A stretch of DNA of 54,183 nucleotides from Acidimicrobiia bacterium (GTDB taxonomy: Bacteria; Acidobacteriota; Vicinamibacteria; Vicinamibacterales; UBA2999), in contig VFZG01000021.1 of the NCBI GenBank assembly GCA_016871275.1, positions 1 to 54,183 of the forward strand, given 5' to 3'. Each line of letters opens with the position of its first letter. Within the stretch, counting starts at the first letter, position 1. Below are positions 1-54,183 of the stretch, one piece after another. The position numbers were made by a program, and so were the translations under genes. The notes beneath the pieces were generated by a model. It saw only the letters and a program-made list of their open reading frames with translations, was not told the origin of the DNA and did no database searches.

Positions 1-180
1 CTCGCGATCTTCGACCCTGCAACCGTGATCGATCGCGCCACCTACGAAGATGCGTCGATTCCATCGGCCGGGATCCCGTATGTCATCGTCGGCGGCGAGG
101 TCGTCGTCGACGGGGGGACGGTCACCGTAGCCAGGCCGGGCCGGGCGATTCGCGCGCCGATCTCCTCGGCAACGCGCTGA
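1..180 (+). CDS. C-terminal end of a D-aminoacylase-like amidohydrolase (partial)
   Basis: The window opens inside a plus-strand frame of 59 residues that ends at TGA 178-180. It reads FDPATVIDRATYEDAS, then GIPYVIVGGEVVVDGG, then ARPGRAIR. That order (a DPATV-DRATYE segment, a V-N/G-G-VVVDG strand and an ARPGR close) is typical of the last 60 residues of N-acyl-D-amino-acid deacylases of the amidohydrolase superfamily, which hydrolyse N-acyl-D-amino acids. All catalytic residues would lie upstream of the window, so activity cannot be judged. The family call is recognition from memory. Confidence 0.75.
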   Translation, partial: LAIFDPATVIDRATYEDASIPSAGIPYVIVGGEVVVDGGTVTVARPGRAIRAPISSATR

Positions 181-324
181 CATGGTCCGTGACCGCATCA
201 ACTTGACCACGCGTATTATTCGCCGGGATCCTCAGGTGGCGCTATCCGCAGGGCACCGCATCGGTTCGTATGAAGTGCTTGGCCCCTCACCTGTCCGCCG
301 CACGGCAACACTGACCGTGTGGCG

Positions 325-783
325 ATGAAGCTGACACTCCCGTTGGATGTGCAGGACCGCCTCGCCGGCCTCGGCCAGGCAGTCGCCCGCAGCTCTCCGG
401 ACATCCAGTTCGTATGTCTCTTCGGGAGCGCCGCCACAGGCGCGCTGACCCCGCGGAGCGACATCGATGTCGCGATCCACGTGGTCCCCGGCGCCAATGG
501 CCACGCCGTCCCTCTCGCCGCTGCTCGCGCCGCTACCCGCCACCCCGCCACCGACGCCGTCAACGTCGTGCTGCTGAATACGGCGCCGCTCTCGATATCC
601 GGTTGCGTGCTCGGCAGCAGACGAGTGATTGCTGAACGCGATCCGCACGCGCGCCATGCATATGAATCGCTGACGCTAAGCAAGTGTCACGACTTCAGGA
701 TTCGGGAGCACCGCATCCTGACAGCGCGGGCCGCCGGCTGCTGGACGCCATCGCCGACTCCGGGTTTCGCAGCGCCCCCGTGA
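325..783 (+). CDS. MNT-family nucleotidyltransferase (MntA antitoxin-like), orphan with aberrant tail
   Basis: This is a minimal nucleotidyltransferase fold. Residues around 35-50 carry GSAATGALTPRSDID, an exact G-S-x10-D-x-D motif, followed by a hydrophobic strand, so the metal-binding aspartates are present. The segment YESLTLSKCHDFRIREHRIL near residue 120 matches the usual C-terminal helix of MntA-type antitoxins, which modify partner HEPN toxins. About 20 residues of unrelated Pro/Ala-rich sequence follow, suggesting the native stop was lost. No HEPN gene lies on either side. The start could be GTG 319 or ATG 325; I chose ATG. It may be a decaying antitoxin or a stand-alone nucleotidyltransferase. 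Confidence 0.6.
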   Translation: MKLTLPLDVQDRLAGLGQAVARSSPDIQFVCLFGSAATGALTPRSDIDVAIHVVPGANGHAVPLAAARAATRHPATDAVNVVLLNTAPLSISGCVLGSRRVIAERDPHARHAYESLTLSKCHDFRIREHRILTARAAGCWTPSPTPGFAAPP

Positions 784-1082
784 CTCCAGCGGATATCGCC
801 GCCGGCAGGAAGGTCATCGAGATGGGCGTGCCTGCGGTGCAGATCCGCGTGATGAGCGCCATCGACGGCGTGTCCTGGGATGAGGTGTGGGCAAGTCCCG
901 AGACCGGCGTGTTCGGCAGCCGCGTGCCGGCCTTCATCGGCCGCGATTGCTACAGCAAGAACAAATGTGCTGCCGGGCGACCCAAGGACCTCGCCGACAT
1001 CGATGCCCTCGGGGAGGGCGACGTCCCGGGTCCGTCGCAAGATCCACAATGGGGGCACCGCGGTGACGCGGTTCGCATCTGA
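735..1082 (+). pseudogene. C-terminal half of a nucleotidyltransferase-like protein (remnant)
   Basis: A frame different from the preceding MNT gene reads LLDAIADSGF, then VIEMGVPAVQIRVMSAIDGV, then IGRDCYSKNKCAAGRPKDLA and DIDAL. In stand-alone nucleotidyltransferase-like proteins (DUF6036-like), the same order of motifs (RIDLLTSIDG, a short barrel strand, then KRA-GRxKDLADIEAL) forms the C-terminal half. The N-terminal half with the G-D-I-D motif is absent, and the sequence begins abruptly where the MNT tail goes out of register. No plausible start or ribosome site serves it alone. I read it as a deletion scar that joined two nucleotidyltransferase genes. Confidence 0.5.
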
Positions 1083-1107
1083 TGCAGAAGCTGCCCGGGT
1101 TCGAACG

Positions 1108-1335
1108 CTAGCCGGGCTTGCGCTGTGGCTTTTGTGCCGCGACTATGGCGCCGACATCGGCCAATAACTTCCTGGCGCCGTAGACGATGCCGTCCTTGAT
1201 CGTGTAGCGAACGCCGCCGATCCGCTCGGTGCGGCGGGTGGTGTCGTTCAGTCGGAAGTGACTGGCACGATAGCGAACCTTGAGGTTCCTGATCGGATTC
1301 TGGTCGACCAGCACCATGTCGGCCAGGACCTGATG
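1108..1335 (-). pseudogene. C-terminal fragment of an amidohydrolase (remnant)
   Basis: Reading minus from about 1335 gives LADMVLVDQNPIRNLKVRYR, then HFRLNDTTRRTERIGGVRYT and IKDGIVYGARKLLADV. This is the standard closing segment of metal-dependent amidohydrolases of the imidazolonepropionase-like type (G-K-x-A-D-hhhhD-x-N-P, then the strand hRYTIKDGhhY). The rest of the roughly 450-residue enzyme is missing: the upstream part overlaps the start of the PQQ dehydrogenase and shows no homology I recognise. It is best read as a gene remnant truncated when the neighbouring gene arrived or was rearranged. Confidence 0.55.
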
Positions 1336-1366
1336 AGCGGCTATGATGGGCGAACCGGGAGACCGA

Positions 1367-3376
1367 ATGATGGCACACGCCAGGCCGTTGAGGGTTCTGC
1401 TGAGCCTTGGTGCGGTAGTGACCGTTGTGGCCGCCGCGTCGCAGGCGCCGGCGCCGTCCACTGAATGGCAGTACTACGGCGGCGACAAGGGATTCACGCG
1501 CTATTCACCGCTGTCGCACATCACTCGCGACAACGTGCGCAATTTGCGCATTGCCTGGCGGCGCCCGGCGGCCAACGCGAAGCTGATGGCGGCATTTCCC
1601 GGCACTCAGCCAAACGCTTACCTTCGCTCCACGCCGATCATCGTCGACGGTGTGCTCTATACCCAGGATGCGCACGGCCTGGTGATCGCGCTGGATGGAG
1701 AAACCGGCCGGACGATTTGGGAGCAGCCGTTCGGGTCTACGCTCGACGATGCCAGGGGCGCGTCCACGCGCGGCGTGGATTACTGGCGCCGCAACGCGGA
1801 TGCGCGCATCCTCGCGATTCGCGGTGAGTATCTCTACGCGCTCGATGCCGCGACTGGCCGGCCGGTGCCGGCGTTCGGAGAGGCCGGGCGCGTACTGCTT
1901 CGTTTCACCGATCGTCAGCCGCTCGCCGGGCGCTTCAACGACAGCACCGGCCCCCTCGTGCTCGGCAACGTCGTGGTCGTGACCGGGAACACGGCGGGCG
2001 CCGGCGACGGCGGCAACATCAAGGAAGCGGCGCCAGAGGACGTGCGCGGCTTCGATGTCGAGACCGGCAAGCTGCTGTGGAGGTTCCATGTGGTGCCGCG
2101 CCCCGGCGAATTCGGCAACGAGACGTGGGGCAACGACTCGTGGAAGATTGCGGGCGACCTCGGCGCGTGGAACCCGATGACGGCCGATGCAGAGCTCGGT
2201 TACGTCTACGTGCCGCTGTCGTCGCCAACGGCCGCTTGGTACGGCGGTTGGCGGCCGGGCGACAACCTGTTCGCGAATTCGCTGGTGGCACTGGATGTCA
2301 AGACCGGCAAGCGCGTCTGGCACTTCCAGACGGTGCATCACGATTTGTGGGACTGGGACACCATCGGGCCGCCGATGCTCGGCGAGATCACCGTGGACGG
2401 CCGGCGCATCAAGGCGGTGATGCAGGCGAACAAGGCGGCTTTTCTCTACGTGCTCGACCGGACCAACGGCCGTCCGGTGTGGCCGATCGAGGAGCGCCCG
2501 GTGCCGCAGTCCACGGTGCCGGGCGAGCGGTCATCGCCGACGCAGCCGTTTCCGACGAAACCGCCGGCGTTCGACCTGCAGGGCATCAGCGATGCCGATC
2601 TGATCGACTACACAACGGCGCTGAAGGAGCGCGCCCGCACGATCGCGAAGCAGTACCTCATGGGCCCGGTGTTCACGCCGCCGTCAGTGCCCAGCGACCA
2701 GACGGGTGGCCCGAAGGGCACGCTGGTCCAGCCGGGCGCGTGGGGATCCGCCAATTGGAATACCGGCGCGTTCGATCCCGACACCGGCTATTACTACGCC
2801 ATCTCGCAAACGCTGGGGCCGGCGAACCGCACCGCGCGGAAGCAGACGGCAGACCCCCGCGCAACGATGGAGTACGCCGACTTCGAGCCGGCCGTTGGCG
2901 CAACCAATCCGCCCGCGTCGCAAGCGCCGCCCTCGACCATGGACGCCATCAGCATCGACGGCTTGCCGATCATCAAGGGCCCGTACGGCCGCATCACGGC
3001 GATCGATATGAATCGCGGTGAGCCTGTCTGGATGAAGGCCAACGGCGACGGGCCGCGATTCCATCCGTTGCTGAAGGATCTCAACCTGCCGCCGCTCGGC
3101 TATCCGAACCGCCCGGCGCCGCTCCTCACCAAGACCCTGCTGTTCCTCGGCGAGGGCAGTAACGCCATTAGCGGCACGGCTGGAGCCGACTGGACCTGGG
3201 GCACCAAGTTCCGCGCCTACGACAAGGCGACCGGCAGCGTGATCTGGGAGATGGACCTGCCATCCGGCACCACCGCCGGGCCAATGACCTACCTGCGCAA
3301 CGGCAAGCAGTTCATCGTCGTGTCGGTCGGCGCGCGCAATCATCCGCCGGAGTACGTGGCGCTGTCGCTGCCGTGA
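1367..3376 (+). CDS. PQQ-dependent dehydrogenase, glucose dehydrogenase-like
   Basis: A quinoprotein of 669 residues. After a signal peptide (LLSLGAVVTVVAAASQAPA) comes the family opening WQYYGGDKGFTRYSPL, then beta-propeller blades with the tryptophan-docking rhythm (ALDGETGRTIWE, YALDAATGRPVPAF, LDVKTGKRVWHFQ, YDKATGSVIWEM). These enzymes oxidise alcohols or aldoses in the periplasm with pyrroloquinoline quinone and pass electrons to the quinone pool or a cytochrome. No C-terminal heme c motif (CxxCH) is present, so an external acceptor is needed. I chose ATG 1367 because GGGAG lies 6-7 bases upstream; ATG 1343 would add eight residues ahead of the signal. The substrate is not predictable. 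Confidence 0.85.
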   Translation: MMAHARPLRVLLSLGAVVTVVAAASQAPAPSTEWQYYGGDKGFTRYSPLSHITRDNVRNLRIAWRRPAANAKLMAAFPGTQPNAYLRSTPIIVDGVLYTQDAHGLVIALDGETGRTIWEQPFGSTLDDARGASTRGVDYWRRNADARILAIRGEYLYALDAATGRPVPAFGEAGRVLLRFTDRQPLAGRFNDSTGPLVLGNVVVVTGNTAGAGDGGNIKEAAPEDVRGFDVETGKLLWRFHVVPRPGEFGNETWGNDSWKIAGDLGAWNPMTADAELGYVYVPLSSPTAAWYGGWRPGDNLFANSLVALDVKTGKRVWHFQTVHHDLWDWDTIGPPMLGEITVDGRRIKAVMQANKAAFLYVLDRTNGRPVWPIEERPVPQSTVPGERSSPTQPFPTKPPAFDLQGISDADLIDYTTALKERARTIAKQYLMGPVFTPPSVPSDQTGGPKGTLVQPGAWGSANWNTGAFDPDTGYYYAISQTLGPANRTARKQTADPRATMEYADFEPAVGATNPPASQAPPSTMDAISIDGLPIIKGPYGRITAIDMNRGEPVWMKANGDGPRFHPLLKDLNLPPLGYPNRPAPLLTKTLLFLGEGSNAISGTAGADWTWGTKFRAYDKATGSVIWEMDLPSGTTAGPMTYLRNGKQFIVVSVGARNHPPEYVALSLP

Positions 3377-3425
3377 GCCTGCCGGCAGCGCATCGGCGAG
3401 CCGGATCCGGAGAGACCGCAACCGA

Positions 3426-4445
3426 TCAGCGTATCGAAAGAAACGGAGCCAGCGCCGCGTAGCGGTACTCGATCTCCTCGACGTCGGCCCTGGAGAACGT
3501 GCGCTCGACGACCGGGGGCCGTTCGCCCGGCCGCGGCCGCGCCGTGCGCACGTAGGTCGTCTTGAAGAGGCCGCGCTTCTTCATGACGAACAGATCCGCA
3601 CCGGGCACCAGTTCGTTCAGATTTCGCATCAGCAGGAAGCGCGCGTAGGCCTCGCGCAGCGCGTCACGCTGGTTCTGCTCGTGCAGCGTCCACATCGTCG
3701 CGAACAGGTCCGCGTACATCGCGTTGCCGGTGATGATGCCGTCCAGGCCCAGACGCATCGCATACAGCCAGTTGACGCCGAGATTGGCGCAGTAGATGCC
3801 CCGCATCACGTCGCGGTGCGCGAGTTCGGCCGCCATGCGTTCGACGATCGGCTCGCTCTCTTCCTTGACGTAGCCGAGATGCGGAAGCTCACGGGCCAGG
3901 TCGACCAGCAGCGTCGGCGGTGGCACCAGATCCCGTGCGCCGCCGCTCGTTTGGAGGATGACCGGCCGGCGGGTCGCGGCGCCGAGCGCGCGGAAGTAGG
4001 CGCGATAGTCGTCGAGCGAGGTCGCACGCGTCGGCGGCATGGCGATGAACGCCTCGGGGGCGAGGGATTCAGCCCGAGCGGCATACTCGAGCATTTCTGC
4101 CGTGTCAGCGCCTTGCACGCCGAGCACAAGTGCCACATCGCGCCCGCGGGTCGCGTCGGCGAGCACGGCCATGCCGCGCATGCGCTCGTCCTTGGTGAGG
4201 GTGGCCACGCTGCTCGACCCTTGCGGCCACACGACCGCGCTGGCCCCGGCGCGATCGACGAACTGCGCCTCGCCGACCAAATCGTCCCAATCGACGGCGC
4301 CGTCGGCCGTAAACGGGGTGTGGAGAATCAGCAGCGCACCGCGCAGCTTCCGCTTGGCCACGGGCTCGGCAGCCGACGCGTGGCGGATGCCGGTCGCGGC
4401 GGCGGCCGCGGCGGCCAACAGGGCGCGGCGTGTGAGTCGGGCCAT
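3426..4445 (-). CDS. Tat-exported dihydrodipicolinate synthase family protein
   Basis: 339 residues of the DapA/N-acetylneuraminate lyase (class I aldolase) TIM-barrel family. The N-terminus has TRRALLAAAAAAATG, a twin-arginine signal, which is odd for a normally cytoplasmic family. The Schiff-base lysine is present (GYVKEES, K194). The GTTGE substrate loop reads GSSSV (about 76-80), and the Y-Y-x-x-P motif that supplies the catalytic tyrosine reads MPPTRA (136-141), so dihydrodipicolinate synthase chemistry is unlikely. It may be a periplasmic aldolase or lyase for another 2-keto acid. A GAGGA ribosome site and a TAGAAT -10 candidate (4472-4467) precede the start. Convergent with the PQQ dehydrogenase. 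Confidence 0.75.
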   Translation of the reverse strand: MARLTRRALLAAAAAAATGIRHASAAEPVAKRKLRGALLILHTPFTADGAVDWDDLVGEAQFVDRAGASAVVWPQGSSSVATLTKDERMRGMAVLADATRGRDVALVLGVQGADTAEMLEYAARAESLAPEAFIAMPPTRATSLDDYRAYFRALGAATRRPVILQTSGGARDLVPPPTLLVDLARELPHLGYVKEESEPIVERMAAELAHRDVMRGIYCANLGVNWLYAMRLGLDGIITGNAMYADLFATMWTLHEQNQRDALREAYARFLLMRNLNELVPGADLFVMKKRGLFKTTYVRTARPRPGERPPVVERTFSRADVEEIEYRYAALAPFLSIR

Positions 4446-4741
4446 GTGCGGGTCCTCTGCGCGTGCATTCTACGCGACTGGAAGGCCTGTCGCCGTTAGG
4501 GCTTGGGACTCACACCTGGTGGCCGGACTTCGGTCAGGACTGGGGGCCTCGAACCGGGTACTGTCGCTGGTCGGGACTGGGCGATTCGTTCACGTCATAT
4601 CCGTGGCGTTGCTGTTCGAGTACGAATCAGCGGCAACGCGGCCTGAATCGCGCATCACACTCCCGCCGGCGGCGATCGACGACGTGCTTGACTATCTGTG
4701 TGCAGCCGGCGAACGGCAGGACATCTTTTCCTGCGGGCGAT
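4446..4741. other. Gene-poor stretch
   Basis: About 296 bases between the start of the DapA-like gene and the 3' end of the outer-membrane barrel gene. Open frames here run through both neighbours and have no recognisable domain or ribosome site. Apart from the promoter candidate at 4467-4472 I see nothing specific. Confidence 0.5.
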
Positions 4742-5281
4742 TCAGAGGCGCCAGCCGGCACCCACCGCGGCATCGATTCCGACGTAGAACTCGCTCATCA
4801 ACAACAGGCACCCGCTGAATCGGAGATAGAAGCGGCCGGAGGGACTCACGGTGAGTCCGGCGCCAACCATGCCGCCGGCCGTGGTGAAGGCTGTCGTCGA
4901 CCATCTGGCGTTCCCAATGGCGGCGCCGACGTCAACATAGGGGCGCGCGCGCCGCTGGCGGCCCTGAAACCGCAGGGCCCCCGTGAAGGTATCGGCCGAT
5001 CGGTAAGCCGTGGGGTACGAAGCACTGGGCTTCGACCAGTGCGAGTACTCGAACACGAGTGCGCGGCAGCCGCACAGCAGGCACGCTTCGACGCTGGCGG
5101 ACGTTCGGTTGCCAGGCTGCAGGCCGTCGCCATAGTTGAACGGACCGATGGCCGCTTTCAGGCCGATTTCGAACCGGGGTTCGGCGGCCGGGGTCACTGA
5201 CGAAGCCAGGGCTTGCGCATAGACCGGGCTGACCGAAAGAACAATCCCCGCGACGGCAAGTACAGCGAATAAACGCGACAT
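4742..5281 (-). CDS. Outer-membrane beta-barrel protein (OmpA-like or opacity-type)
   Basis: 179 residues. The start at 5281 (MSRLFAVLAVAGIVLSVS) is set by a GGAGG ribosome site six bases upstream; the frame extends further 5' without a signal. A signal peptide ends near VYAQA. Then come alternating strands (FEIGLKAAIGPF, ALVFEYSHWSKP, FTGALRFQGRQRRARPYVDV, GAAIGN, GMVGAGLTVSP, RFYLRFSG) and a final strand closing with an aromatic-rich W-R-L end, as expected for a small 8-stranded barrel. No function can be assigned. One cysteine cluster (CLLCGC) sits in an early loop. Divergent from the EEP gene at 5488. Confidence 0.6.
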   Translation of the reverse strand: MSRLFAVLAVAGIVLSVSPVYAQALASSVTPAAEPRFEIGLKAAIGPFNYGDGLQPGNRTSASVEACLLCGCRALVFEYSHWSKPSASYPTAYRSADTFTGALRFQGRQRRARPYVDVGAAIGNARWSTTAFTTAGGMVGAGLTVSPSGRFYLRFSGCLLLMSEFYVGIDAAVGAGWRL

Positions 5282-5487
5282 GGTGCCCTCCAGCCAAGAA
5301 TGTGCAGACTGCCCGCTGAACGGCTCACGCCGACGCCGATATGCGCCGCAGCCGAGCGGTCCGCACGCTGTGGTAAGCAACCCGAGCATGAAGCCCGGCG
5401 CGGATCACGTTCGGTGAGGACGCCAGGCCGCGGCGCTGCCGCCACCCACGTTTCCACTTCGGCTCGAGCTGTGCCAGAGTATCCGCG

Positions 5488-6330
5488 ATGCGCCGACGGG
5501 TCCTGCTCGTAGCCGGTGCACTGGTCCTGGCTGTCCCCGGTGCCAGCGCGACCGCACCGGAGCCGTTGAACGTGATGACGTTCAACATCCGTTACGGTAC
5601 TGCCAACGACGGACCGGATCGCTGGGAGCTGCGCCGCGGTCAGCTATTCGACCTGCTCGAGGCACAGGCCCCGGACGTCATTGGCCTGCAAGAGGCGCTG
5701 CACTTCCAGATCGACGAGATCCTCGCCGCTGTCCCGGGCTACGCCATGGTGGGTGTGGGGCGGAGTGATGGTGGGCAGAGCGGGGAGTACGCGGCGATCC
5801 TCTATCGTTCGGCGCGCCTCACGGTCAGGCAGACGCACACGTTCTGGTTCTCGGATACACCCGACGTGGTGAAGTCCAATACCTGGGGCGCCGCACTCGA
5901 ACGCATCTGCACGTGGGCGTTGTTCGACGATGCCCAGGGCACTTCGTTCTATGTCTTCAACCTGCACCTCGATCACGTGTCGCAATCCGCGCGCGAGAAG
6001 AGCGTGACGTTGTTGCTCGATCGCATCGCGAAGCGTGCACCGTCGCTCCCGGTCGTGGTCACCGGTGACTTCAACACCGGCGAATTGAACCCAGCCGCCC
6101 AGGCCATGAGGAAGGTGTTTCGCGACTCCTACCGGGTCGTTCATCCCACGGCCAGCGAAGCCGGCACCGCGAACTCCTTCAAGTTCGGTCAGACGTCCGG
6201 CGAGAAGATCGACTACATCTTTGTCGAACCGGGCACCGAGGTCATGGGCGCAGACATCCTGCGGTCGGCCGTGGCCGGGCGGTATCCGTCGGATCATTTT
6301 CCCGTGACCGCCCGCATCCGACTCCGCTAA
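5488..6330 (+). CDS. Exported endonuclease/exonuclease/phosphatase (EEP) family protein
   Basis: 280 residues with a signal peptide (MRRRVLLVAGALVLAVPGAS). The metal-dependent EEP fold is complete: MTFNIRY near residue 30, the metal-binding glutamate in GLQEA near 69, NLHLDH, the catalytic GDFNTGE near 193, KIDYIF and the closing SDHFPV histidine. Secreted bacterial members cleave phosphodiesters or phosphomonoesters of sugars, inositides, lipids or nucleic acids; the substrate here is unknown. It stands alone, divergent from the barrel gene and convergent with the esterase. Confidence 0.8.
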   Translation: MRRRVLLVAGALVLAVPGASATAPEPLNVMTFNIRYGTANDGPDRWELRRGQLFDLLEAQAPDVIGLQEALHFQIDEILAAVPGYAMVGVGRSDGGQSGEYAAILYRSARLTVRQTHTFWFSDTPDVVKSNTWGAALERICTWALFDDAQGTSFYVFNLHLDHVSQSAREKSVTLLLDRIAKRAPSLPVVVTGDFNTGELNPAAQAMRKVFRDSYRVVHPTASEAGTANSFKFGQTSGEKIDYIFVEPGTEVMGADILRSAVAGRYPSDHFPVTARIRLR

Positions 6331-6364
6331 CGGACACGCTCGATGGCGCTGGTTGGCGGCCGAT

Positions 6365-7348
6365 TCACCGGGCTTTCAGGGCAAGCGCCTTGAGATAGAA
6401 CTCCGAGCTGGACAGTCCTGCCATCAGTGCGGGTGTGTTGTGGCCTGCGCCCTCCACGATGTGGAATTCGTGAGGGACCCCAAGGGACGTGAGGTGCTCG
6501 TGAAACCGGCGATTCAGGTGCAACGAGAAGTCTTCTGACCCTACCGCATGGCGAATGACGGTTCCGGATTTTCTCAACACCTCCGCCTGTGACGCTGCAA
6601 CCGTCCATGGGTGAGTCGCCTTGAAACACGCCAGGTCGCCATCGCAGACATCCTCGAGGATTTGGTCTCGAAGCGGATTCCCCGTGGCGCGAGGTCCTTC
6701 AAACTCCAGGTCGATTGGGCCGGGAGCAAGAATCGAAATTCCACTGAACAGTTCGGCATGTCGGAATCCGATTCGGGCTGCACCATAGCCCCCCATGCTG
6801 AAACCCTCGAGGATCCGGCCCTCTCGACGCGCAATGGTGCGCATCGTCTGATCGACGAGGGGAATCAGCTCCTCGATAAAGACGGTCTCGATGGGGGCAC
6901 GGCCGTCCCTGGAGTTCGTCCACAATCGCCGGGACAACCCATTGACGAACACAACGATCATCGGCGGCACGCCCTTGTCGCGTATCGCCGAATCAAACAT
7001 CTGGGAGAGGGGGCGAATGTGATTCACGCCGCCCTCCGTGCCATGGAGCCAGTACAACACCGGAAACCGCTTCGGACCAGACGCCTCGTACGCCGAAGGC
7101 GTATAGACGTGGTAACTGACCTCCGACTTTGCTGCGCGACTCTTGAACGTGTGGAAACTCACCCGCGGCGCCTCAACCCGCGGCGTCACCCACGGCAGTT
7201 CATCCGCCCGATTGGTGGTAGCGGGTCTTGCCTGAACCTGTGCACCCGCGTTCGCAGAGAGAATTGATGCGTGTGTCGTGGGGAGCGTCGTGACACAGCC
7301 GATCAACGCAAACGTCGCCATCAGCGCCTGGAGCCTGGTGTGAGGCAC
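6365..7348 (-). CDS. Alpha/beta-hydrolase esterase (esterase D / tributyrin esterase family), lipoprotein
   Basis: 327 residues. The oxyanion region LHGTEGG (101-107), nucleophile elbow GFSMGG (Ser184) and catalytic histidine in GAGHNTP are visible, so the fold and triad look intact. The family includes S-formylglutathione hydrolase, feruloyl and acetyl esterases and antigen-85-like acyltransferases. I chose GTG 7348 because it gives a signal with Arg5 and a lipobox LIGC ending at Cys18; ATG 7321 would leave only eight residues before the Cys and no positive charge. No strong ribosome site is seen for either. Probably anchored in a membrane facing the periplasm. Confidence 0.75.
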   Translation of the reverse strand: MPHTRLQALMATFALIGCVTTLPTTHASILSANAGAQVQARPATTNRADELPWVTPRVEAPRVSFHTFKSRAAKSEVSYHVYTPSAYEASGPKRFPVLYWLHGTEGGVNHIRPLSQMFDSAIRDKGVPPMIVVFVNGLSRRLWTNSRDGRAPIETVFIEELIPLVDQTMRTIARREGRILEGFSMGGYGAARIGFRHAELFSGISILAPGPIDLEFEGPRATGNPLRDQILEDVCDGDLACFKATHPWTVAASQAEVLRKSGTVIRHAVGSEDFSLHLNRRFHEHLTSLGVPHEFHIVEGAGHNTPALMAGLSSSEFYLKALALKAR

Positions 7349-7434
7349 GGGGTGTCCAGACTACACCAAAGACACTCGCCCTCCCCAGGGTGCCAGGGGC
7401 CGCTGCGATACTCCGCCTCACTGGAGAACGCCAC

Positions 7435-8631
7435 ATGTCAGGACACCGCGCCGCATCATCGAGGATTCCGTGGATCGTGGCCACGTTGGCCACTTGTGTC
7501 GTACCGTTCACCGCCGCCGTGCTCGTCTCGGCACAAACGCCGGCACTCAAGGCCACGCCCGACACCCGCTTCTCGCTCATGACCTTCGAGGCCGACGGCG
7601 CGACGCGCATCAGCATGGTGATGGGCGCACGCGTCGTCGACATCGCCGGCACCAATCGACACGTGAGCGAGCGCGCGAAGCTGCCGGCGCTGACGATTCC
7701 CGCCGAAATGAAGACGCTCATCGAGCAATACGAGACGGTGAAGCCGCGGCTCTACCAGATTGCCAACTTCTTCGGCACGCAGTCCACGGCCGGGCTGGCC
7801 TTCGCGTACGACGTGGCCGCGGTGAAGGTGCTCGCACCCATCAAGTACCCGTGGAACCTGGTGGCGGCCTCGGCCAACTACAAGGCGCAGGCCCAGGGCC
7901 TGGGCGCGGCGGGGGCCGGCGGCGCCACACCATCGCCGGCGGCTCCGGCCGCCGCATCGGCGGCACTGGCACGTCCGGTGACCGGCTTCGACGCGTCGGC
8001 CGCCGATCGCATCGTGCCCGACCGCGATGCCCCGGTCCTGTTCGCCAAATCGCCGCGCTCGTGCATCATCGACCCGAACGAGCCGTTCTACATCGTCGAT
8101 GGACGCGGCCGCACCGACTACGAAGCCGAGCTGGCGATGGTGATGGGTCCGCGTCCGGCGTATCGCGTGCCGCGTGAGCAGGCGCTCGACTACGTGTTCG
8201 GCTACAGCATCATGCAGGACCTCAGTGATCGCGGCAGCGAGCGGCTGCGCGAGGTCACGATGTTCCCCGGCACGAACTGGTTCGACGGCAAGAGCATCGA
8301 CCGCGCGGCACCGTTCGGCCCGGTGATCGTGCCGAAGGAGTTTCTGCCCAAGGGACCGAGCGACCTTCGCATCACGACCACGCTGAACGGCACCCTCGTG
8401 CAGGACTCGCGCACGAGCAATCTCATCTGGAGCGAGCCGCACCTGGTCGCCTACATCACGTCGCGCATGACGCTCTATCCGGGCGACGTCGTCATCACCG
8501 GCACGCCGGCCGGCACCGGGATGGAGCGGCGGGTCTTCCTGAAGCCCGGCGACGTTGTGACGGTGGAGGTCGAAGGCATCGGTACCTTGACGACGCCGTT
8601 CAAGGCGCTCTCAGAGAAGCCGCGCCCGTAG
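7435..8631 (+). CDS. Fumarylacetoacetate hydrolase family protein, exported
   Basis: 398 residues. GGAG at 7423-7426 supports ATG 7435 over 7390. An N-terminal signal (IPWIVATLATCVVPFTAAVL) precedes the FAH domain. Conserved FAH elements are YEAELAMVMG (metal-binding acidic residues), GYSIMQDLSDRG, a PFGPVIVPKEF loop, NG-x3-QDSRTSNLIW and the closing VITGTPAGTGM. FAH-superfamily enzymes cleave C-C bonds in acylpyruvates or fumarylacetoacetate, or hydrate and decarboxylate 2-oxo acids, and are normally cytoplasmic. An export signal and a roughly 30-residue Ala/Gly/Pro linker near 165-185 are unusual. The substrate is unknown. Confidence 0.8.
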   Translation: MSGHRAASSRIPWIVATLATCVVPFTAAVLVSAQTPALKATPDTRFSLMTFEADGATRISMVMGARVVDIAGTNRHVSERAKLPALTIPAEMKTLIEQYETVKPRLYQIANFFGTQSTAGLAFAYDVAAVKVLAPIKYPWNLVAASANYKAQAQGLGAAGAGGATPSPAAPAAASAALARPVTGFDASAADRIVPDRDAPVLFAKSPRSCIIDPNEPFYIVDGRGRTDYEAELAMVMGPRPAYRVPREQALDYVFGYSIMQDLSDRGSERLREVTMFPGTNWFDGKSIDRAAPFGPVIVPKEFLPKGPSDLRITTTLNGTLVQDSRTSNLIWSEPHLVAYITSRMTLYPGDVVITGTPAGTGMERRVFLKPGDVVTVEVEGIGTLTTPFKALSEKPRP

Positions 8632-8632
8632 C

Positions 8633-8863
8633 GTGATGGCGGGTCGCGCACGTTTCGGCCTGATCCTCGCCGCGGCTCAGGCCGTCGCCGGCAGCCGCAC
8701 TCGGCTCATGAGACCGTCGATGCTCGAGACGATGATCTGGTTCGCGGTGCTGAGCGGACAGGTTCCTCGAGAGCCGCCGTCACACGATCAGGCGTTCATC
8801 GAGATCATCGCGCTGTCGCCCGACGGTCAGCAGCTGTGCTTCAGCTCCAACCGCGGAAGATGA
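8633..8863 (+). pseudogene. Possible PD40/TolB-type repeat fragment
   Basis: A 76-residue frame ending in ALSPDGQQLCFSSNRGR. The stretch F/L-SPDG-x2-hxFSSNR is the signature of one PD40 (TolB-like) beta-propeller blade. Only one blade is present, followed at once by a stop, and nothing before it looks like a propeller or a signal peptide. It overlaps the 3' end of the minus-strand gene at 8827. Most likely a leftover of a larger propeller protein, or chance. Confidence 0.25.
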
Positions 8864-9198
8864 CTCCTGCGCGCCGCCACGGCAAATTGATCGAAGTATT
8901 TCTGCAACGACGCCGCGGTTGAGCCGTACTCGTTCGAGCCGGCGAGAAAATCGACCACCACCTCGCGGGCACGCGCGATTTCGCGCAGGCGCGAGACCGA
9001 CGCGCGATGCCGCGGGTCATCCAGCATCAAATCGAACAGATCGAGGCCGCGGTACAGCGCCGCCTGCGCGGTCGCAGGGTTTCGGGTCGACCACCGGATT
9101 GCGCGGCTGATCTCGCTGCCCACGTTCCCAAATTGCTCGGAGATCGTCATCGTCTGCCAGCGACCGCTTGCGACGTCGGCGTGCTGCGGCCCGATCAT
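8827..9198 (-). CDS. Conserved helical hypothetical protein, partner of DUF5674
   Basis: 123 residues, predicted all-helical: MTISEQFGNVGSEISRAIRW, then AALYRGLDLFDLMLDD, then LREIARAREVVVDFL and EYGSTAASLQKYFDQFA. I recall similar unnamed proteins with the same GNVGSEI-RA-W and LREIxRAREVVxDF blocks, but know no function. The start at 9198 is fixed by a four-base ATGA overlap with the stop of the upstream DUF5674 gene, so the two are translationally coupled. The last ~12 residues look like run-on sequence. Confidence 0.6.
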   Translation of the reverse strand: MIGPQHADVASGRWQTMTISEQFGNVGSEISRAIRWSTRNPATAQAALYRGLDLFDLMLDDPRHRASVSRLREIARAREVVVDFLAGSNEYGSTAASLQKYFDQFAVAARRSHLPRLELKHSC

Positions 9199-9542
9199 CG
9201 GCGCACCATCCGGTCGATAAGCGCCGCAATCGCGGCTCGCGTGCCGGCATCATCGACGCCTCTTGAACGGTTGCCGAACGACGGACGGAGGTTGATCATC
9301 GAATCGAACTCCAGCCAATCGTCGCCATTGACATCAGGGTACAGGTTGATTCCCCAGAGATTCGCTTGCTTCGAACCGTCGGCGAGCAACGCGGCCTCCT
9401 GATCGGCATGCAGGTCCGCATCGAGCAACAGGATGCCGCGCTCGAGGTCGACCACGCCCTTGATCATGTCACCGAAACGCGTCTGTGCGAGGAGGCGAAT
9501 CTCGTCGAGCGTGATCGTTTCGGGTTCGGTTACGCTACGCAT
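9195..9542 (-). CDS. DUF5674 family protein
   Basis: 115 residues from ATG 9542; the open frame extends upstream but homology begins here (ETITLDEIRLLAQTRFGDMI). Diagnostic segments are KGVVDLERGILLLDADLHAD, DGSKQANLWGINLYPD and WLEFDSMINLRPSFGNRSRG, with a closing helix IAALIDRMV. DUF5674 has no known function; the strongly conserved acidic and aromatic residues (LWGINLYPD, EFDSMINIRP) suggest a small alpha/beta protein that binds something specific. First gene of a two-gene unit with the helical protein at 8827-9198; the coupled pair resembles a small two-component module. Confidence 0.75.
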   Translation of the reverse strand: MRSVTEPETITLDEIRLLAQTRFGDMIKGVVDLERGILLLDADLHADQEAALLADGSKQANLWGINLYPDVNGDDWLEFDSMINLRPSFGNRSRGVDDAGTRAAIAALIDRMVRR

Positions 9543-9724
9543 CGGTGTTCCGGTGGACATTCTACCCGGGAGCCTTGCGCCTGCGGCGCGCCCGGGCCCG
9601 GCCCATTCGGCCGACACCAATGGCGCCGACCGGCTATCGTTCGTCTTCATCCTCAACTGGGCCGAGGAGCTGGCGGCCAAGCTCGGCCGATTGCGCTCTC
9701 TCGTCAGGCTCCGCGATACAGTTG

Positions 9725-10393
9725 GTGTCCTTGACAGACGTGCGATGGCGTTTGGGTGCTGTCCTGGTCAGCGTCGCGCTTGGTGCCGGGTGTGCGCGCG
9801 CTATGTCGCCCGCCGCCCCCTCGCCGGTGTCGCCGACGGTGCCGGCTGTCATCACCTACCCTGTGATGGGGGCCAACCGAGTCGGCACGGCGGCTATTGT
9901 CGCGTGGTTCAACACGCGAACGCCGCGACCGGCCGGGACCTACGCGGCGTCAGTGCCGGTTGAAACGCTGGCCGCGATCTTCCTCGAAGAGGGTGCCGCC
10001 GAGGGCGTTACGGGCGACATTGCCTTCGTGCAGAGCATTGTCGAGACCGGCTGGTTCCGCTTCAGCGGCTCGGTGCCGGCATCGTTCAACAACTTCGCGG
10101 GCATTGGCGCCACCGACACCAACCCGGCTCCGGCAGTGTTCTCCTCAGCGCGAATCGGCGTCCGGGCGCAGATCCAGCATTTGCGGGCCTATGCCGATCC
10201 GACGGCGACTGCCTGCACCGTTCCGCCGCTGGCCAATCCGTGCGTCGACCCGCGGTTCCACCTGGTCTTCCCCAAAGGCCGGGCGCCGACGTGGAATGAA
10301 TTCGGCAACGGCAATTGGGCCACTTCCACGACCTATGCCACCAGCATCGTGACCCTGTTCAGCGAGCTGCTGGCCTTTCGCGGGGGCACCTGA
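9725..10393 (+). CDS. Glucosaminidase-domain (FlgJ/N-acetylmuramidase-like) lipoprotein
   Basis: About 222 residues from GTG 9725 (GTG 9740 is also possible). The N-terminal segment VRWRLGAVLVSVALGAGC is a hydrophobic signal ending in a probable lipobox cysteine. The domain contains TLAAIFLEEGAAEGVTGDIA with the catalytic-type glutamate, FVQSIVETGWFRF, FNNFAGIGA and ARIGVRAQIQHLRAYADP, the pattern of glucosaminidase domains that cleave peptidoglycan glycan strands. Likely cell-wall remodelling in the periplasm. A GATACA -10-like element at 9715-9720 abuts the start, so the transcript may have little or no leader. Confidence 0.7.
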   Translation: MSLTDVRWRLGAVLVSVALGAGCARAMSPAAPSPVSPTVPAVITYPVMGANRVGTAAIVAWFNTRTPRPAGTYAASVPVETLAAIFLEEGAAEGVTGDIAFVQSIVETGWFRFSGSVPASFNNFAGIGATDTNPAPAVFSSARIGVRAQIQHLRAYADPTATACTVPPLANPCVDPRFHLVFPKGRAPTWNEFGNGNWATSTTYATSIVTLFSELLAFRGGT

Positions 10394-10424
10394 GGTTCGC
10401 CGTCGCAGAAACGCGGGCCGGGAG

Positions 10425-10433
10425 TGATATTCT
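10425..10433 (+). promoter_or_regulatory. Candidate extended -10 element before the receptor/ABC operon
   Basis: TGATATTCT (TG-n-TATTCT) lies 23 bases before ATG 10456 with a GGGAGG ribosome site between. No clear -35 is seen at normal spacing, which an extended -10 can tolerate. Confidence 0.3.
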
Positions 10434-10455
10434 GCGGCGCCAGGGAGGACTGCTC

Positions 10456-13400
10456 ATGCCACGCAACGTCTTGAATGTCACGGTTACGCTCGCATTATTG
10501 ATGGTGGTCGCCACCAGCGCCGTGGCGCAGGTCGATCGCGCAACGCTGACCGGCGTTGTGAGCGATGCCTCCGATGCCGTGGTGCCGAAAGCCAAAGTCA
10601 CTCTGGTCAGCCTCGCGACCGGCGTGTCGTCCACGACCACCACCTCGAACGAGGGCGTCTACCTCGTGGTGAACCTGGCTCCGGGCGAATACCTCGTCCA
10701 GGCCGAGGCGGCGGGATTCCAGCGATACGAACAGGTGGTCAGCCTCGAGCTCGGCGCCCGCTCCCGCCTCGATCTGTCGCTGGCGGTGGGCTCAATCGGC
10801 GAAACCGTGAAGGTCGAGGGCGTGACGCCGCTGCTCAGCACCGAGTCGGCGGTGCTGGGCACGGTCGTGGATACCACCGAGATCGAGCGCCTGCCGCTGG
10901 CCATCCGCAATTGGGACGACCTGCTGGCGATGGTTCCCGGCGTCCAGAGCGATCGCTATACCGAGCAGTCCGGCGGCACGTCGGCGGGCCGCACCGGCGG
11001 CGTCAGCGTGCACGGCAACCGCAGCCTGCAGAACAACTTCCTGCTCGACGGCGTCGCCAACAACAGTTTCTCCACCAACGTGCAGGAGCTGACGACGCAG
11101 TTGTCGCGCCCGTCGGTGGATGCGATCGATGAATTCAAGGTGGTGACCAGCCCCTATGCGGCCGAGTACGGCTGGTCGCCCGGCGCGGCGATCATCGTGA
11201 ATACCAAGTCGGGCACCAACCGCTTCCGCGGCACCGTGTACGACTTCTATCGCGACGATCGGCTCGATACCATCAATTACTTCGCCAAGGCCGCCAATCA
11301 GCCGAAAGCCGCGAACCAGCAGAACCAGTTCGGCGGCAATGCCGGCGGTCCGTTGATGACGAATCGCGCATTCTTCTTCGTCGATTACGAAGGCACGCGG
11401 CTGAAGCAGGGCGTGCTGCGTACCGGCAACGTCATGACCGCCGAGCAGCGCCGCGGGGTGTTCACGTCGGCGATTCGCGATCCGCTGACCGGCCAGCCGT
11501 TCCCGAACAACACCATTCCCGCGGCGCGCATTGATCCGGTCGCGGCAGCGATCATGGCCCTGGTGCCGCTGCCCAACACGACCGGCGCCAACAATTTCAT
11601 CCGCCAGCCGAACGTCGAAGACGAATCCGATCGCTACATGGCGCGCGTCGACCTACCGCTCGGCGACAGCAGCAACGTATTCGTCCGCTACATCGGCAGC
11701 AACCGGACGCGCTTCGTGCCGGGCTGGTTCGGCGGCGTGCTCGACGGCACGTCGACGTCGGCGTGGGGCCGCAACTTCCTGGACTCGCACGCGGTGGTCG
11801 GCGGGTGGAATAAGGTGCTGGGCGCGCGCCTGGTGAATGAATCGCGCGTGTCGTGGGCGCGCGGCACCAACGACGGCCAGCAGGATCCGTTCGGCCAGAG
11901 CGGCATGGACCAGATTGGTTTCCGCGGTGTGCCGAACGACCCGCGCGTCGCCGGCGGCATTGTCGGCGTGGACATCGACGGCCACATCCGCATTGGCTCG
12001 CCCAATTTCATGCCGAAGTTCCAGCACACCAATCAAGTGCAGTGGTTGAACACCACCACGTGGATGCGCGGCTCGCACCAGGTCAAATTCGGCATCGACC
12101 TGATGATGCCGATGACCAACGAGTACTTCGACGTGGCGCCGACGCGCGGCAACCTGCGCTTCCAGGCCACGTTCACCGGCCATGCGTTCGCGGACTTCCT
12201 GCTCGGGTATCCGAACCGCGCCGAGCTGACCAACGTGTTCGTGGTCACGCAGCAGTTGTGGTCGAGCTCGTTCTTCGTGCAGGACGACTGGAAGCCGACC
12301 GACAAGCTGACGCTCAATCTCGGCCTGCGCTACGACTTCATGTCGCCGGCGACGGAGAAGGACAACCGGATGGCGAACTTCGATCCGTCGGGTCCGGGAC
12401 GGCTGATTTTCGCGAAGGACGGATCGCTGGCGGATCGCGCGCTGGTGAAGCCCGACAAGAACAACGTCGCGCCGCGCGTCGGCGCCATCTTCCGCGTCAA
12501 CGAACGCACCTTGCTGCGCGGCGGCTACGGCATGTTCTTCAACCAGTTCGATCGCATCGGCTCCGAAGACCAGCTGGCCCTCAACCCGCCGGGGCTGATC
12601 AACATCCAGGTCAACTCCGCGTCGGGCGCCACCACTCCGGTGTTCCTGCTGCGCAACGGGTTCCCGGCCAACTACCTTGACCCGAACAACCTGGTAGTCG
12701 GCAACTTGAAGCTGCGCGCCGCCTTCCAGGACGCGCCGCGCACCATGGTCCAGCAGTTCGGCGCCGGCATTGAACGCGAGCTGGCCCGCAACATGGTGGT
12801 GTCCGCCGACGCGGTGGGATCGTTCACGCAACACCTGGCGGTGCTGCGCAACCTCAACCAGCCACTGGCCGGGACACGCGATGCCAATGGGCCGGTGCCG
12901 TACCCGGGGTTCGGCAACATCCAGGCGCGCGAGATGAGCGGTGAGGCCAGCTACCGGGGCGTCGACCTGTCGTTCGAAAAGCGCTTCAGCGACGGCTACG
13001 GCTATCGCGCCTCGTACACCATTGGTGAAGCGCGCGATCAGGCGCCGGAGCACCTCAATGCCTCGTCCGGCCGCGCGCAGAACTCGCGCAATCTCGAGTC
13101 CTGGGAGGGCCCGAGCGACTTCGATATCCGCCACCGCTTCGTCGCCAACTTCATCGCCGAACTGCCGTTCGGCGAAGGCAAGCCGATGCTGCAGGACGGC
13201 GTCGCCGGACAGATCTTCGGCGGCTGGATGGTGAGCGGCATCTTCAGTGCCCGCTCGGGCCGCGCCTTCACGGTGACGCAGGGCAACAACAATGTCGGCG
13301 CCGACCACAGTGGCCTGCCGAACCTGACCGGCGATCCCGCGGGCGCCAGGACCGTGCGGCAGTGGTTCAACCCGGCGGCGTTCACACCGGTGCCGTCGGG

Positions 13401-13650
13401 GACCTTCGGCAACGCCGGCCGCAACATCCTGCGCGGCCCGGGCTGGATGACGTTCGACATGAGCGTGCAGCGCCGGCTGGCGTTCACCGATCGCATCAAC
13501 GCGACGCTGCGCGCCGACATCTTCAACGTGTTCAATCGCGCCAACTTCGGTCTGCCGGCGGCCAACATCGCCAGCGCCAACGTGGGCGTGATTTCGACGC
13601 TGGCCGGCGATCCGCGCGTGATGCAGCTGTCGCTGCGGCTCGGTTTCTGA
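10456..13650 (+). CDS. TonB-dependent receptor, Oar type, with carboxypeptidase-regulatory-like domain
   Basis: 1064 residues. ATG 10456 follows GGGAGG by seven bases; the frame upstream is spurious. A signal peptide (VTVTLALLMVVATSAVAQ) precedes a CarboxypepD_reg-like sandwich (ATLTGVVSDASDA to about residue 100), a plug domain (about 120-250, with GNRSLQNNFLLDGVANN) and a long beta-barrel ending in LSLRLGF with a terminal aromatic. Such receptors import large or scarce substrates across the outer membrane with TonB energy. It is one base upstream of a sugar ABC ATPase gene and is probably co-transcribed, which points to a sugar, polyol or glycoside ligand. No TonB box could be picked out by eye. 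Confidence 0.85.
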   Translation: MPRNVLNVTVTLALLMVVATSAVAQVDRATLTGVVSDASDAVVPKAKVTLVSLATGVSSTTTTSNEGVYLVVNLAPGEYLVQAEAAGFQRYEQVVSLELGARSRLDLSLAVGSIGETVKVEGVTPLLSTESAVLGTVVDTTEIERLPLAIRNWDDLLAMVPGVQSDRYTEQSGGTSAGRTGGVSVHGNRSLQNNFLLDGVANNSFSTNVQELTTQLSRPSVDAIDEFKVVTSPYAAEYGWSPGAAIIVNTKSGTNRFRGTVYDFYRDDRLDTINYFAKAANQPKAANQQNQFGGNAGGPLMTNRAFFFVDYEGTRLKQGVLRTGNVMTAEQRRGVFTSAIRDPLTGQPFPNNTIPAARIDPVAAAIMALVPLPNTTGANNFIRQPNVEDESDRYMARVDLPLGDSSNVFVRYIGSNRTRFVPGWFGGVLDGTSTSAWGRNFLDSHAVVGGWNKVLGARLVNESRVSWARGTNDGQQDPFGQSGMDQIGFRGVPNDPRVAGGIVGVDIDGHIRIGSPNFMPKFQHTNQVQWLNTTTWMRGSHQVKFGIDLMMPMTNEYFDVAPTRGNLRFQATFTGHAFADFLLGYPNRAELTNVFVVTQQLWSSSFFVQDDWKPTDKLTLNLGLRYDFMSPATEKDNRMANFDPSGPGRLIFAKDGSLADRALVKPDKNNVAPRVGAIFRVNERTLLRGGYGMFFNQFDRIGSEDQLALNPPGLINIQVNSASGATTPVFLLRNGFPANYLDPNNLVVGNLKLRAAFQDAPRTMVQQFGAGIERELARNMVVSADAVGSFTQHLAVLRNLNQPLAGTRDANGPVPYPGFGNIQAREMSGEASYRGVDLSFEKRFSDGYGYRASYTIGEARDQAPEHLNASSGRAQNSRNLESWEGPSDFDIRHRFVANFIAELPFGEGKPMLQDGVAGQIFGGWMVSGIFSARSGRAFTVTQGNNNVGADHSGLPNLTGDPAGARTVRQWFNPAAFTPVPSGTFGNAGRNILRGPGWMTFDMSVQRRLAFTDRINATLRADIFNVFNRANFGLPAANIASANVGVISTLAGDPRVMQLSLRLGF

Positions 13651-13651
13651 G

Positions 13652-15202
13652 ATGGAGAGACCGGCCCTCACGATGGCCGGCATCCGCAAGTCGTTCCCCG
13701 GCGTCGTGGCGCTCGACGGCGTCGATCTGACGCTGCAGGCGGGGGAGGTGCACGTGCTCCTCGGCGAGAACGGCGCCGGTAAGTCCACGCTGATGAAGAT
13801 TCTCGCCGGCGCCTACCGAAGGGACGCCGGCGAGATTCTGATGCAGGGACGGCCCGTCGACATCGCCGGCCCGCGCGACGCACGGGCACTCGGCATCCGC
13901 GTCATTCACCAGGAGCTGAGCCTGGTGCCGTCGCTGTCGGTGGCGGAGAACATCTTTCTCGGCGCGGCGCCGTCGCGATTCGGCGTCATTGACTGGGCGT
14001 CGCTCCGCGCCCGTGCCATTCGGCTGCTGTCGGATCTCGGCGTGGCCATCGATCCCGACGCACCGGTCAACCGGCTCGCCCTGCCGCAGCGCCAGATGGT
14101 GGAGATTGCCAAGGCGCTCGCCGACCAGCAGTCGGCATCCGTGCTGGTGATGGACGAGCCCACCTCGGCGCTGACGTCGCGCGAGGTCGATGTGCTGTTC
14201 GGGCTGATCGAGCGGCTCGCGAAACGCGGGGTGGCAATCGTGTACATCACGCACCGCCTCGACGAAGTCTACCGCATTGGGCACCGTGTCACGGTGTTGC
14301 GCGACGGGCGCAACGTCTCGACCGCGATGCTCGGCGACACCAGCGTCTCCGGGCTGGTGTCCATGATGGCGAACCGCGATCTCGCCGACCACTATCCCAA
14401 GCAACCGGCCCCGATCGGCAACGAGTTGCTGCGGGCCGAGGGTCTCGGCCGCGCCGGCGTGCTGGAGGACATTTCGTTTTCGATTCGCGCCGGGGAGATT
14501 GTCGGGATGGCCGGGCTGATGGGCGCCGGCCGCACCGATGTGGCGCGTGCCATCACCGGCGCCGATCGCGTCGACCGCGGCCGGCTGTTCGTGCGTGGCC
14601 GGGCGGTGTCGTTCCGCGCGCCGGCCGATGCGATTCGCGAGGGGATTGGACTGCTGCCTGAAGATCGCAAGGCCCACGGGCTGGTGGCGCTGCTGAACGT
14701 GGCGCGTAACATCGCGCTGCCGCAGTCGCGCAAGGTGGCCGGGCCGGCCGGCATTGTGCCGCGCCGCGCCGAGGCCGCCCTGGCCGCGCCCGTGATCCGC
14801 GACCTGCGCATCAAGGCAACGCCCGATCAGCAGACGCGGCAGTTGAGCGGCGGCAACCAGCAGAAGGTCGTGCTCGGCAAGTGGGTGGCCGGCGATGCGC
14901 GCATCTTCGTCTTCGACGAGCCGACGCGCGGCGTGGACATTGGCGCCAAGGTTGAAATCTACCAGCTGATGAATCGCCTGACCGCCGCCGGCGCGGGCAT
15001 CCTGATGATCTCGTCGGAGCTGCCCGAACTGCTCGGCATGAGCGACCGGATTCTGGTGATGCACCGCGGGCGCATCCAGGCGGAGTTCACCGCGGCAGCC
15101 GCCACGCAGGAGCGCGTGCTCAGCGCTGCCTTGGGACTGGCCGGACCTGTCTTGAGCGAGAGTCCCGCCCGCACAGCTCGCGCGAATCGAGTCGAAGGAT
15201 GA
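13652..15202 (+). CDS. Sugar ABC transporter ATP-binding protein (RbsA/XylG/MglA type)
   Basis: 516 residues with two fused ATPase domains. The first has Walker A GENGAGKST (38-46), a degenerate signature LPQRQMVEIAKALA and Walker B VLVMDEPTSAL. The second has a degenerate Walker A (GLMGAGRTD) but a full signature LSGGNQQKVVLGKW and Walker B IFVFDEPTRGVD. This asymmetry is normal for ribose, galactose and xylose importers. It powers uptake through the permease encoded next, with which it shares a four-base ATGA overlap. Starts one base after the receptor stop codon. Confidence 0.93.
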   Translation: MERPALTMAGIRKSFPGVVALDGVDLTLQAGEVHVLLGENGAGKSTLMKILAGAYRRDAGEILMQGRPVDIAGPRDARALGIRVIHQELSLVPSLSVAENIFLGAAPSRFGVIDWASLRARAIRLLSDLGVAIDPDAPVNRLALPQRQMVEIAKALADQQSASVLVMDEPTSALTSREVDVLFGLIERLAKRGVAIVYITHRLDEVYRIGHRVTVLRDGRNVSTAMLGDTSVSGLVSMMANRDLADHYPKQPAPIGNELLRAEGLGRAGVLEDISFSIRAGEIVGMAGLMGAGRTDVARAITGADRVDRGRLFVRGRAVSFRAPADAIREGIGLLPEDRKAHGLVALLNVARNIALPQSRKVAGPAGIVPRRAEAALAAPVIRDLRIKATPDQQTRQLSGGNQQKVVLGKWVAGDARIFVFDEPTRGVDIGAKVEIYQLMNRLTAAGAGILMISSELPELLGMSDRILVMHRGRIQAEFTAAAATQERVLSAALGLAGPVLSESPARTARANRVEG

Positions 15203-16122
15203 AGGCCCGGCGATTCGGCACGTTGATCGGACTGGTCGTGCTGTGCCTGGTGCTCTGGGCGCTCACGCCGTTTTTCCTGACCGTGTCCAACCTGCTCAAC
15301 ATCGCCGAGCAGACCAGCATCAACGCCATCGTCGCCGCCGGCATGACCTTCGTCATCCTGTCGGGCGGCATCGATCTCTCCGTCGGCTCCATCGTCGCGC
15401 TGTCGGGCGTCGTGCTCGGCCTGTCGCTGCACGCCGGCTATTCGCCGGCCGTCGCGCTGCCCGTGATGATCGCCGCCGGTGTGCTCGCCGGTGCCACCAA
15501 CGGCCTGCTGATCGATCGTGGCCGGCTGCCGCCGTTCATCGTCACGCTCGGCATGATGAGCATTGCGCGCGGCGCCGCGTTGCTGATCACCGAAGGGCGG
15601 CCGATCTCCGGGTTCGAGGAGTCATTTCGCGCGCTGGCGACGGCCCGCGTCGGGTTCGTGCCCGCGCCGGTGCTGATCATGGCGACGGTCTACCTGGTCG
15701 CGCACTTCGTCCTCACCCGGACGACGTTCGGCCGCTACGTTTACGCCATTGGCGGCAACGAGGACGCGGCGCGGCTGTCGGGCGTTCGCATCCACCTGCA
15801 CAAGCCGGCCATTTATGCGGTCTCGGGCCTGACCAGCGCCCTCGCGGCAATGATCCTCACCGCGCGCCTCAACTCGGCCCAGCCGATTGCCGGGACGATG
15901 TACGAGCTCGATGCGATTGCGGCCACCGTGATCGGCGGCACCAGCCTGATGGGCGGCGAAGGCACCCTTGCCGGTACCCTCATCGGTGCGCTTATCATGG
16001 GCGTGCTTCGTAACGGTCTCAACCTGCTCGGCGTGTCGTCGTTCCTCCAGCAGATTGTGATTGGCGGCGTGATTGTCGGCGCCGTGCTCGTCGACACCGT
16101 GTTGAAACGACCGCGAACCTGA
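15199..16122 (+). CDS. Sugar ABC transporter permease (RbsC type)
   Basis: 307 residues, with about eight to ten hydrophobic segments. Family landmarks are the opening helix LVVLCLVLWALTPFFL, NLLNIAEQTSINAIVAAGMT, ILSGGIDLSVGSIVALSG, the domain near the middle with TFGRYVYAIGGNEDAARLSG, and GTSLMGGEGTLAGTLIGA. The EAA-like loop GGNEDAARLSG contacts the ATPase. Start ATG 15199 overlaps the ATPase stop. It forms the inner-membrane channel of the pentose/hexose/polyol-type importer. Confidence 0.93.
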   Translation: MKARRFGTLIGLVVLCLVLWALTPFFLTVSNLLNIAEQTSINAIVAAGMTFVILSGGIDLSVGSIVALSGVVLGLSLHAGYSPAVALPVMIAAGVLAGATNGLLIDRGRLPPFIVTLGMMSIARGAALLITEGRPISGFEESFRALATARVGFVPAPVLIMATVYLVAHFVLTRTTFGRYVYAIGGNEDAARLSGVRIHLHKPAIYAVSGLTSALAAMILTARLNSAQPIAGTMYELDAIAATVIGGTSLMGGEGTLAGTLIGALIMGVLRNGLNLLGVSSFLQQIVIGGVIVGAVLVDTVLKRPRT

Positions 16123-16127
16123 TCATC

Positions 16128-17102
16128 ATGATGCGCATTCTCCCGGGCCTCGTTTGTCTGCTTGCCGCCGCCACGTCACTGTCTTGCAATCGCGCCGGCG
16201 GCGATTCGAATGCCGCGACCGCCAGGCCGGTCGTGGCGCTCGTGCTCAAGACGCTGAACCATCCCTTCTTCGTCGACATGCGGCGCGGCGCCCAGGAGGC
16301 CGCGGACCGGCTCGGCGTCACGCTGCAGGTGCAGGCCGCCGAGCGTGAAGTCGACGTCGAGAAACAGATGCAGATTGTCGAGAACCTGATCCAGACCGGG
16401 GTCCGGGTGCTGTGCATCACGCCCAGCGGCTCGCGCGAGATCCTCTCGGCGCTGGTCAAGGCGAAGAACGCCAATGTGCCGGTCATCGTCGTCGATACCC
16501 GGCTCGATGCCAAAGCCGCGGCCGATGCCGGCGTTCGCGGCGAGACCTTTATCGGCTCCGACAATTACGAGGGCGGCCGGCTGGCTGGCCGGCATGCGGT
16601 GACGGTCACGGGCGGCAAGGCGCGCATTGGCATTCTCGAAGGCATTGCCGGCCACGAGACCGCCGACTCGCGCCTGCGCGGCTTCCGCGATGCGGTGGCC
16701 GGCGAGCCGGGCATGGCGATTGTCGCGTCGCAGCCGGCCAACTGGGAGCGCGACCAGGGCTTCAACGTCTTTCAGAACATGCTGCAGGCGCACCCGAACA
16801 TCGACACCGTGTTTGCCGCCAGCGACCTGATGGCGCTCGGCGCCATTGAAGCCATCGCCGCCGCCGGCAAGACCGGAAAGATCCGCGTCATCGGGTTCGA
16901 CGCGCTGGACGATGCCAAACGCGCGATCGACGCGGGCACGATGGATGCGTCGGTGGCGCAGTTCCCGTACGAGATGGGGAAGGCCGCGGTGGAAAGCGCG
17001 GTCAAGGTGATCAACGGCGAATCGCTGCCGGCCGACATCATGGTGAAGCTCGAGATGGTGACGAAAGCCACCTCCGGCAAGGCGACGGAGGGCAGCCGAT
17101 GA
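16128..17102 (+). CDS. Sugar ABC transporter substrate-binding lipoprotein (RbsB type)
   Basis: 324 residues. Signal MMRILPGLVCLLAAATSLSC ends in the lipobox cysteine, so the protein is tethered; Gram-negative sugar-binding proteins are more often free. The mature part is a periplasmic-binding-protein-like type 1 fold: VVALVLKTLNHPFFVDMRRG, EKQMQIVENLIQTGVRVLCI, then FIGSDNYEGGRLAGR, and VFAASDLMALGAIEAI. The conserved N-H-P-F-F and SDN elements line the ligand cleft. Ribose, inositol, xylose or allose are possible ligands; I cannot choose between them. Five bases separate it from the permease gene. Confidence 0.9.
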   Translation: MMRILPGLVCLLAAATSLSCNRAGGDSNAATARPVVALVLKTLNHPFFVDMRRGAQEAADRLGVTLQVQAAEREVDVEKQMQIVENLIQTGVRVLCITPSGSREILSALVKAKNANVPVIVVDTRLDAKAAADAGVRGETFIGSDNYEGGRLAGRHAVTVTGGKARIGILEGIAGHETADSRLRGFRDAVAGEPGMAIVASQPANWERDQGFNVFQNMLQAHPNIDTVFAASDLMALGAIEAIAAAGKTGKIRVIGFDALDDAKRAIDAGTMDASVAQFPYEMGKAAVESAVKVINGESLPADIMVKLEMVTKATSGKATEGSR

Positions 17103-18118
17103 AGCGTCTGAACGTGGGGGTGATTGGCGCCGGGCGCCTTGGCCGCGTCTACGTGCGTGACCTGGCCGGACGCATTCCTGAAACCCGCCTGGTTGCCGTG
17201 GCCGACACCGCCGGCACGCTGGCGAAAGACGTCGCCGACGAGTTCGACATCCCGCGCCACTATACGGATCCGTTGGCGCTGATCGACGACAAGGGCGTCG
17301 ACGCCATTGTCATCGTCACGCCGACGCACGTGCACCGCGAGCTGGTCATTGCCTGCGCCGCGTCGAAGAAGCCGACGTTCTGCGAAAAGCCTCCGGCGCT
17401 GTCGATCGGCGAGATCGCCGACATGAAGACCGCCATCGCGCGGTCGGGTGTGTTTTTCCAGATGGGGTTCATGCGCCGGTTCGATCCGGGCTACGCCGCC
17501 GCCAAGCGGCAGATCGAGGCCGGACGCATTGGCATGCCGCTGGTGTTCAAGGCGACGTCGCGCGATCCGTTTCGTCCCAGCCTCGAATACGCCAATCCCC
17601 GAAGCAGCGGCGGCATGCTGATCGACATGGGCATCCACGATTTCGATCTGGCGCGATGGTTCATGGGCGACGTGCGGAGCGTGGCGGCAATCGGCGCGAC
17701 CATTGCCTATCCCGAACTCGCCACCGTCGGCGACATCGACAACGCGATTGCCAGCCTCACCTTTACCAGCGGCAAGCTCGGCGTCGTCGACCTGACGCGC
17801 AGCGGCATTTACGGCTACGACATCTCGACGGAGATCCTCGGGCTCGAGGGCACCATCCGCATCGGCTACCTGCGCGAGACGCCGATTGTGGTGATGACCA
17901 AAGACCACGGCGTCTCGCACGACACCGTGCCGTATTTCATGGAGCGGTTCCGCGACGCCTACACCAACCAGCTGCAGAACTTCGCGCAGAACGTGCTGAA
18001 CGGCACGCCGCCGCCGATCACCATCGACGACGGTCTCGAGGCGTTGCGCGTCGGCGTGGCGGCGACGAAGGCCCAGGCGACGGGCACGACGGTGACCGTC
18101 GCGGACATCACAGGGTAA
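17099..18118 (+). CDS. Gfo/Idh/MocA oxidoreductase, inositol 2-dehydrogenase-like
   Basis: 339 residues. The NAD(P) fold is GVIGAGRLGRVYVRDL (7-22). The EKP motif is CEKPP with Lys97. The active-site pair D-x3-H is in MLIDMGIHDFD (Asp176, His180), the same triad as in inositol dehydrogenase. The C-terminal domain has the dimer sheet typical of the family. It oxidises or reduces a sugar or polyol hydroxyl, most likely the imported substrate, in the cytoplasm. Start ATG 17099 overlaps the stop of the binding-protein gene. IolG-like chemistry is likely, but neighbouring iol genes are absent, so the exact substrate is open. Confidence 0.85.
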   Translation: MKRLNVGVIGAGRLGRVYVRDLAGRIPETRLVAVADTAGTLAKDVADEFDIPRHYTDPLALIDDKGVDAIVIVTPTHVHRELVIACAASKKPTFCEKPPALSIGEIADMKTAIARSGVFFQMGFMRRFDPGYAAAKRQIEAGRIGMPLVFKATSRDPFRPSLEYANPRSSGGMLIDMGIHDFDLARWFMGDVRSVAAIGATIAYPELATVGDIDNAIASLTFTSGKLGVVDLTRSGIYGYDISTEILGLEGTIRIGYLRETPIVVMTKDHGVSHDTVPYFMERFRDAYTNQLQNFAQNVLNGTPPPITIDDGLEALRVGVAATKAQATGTTVTVADITG

Positions 18119-18159
18119 GTGCACCACCGGAGACGATCCCGGCTGTTCGCCGGCGCCGT

Positions 18160-18173
18160 ATGACAACGATCAT
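18160..18173. promoter_or_regulatory. Crp/Fnr-type operator upstream of the hemerythrin gene
   Basis: ATGACAACGATCAT is a near-perfect dyad (ATGAC-N4-ATCAT), the layout of FNR/CRP half-sites. Its centre is 41.5 bases before a predicted start at 18208, whose -10 would be TAGGGT (18196-18201). Exactly 22 bases separate box and -10, identical to the box at 19533-19546. ATG 18215 follows seven bases after the predicted start. Confidence 0.6.
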
Positions 18174-18214
18174 GGCCGGCGGCTGATCCGGAGCGTAGGG
18201 TGTGACCCGGGGCC

Positions 18215-18739
18215 ATGATGGACCGTCCCGGCGACGACATCGGCGTCGACGCGTTGTGCCACGCGATCGTCGACCGCTACCACGCTTCGCTCGACCAGTC
18301 CCTGTCACGGATTGCCGGCGAGCTAGGGGGCCTCGCTCACCGTACGCCTTCGCCGGCGCTGGATTCCGTCCACCGTGCGTTCCTCGAACTGGCCGCGCAG
18401 ATTCGCGCGCATCTCGCCAAAGAGGAGAACCTGATCTTCCCGGCCATCGAGGCGCTGGCGGTGGCCGAGCGCACCGGAGGGCGGCACGCCAGCCTGCCGT
18501 TCGTGACCGTTCTGCACCCGATTCGTGTCCTGGAAGGGGAGCACGTGCGGATTGAGCAGGCCGTCGAGCAGTTGCGCGAGGTGACCCGGAGAGTCAACGA
18601 ACCCGACACCGAGACGCCGGGCTGGCGGGCCTGCATGTCCAATCTGGCCACGTTTGCCGCCGAGCTACACGAACACTTGAAGACCGAGAACGAGATTCTC
18701 TTCCCGCGGGCGCTGGATCTCGAGCGGCGCGTGCTCTAG
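18215..18739 (+). CDS. Hemerythrin HHE domain protein (RIC/YtfE/ScdA-like)
   Basis: 174 residues, four-helix bundle. Likely diiron ligands are the His in DRYHASLDQS, HLAKEENLIFPAI, LEGEHVRIEQ and HEHLKTENEILFPRA, matching the H-x-x-x-E and E-H pattern of di-iron RIC proteins that repair iron-sulfur clusters after nitric-oxide or oxidative damage. The ScdA-type N-terminal DUF542 domain is missing. Next to a Crp/Fnr regulator and an iron-sulfur-rich respiratory operon, cluster repair or oxygen/NO sensing is a sensible role. ATG 18215 or 18218 may be used. Confidence 0.8.
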   Translation: MMDRPGDDIGVDALCHAIVDRYHASLDQSLSRIAGELGGLAHRTPSPALDSVHRAFLELAAQIRAHLAKEENLIFPAIEALAVAERTGGRHASLPFVTVLHPIRVLEGEHVRIEQAVEQLREVTRRVNEPDTETPGWRACMSNLATFAAELHEHLKTENEILFPRALDLERRVL

Positions 18740-18783
18740 ATCGTTTCATTTGTACTCTGTGGATGAGCGACCATCGCGTGGCT

Positions 18784-18814
18784 GTGACACGTCCTGAAAC
18801 AGCTGGGGTACACT
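18784..18814 (+). promoter_or_regulatory. Promoter of the Crp/Fnr regulator gene
   Basis: GTGACA (18784-18789, five of six to TTGACA) and TACACT (18809-18814) are separated by 19 bases. The predicted start is about 18821, one base before the GTG codon at 18822, so the message is probably leaderless; no ribosome site precedes the GTG. Confidence 0.5.
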
Positions 18815-18821
18815 GCGCGGC

Positions 18822-19511
18822 GTGTCCGTTCCTGACGATGACCTGCTGCGGCGGATTCCCTTGCTCCGGCGCCTGCCGCCGGCCCTGCGCGCTCGCGTGG
18901 CCGAGGTGGCACGGCTCAAGGATTACGACCGCGGCCAGCTGATCTTCTCCGAAGGCGAGCCATCCGACGCGTTCATCACCATCGTCCAGGGGCGCGTCAA
19001 GGTCTTCAAGTCCACTCCGGCAGGCAAGGAGATCATTCTCGAGATCTTCGGGGGCGGCGACCCGCTGGGCGCGGTGGCCGTCTACGAAAGCATGCCGTTC
19101 CCGGCGTCGGCGCTGACGCTCGAGCCAACCCAGATCCTGCGGATTGAGCAGGCGGCCTTCTTCCGGCTGCTCGAGTCGGAGCCGGCCATCGTTCGCGGGC
19201 TGCTATCGGGATTGACGCTCAGACTGGCCGAGTTGACGCGCCGGCTGGCCGAACTGACCGGCGCCCGGGTCGAGGCCCGCTTCGCCCGGCTGTTCCTGAA
19301 GCTGTGCGAGCAGATCGGGCGCGCGGAGCGCGGTGCCACGTTCGTGCCGATGCCCCTGGCGCGGCAGGAACTGGCCGACCTCACCGGCACCACCATCGAA
19401 ACCGCCATCCGGATCATGAGCCGGTGGCAGAAGGAAGACGTGGTCCACACCGAGAAGGACGGTTTCCTGATCCTCGACCGTCCGGCCCTGGACGAGGCCG
19501 CCGCCAGCTAG
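18822..19511 (+). CDS. Crp/Fnr family transcriptional regulator
   Basis: 229 residues. N-terminal cyclic-nucleotide-binding-like domain (RGQLIFSEGEPSDAFITIVQ, then GKEIILEIFGGGDPLGAVAV), a long dimer helix, and a C-terminal winged helix with PLARQELADLTGTTIETAIR. The recognition helix carries E-T-A-I-R where FNR has E-T-I-S-R, compatible with reading a TGA core. The four-cysteine oxygen-sensing cluster of FNR is absent (one Cys only), so the signal is probably not oxygen via a 4Fe-4S cluster; heme, NO or a small ligand are options. It lies between two matching operators, hence the likely activator of both flanking units. Confidence 0.88.
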   Translation: MSVPDDDLLRRIPLLRRLPPALRARVAEVARLKDYDRGQLIFSEGEPSDAFITIVQGRVKVFKSTPAGKEIILEIFGGGDPLGAVAVYESMPFPASALTLEPTQILRIEQAAFFRLLESEPAIVRGLLSGLTLRLAELTRRLAELTGARVEARFARLFLKLCEQIGRAERGATFVPMPLARQELADLTGTTIETAIRIMSRWQKEDVVHTEKDGFLILDRPALDEAAAS

Positions 19512-19532
19512 AACGTCCAATTTCGCATCGAC

Positions 19533-19546
19533 ATGACGGCCGTCAT
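19533..19546. promoter_or_regulatory. Crp/Fnr-type operator of the redox operon
   Basis: ATGACGGCCGTCAT is a perfect 14-base palindrome (ATGAC-N4-GTCAT). Its centre lies 41.5 bases upstream of 19581, the class II activator position, with TATTGT at 19569-19574 as the matching -10. ATG 19585 starts four bases after that site. Confidence 0.7.
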
Positions 19547-19551
19547 AGGAC

Positions 19552-19579
19552 GCGCCACACCCCATTGTTATTGTGGCGC
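19552..19579 (+). promoter_or_regulatory. -10 element inside an inverted repeat, redox operon promoter
   Basis: GCGCCACA (19552-19559) and TGTGGCGC (19572-19579) form an eight-base inverted repeat spanning the TATTGT -10 element (19569-19574). The repeat could be a second protein site or could fold in DNA when melted. It cannot be a leader hairpin if transcription starts at 19581. Confidence 0.45.
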
Positions 19580-19584
19580 CAATC

Positions 19585-21522
19585 ATGTCTGGCGCCTCGG
19601 GAACGCTCACCGGCGAGCTCCGTGTCGAGGTCCCACCGGACGGCTACCACCGTGACCTGATTGCCTGCCAGGTCGCCTGCCCGGTGCACACCGACGCGCG
19701 CGGCTACGTGCGCGCCATCGCCGAGGGCCGCTTCGAAGAGGCCTACCTCATTGCCCGCGGGCCCAATCCCTTTGCCTCGATCTGCGGCCGCATTTGCGGC
19801 GCGCCCTGCGAGGCCGCCTGCCGGCGTGGCCGCATCCCGCGCGTGGACGATGACGGCCGGTTCGTGGCGACGGATCGCCCCATCGCCATCCGCGTGCTGA
19901 AGCGCTTTGTCTGCGATCGCTTCGGTCCCGAGGCCCGGCGGGCCGCCGAAGTGGTCGACGGCGCCATGGACTTCGTGCCGCCGGTGGCCGGTGGGCCCGA
20001 CGAAATCGCGGCGCTGGTGCGAACGTCGTTCGACGGTCGAGTACGGCCTGGCGAGGGGCAGCGCATTGCCATCATCGGGTCGGGCCCGGCGGGGCTCTCG
20101 GCGGCGCACGATCTGGCCCTGATGGGCTTCAAGCCCGTGGTCTTCGAGCGCGAGCCGGTCGCCGCCGGCATGCTGGCCGTGGGCGTGCCGGCCTACCGCC
20201 TCCCGCGCGACCTCATCGCCCGCGAGGTCGCGGTGATTCAGGCGCTCGGTGCGGAGATCCGCTGCGGCGTGACCATTGGCACCGACGTGACCTTCGCCGA
20301 TCTGAGACGTGACTTCGCCGCCGTCATCATCGCCGTGGGCGCCAAGGGATCGCGCGCCCTGGGCATACCTGGCGAATCGGGGCCCGGCGTCTTCGGTGGT
20401 GTCGATCTGCTGCGCGCGGTGGCACTGGGCGAGCCGCCGGCAATCGGCCGCGACGTCGTGGTGATTGGCGGCGGCAACGTCGCCTTCGACGTCGCCCGCA
20501 CCGTCGTCCGGCAGGTTGCGCTGGATACCGCGCGGACCGCGGCGCGCCTGGCCGCGACCAGCCGTGTGCGACTGGTGTCGCTCGAAAGCCTGGAAGAAAT
20601 GCCGGCCGACACCATCGAAATCGTCGAGGGCGACGAAGAGGGCGTTGAACGGCTGAACGGCTGGGGACCCGTGGCCGTCGAGCGCGACGCCCACGGCGCC
20701 GTCACCGGCGTGACGGTGCGGCGCTGCCGCCGCGTCTACGACGAGCAGCGCCGGTTCTCTCCAATCTTCGACGATGCGGATTGCCAGACGCTGCCGTGCG
20801 ACACGGTGCTGCTGGCCGTTGGGCAGGTGCCGGTCACCAGCTTCCTCGACGCCGGCGGCGCCGACATTGAAATGACGCGCCCGGGCTGGCCGAAGATCGA
20901 TGCGAAGACACTGGCCACGACCGCACCCGGTGTGTTCGTGGCCGGTGATCTCGCGCACGGCACCAGGCTCGCGATCGATGCGGTCGCCTCCGGCAAAGCC
21001 GCGGCGCGCTCCGTCTACACCTACCTGACCGGCCGGCCGCTCGAGTTGCAGTCGGTCACGTCGCACCTGCCGCTGCCCGGCTATCACCGCGAACTCGGCT
21101 ACGAGCGGATCCGGCGACAGGCGGTGCCGGTGCGGGAACCGGGGGACCGTCTCGACCATCCCCTGGTCGAGGTCGAGCGCGGCTTCGACGAGGCGACGGC
21201 CATGTGCGAAGCGTCGCGCTGCCTGGATTGCGGTGTGACCCCGGTGTTCGACGGCAACCGGTGCGTGTTGTGCGGCGGGTGCGCGGATGTGTGTCCCACC
21301 GAGTGCCTGAAGCTGGTGACGCTGGCGCGCCTCGAACCGGCGCCGGCCCTCGACGCCGTGATTGGTGCCGCACTCGGTGAGGACCCGAACGCCGACTCGC
21401 ACTCGGCGATTGTCAAAGACGAAGACCGCTGCATTCGTTGTGCGCTGTGCGTGATGCGCTGCCCCGTAGACGCCATCGGCATGGAGCGGGTGATGTTTTC
21501 CAGCAGGTGGGTGAGCCCATGA
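19585..21522 (+). CDS. GltD-like FAD/NAD(P) oxidoreductase with N- and C-terminal iron-sulfur domains
   Basis: 645 residues from ATG 19585; GTG 19573 would lie in the -10 element. The N-terminus has six cysteines (28, 32, 67, 71, 75, 79) as in the glutamate synthase beta/DPD-type iron-sulfur domain. FAD motif [14 protein letters not shown] is near 163, NAD(P) motif [15 protein letters not shown] near 292. The C-terminus adds two 4Fe-4S clusters, [11 protein letters not shown] (560-570) and [11 protein letters not shown] (616-626). It could pass electrons between NAD(P)H and ferredoxin, quinone or the Rieske/cytochrome b pair encoded next, whose gene overlaps by ATGA. No glutamate synthase large-subunit gene is present. 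Confidence 0.82.
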
Positions 21523-22004
21523 CCGTCAAACCCGGAACTCCCGTATCGCGTCTCGACCCCGAGCAGATTCCCCGGCGTGACGCGCTTGGACTGCTGTCGC
21601 TGTGGTCAATGGCCACGGCACTCTTGTTTGCCACGGTGGGCATGCTGCGCCTGCCGAAGGCGGCCGTGCTCGCATCGCCCTCCAAGAAGGTGAAGGTGCA
21701 ACTGCCCGAGACGCTGGCCGACGGCGAGCCGTTCGTGCCGCCCGGCCGCTCAATGGCGGTGTTCCGGCAGGCCGGACAGGTCTACGCCATCTCGACCGTC
21801 TGCACGCACCTCGGCTGCATCGTCAAGGCGTCGGCCGGCGGCTTCGCGTGCCCCTGCCATGGCTCGGAATTCGAAGCCGACGGCACGGTCCGCAAGGGGC
21901 CGGCGCCACGGCCGCTGGATTGGCTCGAGGTCTCGACGTCGGGCGGCGCGCTCGTCGTCAATGAGGGCGCCACGGTGAAGCCCGGCACCAAGGTGAACGT
22001 ATGA
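21519..22004 (+). CDS. Rieske [2Fe-2S] protein of a cytochrome bc-type complex
   Basis: 161 residues from ATG 21519, which overlaps the upstream stop (ATGA). One N-terminal membrane anchor ([20 protein letters not shown]) is followed by the Rieske fold. The two cluster-binding boxes CTHLGC and CPCHGSEF supply both cysteines and both histidines of a high-potential Rieske centre. It accepts one electron from quinol at the outer face of the membrane and passes it to a c-type cytochrome. Directly followed by cytochrome b in the usual qcr/pet order. Confidence 0.92.
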
Positions 22005-23554
22005 GCGACGGTCCTGCACCCGCATCGGCGTTGCAGGAGTTTCGCGACAACCTGCTCGCGGTGCCGGGCCGAATCGTGGCCACGGCGTTTCGTTCGGGTC
22101 GTCCGGTCACCGACCGCGCGCGGTCGTCGTTCGTGTTCGGCAACGTGTTCCTGCACCTGCACGCGGCCCGCACGCATCGCTGGAGCCTGCGCTGGGCCAC
22201 TACGGCCGGACTCGGCATCGCCAGCGTGGCGGCGTTCCTCATCACGCTGGTGACCGGCGTGATGCTGATGTTCTATTACAAGCCCTACACCGACGTCGCC
22301 TACGACTCGATCAAGGACATCCACTTCGTGGTGCCCACCGGCCGCTTCATGCGCAACATCCATCGCTGGGCGGCCAACATCATGGTGGTCACCGTGATTC
22401 TGCACATGGCGCGGGCGTTCTATACGGCCGCCTACCGCGCGCCGCGCGAGTTCAACTGGCTGATTGGACTGGCCCTGCTGGTAACCACGCTCGGGCTGTC
22501 GTTCACGGGCTACTTGCTGCCGTGGGATCAGCTCGCGTACTGGGCCATCACCATCGGCGCCAACATCGCGCAGTCGCCGCGCGAGGTCACGGATGCCATT
22601 GGCATCACCGCGACCTTCGATATCGGTGGACTGCAGCGCATGCTGCTTTTGGGCTCCGACATCGTCGGCGAGGAAGCGCTGATTCGGTTCTACCTGCTGC
22701 ACGTGATGCTGCTGCCACTGGTCATCGCGGCACTGATGGCGGTGCACTTCTGGCGCGTGCGCAAGGACGGCGGCCTGACCAAGCCCGCCGATGTGAACGC
22801 GAGAATGGGACCGGCGCCGTCGGACGTCTATCCGGTGTTCTCGGAAATGCCGGCGAAGACGTACCACCTGGCGGCGGTGGTGAAGGGTCGCTCGCCGGCG
22901 GTGGATGGCGGGCCGGAGCAGACGGTGCCGTCCATGCCGCACCTCTTCTACGCGGAACTGGGCGTGACCATGCTCACGCTGTTCGTCTGCACGGCGCTGG
23001 CGATGGTGTCGGACGCGCCGCTCAAGGAACTGGCCAACCCCATGGTTCCCGAGAACCCGGCCAAGGCACCGTGGTATTTCCTCGGCCTTCAGGAACTGGT
23101 TGCGTTCTCCGCATTCATGGGCGGCATTGGCATTCCCATGATCGTGCTGGTTGGCCTCGGGCTGATTCCGTACCTGGACCGCGAGCGCGAGGGGACCGGC
23201 GACTGGTGTGGCGGGCCGGGCGGCTGGCCGCTGGTGCAGCGGTCGATCGCGTTTGGCTTCAGCGCGTCGCTGATTGTCGAGACCATCGTGATCCGCTACG
23301 GGTGGCTGCGCGAGTGGTTCCCTGACATTCCGCAACTGGTGATCACCGCCGTCAATCCCGGCACTGTGATCACGGCCATCTATGCGGCGTACTCGCTATG
23401 GCTGGTGCGCCGCTACAACTCGACGCGCGCCGGTGCGCTCGGGCTCTTCACGTGTTTCCTTTGCGGGTTCGTGGTGCTGACCGTAATCGGCACCTACTTC
23501 CGCGGACCGAACTGGCAGTTCTACTGGTCGCCATCTGATTGGCCGGGGCACTGA
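22001..23554 (+). CDS. Cytochrome b (b6-type heme spacing, fused N- and C-terminal domains)
   Basis: 517 residues, about eight membrane helices. Heme-ligand histidines are [15 protein letters not shown] (13 residues between) and [16 protein letters not shown] (14 between); the 14-residue spacing is the b6-type. The quinol-site PEWY motif appears as [11 protein letters not shown], as in several non-mitochondrial bc complexes. The N-terminal (b6) and subunit-IV-like halves are fused. No cysteine sits where b6f binds heme ci. It oxidises quinol with the Rieske protein and pumps charge by the Q cycle. ATGA overlap with the Rieske gene. Confidence 0.9.
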
Positions 23555-23555
23555 T

Positions 23556-25205
23556 ATGGCGAAGAACAAGTGGTTGCTGCTCGTTTCCAGTCTTGGAGTG
23601 CTGGTGCTGCTGGTGACGGCGGCGGTTCAGGAGAACCTGCTGCTCGAGTGGCAGCAGATCCAGGCGCAGGCTCGCGCGGAAGACGGACCAATCCCGGTGC
23701 AGTTGCGTCAGGTCGTGAACCCGACCTTGCGCACCGCGGACCGATGTGTGTCGTGCCACGTGGCGATGGGACCCGGTGAGCAGGCGGTGACCGGTCCGAT
23801 GATGGCGGCCCACCGTCCGGTGGTGCACGACCCGGCGGAGTTTGGCTGCACGACCTGTCATGGCGGCCAGGGGCGCGCGACCACGAAGATCGATGCGCAC
23901 GGCGCAGCCGAGTTCTGGCCCGAGCCAATGCTGCCGCCGGCGATGAGCGAGGCCGGGTGTGGGACCTGCCACACGCAGGCCGACGTGCCGCATCGCGCCG
24001 CCTTCAATCTGGCCGCGGCCACGTTTGCCAGGCTCGACTGCGCCTCCTGTCATCGCGTGGACGGGCGCGGCGGCACGCTGCGGCCCGACGCCGGTGGTAT
24101 GGAAGGACCCGACCTGTCGCGGGTCGGCATCGCCGGATGGAACCGCGAGTGGTACGCCGCCCATCTCGCCCAGGCCAAGTCGGCGGTGAGCGGACCATGG
24201 CAGTCGTTCCGGCCGATAGCAGACGACGACCGTGGCCGGGTGGACGCCTTCCTCGCGACGCGCGTCGGCGCGCCGCGGCTGATGGCCGCCAAGAGCGTGT
24301 TCCTGTCGAGCGGCTGTCTCGGCTGTCACAAGGTCAATGGTGTCGGCGGTGACGAAGGACCGGACCTCACGCGCGCCGGTGAGAAAGACCCCGCCCGCCT
24401 CGACTACGCCTCGGTGCCGGGCGGACGGTCGCTCGCAAACTGGTTCCGGGCCCACGTGCGCGCGCCGTCCACGGTGGTGGCCGGATCGCTGATGCCGGCG
24501 ATGCGGATGCCGGACGCCGATGTCGAAGCGCTCACGTTCTTCACGCTGTCGCTCAGGCGTCGTGTGGTGCCAGGCACGTATCTGCCGCGCGATCGCATGC
24601 GGGTGGAGCGATTCGGGGCGCGCGAGTTCGCGGCCGACGGCACGACGCTGTTTGGCGCGTTCTGCGCGGGGTGTCACGGCGCCGAGGGCGAGGGCCGTCG
24701 CGCTCCGGGCATGAAGCCGTTCCCGGCCGTTGCGCATCCGGACTTCATGTCCCTCGCGTCGGACGCGCTGGTGGCGGAGACCATTCGCCGCGGCCGGCCC
24801 GGCACGAGAATGCGCGCATGGGCCGACGGATCGACCGGGCTCACCGACGCCGACGTGACCGCGCTGGTGCAGGAGCTGCGCCGCATGTCGGGTACGCGCG
24901 CGCCGGCCGAGTCGCGCCCGGCGCGGTGGGCGAAGGGTGATCCCGCGGAGGGCGGCCGCTTGTTTGCCGGCGCCTGCAGCGGCTGCCATGGCGCGAAGGG
25001 CGAGGGGAGTGAAGCGCCGGCTCTTGCCAACCCGGTGTTGCTCGAGCACGCCACCGATACGTTTTTCGCCGAGACCATCAAACGCGGCCGGCCTGGCACC
25101 GCCATGCACGGGTTCGCGCAGCCGTCCACCGTGCACCGCGCGCTGTCGGACGCCGAGGTCGAGGCGATCGTTTCATTCATCCGCACGCTGGGAGGCCGAT
25201 CATGA
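23556..25205 (+). CDS. Membrane-anchored heptaheme cytochrome c
   Basis: 549 residues. One N-terminal helix ([19 protein letters not shown]) anchors a periplasmic region with seven CxxCH heme c sites: CVSCH (64), CTTCH (98), CGTCH (135), CASCH (162), CLGCH (254), CAGCH (370) and CSGCH (474). The first four are clustered as in a small multiheme module; the last three are each in a separate cytochrome-c-like domain ending in a conserved helix ([30 protein letters not shown]). It takes the place of cytochrome c1 after cytochrome b, and probably carries electrons between the Rieske protein and the molybdoenzyme encoded next. ATGA overlap with that gene. Confidence 0.9.
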
Positions 25206-28200
25206 GTCAGCAGACACGCCGCGAGTTCCTCGATCGGGTCGCCGCGGCCGGCTTCGTGGGGTTCGCGCTGTCGGCGGAACGCGCCTGGGGGCTGCAGGCG
25301 GTGCCGAACCCGCTGGCGGTGTATCCGAACCGCGAGTGGGAGCGAACCTATCGCAACCTGTGGGCCTACGACTCGACCTACACCTTCACCTGCGCGCCCA
25401 ACGACACGCACAACTGCATTCTCAACGCCTACGTGAAGAACGGCGTGATTGCCCGCATCGGGCCCACGATGAAGTACGGCGAGGCCACGGACCTGTCGGG
25501 CAACCGCACGACGCATCGTTGGGATCCGCGCGTCTGTCAGAAGGGGCTGGCGCTGACGCGGCGCTTCTATGGTGATCGCCGCATCAACCAGACCATGGTG
25601 CGTGCCGGGTTCAAGCGGTGGGTCGATGCCGGCTTCCCGCGCGGCGCCGACGGGCGGCCGCCGCAGGAGTACTTCCAGCGCGCGCGCGACGAATGGGTCC
25701 GTCTGTCGCATGACGAGGCGGCCACCATGGTCGCCAAGTCGCTGAAGAACATTGCCGAAACCTACTCCGGCGAGGCCGGCATGGAGCGGCTGCGCGCGCA
25801 ACACTACGACGAAGAAACGATCAAGGCCACGCAGGGAGCGGGCACGCAGACGCTCAAGCTGCGCGGCGGCATGCCGCTGCTGGGCATCACGCGCGTCTTC
25901 GGCCTCTACCGCATGGCCAACTCATTGGCGTTGCTCGACGCGCACATCCGCAAGGTGTCGCCCGACCAGGCGCTGGGCAGCCGCGGCTTCGACAACTACT
26001 CGTGGCACACCGACCTGCCGCCGGGACACCCGATGGTCACCGGTCAGCAGACCGTGGAGTTCGATCTGTCCGCGGCCGAGCACGCGAAGACGGTGGTGGC
26101 GTGGGGCATGAACTGGATCTGCACCAAGATGCCCGACGGCCACTGGCTGACCGAGGCGCGCCTCAAGGGCACGCGCATCGTGGTCATCGCGTGTGAGTAC
26201 TCGGCGACGTCGAGCAAGGCCGACGACGTGCTGGTGGTGCGTCCGGGCACCACCCCGGCCCTGGCGCTGGGGTTTGCGAACGTCATCTTGCGTGACCGGC
26301 TCTACGACGCCGACTACGTCAAGCGGTGGACCGACCTGCCGTTCCTGGTGCGGACCGACACGCTGAAGAACCTGCGGGCCAGCGACGTGTTCGGCGGCAC
26401 GCAGGCGGCGCTGTCGTCGCTGCAGTCGCTCAAGGCCGGCGAGCGGGAGCCGGCGCCGGCGGCGCAGCAACGGCAGGTCGCGCCAGAAGCGATGCGGGCC
26501 GAATGGGGTGACTACGTGTGGTGGGACCGCGTCACCAACAAGCCCATGGCCATCACGCGCGACCAGGTGGGGGCGTTGTCGCGGGTCGGCGATCCGCTGC
26601 TGGAAGGCTCGGTCGAGGTGACGCTGGCCGACGGCAAGAAGGTGCGCTGCCGCCCGGTGTTCGACCTCGTGAAGGAGTACGCCGCGCACTTCGACCCGAA
26701 GACGGTCGAAGAGATCACCTGGGCCCCGGCCGCCGGTGTGGAGGCGCTGGCACGGCACTTTGCGAAGGAGCCGGGCACGACGCTGTTCGCCGTCGGCATG
26801 GGGCCGAACCAGTTCTTCAACAACGACAACAAAGATCGCGACATCATGCTGCTGGCGGCGCTGACCGGCAACATCGGCAAGGTTGGCGGCAACGTCGGCT
26901 CCTACGCCGGCAACTACCGCGTGGCGCTGTTCAACGGCTCGCCGCAGTACATCAACGAGAACCCGTTCGACCTCGAGCTCGATCCGGCGAAGCCGGCGCG
27001 GCCGCGGCAATACTGGCGGGCCGAGTCGGCGCACTACTACAACCACGAGGACCATCCGCTGCGTGTCGGCAAGAAACTGCTGACCGGCTCGACGCACATG
27101 CCGGCGCCGACCAAGGCGATGTGGTTCGCCAACGCCAACTCGATTCTCGGGAACGTCAAGTGGCACTACAACACGGTGATCAACGTGCTGCCGCGCATCG
27201 AGATGATCGCGGTGCAGGAGTGGTGGTGGACGGGTTCCTGTGAGTGGGCCGACGTGGTGTTCGGCGTCGATTCGTGGTCGGAGCTGAAGCATCCGGACAT
27301 GACGGCGTCGGTGACCAACCCGTTCCTGGTGGTGTTCCCGCGCACGCCGATGAAGCGCATCTTCAACACCGTGGGCGACATCGAGGTGCTGGCGCTGGTC
27401 GGATCGAAGCTGGCCGACCTCACGGGCGATCAGCGCTTCAACGATACGTGGAAATTCGTCCGCGAGGGCCGGACGGATGTGTATCTGCAACGCATCCTCG
27501 ACTACTCCACCAACACCAAGGGCTACAAGTTCGCGGACCTCGAGGCCAAGGCGCGCAACGGTGTGCCGGCCGTGATGCAGTCGCGGACCACGCCGAAAGC
27601 GGTGGGCGCAGATCAGCTGAGGGACTCCAGCCCGTGGTACACGAAGACGGGACGCCTGGAGTTCTATCGCGAGGAAAACGAGTTCATCGAGGCCGGCGAG
27701 AACTTGCCGGTGCATCGCGAGCCGATCGACTCGACGTTCTATGAACCCAACGTGATCGTGGCGCCGAAGCACGAGGCGCTGCGGCCGGCGCAGCCGGAAG
27801 ACTACGGCGTGGCCCGCACCGACCTGTCGAGCGAGACCCGCTGCGGCCGCAACGTGGTGCTGACCTGGGCCGAGACCAAGAAGACCCAGCACCCGCTGGC
27901 CAGCAAGGGCTTCAAGTTCATCTTCCACACGCCCAAGTACCGGCACGGCTCGCATACGACCCCGATTGACACCGACATGAACGCGGTGCTGTTTGGCCCG
28001 TTCGGCGACATCTACCGCCGTGACTCGCGCATGCCGTTCGTCACCGAGGGGTACGTCGACATCAACCCGACCGACGCGCAGTCGCTGGGTGTGCAAGATG
28101 GCGACTACGTGTGGATCGATCCCGATCCGGAAGACCGGCCATTCCGCGGCTGGGAGAAGAACGCCAAGGACATGGAGTTCGCGCGGCTGCTGTGTCGCGC

Positions 28201-28639
28201 GCGCTATTACCCGGGCACACCCAAGGGCGTCACGCGCATGTGGTTCAACATGTATGGCGCCACGCCCGGATCGGTGCAGGGGCGCAAGAGCCGCAAGGAC
28301 GGCCTGGCCAAGAACCCGCGCACGAATTACCAGGCGATGTTCCGCTCCGGCTCGCACCAGTCGGCCACCCGCGGCTGGCTGAAGCCAACGTGGATGACCG
28401 ACTCGCTGGTGCGCAAGGGCCTGTTTGGCCAGGGCATCGGCAAGGGCTTCCTGCCCGACGTCCACTGTCCGACCGGCGCGCCGCGCGAAGCGTTCGTCAA
28501 GATTTCGCGCGCCGAGTCCGGAGGGATTGGCCAGCAGGCACTGTGGCGGCCGGCCGCGCTCGGCATCCGTCCCCGTTACGAGTCCGCCGCAATGAAGCGT
28601 TATCTCGCCGGAGGCTTCTTCTCCGGCCCGAAGGAGTAG
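25202..28639 (+). CDS. Molybdopterin oxidoreductase catalytic subunit (type II DMSO reductase family, NarG/EbdA/SerA-like)
   Basis: 1145 residues. [16 protein letters not shown] is a twin-arginine signal, so it folds in the cytoplasm and acts in the periplasm. The FS0 iron-sulfur region has C64, C72 and C112 ([11 protein letters not shown], then WDPRVCQKG); the position of the second usual cysteine is Asn68, with Asp69 and His70 nearby. The likely molybdenum ligand is Asp271 in [13 protein letters not shown], aligned with the NarG DLPP aspartate, which defines type II enzymes. Members reduce nitrate, selenate or (per)chlorate, or oxidise dimethyl sulfide, nitrite or hydrocarbons; sequence reading alone does not choose. 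Downstream beta, gamma and chaperone genes fit the family. Confidence 0.88.
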
Positions 28640-28642
28640 GTC

Positions 28643-29770
<1,128 letters not shown>

Positions 29771-29825
29771 GACAGGCGTCACGAGTGGCAGGGGTCCCAT
29801 TGTGCCAGGGTGCAGTGAGGTTGGT

Positions 29826-30674
29826 ATGCGATACGCGCTGATGACACTGATTGCGGTTTCGCTGGCGGGGTGCACGCGGGCGCCAGCGCCGGTGGCGGAC
29901 GTGGTGGCAGTGGTGTCGGCGTCGCTGCCGTCGGATCCTGCTGACGCGGCGTGGAACGCCGCGCCCGAGCACGTCGCGAAACTGCTGTTGCAGGATCTTG
30001 TCGAGCCCAGGCTGCAGGCCGTGTCAACGCCCGATGTGCGGGTGCGTGCGTTCACCGCCGGGCAGGAGATCGCGCTGCGTCTCGAATGGCCCGATGCGAC
30101 CATCAACGACCTGCCGGCAGCGGGTCGGTTCAACGATGCGTGTGCCGTGCAGGTGCCACTGAAGCCGGCCGCGGCCGTGCCCGACCCGCAAATGGGCATG
30201 GCCGGCAATGGCGTTGCGATCTCGTTCTGGCGTGCCGACTGGCAGGCCACCGTCAAGGGTCGCGGCGACACCATCCGCGAGATCTATCCCAACGCGCTGA
30301 TCGATCACTATCCGTTCGACGCGCCCTCGCTGGAAAAAGGGTCCGCGGCTCAGCAGAAGATGGCCACCGAATATGCGCCCGCCGAAGGGGCCGGTAACCG
30401 TCGCGGTGGTGCGCGGACGACGGCCGTGGAGGACCTGATTGCGGAAGGGCCGGGAACCCTGCATCCGGCGCCGGCCGCGATATCGCGTGGCTCCGGCGTG
30501 CGAACACCGACCGGATGGGCGGTGGTCATCACTCGGCCACTGCCCGACGGCCTGTCGCCGACGTCGCCGTCACAGATCGCCTTTGCGGTGTGGGAAGGCA
30601 GCAAGCAGGAATCCGGCGCGCGCAAGATGCGCACGGGCTGGATTCCCATTTCCATTCGAGAGGATCAGCCATGA
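29826..30674 (+). CDS. Heme-b gamma subunit, ethylbenzene dehydrogenase-like, lipoprotein
   Basis: 282 residues from ATG 29826 with GAGG upstream. MRYALMTLIAVSLAGC is a lipoprotein signal (Cys16). The mature part resembles the EB_dh/cytochrome c-552-like heme-binding domain: DPADAAWNAAPEH near the start, RAFTAGQEIALRLEWPDAT, MAGNGVAISFWRADWQATVK with candidate Met and Lys axial ligands, and the closing strands GWAVVITRPLPD and IAFAVWEGSKQE. In EbdC, SerC and DdhC this subunit exchanges electrons with periplasmic cytochromes and is soluble; lipidation here would tether the enzyme to a membrane. A 55-base gap separates it from the beta subunit. Confidence 0.8.
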   Translation: MRYALMTLIAVSLAGCTRAPAPVADVVAVVSASLPSDPADAAWNAAPEHVAKLLLQDLVEPRLQAVSTPDVRVRAFTAGQEIALRLEWPDATINDLPAAGRFNDACAVQVPLKPAAAVPDPQMGMAGNGVAISFWRADWQATVKGRGDTIREIYPNALIDHYPFDAPSLEKGSAAQQKMATEYAPAEGAGNRRGGARTTAVEDLIAEGPGTLHPAPAAISRGSGVRTPTGWAVVITRPLPDGLSPTSPSQIAFAVWEGSKQESGARKMRTGWIPISIREDQP

Positions 30675-31324
30675 CCGCCGTCGCCCTGGACCCACGGGTC
30701 ACGACGCTGCTGCAGGAGGCGGCCGAATGGCGCCTGCTCAGCCTGCTGTTTGCCTGCCCGTCTGAGGAGTGGCGCGCCGACATCGATCGCCTCGCCGGCG
30801 ATGTGCATGCCGAGCCGCTGACAGCTGCCGCCCAGCACGCACGTGAGCAGGCCTCCGAAGGCGTGTATCACTCGGTGTTCGGCCCGGGCGGTCCGGCACC
30901 GCCACGCGAGGCCAGCTACCACGTCTCGGTCGAGCTTGGCACGCTGCTGGCGGCGATTGCCGGCGACTATGCGGCGTTTGCCTATCAACCGGTCACCAGC
31001 GAACCGGTGGATCACATCGCCGTCGAAACCGGCTTCATCGCCTACCTGCGTTTCAAGGAGGCGTATGCGCTCGCGTCGGGCAACGACGAAGCCGCCGCCA
31101 TCGCCGGCCGCACCGCCGCGCGCTTCATGACCGATCACATCGCCGTCGTGGCTCATCCGTTGGCGGAGTTGCTGGCCAACTCCGGCGTCGAATACCTGGC
31201 GCAGGCCTCCGCCGCGGCCGCCCAGCGTTCCGGGCCCAAGCCGCGCGTCCGCCAGTTGCCCGTGATCCAGCAGAACGCCCTCGACGAAGGCGCTGAAGGA
31301 GAGTTTGCATGCGGCCCGTCATGA
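30671..31324 (+). CDS. TorD/DmsD-family molybdoenzyme chaperone
   Basis: 217 residues. The start is fixed by an ATGA overlap with the gamma-subunit gene. Helical protein with EWRLLSLLFACPSEEW near residue 18, VYHSVFGPGGPAPPREASYH (Y-x2-hF-G-x3-PxPRExSYH, the segment that binds the partner) and later helices AYLRFKEAYALASG and TARFMTDHIAVVAHPLA. Such dedicated chaperones (DdhD, EbdD, NarJ-like) guard the Tat signal of the catalytic subunit until the cofactor is inserted. Overlaps the next gene by 16 bases. Confidence 0.85.
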   Translation: MTAVALDPRVTTLLQEAAEWRLLSLLFACPSEEWRADIDRLAGDVHAEPLTAAAQHAREQASEGVYHSVFGPGGPAPPREASYHVSVELGTLLAAIAGDYAAFAYQPVTSEPVDHIAVETGFIAYLRFKEAYALASGNDEAAAIAGRTAARFMTDHIAVVAHPLAELLANSGVEYLAQASAAAAQRSGPKPRVRQLPVIQQNALDEGAEGEFACGPS

Positions 31325-31917
31325 TCGTGGTGGGCGGCCATAGCCGCAGCGTCGGCAAGACGACGACCATTGAAGAGATCCTTGGCGACCGCACGGACGA
31401 GCGCTGGGCCGCCGTCAAAGTGTCGTCACACCGGCACGCGTTGCCGGACGTGGACCGTCCGCTCATTGAGCCCGACCGGCTTGCCGACCCGCGCACGCAA
31501 ACCGGGCGCTACCTGCTCGCCGGCGCCGAGCGCGCCTTTCTGTGTCGCACGCCGGCCGCCCAGTTGACGGCCACCGCGGCGTTCATCCGCGAGTTACAAG
31601 ACGACGGTTGCAACGTCATTGTCGAGTCGAATCGCATCATCGACTTCCTCCGGCCCGACCTGGTGCTGTTCACCGTGGCGCCGCGCATCGAGGACTGGAA
31701 GGCATCCTCTGGCGTGGCGCTGGCGCGCACCGACGCGTTCGTGGTTCGTACTGACGACGAGGCCGAAGCCCGGGAGGCGGTCCGCGCGCTGGCGGCCAAG
31801 GGCAGGACGGCCTTCGCTCCTGGCCACGGCGATGAGACGTTGCGGATGCTCGCCTGGCTGCAGGTCCGGCTTCCGGCGACGAGTGAGGAGTGGCGGCAAC
31901 ATGTGTCGATCCATTAG
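31309..31917 (+). CDS. P-loop NTPase, MobB-like
   Basis: 202 residues. Walker A GGHSRSVGKTT near residue 9, then VKVSSHRHALPDVDRPLIEP and a G-x-YLLAGAERAFLCR segment, arranged like MobB (KHxHH-x-FDID-KPGKDSYRHREAGA), the GTP-binding helper of molybdopterin guanine dinucleotide synthesis. Later VIVESNRIIDFLRPDLVLF gives a Walker-B-like strand. Next to the molybdoenzyme chaperone, cofactor assembly or insertion is the likely role. AAGGAG about six bases upstream supports ATG 31309; ATG 31321 would give the ATGA overlap common in this operon. Function is inferred from fold and context. Confidence 0.6.
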   Translation: MRPVMIVVGGHSRSVGKTTTIEEILGDRTDERWAAVKVSSHRHALPDVDRPLIEPDRLADPRTQTGRYLLAGAERAFLCRTPAAQLTATAAFIRELQDDGCNVIVESNRIIDFLRPDLVLFTVAPRIEDWKASSGVALARTDAFVVRTDDEAEAREAVRALAAKGRTAFAPGHGDETLRMLAWLQVRLPATSEEWRQHVSIH

Positions 31918-33346
31918 CGCCGGGACGTTTGTGTTGCTGCTGGCAGCGACCGCGCACGCGCAGACGGCAGCGCCCGCGGCCAAACCGTCCACCTCGGCGT
32001 GGCGCGCCACGGCGACCAATCTGACACGCGTCGAGTCGTGGAGTTTTTTCGAGCCGCCGCCAACCGGCGGCAATCCGGATTCGAACTTCGTCGGCAACCG
32101 GTTGCGGGTCGGCCTGTCGAGAAGCTGGCCGCGAGTGGACGTTGCCGGCGCGCTGCAGTACGTGCAGTTCGGCGGTCTACCGGACGCGGCGGTAGGGCCG
32201 GGTTTTCTCGGCACCGGTGCGCTCTATTACTTTCACAGCCAGCGCACGACCAGCCGCGGCGTGTTCGTGCCGGCGATCAACGTGCGGCTGAAGCTGCCGC
32301 GCGGCGTGACCATTCTTGGCGGGCGGTTTGGCTACACATCCGGTGCCGAAGCGCCCTCAGGGCAGCCGCGGATTGAAGCGGTCAAGCGTTCACGCATGGA
32401 CTCGCGGCTGATCGGCGATTTCGAGTGGTCGCTGTACCAGCGGGCGTTCGACGGTGTCCGCGCCGACGTCGATCGCAAGACGTGGCACGCCTCGGCGGCG
32501 TACCTGCGGCCCACGCAGGGCGGCTTCGAGGACAGCGCCGGCAGAACCCTCGGCCCGGTAGACCTTGGCGCCTTCACCTTCACCATGCGCCCGGGGCTGG
32601 CGTTGCCGTCGACCGACGTGACGGCGTTCGCGTATACCTACAGCGACGATCGCTTCGTCACCGCCCGTCCGGACAACACCGGCCTGTCGGCCGCGCGCGC
32701 CCGCGTCACGGTCGCCACGCTGGGCGCGTCGGCGATTGGCGCCAGGCGCGTTGGGACGGTTGACCTTGACTGGCTCGGCTGGTATGCGGAGCAGACTGGA
32801 TCGTGGTACGGCCAGGACCATCGCGCGCGATCACTCGCGCTGGAAGGCGGCGTGCAATGGCCCAGAGGTTGGCAGCCGTGGATCCGCGGCGGCTACCTGC
32901 ACGCCTCGGGAGATGACAATCCGCGCGACGCTCGTCACGGAACCTTCTTCGCGACGATACCCACCGTTCGCCGCTACTCGTTCACGACCATCTACGCGCC
33001 CATGAACCTGCGCGACGCCTTCGTGGAGTGCATCGTCCGCCCCTCCTCACGCGTGCGCGGCCGCATGGATGTCCGATGGCTGTCGTTGGCCGAGGGCGCG
33101 GATCGCTGGTACGCGGGGAGTGGAGCCACGCGCGGCGCGGGCAGCTTCTTCGGCTACGCTGGCCGCGCATCGGGTGGTCACACCGATCTCGGCACGGTGA
33201 TCGAAGGCGCGCTCGACGTCACGGTGGCGCGTCATCTATCGATCAACGGCTTCATTGGCGGCATGCACGGCGGGCGAGTGGTCGCGAACCTGTTCCGCGG
33301 CGAGTGGGCGCGCTTTGCCTATCTGGAGAGCGTGATCCAGTTCTGA
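31901..33346 (+). CDS. Outer-membrane porin, alginate-export family
   Basis: 481 residues from ATG 31901, overlapping the P-loop gene by 17 bases. A signal peptide (AGTFVLLLAATAHAQ) precedes a long beta-barrel with many amphipathic strands (LRVGLSRSWPRVDVAGALQY, YYFHSQRTTSRGVFVPAINV) and the alternating aromatic/basic style of AlgE-like monomeric barrels, ending in ARFAYLESVIQF with a terminal Phe. As last gene of the redox operon it may let the substrate or product of the periplasmic molybdoenzyme cross the outer membrane. Electron conduits of the MtrAB type use a different, larger porin, so I favour solute passage. Confidence 0.72.
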   Translation: MCRSISAGTFVLLLAATAHAQTAAPAAKPSTSAWRATATNLTRVESWSFFEPPPTGGNPDSNFVGNRLRVGLSRSWPRVDVAGALQYVQFGGLPDAAVGPGFLGTGALYYFHSQRTTSRGVFVPAINVRLKLPRGVTILGGRFGYTSGAEAPSGQPRIEAVKRSRMDSRLIGDFEWSLYQRAFDGVRADVDRKTWHASAAYLRPTQGGFEDSAGRTLGPVDLGAFTFTMRPGLALPSTDVTAFAYTYSDDRFVTARPDNTGLSAARARVTVATLGASAIGARRVGTVDLDWLGWYAEQTGSWYGQDHRARSLALEGGVQWPRGWQPWIRGGYLHASGDDNPRDARHGTFFATIPTVRRYSFTTIYAPMNLRDAFVECIVRPSSRVRGRMDVRWLSLAEGADRWYAGSGATRGAGSFFGYAGRASGGHTDLGTVIEGALDVTVARHLSINGFIGGMHGGRVVANLFRGEWARFAYLESVIQF

Positions 33347-33523
33347 TTGGTCTTCGCGATGGAAGACGCGCTGGAAATGCCCACCGCGCGTAGACTACGC
33401 CGGCTTGGGCTCCCTCAGCATGATCACCACCATGCGGGAGGCGAGTGCGGCATCCACGGCGTGATCAAGACGCGGGGCAGTGCGGTCGCGTTGCGCGCCA
33501 GGGTTGCATTCGGCGGGGACTGG

Positions 33524-33551
33524 GCGAAGCCGGCAACGGTGCCGGCTTCGC
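33524..33551. terminator. Strong hairpin between convergent genes
   Basis: A perfect 12-base stem, GCGAAGCCGGCA with TGCCGGCTTCGC, around a four-base loop (33536-33539). It sits between the convergent ends of the porin gene (33346) and the DUF411 gene (33575). No T-run follows on either strand, so it is a terminator-like structure rather than a textbook intrinsic terminator. Confidence 0.55.
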
Positions 33552-33574
33552 TCCAGGACGAGCCTGCGAGGGGA

Positions 33575-34054
33575 TCAGTGCTTGGTGAAGACGGAGCGCT
33601 TTCCATCCTTCGTGAACGCAATCACGTTGAACGGCTCTTTGCGACCGCCCTGTTCCATGCCGGGCGATCCGATCGGCATGCCGGGCACTGCGATTCCGGC
33701 AATGGCCGGCTTCTCCTTCAACATCTTCTGGATGGCCGAGGCCGGCACGTGCCCCTCCACGACGTAGCCGCCAATCTTGGCGGTGTGGCAGGAGCTGAGA
33801 TCGCTGGTGACGCCGGCCTGTGTCGCAATGGCGGCGAGGTTGGCGTTGGACACGTCGTTGGCTTCCACCTGGAAGCCGTTCGCCTGGAGGTGCGTAATCC
33901 AGGCGCCGCAGCACCCTCACGTGGGCGACTTGTAGACGATGACGGTGTTGGCGCTGGCCTTGGTCGCCGCGGGCTTCTGCTGCTCGGCGGCAGCGAACCC
34001 GAGACCTCCCAGCACCAGCGCCGCTACGGCAATGGCAAGGGCTGACTTCTGCAT
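33575..34054 (-). CDS. DUF411 metal-binding protein with in-frame TGA at a conserved Cys (selenoprotein candidate)
   Basis: One frame of 159 codons with a signal (SALAIAVAALVLGGLGFAAA) and the DUF411 body: TVIVYKSPT, then TGA at 33919-33917, then GCCGAWITHLQANGFQV, SSCHTAKIGGYVVEGHVP and GIAVPGMPIGSPGM. DUF411 proteins carry CGCC here and are linked to copper handling; the TGA replaces exactly its first cysteine. No other stop or frameshift occurs. An eight-base inverted repeat (33898-33905 with 33881-33888) with a nine-base loop begins 11 bases after the TGA, in the region a bacterial SECIS would occupy, but its loop lacks the G usual in its first two positions. TACGAT at 34066-34061 implies a leaderless start. 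Alternative: a single nonsense mutation. Confidence 0.6.
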
Positions 34055-34337
34055 AGCTGAATCGTACCTCATTTGGTCCGGCGATAGGTCCCACGCACAA
34101 GCCGCCTGCGCCCAAGCAGTTGACTGCAATTCGTGCGTCGGGAACCGAAAAGCCTGGTAGACATCAGCCATCACCGTCGACCGGCACGCGCCCTGAGTTG
34201 CCACCGAAGGCCGGCGAAGTTGACGAGGCGGGCCGGCCGCCATACAGTGAGGCGCCGTCTTGTGTTGGTGGTCGGGCCGGCACGCCCGGCAACCCGACAT
34301 CGGTGTCGCCGCCGGGTCTTCAGGAGGGAAGGTCGTG
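34055..34337. other. Divergent intergenic region
   Basis: About 283 bases between the divergent DUF411 and TonB-receptor starts. It contains the minus-strand -10 TACGAT (34066-34061) and, just before ATG 34338, an AGGAGGG ribosome site (34322-34328). I see no small gene or riboswitch. Confidence 0.4.
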
Positions 34338-37300
34338 ATGCTGCGCGGGGTCGCCCGTCTCGCCGTTGGTACGACTTCGGTTTTGGTCGTGGCCGTTGGG
34401 CTGGCCGCCGCTCAAGGCGCCACCAGCGTCTCGGGCGTGGTGTCGGATGGTGCCGGGGCGGGCGTGCCCGGCGCGACCGTCGTCGTCACCAACAGCGCCG
34501 GCACGAAGTTCGAGACGGTCACGAACACCGAGGGCATCTTCAACGTGCCCGCGCTGGCGGCCGGCGCCTACTCGGTGGAGGTGTCGCTCAGCGGCTTCAA
34601 GACCTATCGCACGGACGTGCGGGTGCAGCCCGGGCTGCCGGTGGCCCTCGCCGTCACGCTGGAGCTCGGCGCGATTACCGAGACGGTCGTGGTGACGTCC
34701 AGTGCTGAGCTGGTGAACACGCAGACCGCGACGGTGGCGGCGACGCTCAACGCCGACCAGCTGCTGCGTATGCCCACGGCGTCGCGCAACGCCCTCAACG
34801 CGGTCACCTTTCTGCCCGGCGTCAATACGCTGACGACCAACCGCAATTCGACCATCAACGGCCTGCCCGATTCGATGATGAGCATCACGCTCGACGGCGT
34901 GAGCAACAACGACAACTTCCTGCGCTCGTCCGACGGCTTCTTCGCGTCGGTGTATCCGCGGCAGGACGCGGTCGAGGCGGCGACGGTGGTGATGGCCGTG
35001 GGCGGCGTGTCGGTCGGCGGCAGCGGCGCCGTCAACATCAACTTCACGACACGGTCGGGCGCCGACCGTTTCGCCGGGACGGCCTACGAGTACTACCGGA
35101 ACCCGGACATGGCCACCAACTACTTCTTCAACGAGCTGAACGGGCTCGACAAGAACGATTTCATCCTGCACCAGCACGGCGCGCGGGCGAGCGGTCCGAT
35201 GGTGATTCCCGGGCTCTACGACGGGCGGGGCAAGGCGTTCTACATGGTCCACTACGAGCGCCTCAGCTTTCCGAACAGCTTCACGCGCACACGTACGGCG
35301 CTGCACCCGCAAGCACTCGACGGCTGGTTCCGCTACGACGTCGGTGGCCAGACGCGCCAGGTCAACGTGTTGCAGCTGGCCTCCACGGCCGGCCAGATCG
35401 CGCAACGCGACCCGCTGGTGATGTCGCTCCTGGACAGGATTCAGGCGGCGATGGCCACGACCGGCACCATCCGGGCGTCGAGCGACCCGCTGCTCACCGA
35501 TTATGTGTGGCTGAGCCCCGGCACCCTCATCGAACACCAGCCGACGCTGCGGCTCGACTACAACCTCACGGACCGCCATCGGCTGAGTGGCTCCGGATCC
35601 GTGCTGTGGGCCACGCGCGACCCGGACTACCTGAACGGCAACGACGTGCGCTACCCGGGCGCGCCGAACTACGGCCTGTTCACGTCGCGGCGTCCCATTT
35701 ACTCCGCCACGCTCCGCTCGACGCTGTCGCGCAATCTCGTCAACGAGCTCCGTGCGGGCATCACGGCCAAGGGCGGCGCGTCCTACTTCGGCCGCCCGCA
35801 GAGCAACGGTCCCCAGACGTTCGAGGACTCGCAGGGCTACGCCGTCGACTTCGACGCCAACATCGGCCTGACGAACTGGTTCACGCGGCTCACGCCGAGC
35901 TGGCGCGCTGTCCCGACCTACAGCCTCGAGAACTCGCTGACGTGGCAAAAAGGGAAGCACAGCTTCACGTTCGGCGGGTCGGTCCTGGTATCGACCGGTT
36001 ACGAGAGCGCGCAGCAGATGGTGCCCTCCCTCAATCTCGGCTTCGACACGCAGCGGGACCCGGCGGCCAGTCTGTTCGTCACCGCGAACTTCCCGGGCGC
36101 CTCCGCCGCCCAGCTCACCGACGCGCGTGAGCTGTACGCGCTGCTCACCGGGCGCGTGAGCTCGATCGGCGCGCAGATCGCGCTCGATCCCGACACGAAC
36201 AAGTACGTCCTGCTGGGGCCTCGAACGCGCGCCGGCCGTGTCGACCTCTATTCGGGCTACGCGCAGGATACGTGGCGCCTGACGCCCACCGTGACGATCA
36301 CGGGGGGCGTGCGCTGGGACCTGCAGCGGCCGTTCTCACCGAACAACGACATCATGTCGCGCGTGACCATGGCCGACATGTGCGGCGTCTCGGGCCTCGG
36401 TCCGGGCACGACGATCTATAACAAGTGCAACTTCCTCGCGCCCGGATCCGTGAGCGGCAAACGGCCGGAGTTCCTCCAGCTCACGAGCGGCACCAACGGC
36501 TACAACACGGACTGGGACAACTTCGCGCCGACGATCGGGATCGCCTGGAGACCCGACGTGCAGGAGGGGTGGCTGCGCCGGCTGCTCGGCGACCCGGATC
36601 TGGCCACGCTGCGCGGGGGCTATTCCGTCGCGTACGAACGCCAGGGCCTCAGCGAGTTCACCGGCACGTTTGGAGCCAACCCGGGCAGCACCGTCAGCAT
36701 CACCCGCAGCGCCACGTCCGGCGTGCCGCTTGTCCCGGCTGGCGAACAGTGGCCCGTGCTCATCAGCCAGACGAACCGTCTCTACACCCCGGGGTTCGAT
36801 CCCAACCCGGCATTTCCGATGGCGCCGCTCGTCAACCGGGGCAGCAGCGCAAACGGCTTTGCACCGGATGTCCAGATCGGCTCGGCCCGGACGTGGAACG
36901 TCGGGTTCCAGCGTTCGGTCACGGCTGACACCGCCGTCGAGATTCGCTATGTCGGCACCCGCGGGGTGAACCAGTGGTCGCAACTCGACTACAACGCCAT
37001 TCGGGGTGAGAACCTCCTGAACAACGGCTTTCTCGAGGAGTTCAAGCGCGGCATGCAGAATCTGCAGGCGAACAACGCCTCCGGCGTCGCCGCACGCTCC
37101 GGATCGTTCGCCTACTTCGGGCCTGGGACGGGAACGCAACCGCTGCCCATCTACCTGGCCTACCTCAACGGCAGCCGCGACGCCGGCAATCCGGCGGCGT
37201 ATACCGGCGGCACCAACACGTGGCAGAACACCACGTTCGCGCAGCGATTCTCGTCGGCCAGCCCGGCGCCGATCACGTCAGCCGGCGACATGGACGGCAA

Positions 37301-38225
37301 CACCGCGCGGCGGGACAACGCCAGTGCCGCTGGACTGCCGGCCAACTTCTTCGTGCTCAACCCCGCGTTCAGCTCGGTCAACGTCTACGACTCGGGTGCC
37401 TTCAGCGACTACAACGCCCTGCAGATCGAGCTGCGGCGACGGCTGTCGAAGGGCCTCTCCTATAACGTGAATTACCAGTACGCGCAGGAGGGCGGGTCCG
37501 CGTTCGACGGGTTCAGCTTCGGGCGCACGATGGTCACGGCGACCGGCGGCGCTCCGCGTCACGCCATCAAGTCGCAGTGGGACTGGAGCCTGCCGTTCGG
37601 CCGCGGCCAGCGTTACGGCCGTGCGCTCCATCCGCTGCTGGAAGCGATCGCCGGAGGCTGGAGCATCAATGCCGTCAGCCGCACCCAGCAGCGCCTCGTC
37701 AACTTCGGCAACGTGCGGCTCGTCGGCATGACGAAGGACGATCTGCAGGCGATGTACCGCTTCGAGGTCCGCGTCAACCCCGCGACCGGGCTCCGGACCG
37801 TCTACAACCTGCCGGACGACGTCGTGCTCAACACACGGCGCGCGTACAGCGTCGGCACGACGACGGCCAACGGTTATTCCGAAGGCCTCGGCGCTCCGTC
37901 GGGACGCTACATCGCGCCGGCCAACAGCGCCGACTGTCTGCAGATTCGCGCCGGCACCTGCGCGCCCCGCGAGGTCATCATCAGGGCCCCCTGGTTCTCA
38001 CGCGTCGATCTCGGCCTGTCCAAGAAGTTCCCGATCGGCGGCACCCGCAACATCGAAGTTCGCGCCGACTTGCTCAACGCGTTCGACAACATCAACTTCA
38101 ACCCGGTGGCGAACCCGGGGACCGCGGCGACGATCTTCCAGGTGGCCAGCGCATACACGGACGCCAGCAATACCTACGACCCGGGCGGCCGCCTCGGTCA
38201 GGTGATGGTGCGGTTCAACTGGTAG
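34338..38225 (+). CDS. TonB-dependent receptor, Oar type (second)
   Basis: 1295 residues from ATG 34338; the open frame upstream lacks homology. Signal peptide (LAVGTTSVLVVAVGLAAAQ), carboxypeptidase-regulatory-like domain (SVSGVVSDGAGAGVPGATVV to about residue 105), plug (about 120-260, with STINGLPDSMMSITLDGVSN) and a very long barrel ending LGQVMVRFNW. Larger than the receptor at 10456 and only distantly alike. It stands alone with its own ribosome site, so the ligand is unknown. Codon choice looks somewhat different from the neighbours (fewer ATT codons by eye), which could mean recent transfer or simply another subfamily. Confidence 0.85.
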   Translation: MLRGVARLAVGTTSVLVVAVGLAAAQGATSVSGVVSDGAGAGVPGATVVVTNSAGTKFETVTNTEGIFNVPALAAGAYSVEVSLSGFKTYRTDVRVQPGLPVALAVTLELGAITETVVVTSSAELVNTQTATVAATLNADQLLRMPTASRNALNAVTFLPGVNTLTTNRNSTINGLPDSMMSITLDGVSNNDNFLRSSDGFFASVYPRQDAVEAATVVMAVGGVSVGGSGAVNINFTTRSGADRFAGTAYEYYRNPDMATNYFFNELNGLDKNDFILHQHGARASGPMVIPGLYDGRGKAFYMVHYERLSFPNSFTRTRTALHPQALDGWFRYDVGGQTRQVNVLQLASTAGQIAQRDPLVMSLLDRIQAAMATTGTIRASSDPLLTDYVWLSPGTLIEHQPTLRLDYNLTDRHRLSGSGSVLWATRDPDYLNGNDVRYPGAPNYGLFTSRRPIYSATLRSTLSRNLVNELRAGITAKGGASYFGRPQSNGPQTFEDSQGYAVDFDANIGLTNWFTRLTPSWRAVPTYSLENSLTWQKGKHSFTFGGSVLVSTGYESAQQMVPSLNLGFDTQRDPAASLFVTANFPGASAAQLTDARELYALLTGRVSSIGAQIALDPDTNKYVLLGPRTRAGRVDLYSGYAQDTWRLTPTVTITGGVRWDLQRPFSPNNDIMSRVTMADMCGVSGLGPGTTIYNKCNFLAPGSVSGKRPEFLQLTSGTNGYNTDWDNFAPTIGIAWRPDVQEGWLRRLLGDPDLATLRGGYSVAYERQGLSEFTGTFGANPGSTVSITRSATSGVPLVPAGEQWPVLISQTNRLYTPGFDPNPAFPMAPLVNRGSSANGFAPDVQIGSARTWNVGFQRSVTADTAVEIRYVGTRGVNQWSQLDYNAIRGENLLNNGFLEEFKRGMQNLQANNASGVAARSGSFAYFGPGTGTQPLPIYLAYLNGSRDAGNPAAYTGGTNTWQNTTFAQRFSSASPAPITSAGDMDGNTARRDNASAAGLPANFFVLNPAFSSVNVYDSGAFSDYNALQIELRRRLSKGLSYNVNYQYAQEGGSAFDGFSFGRTMVTATGGAPRHAIKSQWDWSLPFGRGQRYGRALHPLLEAIAGGWSINAVSRTQQRLVNFGNVRLVGMTKDDLQAMYRFEVRVNPATGLRTVYNLPDDVVLNTRRAYSVGTTTANGYSEGLGAPSGRYIAPANSADCLQIRAGTCAPREVIIRAPWFSRVDLGLSKKFPIGGTRNIEVRADLLNAFDNINFNPVANPGTAATIFQVASAYTDASNTYDPGGRLGQVMVRFNW

Positions 38226-38253
38226 CACGCCGGTCGGCGCATGGCACCGGTTG

Positions 38254-38290
38254 ATGCATACTTGCATTAATCCGGATTGACGGATATAAT
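38254..38290 (+). promoter_or_regulatory. Promoter and overlapping palindromes of the ArsR-methyltransferase gene
   Basis: A consensus -10 TATAAT (38285-38290) is 17 bases from TTGCAT (38262-38267). Three dyads overlap it: ATGCA-TACT-TGCAT (38254-38267), the perfect palindrome AATCCGGATT (38269-38278) in the spacer, and ATCCG-N6-CGGAT (38270-38285). Predicted start 38297, five bases before GTG 38302. The spacer dyad is well placed for autorepression by the ArsR-type product. Confidence 0.6.
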
Positions 38291-38301
38291 GTAGAGGTCT
38301 G

Positions 38302-39255
38302 GTGACAGCCCCACCGATCCTCGACCATCTGGCCGCCCTGGCCGACCCGATCCGCTGCCGCATGCTGGTGCCGCTCGAGCGGCACGAGCTGACGGTCAAC
38401 GAAATCTGCTCGGTGCTGCAATTGCCGCAGTCCACCGTCAGCCGGCACCTGAAGACGCTGGCCGACGACGGCTGGGTGACGTCGCGGCGGGAGGGCACCA
38501 GCCGTTTCTACGGCATGGCCATGCCGGATCTCGATCCGGGCGCGCAGCGGCTCTGGCCGCTGATCCGGGAGCAGATGGCCGGCACCAACGGCGCCGATCA
38601 GGACGAACGGCGACTGAAGAGCGTGCTGTCGAAGCGGCGGTCGAAGTCTGAAGAATTCTTTGCGTCGGCCTCGGGCCAGTGGGATCACCTGCGTGCCGGG
38701 TTGTTCGGCGATCGCTTTCATCTCCACGCGCTGCTGGCGCTGCTGGATCCCGCATTAACGGTCGGGGACCTCGGGTGCGGGACGGGGCAGGTGAGCGAAC
38801 TCATTGCGCCCCACGTTTCCAAAGTGGTGGCGGTGGACGGCTCGACCGACATGGTGCAGGCGGCGCGCAGGCGCTTGAAGGGCGTGCCTCAGGTTGCCGT
38901 GCGGCGCGGCGACATGGAAGCTCTCCCGATAGACGACGAGCAGCTCGACGTGGCGATCACCGTGCTGGTGCTGCACCACGTGCCGGAGCTGCCCCGCGCG
39001 CTGGCCGAAATGCATCGTGTGCTCAAGTGCGGTGGACGCGTGCTGCTCGTGGACATGCTGCCGCACGATCGCCTCGAGTATCAGCAGCAGATGGGCCATG
39101 TGTGGCTGGGGTTTTCGGAGAAAGCCATCAAGCGGCTCTTGGAGTCGGCCGGATTTGAGCGTGTGACGGTGTCGAATCTGCCGGCCGACGAGAGCGCGAA
39201 GGGGCCGAGTTTGTTTGTCGCAACCGCACGACGGAAGTTGGCAGCTGCCAGTTGA
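38302..39255 (+). CDS. ArsR-family regulator fused to a SAM-dependent methyltransferase
   Basis: 317 residues. Residues 1-90 are a winged helix (HLAALADPIRCRMLVPLERH, then LQLPQSTVSRHLKTLADDGW). Residues ~135-310 form a class I methyltransferase: VGDLGCGTGQVSELIAPHV binds SAM, followed by AVDGSTDMVQAARRRL, ITVLVLHHVPELPRALAEMH and VLLVDMLPHDR. Fusions of this kind sit upstream of SAM-cycle genes in many bacteria; the next gene here is adenosylhomocysteinase. It may sense SAM or SAH through the methyltransferase fold and control ahcY. No metal-binding ArsR cysteine pair is visible. GTG start, near-leaderless. Confidence 0.85.
   Translation: MTAPPILDHLAALADPIRCRMLVPLERHELTVNEICSVLQLPQSTVSRHLKTLADDGWVTSRREGTSRFYGMAMPDLDPGAQRLWPLIREQMAGTNGADQDERRLKSVLSKRRSKSEEFFASASGQWDHLRAGLFGDRFHLHALLALLDPALTVGDLGCGTGQVSELIAPHVSKVVAVDGSTDMVQAARRRLKGVPQVAVRRGDMEALPIDDEQLDVAITVLVLHHVPELPRALAEMHRVLKCGGRVLLVDMLPHDRLEYQQQMGHVWLGFSEKAIKRLLESAGFERVTVSNLPADESAKGPSLFVATARRKLAAAS
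39239..39250. repeat. Palindrome at the regulator-ahcY junction
   Basis: TGGCAGCTGCCA is a perfect 12-base palindrome in the last codons of the ArsR-methyltransferase gene, followed by related words (CAGTTGACAGTTACCAGTGAC) up to the ahcY ribosome site. It has the look of a short intergenic repeat that has been read into the gene end. Confidence 0.4.
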
Positions 39256-39281
39256 CAGTTACCAGTGACTAGGAGATGAGA

Positions 39282-40814
<1,533 letters not shown>

Positions 40815-40815
40815 T

Positions 40816-40865
40816 CGGGCAGTCGGGCAGTCGATGGCCCGCCCGCCTGACAGCCCGACTGCCCG
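40816..40865. terminator. Perfect 13-base inverted repeat after ahcY
   Basis: CGGGCAGTCGGGC (40816-40828) is exactly complementary to GCCCGACTGCCCG (40853-40865), with a 24-base loop, starting one base after the ahcY stop codon. No T-tract follows. It may end ahcY transcription or be a REP-like intergenic repeat; the left arm itself contains the tandem word GGGCAGTC. Confidence 0.55.
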
Positions 40866-40940
40866 GGAGGGCACAGAGCCGCGGGCTTTGTGCCCTTCGT
40901 CGTGTACGGCCGGCGCGGTAGACTTTCTGCCGGGGAGTCC

Positions 40941-42155
40941 ATGCCGCTACGAAAACTCGTCGTCTTGTCGCTGGTCCTCATCGCCATGCCTGCGCTGCCG
41001 GTTGGCCAGAGTCGGAGCCCGGCGGAACGCATCGCGGCCATCGAAGCCGCGCAGCCGGCGCCCGGTACGGCGGGTCTTGGCACGCTCACGATCGCCGAGC
41101 TGATGACGCGGTTCAACGTGCCGGGCGTGAGCATCGCCGTGATCCACGACTTCGAGATCCACTGGGCCAAGGCGTATGGGATTGCGGACGTCGAGACCGG
41201 CGCCCGGGTGAACCCGGAGACGATGTTCCAGGCGGCGTCGATCAGCAAGCCGGTGGCGGCGATGGCGGTGCTCCGCGCCGTCCAGGACGGGCTGTTCACG
41301 CTCGATACCGACATCAACTCCATCCTGACATCGTGGAAACTCGACGGCGGCGAGTTCACCAAGACACGGCCGGTGACGCCACGGATGCTGACCAGCCATA
41401 CGTCCGGACTCGGCGACGGATTCGGGTTCCCCGGCTACGACCCGTCGGCGCCTCGTCCGACCGTCGTGCAGATCCTGAGCGGCAATCCGCTGTCCAATGT
41501 CGGCCCGATCTTCATGGAGCGTCCGCCGATGTCGCTGATGGAATACTCGGGTGGCGGGGTCACGCTCATGCAGCAGGCGCTGACCGACGCGCGCAAACGG
41601 CCGTTCGACGACATCATGCGAGACACGGTGTTGCGCCCGACCGGCATGAATCACAGCACCTACGAACAGCCGATCGCGCCTGAACGCGACAAGAACGCCG
41701 CGCGCGGGCACTCGCGCGACGGCCAGTCCAGGGGCGCGAAGTGGCACGTCTACCCTGAACAGGCGGCCGCCGGCCTGTGGACAACGCCGAGCGACCTGGC
41801 GCGGTTTGCGATCGAAGTGCAGCAGTCATCGCTCGGCACGTCGAATCGCGTGCTCTCGCGGACGACCGTCCAGGAGATGCTGTCGCCGGTCGGGGTCGGC
41901 GACTACGCGGTGGGCTTCGCCATCGCCAAGATGGGTCAGGGCTGGTATTTCCAGCACGGCGGATCCAACTGGGGTTTCCAGTGCATGCTGCTGGCACACA
42001 GGGTGAAGGGCTACGGCCTGGCGATCATGACCAACGCCGATTCAGGCGGCGCGGTGATGTCCGAGCTGAGCCGGCGGATTCAAGCGGCCTACGAATGGGA
42101 TTCGCTCGCCGAGCCGGCGCCGCGCGGCTACAAGCCTGCGCCAAAGCAGTACTGA
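40941..42155 (+). CDS. Serine hydrolase, class C beta-lactamase family, exported
   Basis: 404 residues from ATG 40941 with GGGGAG upstream. A signal peptide (LVVLSLVLIAMPALPVGQ) precedes the penicillin-binding fold: catalytic SISK (S-x-x-K), YSGGG in place of Y-x-N, and the third box HGGSN where KTG or H-x-G is found. The combination is usual for esterase/D-aminopeptidase-like members rather than true AmpC lactamases. Also seen are MLTSHTSGLGDG and VLRPTGMNHSTYEQ. Likely periplasmic hydrolysis of an ester or peptide; resistance is not implied. The next gene starts immediately after its stop codon. Confidence 0.8.
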   Translation: MPLRKLVVLSLVLIAMPALPVGQSRSPAERIAAIEAAQPAPGTAGLGTLTIAELMTRFNVPGVSIAVIHDFEIHWAKAYGIADVETGARVNPETMFQAASISKPVAAMAVLRAVQDGLFTLDTDINSILTSWKLDGGEFTKTRPVTPRMLTSHTSGLGDGFGFPGYDPSAPRPTVVQILSGNPLSNVGPIFMERPPMSLMEYSGGGVTLMQQALTDARKRPFDDIMRDTVLRPTGMNHSTYEQPIAPERDKNAARGHSRDGQSRGAKWHVYPEQAAAGLWTTPSDLARFAIEVQQSSLGTSNRVLSRTTVQEMLSPVGVGDYAVGFAIAKMGQGWYFQHGGSNWGFQCMLLAHRVKGYGLAIMTNADSGGAVMSELSRRIQAAYEWDSLAEPAPRGYKPAPKQY

Positions 42156-42635
42156 ATGCGGACGACGCTCATTCTCGCCGTTGCCGTGGCCGTTTCCACT
42201 GCGGGCGTGGACTCGTGCCAGACAAGTGGTTCTGCCGCATTGCCCAACGCCCTGCAGCAACGGCTGCAGCAGGAACGCTTCGGGGTGGTCACGTCGATCC
42301 GTGGGCTGCCGCTCGGCGTGCGTGACGAGCTGACAACCATGTTCGGTGGCAGCCTTGATATCGCGGAGCCCGGTGCGCGCTTCCGATCGAGCGACGTTAA
42401 CGATCCCCTGCTGCCGACGCGACGTCTGATCGCGGCGGCCTGCTCGCTGCAACTCTGCCTCGTATCCTACGAACGCGCCGGCAGTGCCAGCGCGTGGGTG
42501 GCGCTGCTGCATTGGACTCCGGCGGAAACCAGGCTCGAGTGGGGTGGCCTGGCACCGCACGGTCTGCGGACGGCGGAGGCGGTTCGCGCCGCAGTGCTCT
42601 CTGGGGCGGTGAAAGGGCCCGTCAAGAATTGGTAA
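42156..42635 (+). CDS. Exported hypothetical protein
   Basis: 159 residues, ATG directly after the stop of the serine hydrolase gene, so probably co-translated. A signal peptide (TTLILAVAVAVSTAGVDSC) may end in a lipobox-like cysteine. The mature part has a paired-cysteine segment (ACSLQLCLVSYERAG) and a strand ASAWVALLHWTPAETRLEWG. I do not recognise the family. The segments RFGVVTSIRGLPLGVRDEL and DIAEPGARFRSSDV suggest a small compact alpha/beta domain, but no function can be given. Confidence 0.6.
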   Translation: MRTTLILAVAVAVSTAGVDSCQTSGSAALPNALQQRLQQERFGVVTSIRGLPLGVRDELTTMFGGSLDIAEPGARFRSSDVNDPLLPTRRLIAAACSLQLCLVSYERAGSASAWVALLHWTPAETRLEWGGLAPHGLRTAEAVRAAVLSGAVKGPVKNW

Positions 42636-42654
42636 CGTTTATGATCTTCAGTGC

Positions 42655-42984
42655 ATGGACATCACCAACCTGCCGTTTGGCCTGACGGACTGGTCGGCGG
42701 TGCCGGCGACCGAGCATCCAGGCGAGCGCGGCGTCGCGCACTGGCGCACGCGACAGTTCGGGCCGATCAGGGTCCGCATCGTCGACTACAGCCCCGGCTA
42801 TCTGGCCGATCACTGGTGCGCCAAGGGACACATCCTGCTGTGCCTCGAGGGCGAGTTGCGAACCGAGCTTGCGGATGGCCGCAGCTTCACGCTGACGCCA
42901 GGCGTGTCGTATCAAGTCGCGGACGGCGCCGAGCCCCATCGCTCGTCTACCGAAACCGGCGCGACGCTGTTCGTCGTGGATTGA
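42655..42984 (+). CDS. DHCW-motif cupin fold protein
   Basis: 109 residues, a single-domain cupin. It contains SPGYLADHWCAKGHILLCLE, the conserved strand with the D-H-x-C motif that names this small family, followed by GELRTELADGRSFTLTPG and YQVADGAEPHRS, the second cupin motif. Histidines and the cysteine would line a metal or ligand pocket; the reaction is unknown. No signal peptide, so cytoplasmic. Stands 19 bases after the hypothetical gene. Confidence 0.8.
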   Translation: MDITNLPFGLTDWSAVPATEHPGERGVAHWRTRQFGPIRVRIVDYSPGYLADHWCAKGHILLCLEGELRTELADGRSFTLTPGVSYQVADGAEPHRSSTETGATLFVVD

Positions 42985-43046
42985 GGCGTGATGTGATTCA
43001 CGCCGCCTATGCCGACATGCGATCGCGGTTGAGACAAGCTGCGCGC

Positions 43047-44009
43047 ATGAGCTGTGCTCGCCATGTCTGTGTCCTGGTCATCTGCATCGCCACGCTGGGT
43101 TGCAGCCAACCAGCTCCGGCATCGGCGCCGATCGCACCAGAGGGTTTCATCAACGTGCCGGGCGGCAAGGTGTTCTACAAGACGATGGGCGGCGGAGACC
43201 GCACTCCGCTGCTGTTGCTGCACGGTGGTCCCGGCGGCAGGAGCTGCGCTTTCGAGGTGCTCGGCGAACTCGCCACCGATCGCCGCGTGATTCGTTACGA
43301 CCAGTTGGGCTCGGGTCTGTCGGATCGACCGAACGATCTGGCGTTGTGGCGCACCGAACGATTCGTGGACGAACTGGATGCCGTCAGGAAGGCGCTCGAC
43401 CTGCGCGATGTGCACATCCTCGGCCACTCGTGGGGAGGCACGCTCGCCACCGAGTACCTGCTGACCAGGACACAACTTGGCGTGCGCTCGGTGATCCTGT
43501 CCAGCCCGTTGATCAGTACTCCTCGTTGGCTGGCCGACACGCGCCGGCTGCGAACCACGCTGCCGCAAGACGTGCAGGCGGCGCTCAACAGGTGCGAGGC
43601 CGTCGAAACCGCCGACGATCCGGCGTGCGTAGCCGCCAACGAGGTGTTCGAAGAGCACTTCGTTCGAGGCGCCAGGACGTTGCCGGCCGTGGCGGCTTGT
43701 GAGGGTGTCACCAGCGGCGATCCGGTGTACCGGCACATGTGGGGCGCCGGCGAGTTCACGTCCACGGGTGTGCTGCGCGACTACGATCGCTCCGATCGCC
43801 TCGGCGAACTGACGCTGCCGGTGCTGTTGCTGGCCGGCCGTCACGACGAGGCTACTCCGGAGACGATTGCCGACTTCCAGCGCCGCGTGCCTGGGGCGAG
43901 GATGCAGGTGCTCGAAAACAGCGCCCACGCCACCTACCGGACCGAAACCGCTGCCTACGTGAAGATCGTCCGCGCGTTTCTCGACGACGTCGAGCGCAAC
44001 CCGCGCTAA
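43047..44009 (+). CDS. Alpha/beta hydrolase, proline iminopeptidase-like (S33), lipoprotein
   Basis: 320 residues from ATG 43047, which gives a signal MSCARHVCVLVICIATLGC with lipobox cysteine; ATG 43017 would add ten residues. Motifs are LLLLHGGPGGRSC (S33 oxyanion box HGGPGG), RVIRYDQLGSGLSDRP, nucleophile elbow ILGHSWGGTLATEYL, acid in LLAGRHDEATP and His in ENSAHATY. These match proline iminopeptidases and related tripeptide/amide hydrolases. As an anchored periplasmic enzyme it may trim peptides or hydrolyse amides or esters. Confidence 0.8.
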   Translation: MSCARHVCVLVICIATLGCSQPAPASAPIAPEGFINVPGGKVFYKTMGGGDRTPLLLLHGGPGGRSCAFEVLGELATDRRVIRYDQLGSGLSDRPNDLALWRTERFVDELDAVRKALDLRDVHILGHSWGGTLATEYLLTRTQLGVRSVILSSPLISTPRWLADTRRLRTTLPQDVQAALNRCEAVETADDPACVAANEVFEEHFVRGARTLPAVAACEGVTSGDPVYRHMWGAGEFTSTGVLRDYDRSDRLGELTLPVLLLAGRHDEATPETIADFQRRVPGARMQVLENSAHATYRTETAAYVKIVRAFLDDVERNPR

Positions 44010-44046
44010 GCTGCGTCGCATGTCTCGTGGCCGCTGTGAAGGGCTG

Positions 44047-45279
44047 ATGCGGACGACGCGGCGAGAGTGGTTCTCGCTGGCAGTACGGAGCGGAGTAGCG
44101 TGTGCCGTCATGAGTCGGCGCGTGGCCGCGCAGCCGGCGGTGACGCCCGAGGCCGTGCAGCGAATCGCGGGCGCGATCCGCGAGTACGAAGCGCAGGGAT
44201 TTCACCGCACCGGGACGGCGATCGATCGGATGTCGGGTGAGTGGCTGGCGGCGCTGGTCGAGCGCGCCGGGCCAAGAGCCACGCTCGAGCCGTTTGCGCT
44301 GCGCCGCGTCGATCCGGTGGTGTCCACGCTGACGATCGCCGGCCGCCGCATCGAAGGCATTCCGTTGTTCGACGGGGCCTTCACGACCCAACCGGGCATC
44401 AGCGGCCGCCTGGGCTCGGAGATCGCGGTGGTCGAGACCGCCGTCAATGCGGCCGGCGCCGGAGCGCTGGGCGACGCCCGGCGCTCCGGCCGGTATCGCG
44501 CGATCGTCGCGATCACGAAAGGCGCGCGTCCAGGTCTGTGTCCCAGCAACGCAGACGACTTCCTGTCGCCGTTTGGCCCGCCGGTGTTGCAGGTCTCCAG
44601 CGTCGAGGCCTCATGGCTTGCCGGGCACGCCGCGCAGGGATCCAGCGCGACGGTGGTGGCCTACGTCATGCGGAACCAGGCCACCGCTGTGAACGTGGTC
44701 GCCGAAGTGCCCGGCACCGACCCGAGCCGGCCGCCGGTGGTCGTGATGACGCCGCGCAGCGGGTGGTATCGCTGCGGCAGTGAACGCGGCGGCGGCATCG
44801 CGTGCTGGCTGGAGATCCTGCGCGCGCTCGCGGCGTCGCAGCCGTCCCGCACCACGATGTTCGTGGCATCGAGCGGTCACGAGCTCGGACACCTTGGCAT
44901 TGATGCCTACATCGCGCGCCGGGAGGGCATTGTGAAACGGGCCGGGGCGTGGTTGCATCTCGGAGCCAACATCGGTGCGGCGACCATGCTGAACAACAAC
45001 CTGGTGCAGGCGTCGGACGACGAGATGGATGGCGTGCTGACGAAGGGGATGATCGGCGCCGGGCTGGAGATTGCCAGACGCGCGCCGCGCGGCCGCGTGC
45101 CGGCCGGCGAGGCCGAAGCGGTGCACCACGGCGGCGGCCGCTATGCGTCCGCCATCGGCGGCAACGCCCTGTTCCATCACCCCGACGACCACGGCCCTGC
45201 GGCCACCGACCCTGCCGTCATCGCGCGGTTCAGCGCCGCGTTTGTCGACGCCGTTCGGGCTATCATGCTGGCGGCATGA
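44047..45279 (+). CDS. M28 aminopeptidase-like protein, Tat-exported, metal site degenerate
   Basis: 410 residues from ATG 44047 (GAAGGG upstream). TTRREWFSLAVRSGVACAV is a twin-arginine signal. A PA-like inserted region and the M28 core follow the family order: VVVMTPRSGWYRC replaces the usual GAHxDS strand, SERGGGIACWLEILRAL replaces GADDNASGVAxxLE, and MFVASSGHELGHLGIDAYI replaces the F-x-GEExGLxGS strand. The zinc-binding His, Asp and Glu of M28 peptidases are therefore missing or changed. It is probably inactive as a zinc peptidase, or uses another chemistry. The gene at 45276 overlaps its stop codon. Confidence 0.65.
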   Translation: MRTTRREWFSLAVRSGVACAVMSRRVAAQPAVTPEAVQRIAGAIREYEAQGFHRTGTAIDRMSGEWLAALVERAGPRATLEPFALRRVDPVVSTLTIAGRRIEGIPLFDGAFTTQPGISGRLGSEIAVVETAVNAAGAGALGDARRSGRYRAIVAITKGARPGLCPSNADDFLSPFGPPVLQVSSVEASWLAGHAAQGSSATVVAYVMRNQATAVNVVAEVPGTDPSRPPVVVMTPRSGWYRCGSERGGGIACWLEILRALAASQPSRTTMFVASSGHELGHLGIDAYIARREGIVKRAGAWLHLGANIGAATMLNNNLVQASDDEMDGVLTKGMIGAGLEIARRAPRGRVPAGEAEAVHHGGGRYASAIGGNALFHHPDDHGPAATDPAVIARFSAAFVDAVRAIMLAA

Positions 45280-45410
45280 GCCTCGACCAATTCCTCGTCG
45301 TCGTGCACTTCCTTGGCCCGCACCCAGACGCTTGGCAAGATGACCGGCCCGCTCGCGTTGATCGCCGTCATCTTCGCCGTGCTGACGTTCAGCTGACGAG
45401 CGATCCATGA
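45276..45410 (+). pseudogene. Possible short membrane peptide, apparently frameshifted
   Basis: Starts with an ATGA overlap and gives MSLDQFLVVVHFLG, then turns into charged nonsense up to a TGA overlapping the next ATG. Shifting one frame at about 45317 yields GKMTGPLALIAVIFAVLTF and a stop, a convincing membrane helix. The two halves together would make a 40-residue peptide with two hydrophobic segments. It may be a frameshifted micro-protein gene, or chance. Confidence 0.25.
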
Positions 45411-46360
45411 ACTTCGACCGGCGGGCATTCCTCAAGTCGACGTTGGCGGCAACCGCCGTGGCGGCACGAAGCGCCGGCGTCGAGGCCCAGCCGGCGGCGA
45501 TGTTCCCTGGCTTCACGACCCGAACCATCCAGACATCCGGTGCCACGATTCACACGCTGCGCGGCGGCAGCGGCCCGCCGCTGTTGTTGATCCATGGCTA
45601 TCCGCAGACGCACGTCGAATGGCACAAGATCGCGCCGCGGCTGGCGGAGAAGTTCACAGTCGTGATGACCGACCTGCGCGGCTATGGCGACAGCAGCAAG
45701 CCGCCCGGCGGCGAGAATCACGTCAATTACTCCAAGCGGGCAATGGCGCTCGACCAGATTGAGGTGATGCGGGCGCTCGGCTACCAGCAGTTCGCCGTTG
45801 TCGGCCACGATCGCGGAGCGCGCGTCACGTGGCGAATGGCGGCCGAGCATCCGCAGGCCATCACGAAGGCCGCGGTCATCGACATCGTGCCGCTGCCGTA
45901 TTCACGCGTCACGCGCCAGTTCGCGACCGAGTACTTTCACTGGTTCTTCCTCATCCAGGCGGCACCATTTCCAGAAACGTTGATCGGCAACAGCGCGGAG
46001 TTCTACCTGCGGTCGCGGTTCTTGAGGCAGAACGCCGCTTCCCGCGTGTTCACGCCCGAGGCGGTGGCGGAGTACCTGCGCTGCTTCAAGGATCCCGCCA
46101 CGATTCACGCCACCTGCGAGGACTACCGCGCCGGCGCGACCATTGACATCGATCATGCGGCGCAGGATGGCGACCGCAAAGTGACCTGTCCGTTGCTGGT
46201 GCTGTGGGGCGAGCGCGGCTCGGTGGGCCGGCTCGAGCCGGTCATGGACCTGTGGCGGGAGAAAGCCGCCAATGTGACCGGCAAGGCGCTGCCCGCTGGT
46301 CACTTCCTGCCGGAAGAAGTGCCCGACGAAACGCTGGCCGCGCTGCTGGCGTTCCTGTAA
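45407..46360 (+). CDS. Alpha/beta hydrolase resembling fluoroacetate/haloacetate dehalogenase, Tat-exported
   Basis: 317 residues. FDRRAFLKSTLAATAVAA is a twin-arginine signal. The fold has LIHGYPQTHVEWH, TDLRGYGDSSKP and an aspartate nucleophile, GHDRGAR (Asp135, with Arg136 and Arg139), an acid Asp159 in VIDIVP, the halide-pocket-like pair His178-Trp179 (EYFHWFFLIQAAPFPETLIG) and a late GHFLPEE histidine. This is the residue set known for fluoroacetate dehalogenase, which is normally cytoplasmic. Related epoxide hydrolases share the Asp, so the substrate is uncertain. Independent of, but close behind, the M28-like gene. Confidence 0.78.
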   Translation: MNFDRRAFLKSTLAATAVAARSAGVEAQPAAMFPGFTTRTIQTSGATIHTLRGGSGPPLLLIHGYPQTHVEWHKIAPRLAEKFTVVMTDLRGYGDSSKPPGGENHVNYSKRAMALDQIEVMRALGYQQFAVVGHDRGARVTWRMAAEHPQAITKAAVIDIVPLPYSRVTRQFATEYFHWFFLIQAAPFPETLIGNSAEFYLRSRFLRQNAASRVFTPEAVAEYLRCFKDPATIHATCEDYRAGATIDIDHAAQDGDRKVTCPLLVLWGERGSVGRLEPVMDLWREKAANVTGKALPAGHFLPEEVPDETLAALLAFL

Positions 46361-46373
46361 TCGAGGTGTTGTC

Positions 46374-48224
46374 GTGTCTCCACTGATCAGCCGCCGCGAT
46401 GCGCTCGCGGTGCTTGCGTCGACCGCTGCCGTGCCGATGCTGCCGGCGTGCAACAGTAGTCAGCCAGCCAACCCGGCCACCCCCATGAGTACCGATACCG
46501 ACGCGCTCGCGCTGCTGGATCAGATTGGTGAGAATTACCTGCGGTTCGCACCGGAAAGCGCCACCTCGCTCGGCGTCGACACCGGTGCGCGGGCCGCGCT
46601 GCGATCGCAGCTCACCGACCGGTCGCCCGACGGCGTGCGGAAGATTGCCGACCAGGTGCGGCAGGATCTCGACAAGGCTAAGGCATTCAACACCGAAGGC
46701 CTGTCGCACGCAGTCAGGACCAGCATTGAAGTGGTCCGCAGTGCGTACGGGCTCGCCAGCGAAGGCTTCGCGCTGCCGTATGGCGACATCACCGTCGGCA
46801 GTTGGCGTAACACGCCGTATGTGGTGATTCAGAACGTCGGCGCCTATCTCGACATTCCCCGTTACCTCGACAGCGATCACCCCATCGAGACGTCGGCGGA
46901 TGCCGAGGCGTATCTATCGCGCCTGCAGTCCTATGCGAAGCAGCTCGACGGCGAGCGCGGCCGCGTCGAAGCGGCGCGCGGCAAGGGGCTGATCCCGCCG
47001 GCGTTCCTGATCGACAAGGCGCTGGCGCAAATGCGGCTGTCCGCAAAGAACACGCACCAGGGCGGCGGGCTGGTGGAGTCGATCGAGCGCCGCACCAGGG
47101 CGAAGGGCATTGCCGGCGACTGGGCCGCGCGCGCCCGCGCCATCACTGCCGGGGAAATCGCACCGGCGATCGATCGGCAGATCGCCGAGCTTGAAACGCA
47201 GCGGAAGACCGCGACGGATGATGCCGGCATGTCGACCCGTCCCGGCGGCGAAGACTTCTATCGCTGGGCGCTGAAGGCGTCGACCACGACGTCAATGACG
47301 CCGGATGAGATTCACGAGATGGGGCAGCGCGAGCTGAAAGAGCTGCACGCGCAGATGGACACCATCCTGAAGAGCATTGGTCTGACCACCGGCAGCGTGG
47401 GCGAGCGCATGAACGCGCTGGCGAAGGACCAGCGCTACCAGTTCTCCGAGGGCGACCAGGGCAGGGCGGAGATTCTGGCATTCATCCAGGATCGGCTGAC
47501 GTGGGTGCGCGCGCAGATGCCGCGCGCCTTCAACACGCTGGTCAATCCGAACATGGAGGTCAAGCGCCTGCCTCCCGAAGAAGAGCCCGGAGCGCCGGCC
47601 GCCTACGGCGGCGCCGGCTCGATTGACGGCAAGATTCCCGGCCGCTATTGGATCAACTTGAAGACGCCGGATCTGCACAGCAAGTACAGCCTGGCCGACC
47701 TCACCTTCCACGAATCGATTCCCGGCCACATCTGGCAGGGGGAGTACACCAGGAAATCGTCATTGATTCGGCAGTTGCTGGCGTTCAATGCCTACTCGGA
47801 AGGCTGGGCGCTGTACGCGCAGCAACTCTGCGACGAGCTCGGCGCGTACGACGCCGAACCGGTGGGGCGGCTTGGATATCTGCAGGCGATTGCCTTCCGT
47901 GCCTGCCGGCTGGTGGTCGATACCGGGCTGCACGCCAAGCGATGGACGCGCCAGCAGGGTGTGAGGTTCTTTGTCGAGGTCAACGGTTCGAACCCGGTGG
48001 AGGTGGCCAGCGAAGTCGATCGCTACTGCTCCTGGCCGGGCCAGGCGTGCGGCTACAAAGTGGGCCACAGCGAGATCAATCGCCAGCGCGAGCGCGCCCG
48101 GACCGACGCCGGGGCACGGTTCGACCTGAAGGCGTTCAACGACCACCTGCTGCTCGGCGGCAACGTGCCGCTCGACGTGCTGGCGAAGAACGTCGATGAG
48201 TACGTCCGCACGGCGAAGGGCTGA
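46374..48224 (+). CDS. DUF885 family protein (putative metallopeptidase), lipoprotein
   Basis: 616 residues from GTG 46374. ISRRDALAVLASTAAVPMLPAC combines a double arginine with a lipobox-like cysteine. The DUF885 core has TFHESIPGHIWQGEY near residue 446, an H-E-x4-G-H motif typical of the family and reminiscent of zinc peptidases, then FNAYSEGWALYAQQLCDELG and a late WPGQACGYKVGHSEI segment. DUF885 proteins resemble M2/M32-type helical metallocarboxypeptidases; the substrate is unknown. Fourteen bases separate it from the dehalogenase-like gene, so they may be co-expressed. Confidence 0.8.
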   Translation: MSPLISRRDALAVLASTAAVPMLPACNSSQPANPATPMSTDTDALALLDQIGENYLRFAPESATSLGVDTGARAALRSQLTDRSPDGVRKIADQVRQDLDKAKAFNTEGLSHAVRTSIEVVRSAYGLASEGFALPYGDITVGSWRNTPYVVIQNVGAYLDIPRYLDSDHPIETSADAEAYLSRLQSYAKQLDGERGRVEAARGKGLIPPAFLIDKALAQMRLSAKNTHQGGGLVESIERRTRAKGIAGDWAARARAITAGEIAPAIDRQIAELETQRKTATDDAGMSTRPGGEDFYRWALKASTTTSMTPDEIHEMGQRELKELHAQMDTILKSIGLTTGSVGERMNALAKDQRYQFSEGDQGRAEILAFIQDRLTWVRAQMPRAFNTLVNPNMEVKRLPPEEEPGAPAAYGGAGSIDGKIPGRYWINLKTPDLHSKYSLADLTFHESIPGHIWQGEYTRKSSLIRQLLAFNAYSEGWALYAQQLCDELGAYDAEPVGRLGYLQAIAFRACRLVVDTGLHAKRWTRQQGVRFFVEVNGSNPVEVASEVDRYCSWPGQACGYKVGHSEINRQRERARTDAGARFDLKAFNDHLLLGGNVPLDVLAKNVDEYVRTAKG

Positions 48225-48232
48225 CCGCTCCG

Positions 48233-48955
48233 ATGTTCTGGAAGAGTGCGCTGGTGGCGTGCGGCGTCGCCATCACGATGGCGTGCGGCGGGAGCTCACC
48301 GACCGGGCCGACTGGCGAGCGGATTCCGCGTCTGTCTCGAACGCGATTTCTGGCCTTCGGCGACAGCATCACCGCCGGTGAAGTGACGTCGCCGGTCGGC
48401 GCCAGCGGCATTACCAGACTGGTGGTGGTGCCGTCGGCGTCGTATCCGACCGTGCTGCAGAGCCAGCTGACCTCGCAGTACTCCGCACAAGCATCGTCGA
48501 TTCTCGTGAACAACCAGGGGCGCAGCGGCGAGACGATTGTTGACGGCGCCCTCCGCTTCGGCGACGTGTTCGACACCAACCGTCCAGAAGTCGTGCTCTT
48601 GCAGGAAGGCGTGAACGGACTCGGCGTCGCCGGCCCCGACGCTACCACAGCGCTGATGCGTCAGATGGTGCAGCGCGCCAGCCACGGCAGCGCCCGCGTG
48701 TTCGTGGGGTCGATGGTGCCGACGCTGCCGAATCGTCAACGCTCACAGAACCCCAACCAGCTGGTGGCCTACAACGATCGGCTGCGGACGATGTGCGTCG
48801 AGGAAGGCGTGACCTACGTCGATCTGTACGACCCGCTGCTGGCTGACGCAGCGACGCTGATCGGCAGCGACGGTTTGCATCCGAACGAGGCGGGGTATCG
48901 CCGTATTGCCGACCTGTTCTTCGCCTCGATTCGTGCCACGTTGGAAGAACCGTGA
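48233..48955 (+). CDS. SGNH/GDSL hydrolase, lipoprotein
   Basis: 240 residues. The signal FWKSALVACGVAITMAC ends in a lipobox cysteine followed by a Gly/Ser/Pro linker. Block I is LAFGDSITAG (catalytic serine), then NNQGRSGETIVDGALR (glycine block), LLQEGVNGLG (the asparagine of block III) and SDGLHPNEAGY (Asp and His of block V), so all four conserved blocks are present. These are periplasmic esterases or lipases of carbohydrate esters, lipids or peptidoglycan acetyl groups. Starts nine bases after the DUF885 gene and is probably in the same unit. Confidence 0.88.
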   Translation: MFWKSALVACGVAITMACGGSSPTGPTGERIPRLSRTRFLAFGDSITAGEVTSPVGASGITRLVVVPSASYPTVLQSQLTSQYSAQASSILVNNQGRSGETIVDGALRFGDVFDTNRPEVVLLQEGVNGLGVAGPDATTALMRQMVQRASHGSARVFVGSMVPTLPNRQRSQNPNQLVAYNDRLRTMCVEEGVTYVDLYDPLLADAATLIGSDGLHPNEAGYRRIADLFFASIRATLEEP

Positions 48956-49083
48956 CCTGACGAGTGGGGCGTGCGTTCGATTGCTTCCTTGCTTTAGCAC
49001 GCGATCAGGCGTAACGTCTGCGCAATTCTTCCCGCGGCCCATGTCTTCAGCCGGTAGTGGTGCTGCAATTCTGGAGGGACGGT

Positions 49084-52000
49084 ATGCGGCTCGAGCGAAC
49101 GCTTCTCGGCACAGTTGTTCTGGGAGTGTGCCTGACCACGGCTGGGCTCGCTGCTGCGCAGTCTGCGCAGGGCGGCATGCGCGGTGCCGTCAGAGACGCG
49201 CAGGGGGTGATTCCCGGCGTCACCGTGACCCTCACCAACGACGGCACAGGGGTGTCGCGCGACACCGTGTCGAACGCGTCGGGTGAGTATTCATTCCCCG
49301 CTCTGGATCCGTCGACGTATTCCATCAAGGCCGGCGTCCAGGGATTCAAGACCTTCGAGCGGCGCGGCATCCGCATTGGCGCGCAGCAGTTCGTGACGCT
49401 CGACATCACGCTCGAGGTCGGCACGGTTGCCGAGACGATCACCGTGACGGCCGACGCGCCGCTGATTGAGACGTCCAACGCCTCGCACGCGGAAGTGCTC
49501 GACAGCAAGACGCTCGAGGCGCTGCCCAGCGTCGGCCGCAACGTCTTCCTGATGGCGGTCACCGTGCCGACGGTGCAAAGCAGCGGCGACACGCACTGGA
49601 ACCGTATGCAGGATCAGTCCGGCGCCTCGACGCTGTCGGTCGGTGGCGGCGGCGTGCGCGCCAACAACTACCTGCTCGACGGGTTCCCGATTACCGACCT
49701 GGCGAATCGCGCATCGACGAACCCCAGCCCTGAAATGGTCGAAGACATTCGCGTGCAGGTGCACACCTACGACTCTGAGATGGGCCGCACCGGCGGCGGC
49801 GTGTTCAATACCGCGGCCAAGTCGGGCAGCAACCAGTTCCGCGGCTCGGTCTACTACCTCACGCGGCCCAGCGCGCTGATTGGCGGCAGCTTCTTCAACG
49901 AGATCCGCGGCCTGCCGACCAACAATCAGTTCTGGCGCTCAGGCGGCGGCGGCTTGGGCGGCCCGATTTTCCGCAACCGGACGTTCTTCTACCTGGCCGG
50001 CGAAGGCTACCAGGACGGCCAGGCGCAGCAGACCAACCTGCACGTGCCGACGGCGGCCATGCGGCGCGGCGACTTCAGCAACTTCCGCACCGCGGCAGGG
50101 CAGATGATTCCCATCTACGATCCGCTGACCACCGATGCGGCGGGCAATCGCCAGCCGTTTCCGGGCAACATCATCCCGGCCAATCGCATCAACCCGACCG
50201 GCCAGGCGCTGCTGGGCGCGCTGCCGCTGCCCACCCTGCACGCGGATTACGACGACAACAGTCCGAATCTGCCGGCGCAGAACGTCATCGAATCGACCGC
50301 GCGACAGACGTCGTTGAAGCTCGACCATCACTTCTCGCCGAGCATCTCGCTCAACGGCACGTACCTGAACCAGAGCACCTTCGAGCCCGACGCCAACTAT
50401 TTCCCGGACGCGCCCTATGCCGCCGCCGCGTTCCACCTGCAGCGCGACGTGCATGTCTTCGTGCTGAACAACACCTACATCCTCGGACCATCGACGGTGG
50501 CCACGTTGCGCGCCGGCATGAACACGTTCAGCGACGACAATGTGCTGCCGTTTCCGTTCGACATGCGATCGGTGTCTGGCATCAGTCCCGCGTTCGCGAA
50601 CTCGCTGGTCGTGCAGAAGTTCCCGGCATTGACGCTGACCGGCTACCCGGGCACCGGCAACAGCGGTTTGTCGGACACCAACTACTATTCGTGGGGCGTG
50701 AACGGTGCCATTACCCGCCTGGCTGGTTCGCACAGCCTCAAGACCGGCGCCGACTACCGCGTCATTGGCGTCGACTCGCTGGCCAACGGCCAGTCGGCGG
50801 GCAGCTACGCGTTCAACGGCGTGATGACCCGCGGCACGTCGAGCGCGGCCAATGTCAATGCCATCGCCGACCTGCTGCTCGGCTACCCGTCGTCCGGCAC
50901 GCTGACCCTGGCGAGCCGTTTCGATCAGTCGGTGAAGTATTACGCCTGGTTCGTCCAGGACGATTGGCGCGTCAGCGATCGCCTGACCGTCAATGCCGGC
51001 GTTCGCCTCGAGCATGAAACCGGCCTGGCGGAGAAGAACAACCAGTTGGTGGTCGGCTTCGATCGCAACCTGGTCAGTCCGATCAGCGTGACGATTCCCG
51101 CCGACCCGGTGGCCGGCACCGCAGCGCGGCAGGTGATGGGCGGCCTGATGTTCGCGGGCGTGAACGGCAACAAGACCCAGACCGGCAACGTTCCGGCCGT
51201 CAAGATGTCGCCACGCTTCGGCATGGCGTACACGCTCAACGACAAGACCGTGGTTCGCGCCGGCTATGGCTTGTTCTGGGGGCCGTGGCAGTCGGGCGTC
51301 CAGGGCACGCCCGGGTATTCACAGACCACCACGCTGCAGCAGGACACCCTCAGGCCGTTCACATCGATCAACAATCCGTTTCCGAACGGGTTGACGCCGA
51401 TTACCGGCAATGCGCTCGGCCCGCTGACCGGCGTCAGCAGCGCCATCACCTTCATCGATCCCGACCGCGACGCGCCGCGAGTGCATCAATACTCGGTTGA
51501 CCTGCAGCGTCAGCTGCCAGGCGAGATCGGCATCGGCGTCACCTACATGGGTTCGCTCGGCCGGCACTTGACCTGGGGCGGGACCGGGGCGGGCGCCGTC
51601 AACATCAACCAGGTCGATCCGCGCTACCTGTCATTGGGCACGCGTCTGCTCGATCAGGTCCCGAATCCGTTCTTTGGCAACGCCGCCGCCGGCAGTTTCG
51701 CCACCCGGACGACGCTGGCGCGCAACCAGTTGCTGCGGCCGTTTCCGCAGTTCGACAGCGTCAACATGACGTACAGCACGCTCGCCAAGTCCCGATACGA
51801 TGCCGGCGTCGTTTCGGTGACCAAGCGGGCGACCCTCTGGTGGGGCGGCCGGTTCAGTTACACCTATAGCCGGCTGAGCGACAACCAGTTCGGCCAGGGC
51901 AACTACTACACCGGGGCCCCGGGCATTCTCAACCACTACACCGCCGTGCCGTGGTCGGACTATTTCAACCCCGACGCGGAGTACGGCCGTTCGCTGCTCG

Positions 52001-52575
52001 ACTCGCCGCACAAGCTGGCCCTGAGCCCAATCCTTCGCCTGCCGTTTGGCCGAGGGCAGCGGTGGCTGGACAAAGGTGTCGGCAACCTGCTGGCCGGCGG
52101 CTGGACGGTGTCATTCGTGATCCAGTTGCAGAGCGGCTTCCCGATTGGCGTCAGCCAGAACACCAACAATACCAACCTGCTCGGCGCCGGTCAGCGTCCC
52201 AATCTCGTCAGCGGCGTCGCCCCCCTTGTCGGCGGCAGCATCACGGAGCGGCTGAGGGCCAATCCATCCGACGACGGCTACCTGAATCAGGCCGCGTTCA
52301 CGCTCGCCCCTCCGGGCATGTTTGGCAACGCGCCGCGCCTGCTCGACGGGGTCTATTCGCCCTGGCGTAATTCCACCGACGTGGCGCTCAGCAAGGACGT
52401 GGGCCTGGGTGGCAACCGCCGCGTGACGGTCCGGCTCGACGTCATCAACCTGTTCAACAATCCCTGGTATGCGGCGTTGGGCAGCGTCGCGCACGGGAAC
52501 GCGAATTTCGGCCGTGTCACCGCGCAGGCCAATTACTCACGTACCATGCAGGTCACGGGGAGACTGAGCTTCTAA
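49084..52575 (+). CDS. TonB-dependent receptor, Oar type (third)
   Basis: 1163 residues from ATG 49084, with GGAGGG six bases upstream; the frame before it is spurious. Signal peptide (TLLGTVVLGVCLTTAGLAAAQ), carboxypeptidase-regulatory-like domain (GGMRGAVRDAQGVIPGVTVT), plug with TLSVGGGGVRANNYLLDGFP and the barrel, ending in SRTMQVTGRLSF with a terminal Phe. It resembles the receptor at 10456 in layout but has no linked transporter, so its ligand is unknown. A large intergenic hairpin follows the stop codon. Confidence 0.87.
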   Translation: MRLERTLLGTVVLGVCLTTAGLAAAQSAQGGMRGAVRDAQGVIPGVTVTLTNDGTGVSRDTVSNASGEYSFPALDPSTYSIKAGVQGFKTFERRGIRIGAQQFVTLDITLEVGTVAETITVTADAPLIETSNASHAEVLDSKTLEALPSVGRNVFLMAVTVPTVQSSGDTHWNRMQDQSGASTLSVGGGGVRANNYLLDGFPITDLANRASTNPSPEMVEDIRVQVHTYDSEMGRTGGGVFNTAAKSGSNQFRGSVYYLTRPSALIGGSFFNEIRGLPTNNQFWRSGGGGLGGPIFRNRTFFYLAGEGYQDGQAQQTNLHVPTAAMRRGDFSNFRTAAGQMIPIYDPLTTDAAGNRQPFPGNIIPANRINPTGQALLGALPLPTLHADYDDNSPNLPAQNVIESTARQTSLKLDHHFSPSISLNGTYLNQSTFEPDANYFPDAPYAAAAFHLQRDVHVFVLNNTYILGPSTVATLRAGMNTFSDDNVLPFPFDMRSVSGISPAFANSLVVQKFPALTLTGYPGTGNSGLSDTNYYSWGVNGAITRLAGSHSLKTGADYRVIGVDSLANGQSAGSYAFNGVMTRGTSSAANVNAIADLLLGYPSSGTLTLASRFDQSVKYYAWFVQDDWRVSDRLTVNAGVRLEHETGLAEKNNQLVVGFDRNLVSPISVTIPADPVAGTAARQVMGGLMFAGVNGNKTQTGNVPAVKMSPRFGMAYTLNDKTVVRAGYGLFWGPWQSGVQGTPGYSQTTTLQQDTLRPFTSINNPFPNGLTPITGNALGPLTGVSSAITFIDPDRDAPRVHQYSVDLQRQLPGEIGIGVTYMGSLGRHLTWGGTGAGAVNINQVDPRYLSLGTRLLDQVPNPFFGNAAAGSFATRTTLARNQLLRPFPQFDSVNMTYSTLAKSRYDAGVVSVTKRATLWWGGRFSYTYSRLSDNQFGQGNYYTGAPGILNHYTAVPWSDYFNPDAEYGRSLLDSPHKLALSPILRLPFGRGQRWLDKGVGNLLAGGWTVSFVIQLQSGFPIGVSQNTNNTNLLGAGQRPNLVSGVAPLVGGSITERLRANPSDDGYLNQAAFTLAPPGMFGNAPRLLDGVYSPWRNSTDVALSKDVGLGGNRRVTVRLDVINLFNNPWYAALGSVAHGNANFGRVTAQANYSRTMQVTGRLSF

Positions 52576-52577
52576 AT

Positions 52578-52687
52578 TTGGGTGATGGACGACTCCTTGA
52601 TGTTGGGCGAACGAGCAATAGCCGAATAATCCGGCGATTGGCAATTGACCGATCGCCCAACAGTCAAGGAATCAAGGACTTACCCAA
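52578..52687. repeat. Long imperfect intergenic hairpin element
   Basis: Nested complementary arms fill the gap between two convergent genes: TTGGGT/ACCCAA (52578/52682), TCCTTGA/TCAAGGA (52594/52664), TTGGGCGA/TCGCCCAA (52603/52653) and an inner CAATAGCCG/CGGCGATTG with one mismatch (52616/52632). It folds as one ~110-base stem-loop on either strand. It may act as a bidirectional terminator or be a small repeat element. Confidence 0.6.
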
Positions 52688-52690
52688 TCG

Positions 52691-54183
52691 TCAATCCTGA
52701 CCGGGCCACCGGCCCGGCGTGTACGGCACCCCGGCCGCTTCCAGCGTCTGTTCGAACTTCCTGATCTCCACCTCAAGACCGCGGAGATCCTTGATGACTG
52801 CCGCGAGATCCTCGCTGCCGATCGTGTAGCTGCGCTGCTGCGTGCCGGTCGGCGCTCCGCTCAGGCCGCGCGCGCCCTGGACCGCGGTGTTGACGCGATC
52901 CTGGAGGCTGGTCGGATCGCCTGACTCCAGGCCGCGCAGCGTTTCATCGCCACGCATGCGCCGCAGGATGGCCAGCACGCGGGTATCGAAGCGGCGCGCC
53001 TCGTCGAGCAGCTTGATGTCGGCGGGCGAGTCCACCAGCGCCCGCAGAATCGCCTGGGTGCGGGTGCGCATCGAGTTGGCGGCTTCGAGCGTGCCGGTGA
53101 ACTGGCGCTGCAGCCGGTCCACGTTCTGCTGGTAGTCCGTGTTCTGGGTGCGTTGCTGCGGGGTCAGCGTCACGCCGGGATCCGCGATCACGGTGAGCGT
53201 TTGTGCCTCGCCGAGCGCGACGACGTTGCCGTCGATGCGGCGCGACAGGGCGACGCGATACGTCCCCGGGGGCACGAAGCTGCCGCCGCCGGTGTTGCCC
53301 TGGAAGATCGGCGGATCCTGATCCTGGCCGCCACCGCCGCCGAAGCCGCCGCCGCCCGTGGTCGGGGCCGAGCCGCGCAGGTTCCAGACGTAGCGATGCA
53401 GGCCGCGGCCACCGGGTACCGTCAGGCGGCGCACCACGCGGCCCCCCGCGTCGGTGATCGTCATGAAGGTCTGCGGCGCTTCCTCGTCCGCTTCAGCCGT
53501 CAACTCGGCCGGTGTCGGGTAGCGGGGCGATGCGTTCTTCGCGGTCGCCGCACGATCCTGGTCCTGCCGGCGCTGGCGCAGCGAGCGCGGCGCATCCTTG
53601 ATCCAGTAGGTGATCATGGCGCCGAAGTAGCGGTTCTCCGACATCCACAAATTCTCGCCCTGCGAGCCGCGCGACTTGCCCTGCTCGGGCACTTCGACCA
53701 CCGCCGTCTTGGTGGGGAAGACGTGGCCGTCGCGATCGAAGGTGCCCTGCGACACCTGGCGGAGCGGTGAGTAATCGTCCAGCACGTAGAAGCCGCGGCC
53801 GAAGGTGGCCAGCACCAGATCGTTCTCGCGCTCCTGGATTGCGAGGTCGCGAACCGGGATGGTCGGCAGGTTGTTGCGGAGGCGAATCCACTTCTTGCCG
53901 CCGTCCACGGTGAAGTGCAGGCCGTGTTCGGTACCGACGAACAGCAGGTTCGGATTGACGTGATCCTCGGCAAACGACAGCACCGGTGATGTGGCGGGCA
54001 GGTCGCTGGAGATCGATTCCCATGAGCCGCCGCGGTTGGTGCTCTTGTAGATATAGGGCTTGAAGTCGCCGTTCTTGGTGTTCTCGTAGAGCGAGTACAT
54101 CACCTGCTCGTCGTGCTTCGAGGTGGCGACTTCCTGCACGTAGACGCCGTAGTTGCCGTAGTCGGGCAGGCCGGGCGGACGCT
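52691..54183 (-). CDS. Sortilin/BNR-repeat exo-sialidase-like protein (C-terminal part, runs off the window)
   Basis: The minus-strand frame stays open through the right edge (RPPGLPDYGNYGVYVQEVAT), so the GTG at 54139 is internal and the N-terminus is missing. Visible are BNR/VPS10-like propeller blades (YIYKSTNRGGSWESISSDLP, LFVGTEHGLHFTVDGGKKWI, DLVLATFGRGFYVLDD), followed by a region with TGGGGFGGGGGQDQDPP and a helical C-terminal domain. Acidobacterial proteins of this kind, often called glycosyl hydrolase, are around 1,000 residues and secreted; their function is poorly known. Convergent with the TonB receptor gene. Confidence 0.75.
   Translation of the reverse strand, partial: RPPGLPDYGNYGVYVQEVATSKHDEQVMYSLYENTKNGDFKPYIYKSTNRGGSWESISSDLPATSPVLSFAEDHVNPNLLFVGTEHGLHFTVDGGKKWIRLRNNLPTIPVRDLAIQERENDLVLATFGRGFYVLDDYSPLRQVSQGTFDRDGHVFPTKTAVVEVPEQGKSRGSQGENLWMSENRYFGAMITYWIKDAPRSLRQRRQDQDRAATAKNASPRYPTPAELTAEADEEAPQTFMTITDAGGRVVRRLTVPGGRGLHRYVWNLRGSAPTTGGGGFGGGGGQDQDPPIFQGNTGGGSFVPPGTYRVALSRRIDGNVVALGEAQTLTVIADPGVTLTPQQRTQNTDYQQNVDRLQRQFTGTLEAANSMRTRTQAILRALVDSPADIKLLDEARRFDTRVLAILRRMRGDETLRGLESGDPTSLQDRVNTAVQGARGLSGAPTGTQQRSYTIGSEDLAAVIKDLRGLEVEIRKFEQTLEAAGVPYTPGRWPGQD

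Follow-up and report, generated by a model that had tools for sequence, protein, structure and literature searches.

The closest described relatives of the gene reported here are CopG of Pseudomonas aeruginosa (PDB 6WIS and 6WJE; PF04214) and CutG. According to the accessible part of PMC7558416, CopG binds a tetranuclear copper cluster through a CxCC motif and two methionines, and may oxidise Cu(I). The CutG motifs C40xC42C43 and M120x6M127 are dispensable for CutO activity in Rhodobacter capsulatus, as reported in the available text of PMC8456105. A second point of comparison is Table 1 of PMC13188914 (May 2026), which in its accessible form covers 119 prokaryotic selenoprotein families. Its MerT-like protein, E1-E2 ATPase, SO_0444 Cu/Zn transporter and CopZ-type 2Fe-2S selenoproteins resemble the protein described below in that selenocysteine (Sec) stands in for a conserved metal or redox cysteine, Cys homologues exist elsewhere, and Sec machinery and a metal resistance setting are found. 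Unlike these proteins, ours carries a U-x-C-C copper-cluster motif, which is new to that table, and DUF411/PF04214 has no entry in it. An earlier note made from the DNA alone knew of no established DUF411 selenoprotein, and our search of the main texts of openly accessible journal papers likewise found none joining a selenoprotein with DUF411 or COG3019, broader queries giving nothing pertinent either.

The window (the whole 54,183-nucleotide stretch of DNA that was analysed, from a genome of the class Vicinamibacteria, hereafter ‘the class’) carries on its reverse strand a DUF411 coding sequence (33575..34054) of 159 residues with a putative Sec46 and a terminal TGA stop. A single internal TGA, in the context VIVYKSPT-U-GCCGAW, occupies codon 46 (33917..33919, reverse strand), where the CxCC metal motif begins, and 113 codons follow it up to the terminal TGA. 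Residues 46-49 (33908..33919, reverse strand) would therefore read U-G-C-C, equivalent to the CxCC copper-cluster motif whose function is given for CopG in the accessible part of PMC7558416. Further along, a GMPxGSPGM segment with Met126 and Met133 (33656..33679, reverse strand) matches the M-x6-M copper motif of CutG and CopG in the available text of PMC8456105. Residues 1-23 (33986..34054, reverse strand) form a probable signal peptide, judged by eye from the sequence. A promoter and terminator scan returned nothing on the strand of the DUF411 gene.

Homology to CopG extends along residues 38-158. The window protein matches the Pfam DUF411 model (PF04214) with 93.4 bits against a cut-off of 27, while no NCBIfam model matches it, and a phmmer comparison with P. 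aeruginosa CopG (PDB 6WIS) yields 5.7e-33 with the CGCC motif aligned. An AlphaFold2 model built from 19 sequences has a mean pLDDT of 82.6 and a pTM of 0.73, with low pLDDT over residues 1-31. The five best Foldseek hits to this model are CopG chains (1e-13 to 2e-15; E 1.7e-15 and TM 0.87 by target for 6WIS), followed by weaker matches to thioredoxin-like folds, indicating the same predicted fold as CopG. Both U46-G-C48-C49 and M126-x6-M133 are retained in the window protein, and the two methionines are invariant across the 19 sequences. The frame intact on both sides of a single TGA, which takes the place of the first CGCC cysteine as described in the earlier note, is borne out by the translation and the DUF411 match. 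Cys48, Cys49 and M-x6-M are kept in the alignment, and the note had called the later family motifs preserved. The window gene differs from copG and cutG in having UGA for the first Cys of CxCC.

An in-frame TGA could simply be a nonsense mutation, in which case the gene would be a recent pseudogene or yield only a short peptide, and a one-step change from TGC to TGA would look the same in a single genome. The distribution of the codon among relatives speaks against this reading. A homology search placed a DUF411 protein in 91 of 193 class genomes, at 94 places, 42 of which have one internal TGA; 90 of the 94 places were retrieved, and the other four are without an internal stop according to the search. 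At the first Cys of CGCC, the 90 class loci carry TGA in 42 cases, TGC in 47 and TGT in one. The absence of TAA and TAG from this site is weak evidence on its own, because TGA is the only one-step nonsense change from a Cys codon. The genus to which the window genome belongs has eight further members; seven of them possess the gene, with TGA in six and Cys in the remaining one (G110). The earlier note had named uniform TGC among close relatives as a pattern that would count against selenocysteine, and the genus does not display it. By this comparison of loci, TGA at the first Cys exceeds chance and a private nonsense mutation is contradicted.

The reading frame beyond the TGA also appears to be maintained. 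Sec genes have a median of 112 codons 3′ of the TGA, and dN/dS values downstream of it range from 0.18 to 0.35 for six equal-length pairs that include the window gene and from 0.04 to 0.23 for six other homologue pairs. These ratios indicate that purifying selection acts on the portion 3′ of the TGA. Given intact frames, dN/dS of 0.04-0.35, invariant motifs elsewhere in the protein and the recurrence of this TGA in 42 of 90 class loci as well as across many phyla, we regard the nonsense explanation as extremely improbable. A one-base sequencing or assembly error is made very unlikely by the occurrence of the same TGA in 42 class genomes. Independent assemblies from several phyla, including those of Helicobacter and Parendozoicomonas isolates, have TGA at the same codon, leaving such an error with a practically negligible probability.

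Evidence for the breadth of this codon assignment comes from the pattern PTUGCCxxW, which was run over named genome contigs and gave at least 117 matches in at least 116 stretches. Using a profile built here and a threshold of >40 bits, at least 94 of the matches listed were assigned to DUF411 (the 23 others being chance matches), of which at least 74 are new. Among the 93 DUF411 loci in the matches listed, 20 repeat class loci and 73 are others. These 73 span nine named phyla by their NCBI labels: Chloroflexota (24), Pseudomonadota (16), Gemmatimonadota (11), Myxococcota (8, with record titles giving Deltaproteobacteria), Rokuibacteriota (5), Acidobacteriota (2), Campylobacterota (2), Tectimicrobiota (1) and Methylomirabilota (1), with three loci carrying no phylum label; many of these records come from metagenome bins, and individual placements could be in error. 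Two loci with a Vicinamibacterales or Vicinamibacteria label (L147 and L148) agree at the site with class loci (L069 and L101, respectively), in keeping with the class of the window genome. The isolates with the TGA form among the matches listed include Helicobacter brantae, H. cholecystus and Parendozoicomonas callyspongiae. A neighbouring gene in H. cholecystus that had been considered as a selD candidate is purM.

Several individual loci and genomes have unusual copy numbers or motifs. One locus (L208) holds two Sec-DUF411 copies, scoring 50 and 168 bits, and two genomes (G215 and G225) have two Sec-DUF411 loci each. Another genome (G095) has three Cys-type DUF411 copies (L057, L063 and L074) and SelB is absent from it. 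The Sec homologue at 3060-3444 of L078 has U-P-C-C rather than U-G-C-C, and is adjoined by a CusA-type gene. DUF411 relatives are also found on plasmids (3456 records), and the 12 that were listed are intact DUF411 proteins by annotation.

Exchange between Sec and Cys has occurred repeatedly. A tree of 162 proteins, computed with the Sec/Cys column masked, requires 13 label changes, at least five of which are forced by well-supported branches, compared with an average of 42 for 500 label shuffles; this is a quick tree in which many forks lack resolution. Three Cys members (L015, L019 and L020) are nested within the Sec clade of the window gene, and L017 is its sister. The TGA/Cys exchange that the earlier note had proposed looking for among homologues therefore recurs on the tree.

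If UGA is decoded as Sec, the corresponding machinery should be encoded in the same genomes. The window genome has SelA (535 bits), SelB (above cut-off), a Sec-type SelD whose UxxK site likewise carries a TGA (362 bits; L048 1501-2427, G000:C76) and a tRNA-Sec (63.8 bits) that ARAGORN calls as tRNA-SeC(tca), i.e. with a UCA anticodon. All four components whose presence had been proposed as a check are thus found. Outside the class, among the matches listed, SelB scores above cut-off in 62 of 71 Sec-DUF411 genomes (44/50 plus 18/21), as opposed to 6 of 23 genomes that gave chance matches (P 7e-8); the two sets differ in phyla, which makes this a rough control. Across the whole class the difference is not significant (33/42 Sec versus 33/49 Cys genomes; P 0.25), and among class genomes that are >=90% complete and in <=250 contigs it amounts to 20/20 Sec versus 19/27 Cys (P 0.014, hand count).

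Eighteen Sec genomes are without SelB, and 11 of these have a tRNA-Sec above cut-off, two of them weakly. Among 14 control genomes, the tRNA-Sec model RF01852 exceeds its cut-off in five and SelB in two, and the weaker matches (51.8 bits in G117 and 47.7 bits in G175) are therefore poor evidence; the scores in 9 of the 11 genomes are >=61 bits. In total, SelB or tRNA-Sec is present in 106 of 113 Sec genomes.

The remaining seven, with neither SelB nor tRNA-Sec above cut-off, would be accommodated if UGA were read as Trp, Cys or Gly, either through a general code change or by near-cognate readthrough, and readthrough without Sec would equally keep the frame under selection. However, TGA is the terminal stop of the window gene and of 46 other Sec genes (47 of the 114 whose stop lies within the locus), and so TGA still means stop. 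In addition, a strong enrichment of SelB accompanies the TGA form across genomes, and the exchange partner within the class is always Cys. We therefore consider decoding as another residue highly improbable, and a Sec-containing CopG very likely on these comparative data. As for the alternative between selenocysteine and nonsense that had been posed at the outset, the results favor selenocysteine, and of the contrary findings named beforehand, neither a genome devoid of selB and selC nor uniform TGC among close relatives was obtained.

Bacterial SECIS elements are short hairpins within about 16-37 nucleotides of the UGA, the canonical case being that of E. coli fdhF. A SECIS-like hairpin with eight pairs and a 9-nucleotide loop is located at 33881..33905 on the reverse strand, beginning 11 nucleotides 3′ of the UGA, and its loop (UUACGCACC) is atypical in having no G at the first two positions. 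Stem, loop, spacer and the missing early G all agree with the earlier description. The stability of the fold is mildly unusual (z -1.68 relative to dinucleotide shuffles, with 12 of 200 shuffles equally stable). Synonymous recoding of the window gene retains all eight pairs in 8% of trials (about 8-9% for the window-clade stem), so that much of this stem is accounted for by the encoded protein sequence by itself.

Pooled folding energies of the 45 nucleotides after the UGA do not differ between 116 Sec and 48 Cys sequences (z -0.69 versus -0.36, P 0.18), and hairpins were therefore examined lineage by lineage. Because the hairpins were first read off the Sec genes and then checked on relatives of these, P values overstate the case for the following contrasts: 15 of the 16 Sec members of the window clade form 7-8 of the 8 stem pairs, versus <=6 in 48 Cys loci; a second class clade has 6/6 pairs with a loop starting GGU in 16/16 Sec members and in 1/48 Cys loci; and a third set of 59 other Sec sequences has 7/7 pairs in 43 versus 0/48 Cys, or >=6 pairs in 52/59 versus 15/48. 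Of the eight stem pairs, 3, 4 and 4 are present in the Cys members nested in the window clade (L015, L019 and L020, respectively) and 6 in the sister L017, and the Sec member L014 has three stem pairs and a different pairing register. In the third set, the loop codon specifies Gly or Val in 41/59 Sec sequences versus 1/48 Cys sequences, which mostly have Glu, Asp or Lys, suggesting that a requirement of the RNA may have altered the protein at this codon.

Codon identity is 0.86 in the first 18 codons versus 0.53-0.71 further on, and one Cys clade likewise shows raised identity near the site (0.75). An Rfam search yielded no SECIS match, and no common hairpin was found among the 25 sequences of a Chloroflexota clade. 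Short hairpins near the UGA, with GGU-type loops in several Sec-DUF411 lineages, are reminiscent of the E. coli fdhF element; unlike that element, the early loop G is absent from 8 of the 15 window-clade members with this stem (present in 7), and the Chloroflexota are without a shared hairpin. Overall, a SECIS element is likely to follow the UGA in these genes, with candidate hairpins that are lineage-specific and mostly absent from Cys homologues.

The window DUF411 gene stands alone, with a gene for an alginate-export-type outer membrane protein on one side and one for a divergent OMP-type protein on the other, and unlike some of its counterparts it has no copper gene adjoining in the retrieved flank. 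The adjoining forward-strand run (22001-33346) encodes cytochrome b, cytochrome c, a type II DMSO-reductase-family molybdoenzyme, an Fe-S subunit, an EB_dh-type subunit, a NarJ-like chaperone and the alginate-export-type outer membrane protein, and possibly specifies a respiratory oxidoreductase. The neighbour clusters met most often among class loci, NIPSNAP, NUDIX and acyltransferase among them, indicate no common function.

The lack of copper genes in the retrieved flanks of the window gene and of 41 of 42 Sec class loci, together with the thioredoxin-like fold, would fit a protein that uses Sec for thiol-selenol redox chemistry on a non-copper substrate, such that the copper link of CopG would not carry over. 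Within the class, one of the 42 Sec loci and five of the 48 Cys loci have copper genes nearby. Elsewhere, Sec lineages adjoin copA, cus and csoR-type genes, as evident by matches to Cu-ATPase (TIGR01511), CusA (TIGR00914), CusF and CsoR-type proteins near Sec loci. Such genes lie near 16 of 73 non-class Sec loci among the matches listed versus 0 of 23 control loci, where the queries were six proteins from six Sec loci (10/67 without those loci) and flank lengths differed. Given this association and the retention of the CxCC and M-x6-M ligands, we consider the non-copper alternative unlikely.

The reading that we judge highly probable from these sequence comparisons is that the product of the gene is a CopG-type (DUF411) copper protein of the periplasm, with Sec in place of the first Cys of CxCC, where it would serve as a copper ligand. 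SelB and Sec-tRNA(UCA) would decode UGA46 as Sec, aided by the short hairpin just downstream, and the terminal UGA, lacking such a hairpin context, would stop translation. The exported protein with its thioredoxin-like fold would bind a copper cluster via U-x-C-C and M-x6-M with a selenolate ligand, and may buffer, oxidise or hand on periplasmic copper. Copper binding through selenium would be the natural reading, and we infer Sec insertion at the UGA, hairpin function and the cellular role in the same way. A more specific proposal, to which we assign even chances, is that the periplasmic site is a mixed S/Se-bridged tetranuclear copper site and that Cys and Sec have been switched many times in bacteria of several phyla, which would tie selenium supply to copper defence.

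Sec-CopG would be a widespread selenoprotein that has apparently gone unreported. Annotation pipelines will truncate its genes at the UGA or miss them. If Sec binds copper, the site would be a biological copper-selenolate cluster, of which we know of no description. With Sec-CopG, the selenoproteins gain a family found widely among the genomes examined, and the use of selenium is connected with the handling of copper. The repeated exchange of Cys and Sec in a small copper protein, with Cys and Sec relatives that can be compared, constitutes a natural experiment on the contribution of selenium to a copper site.
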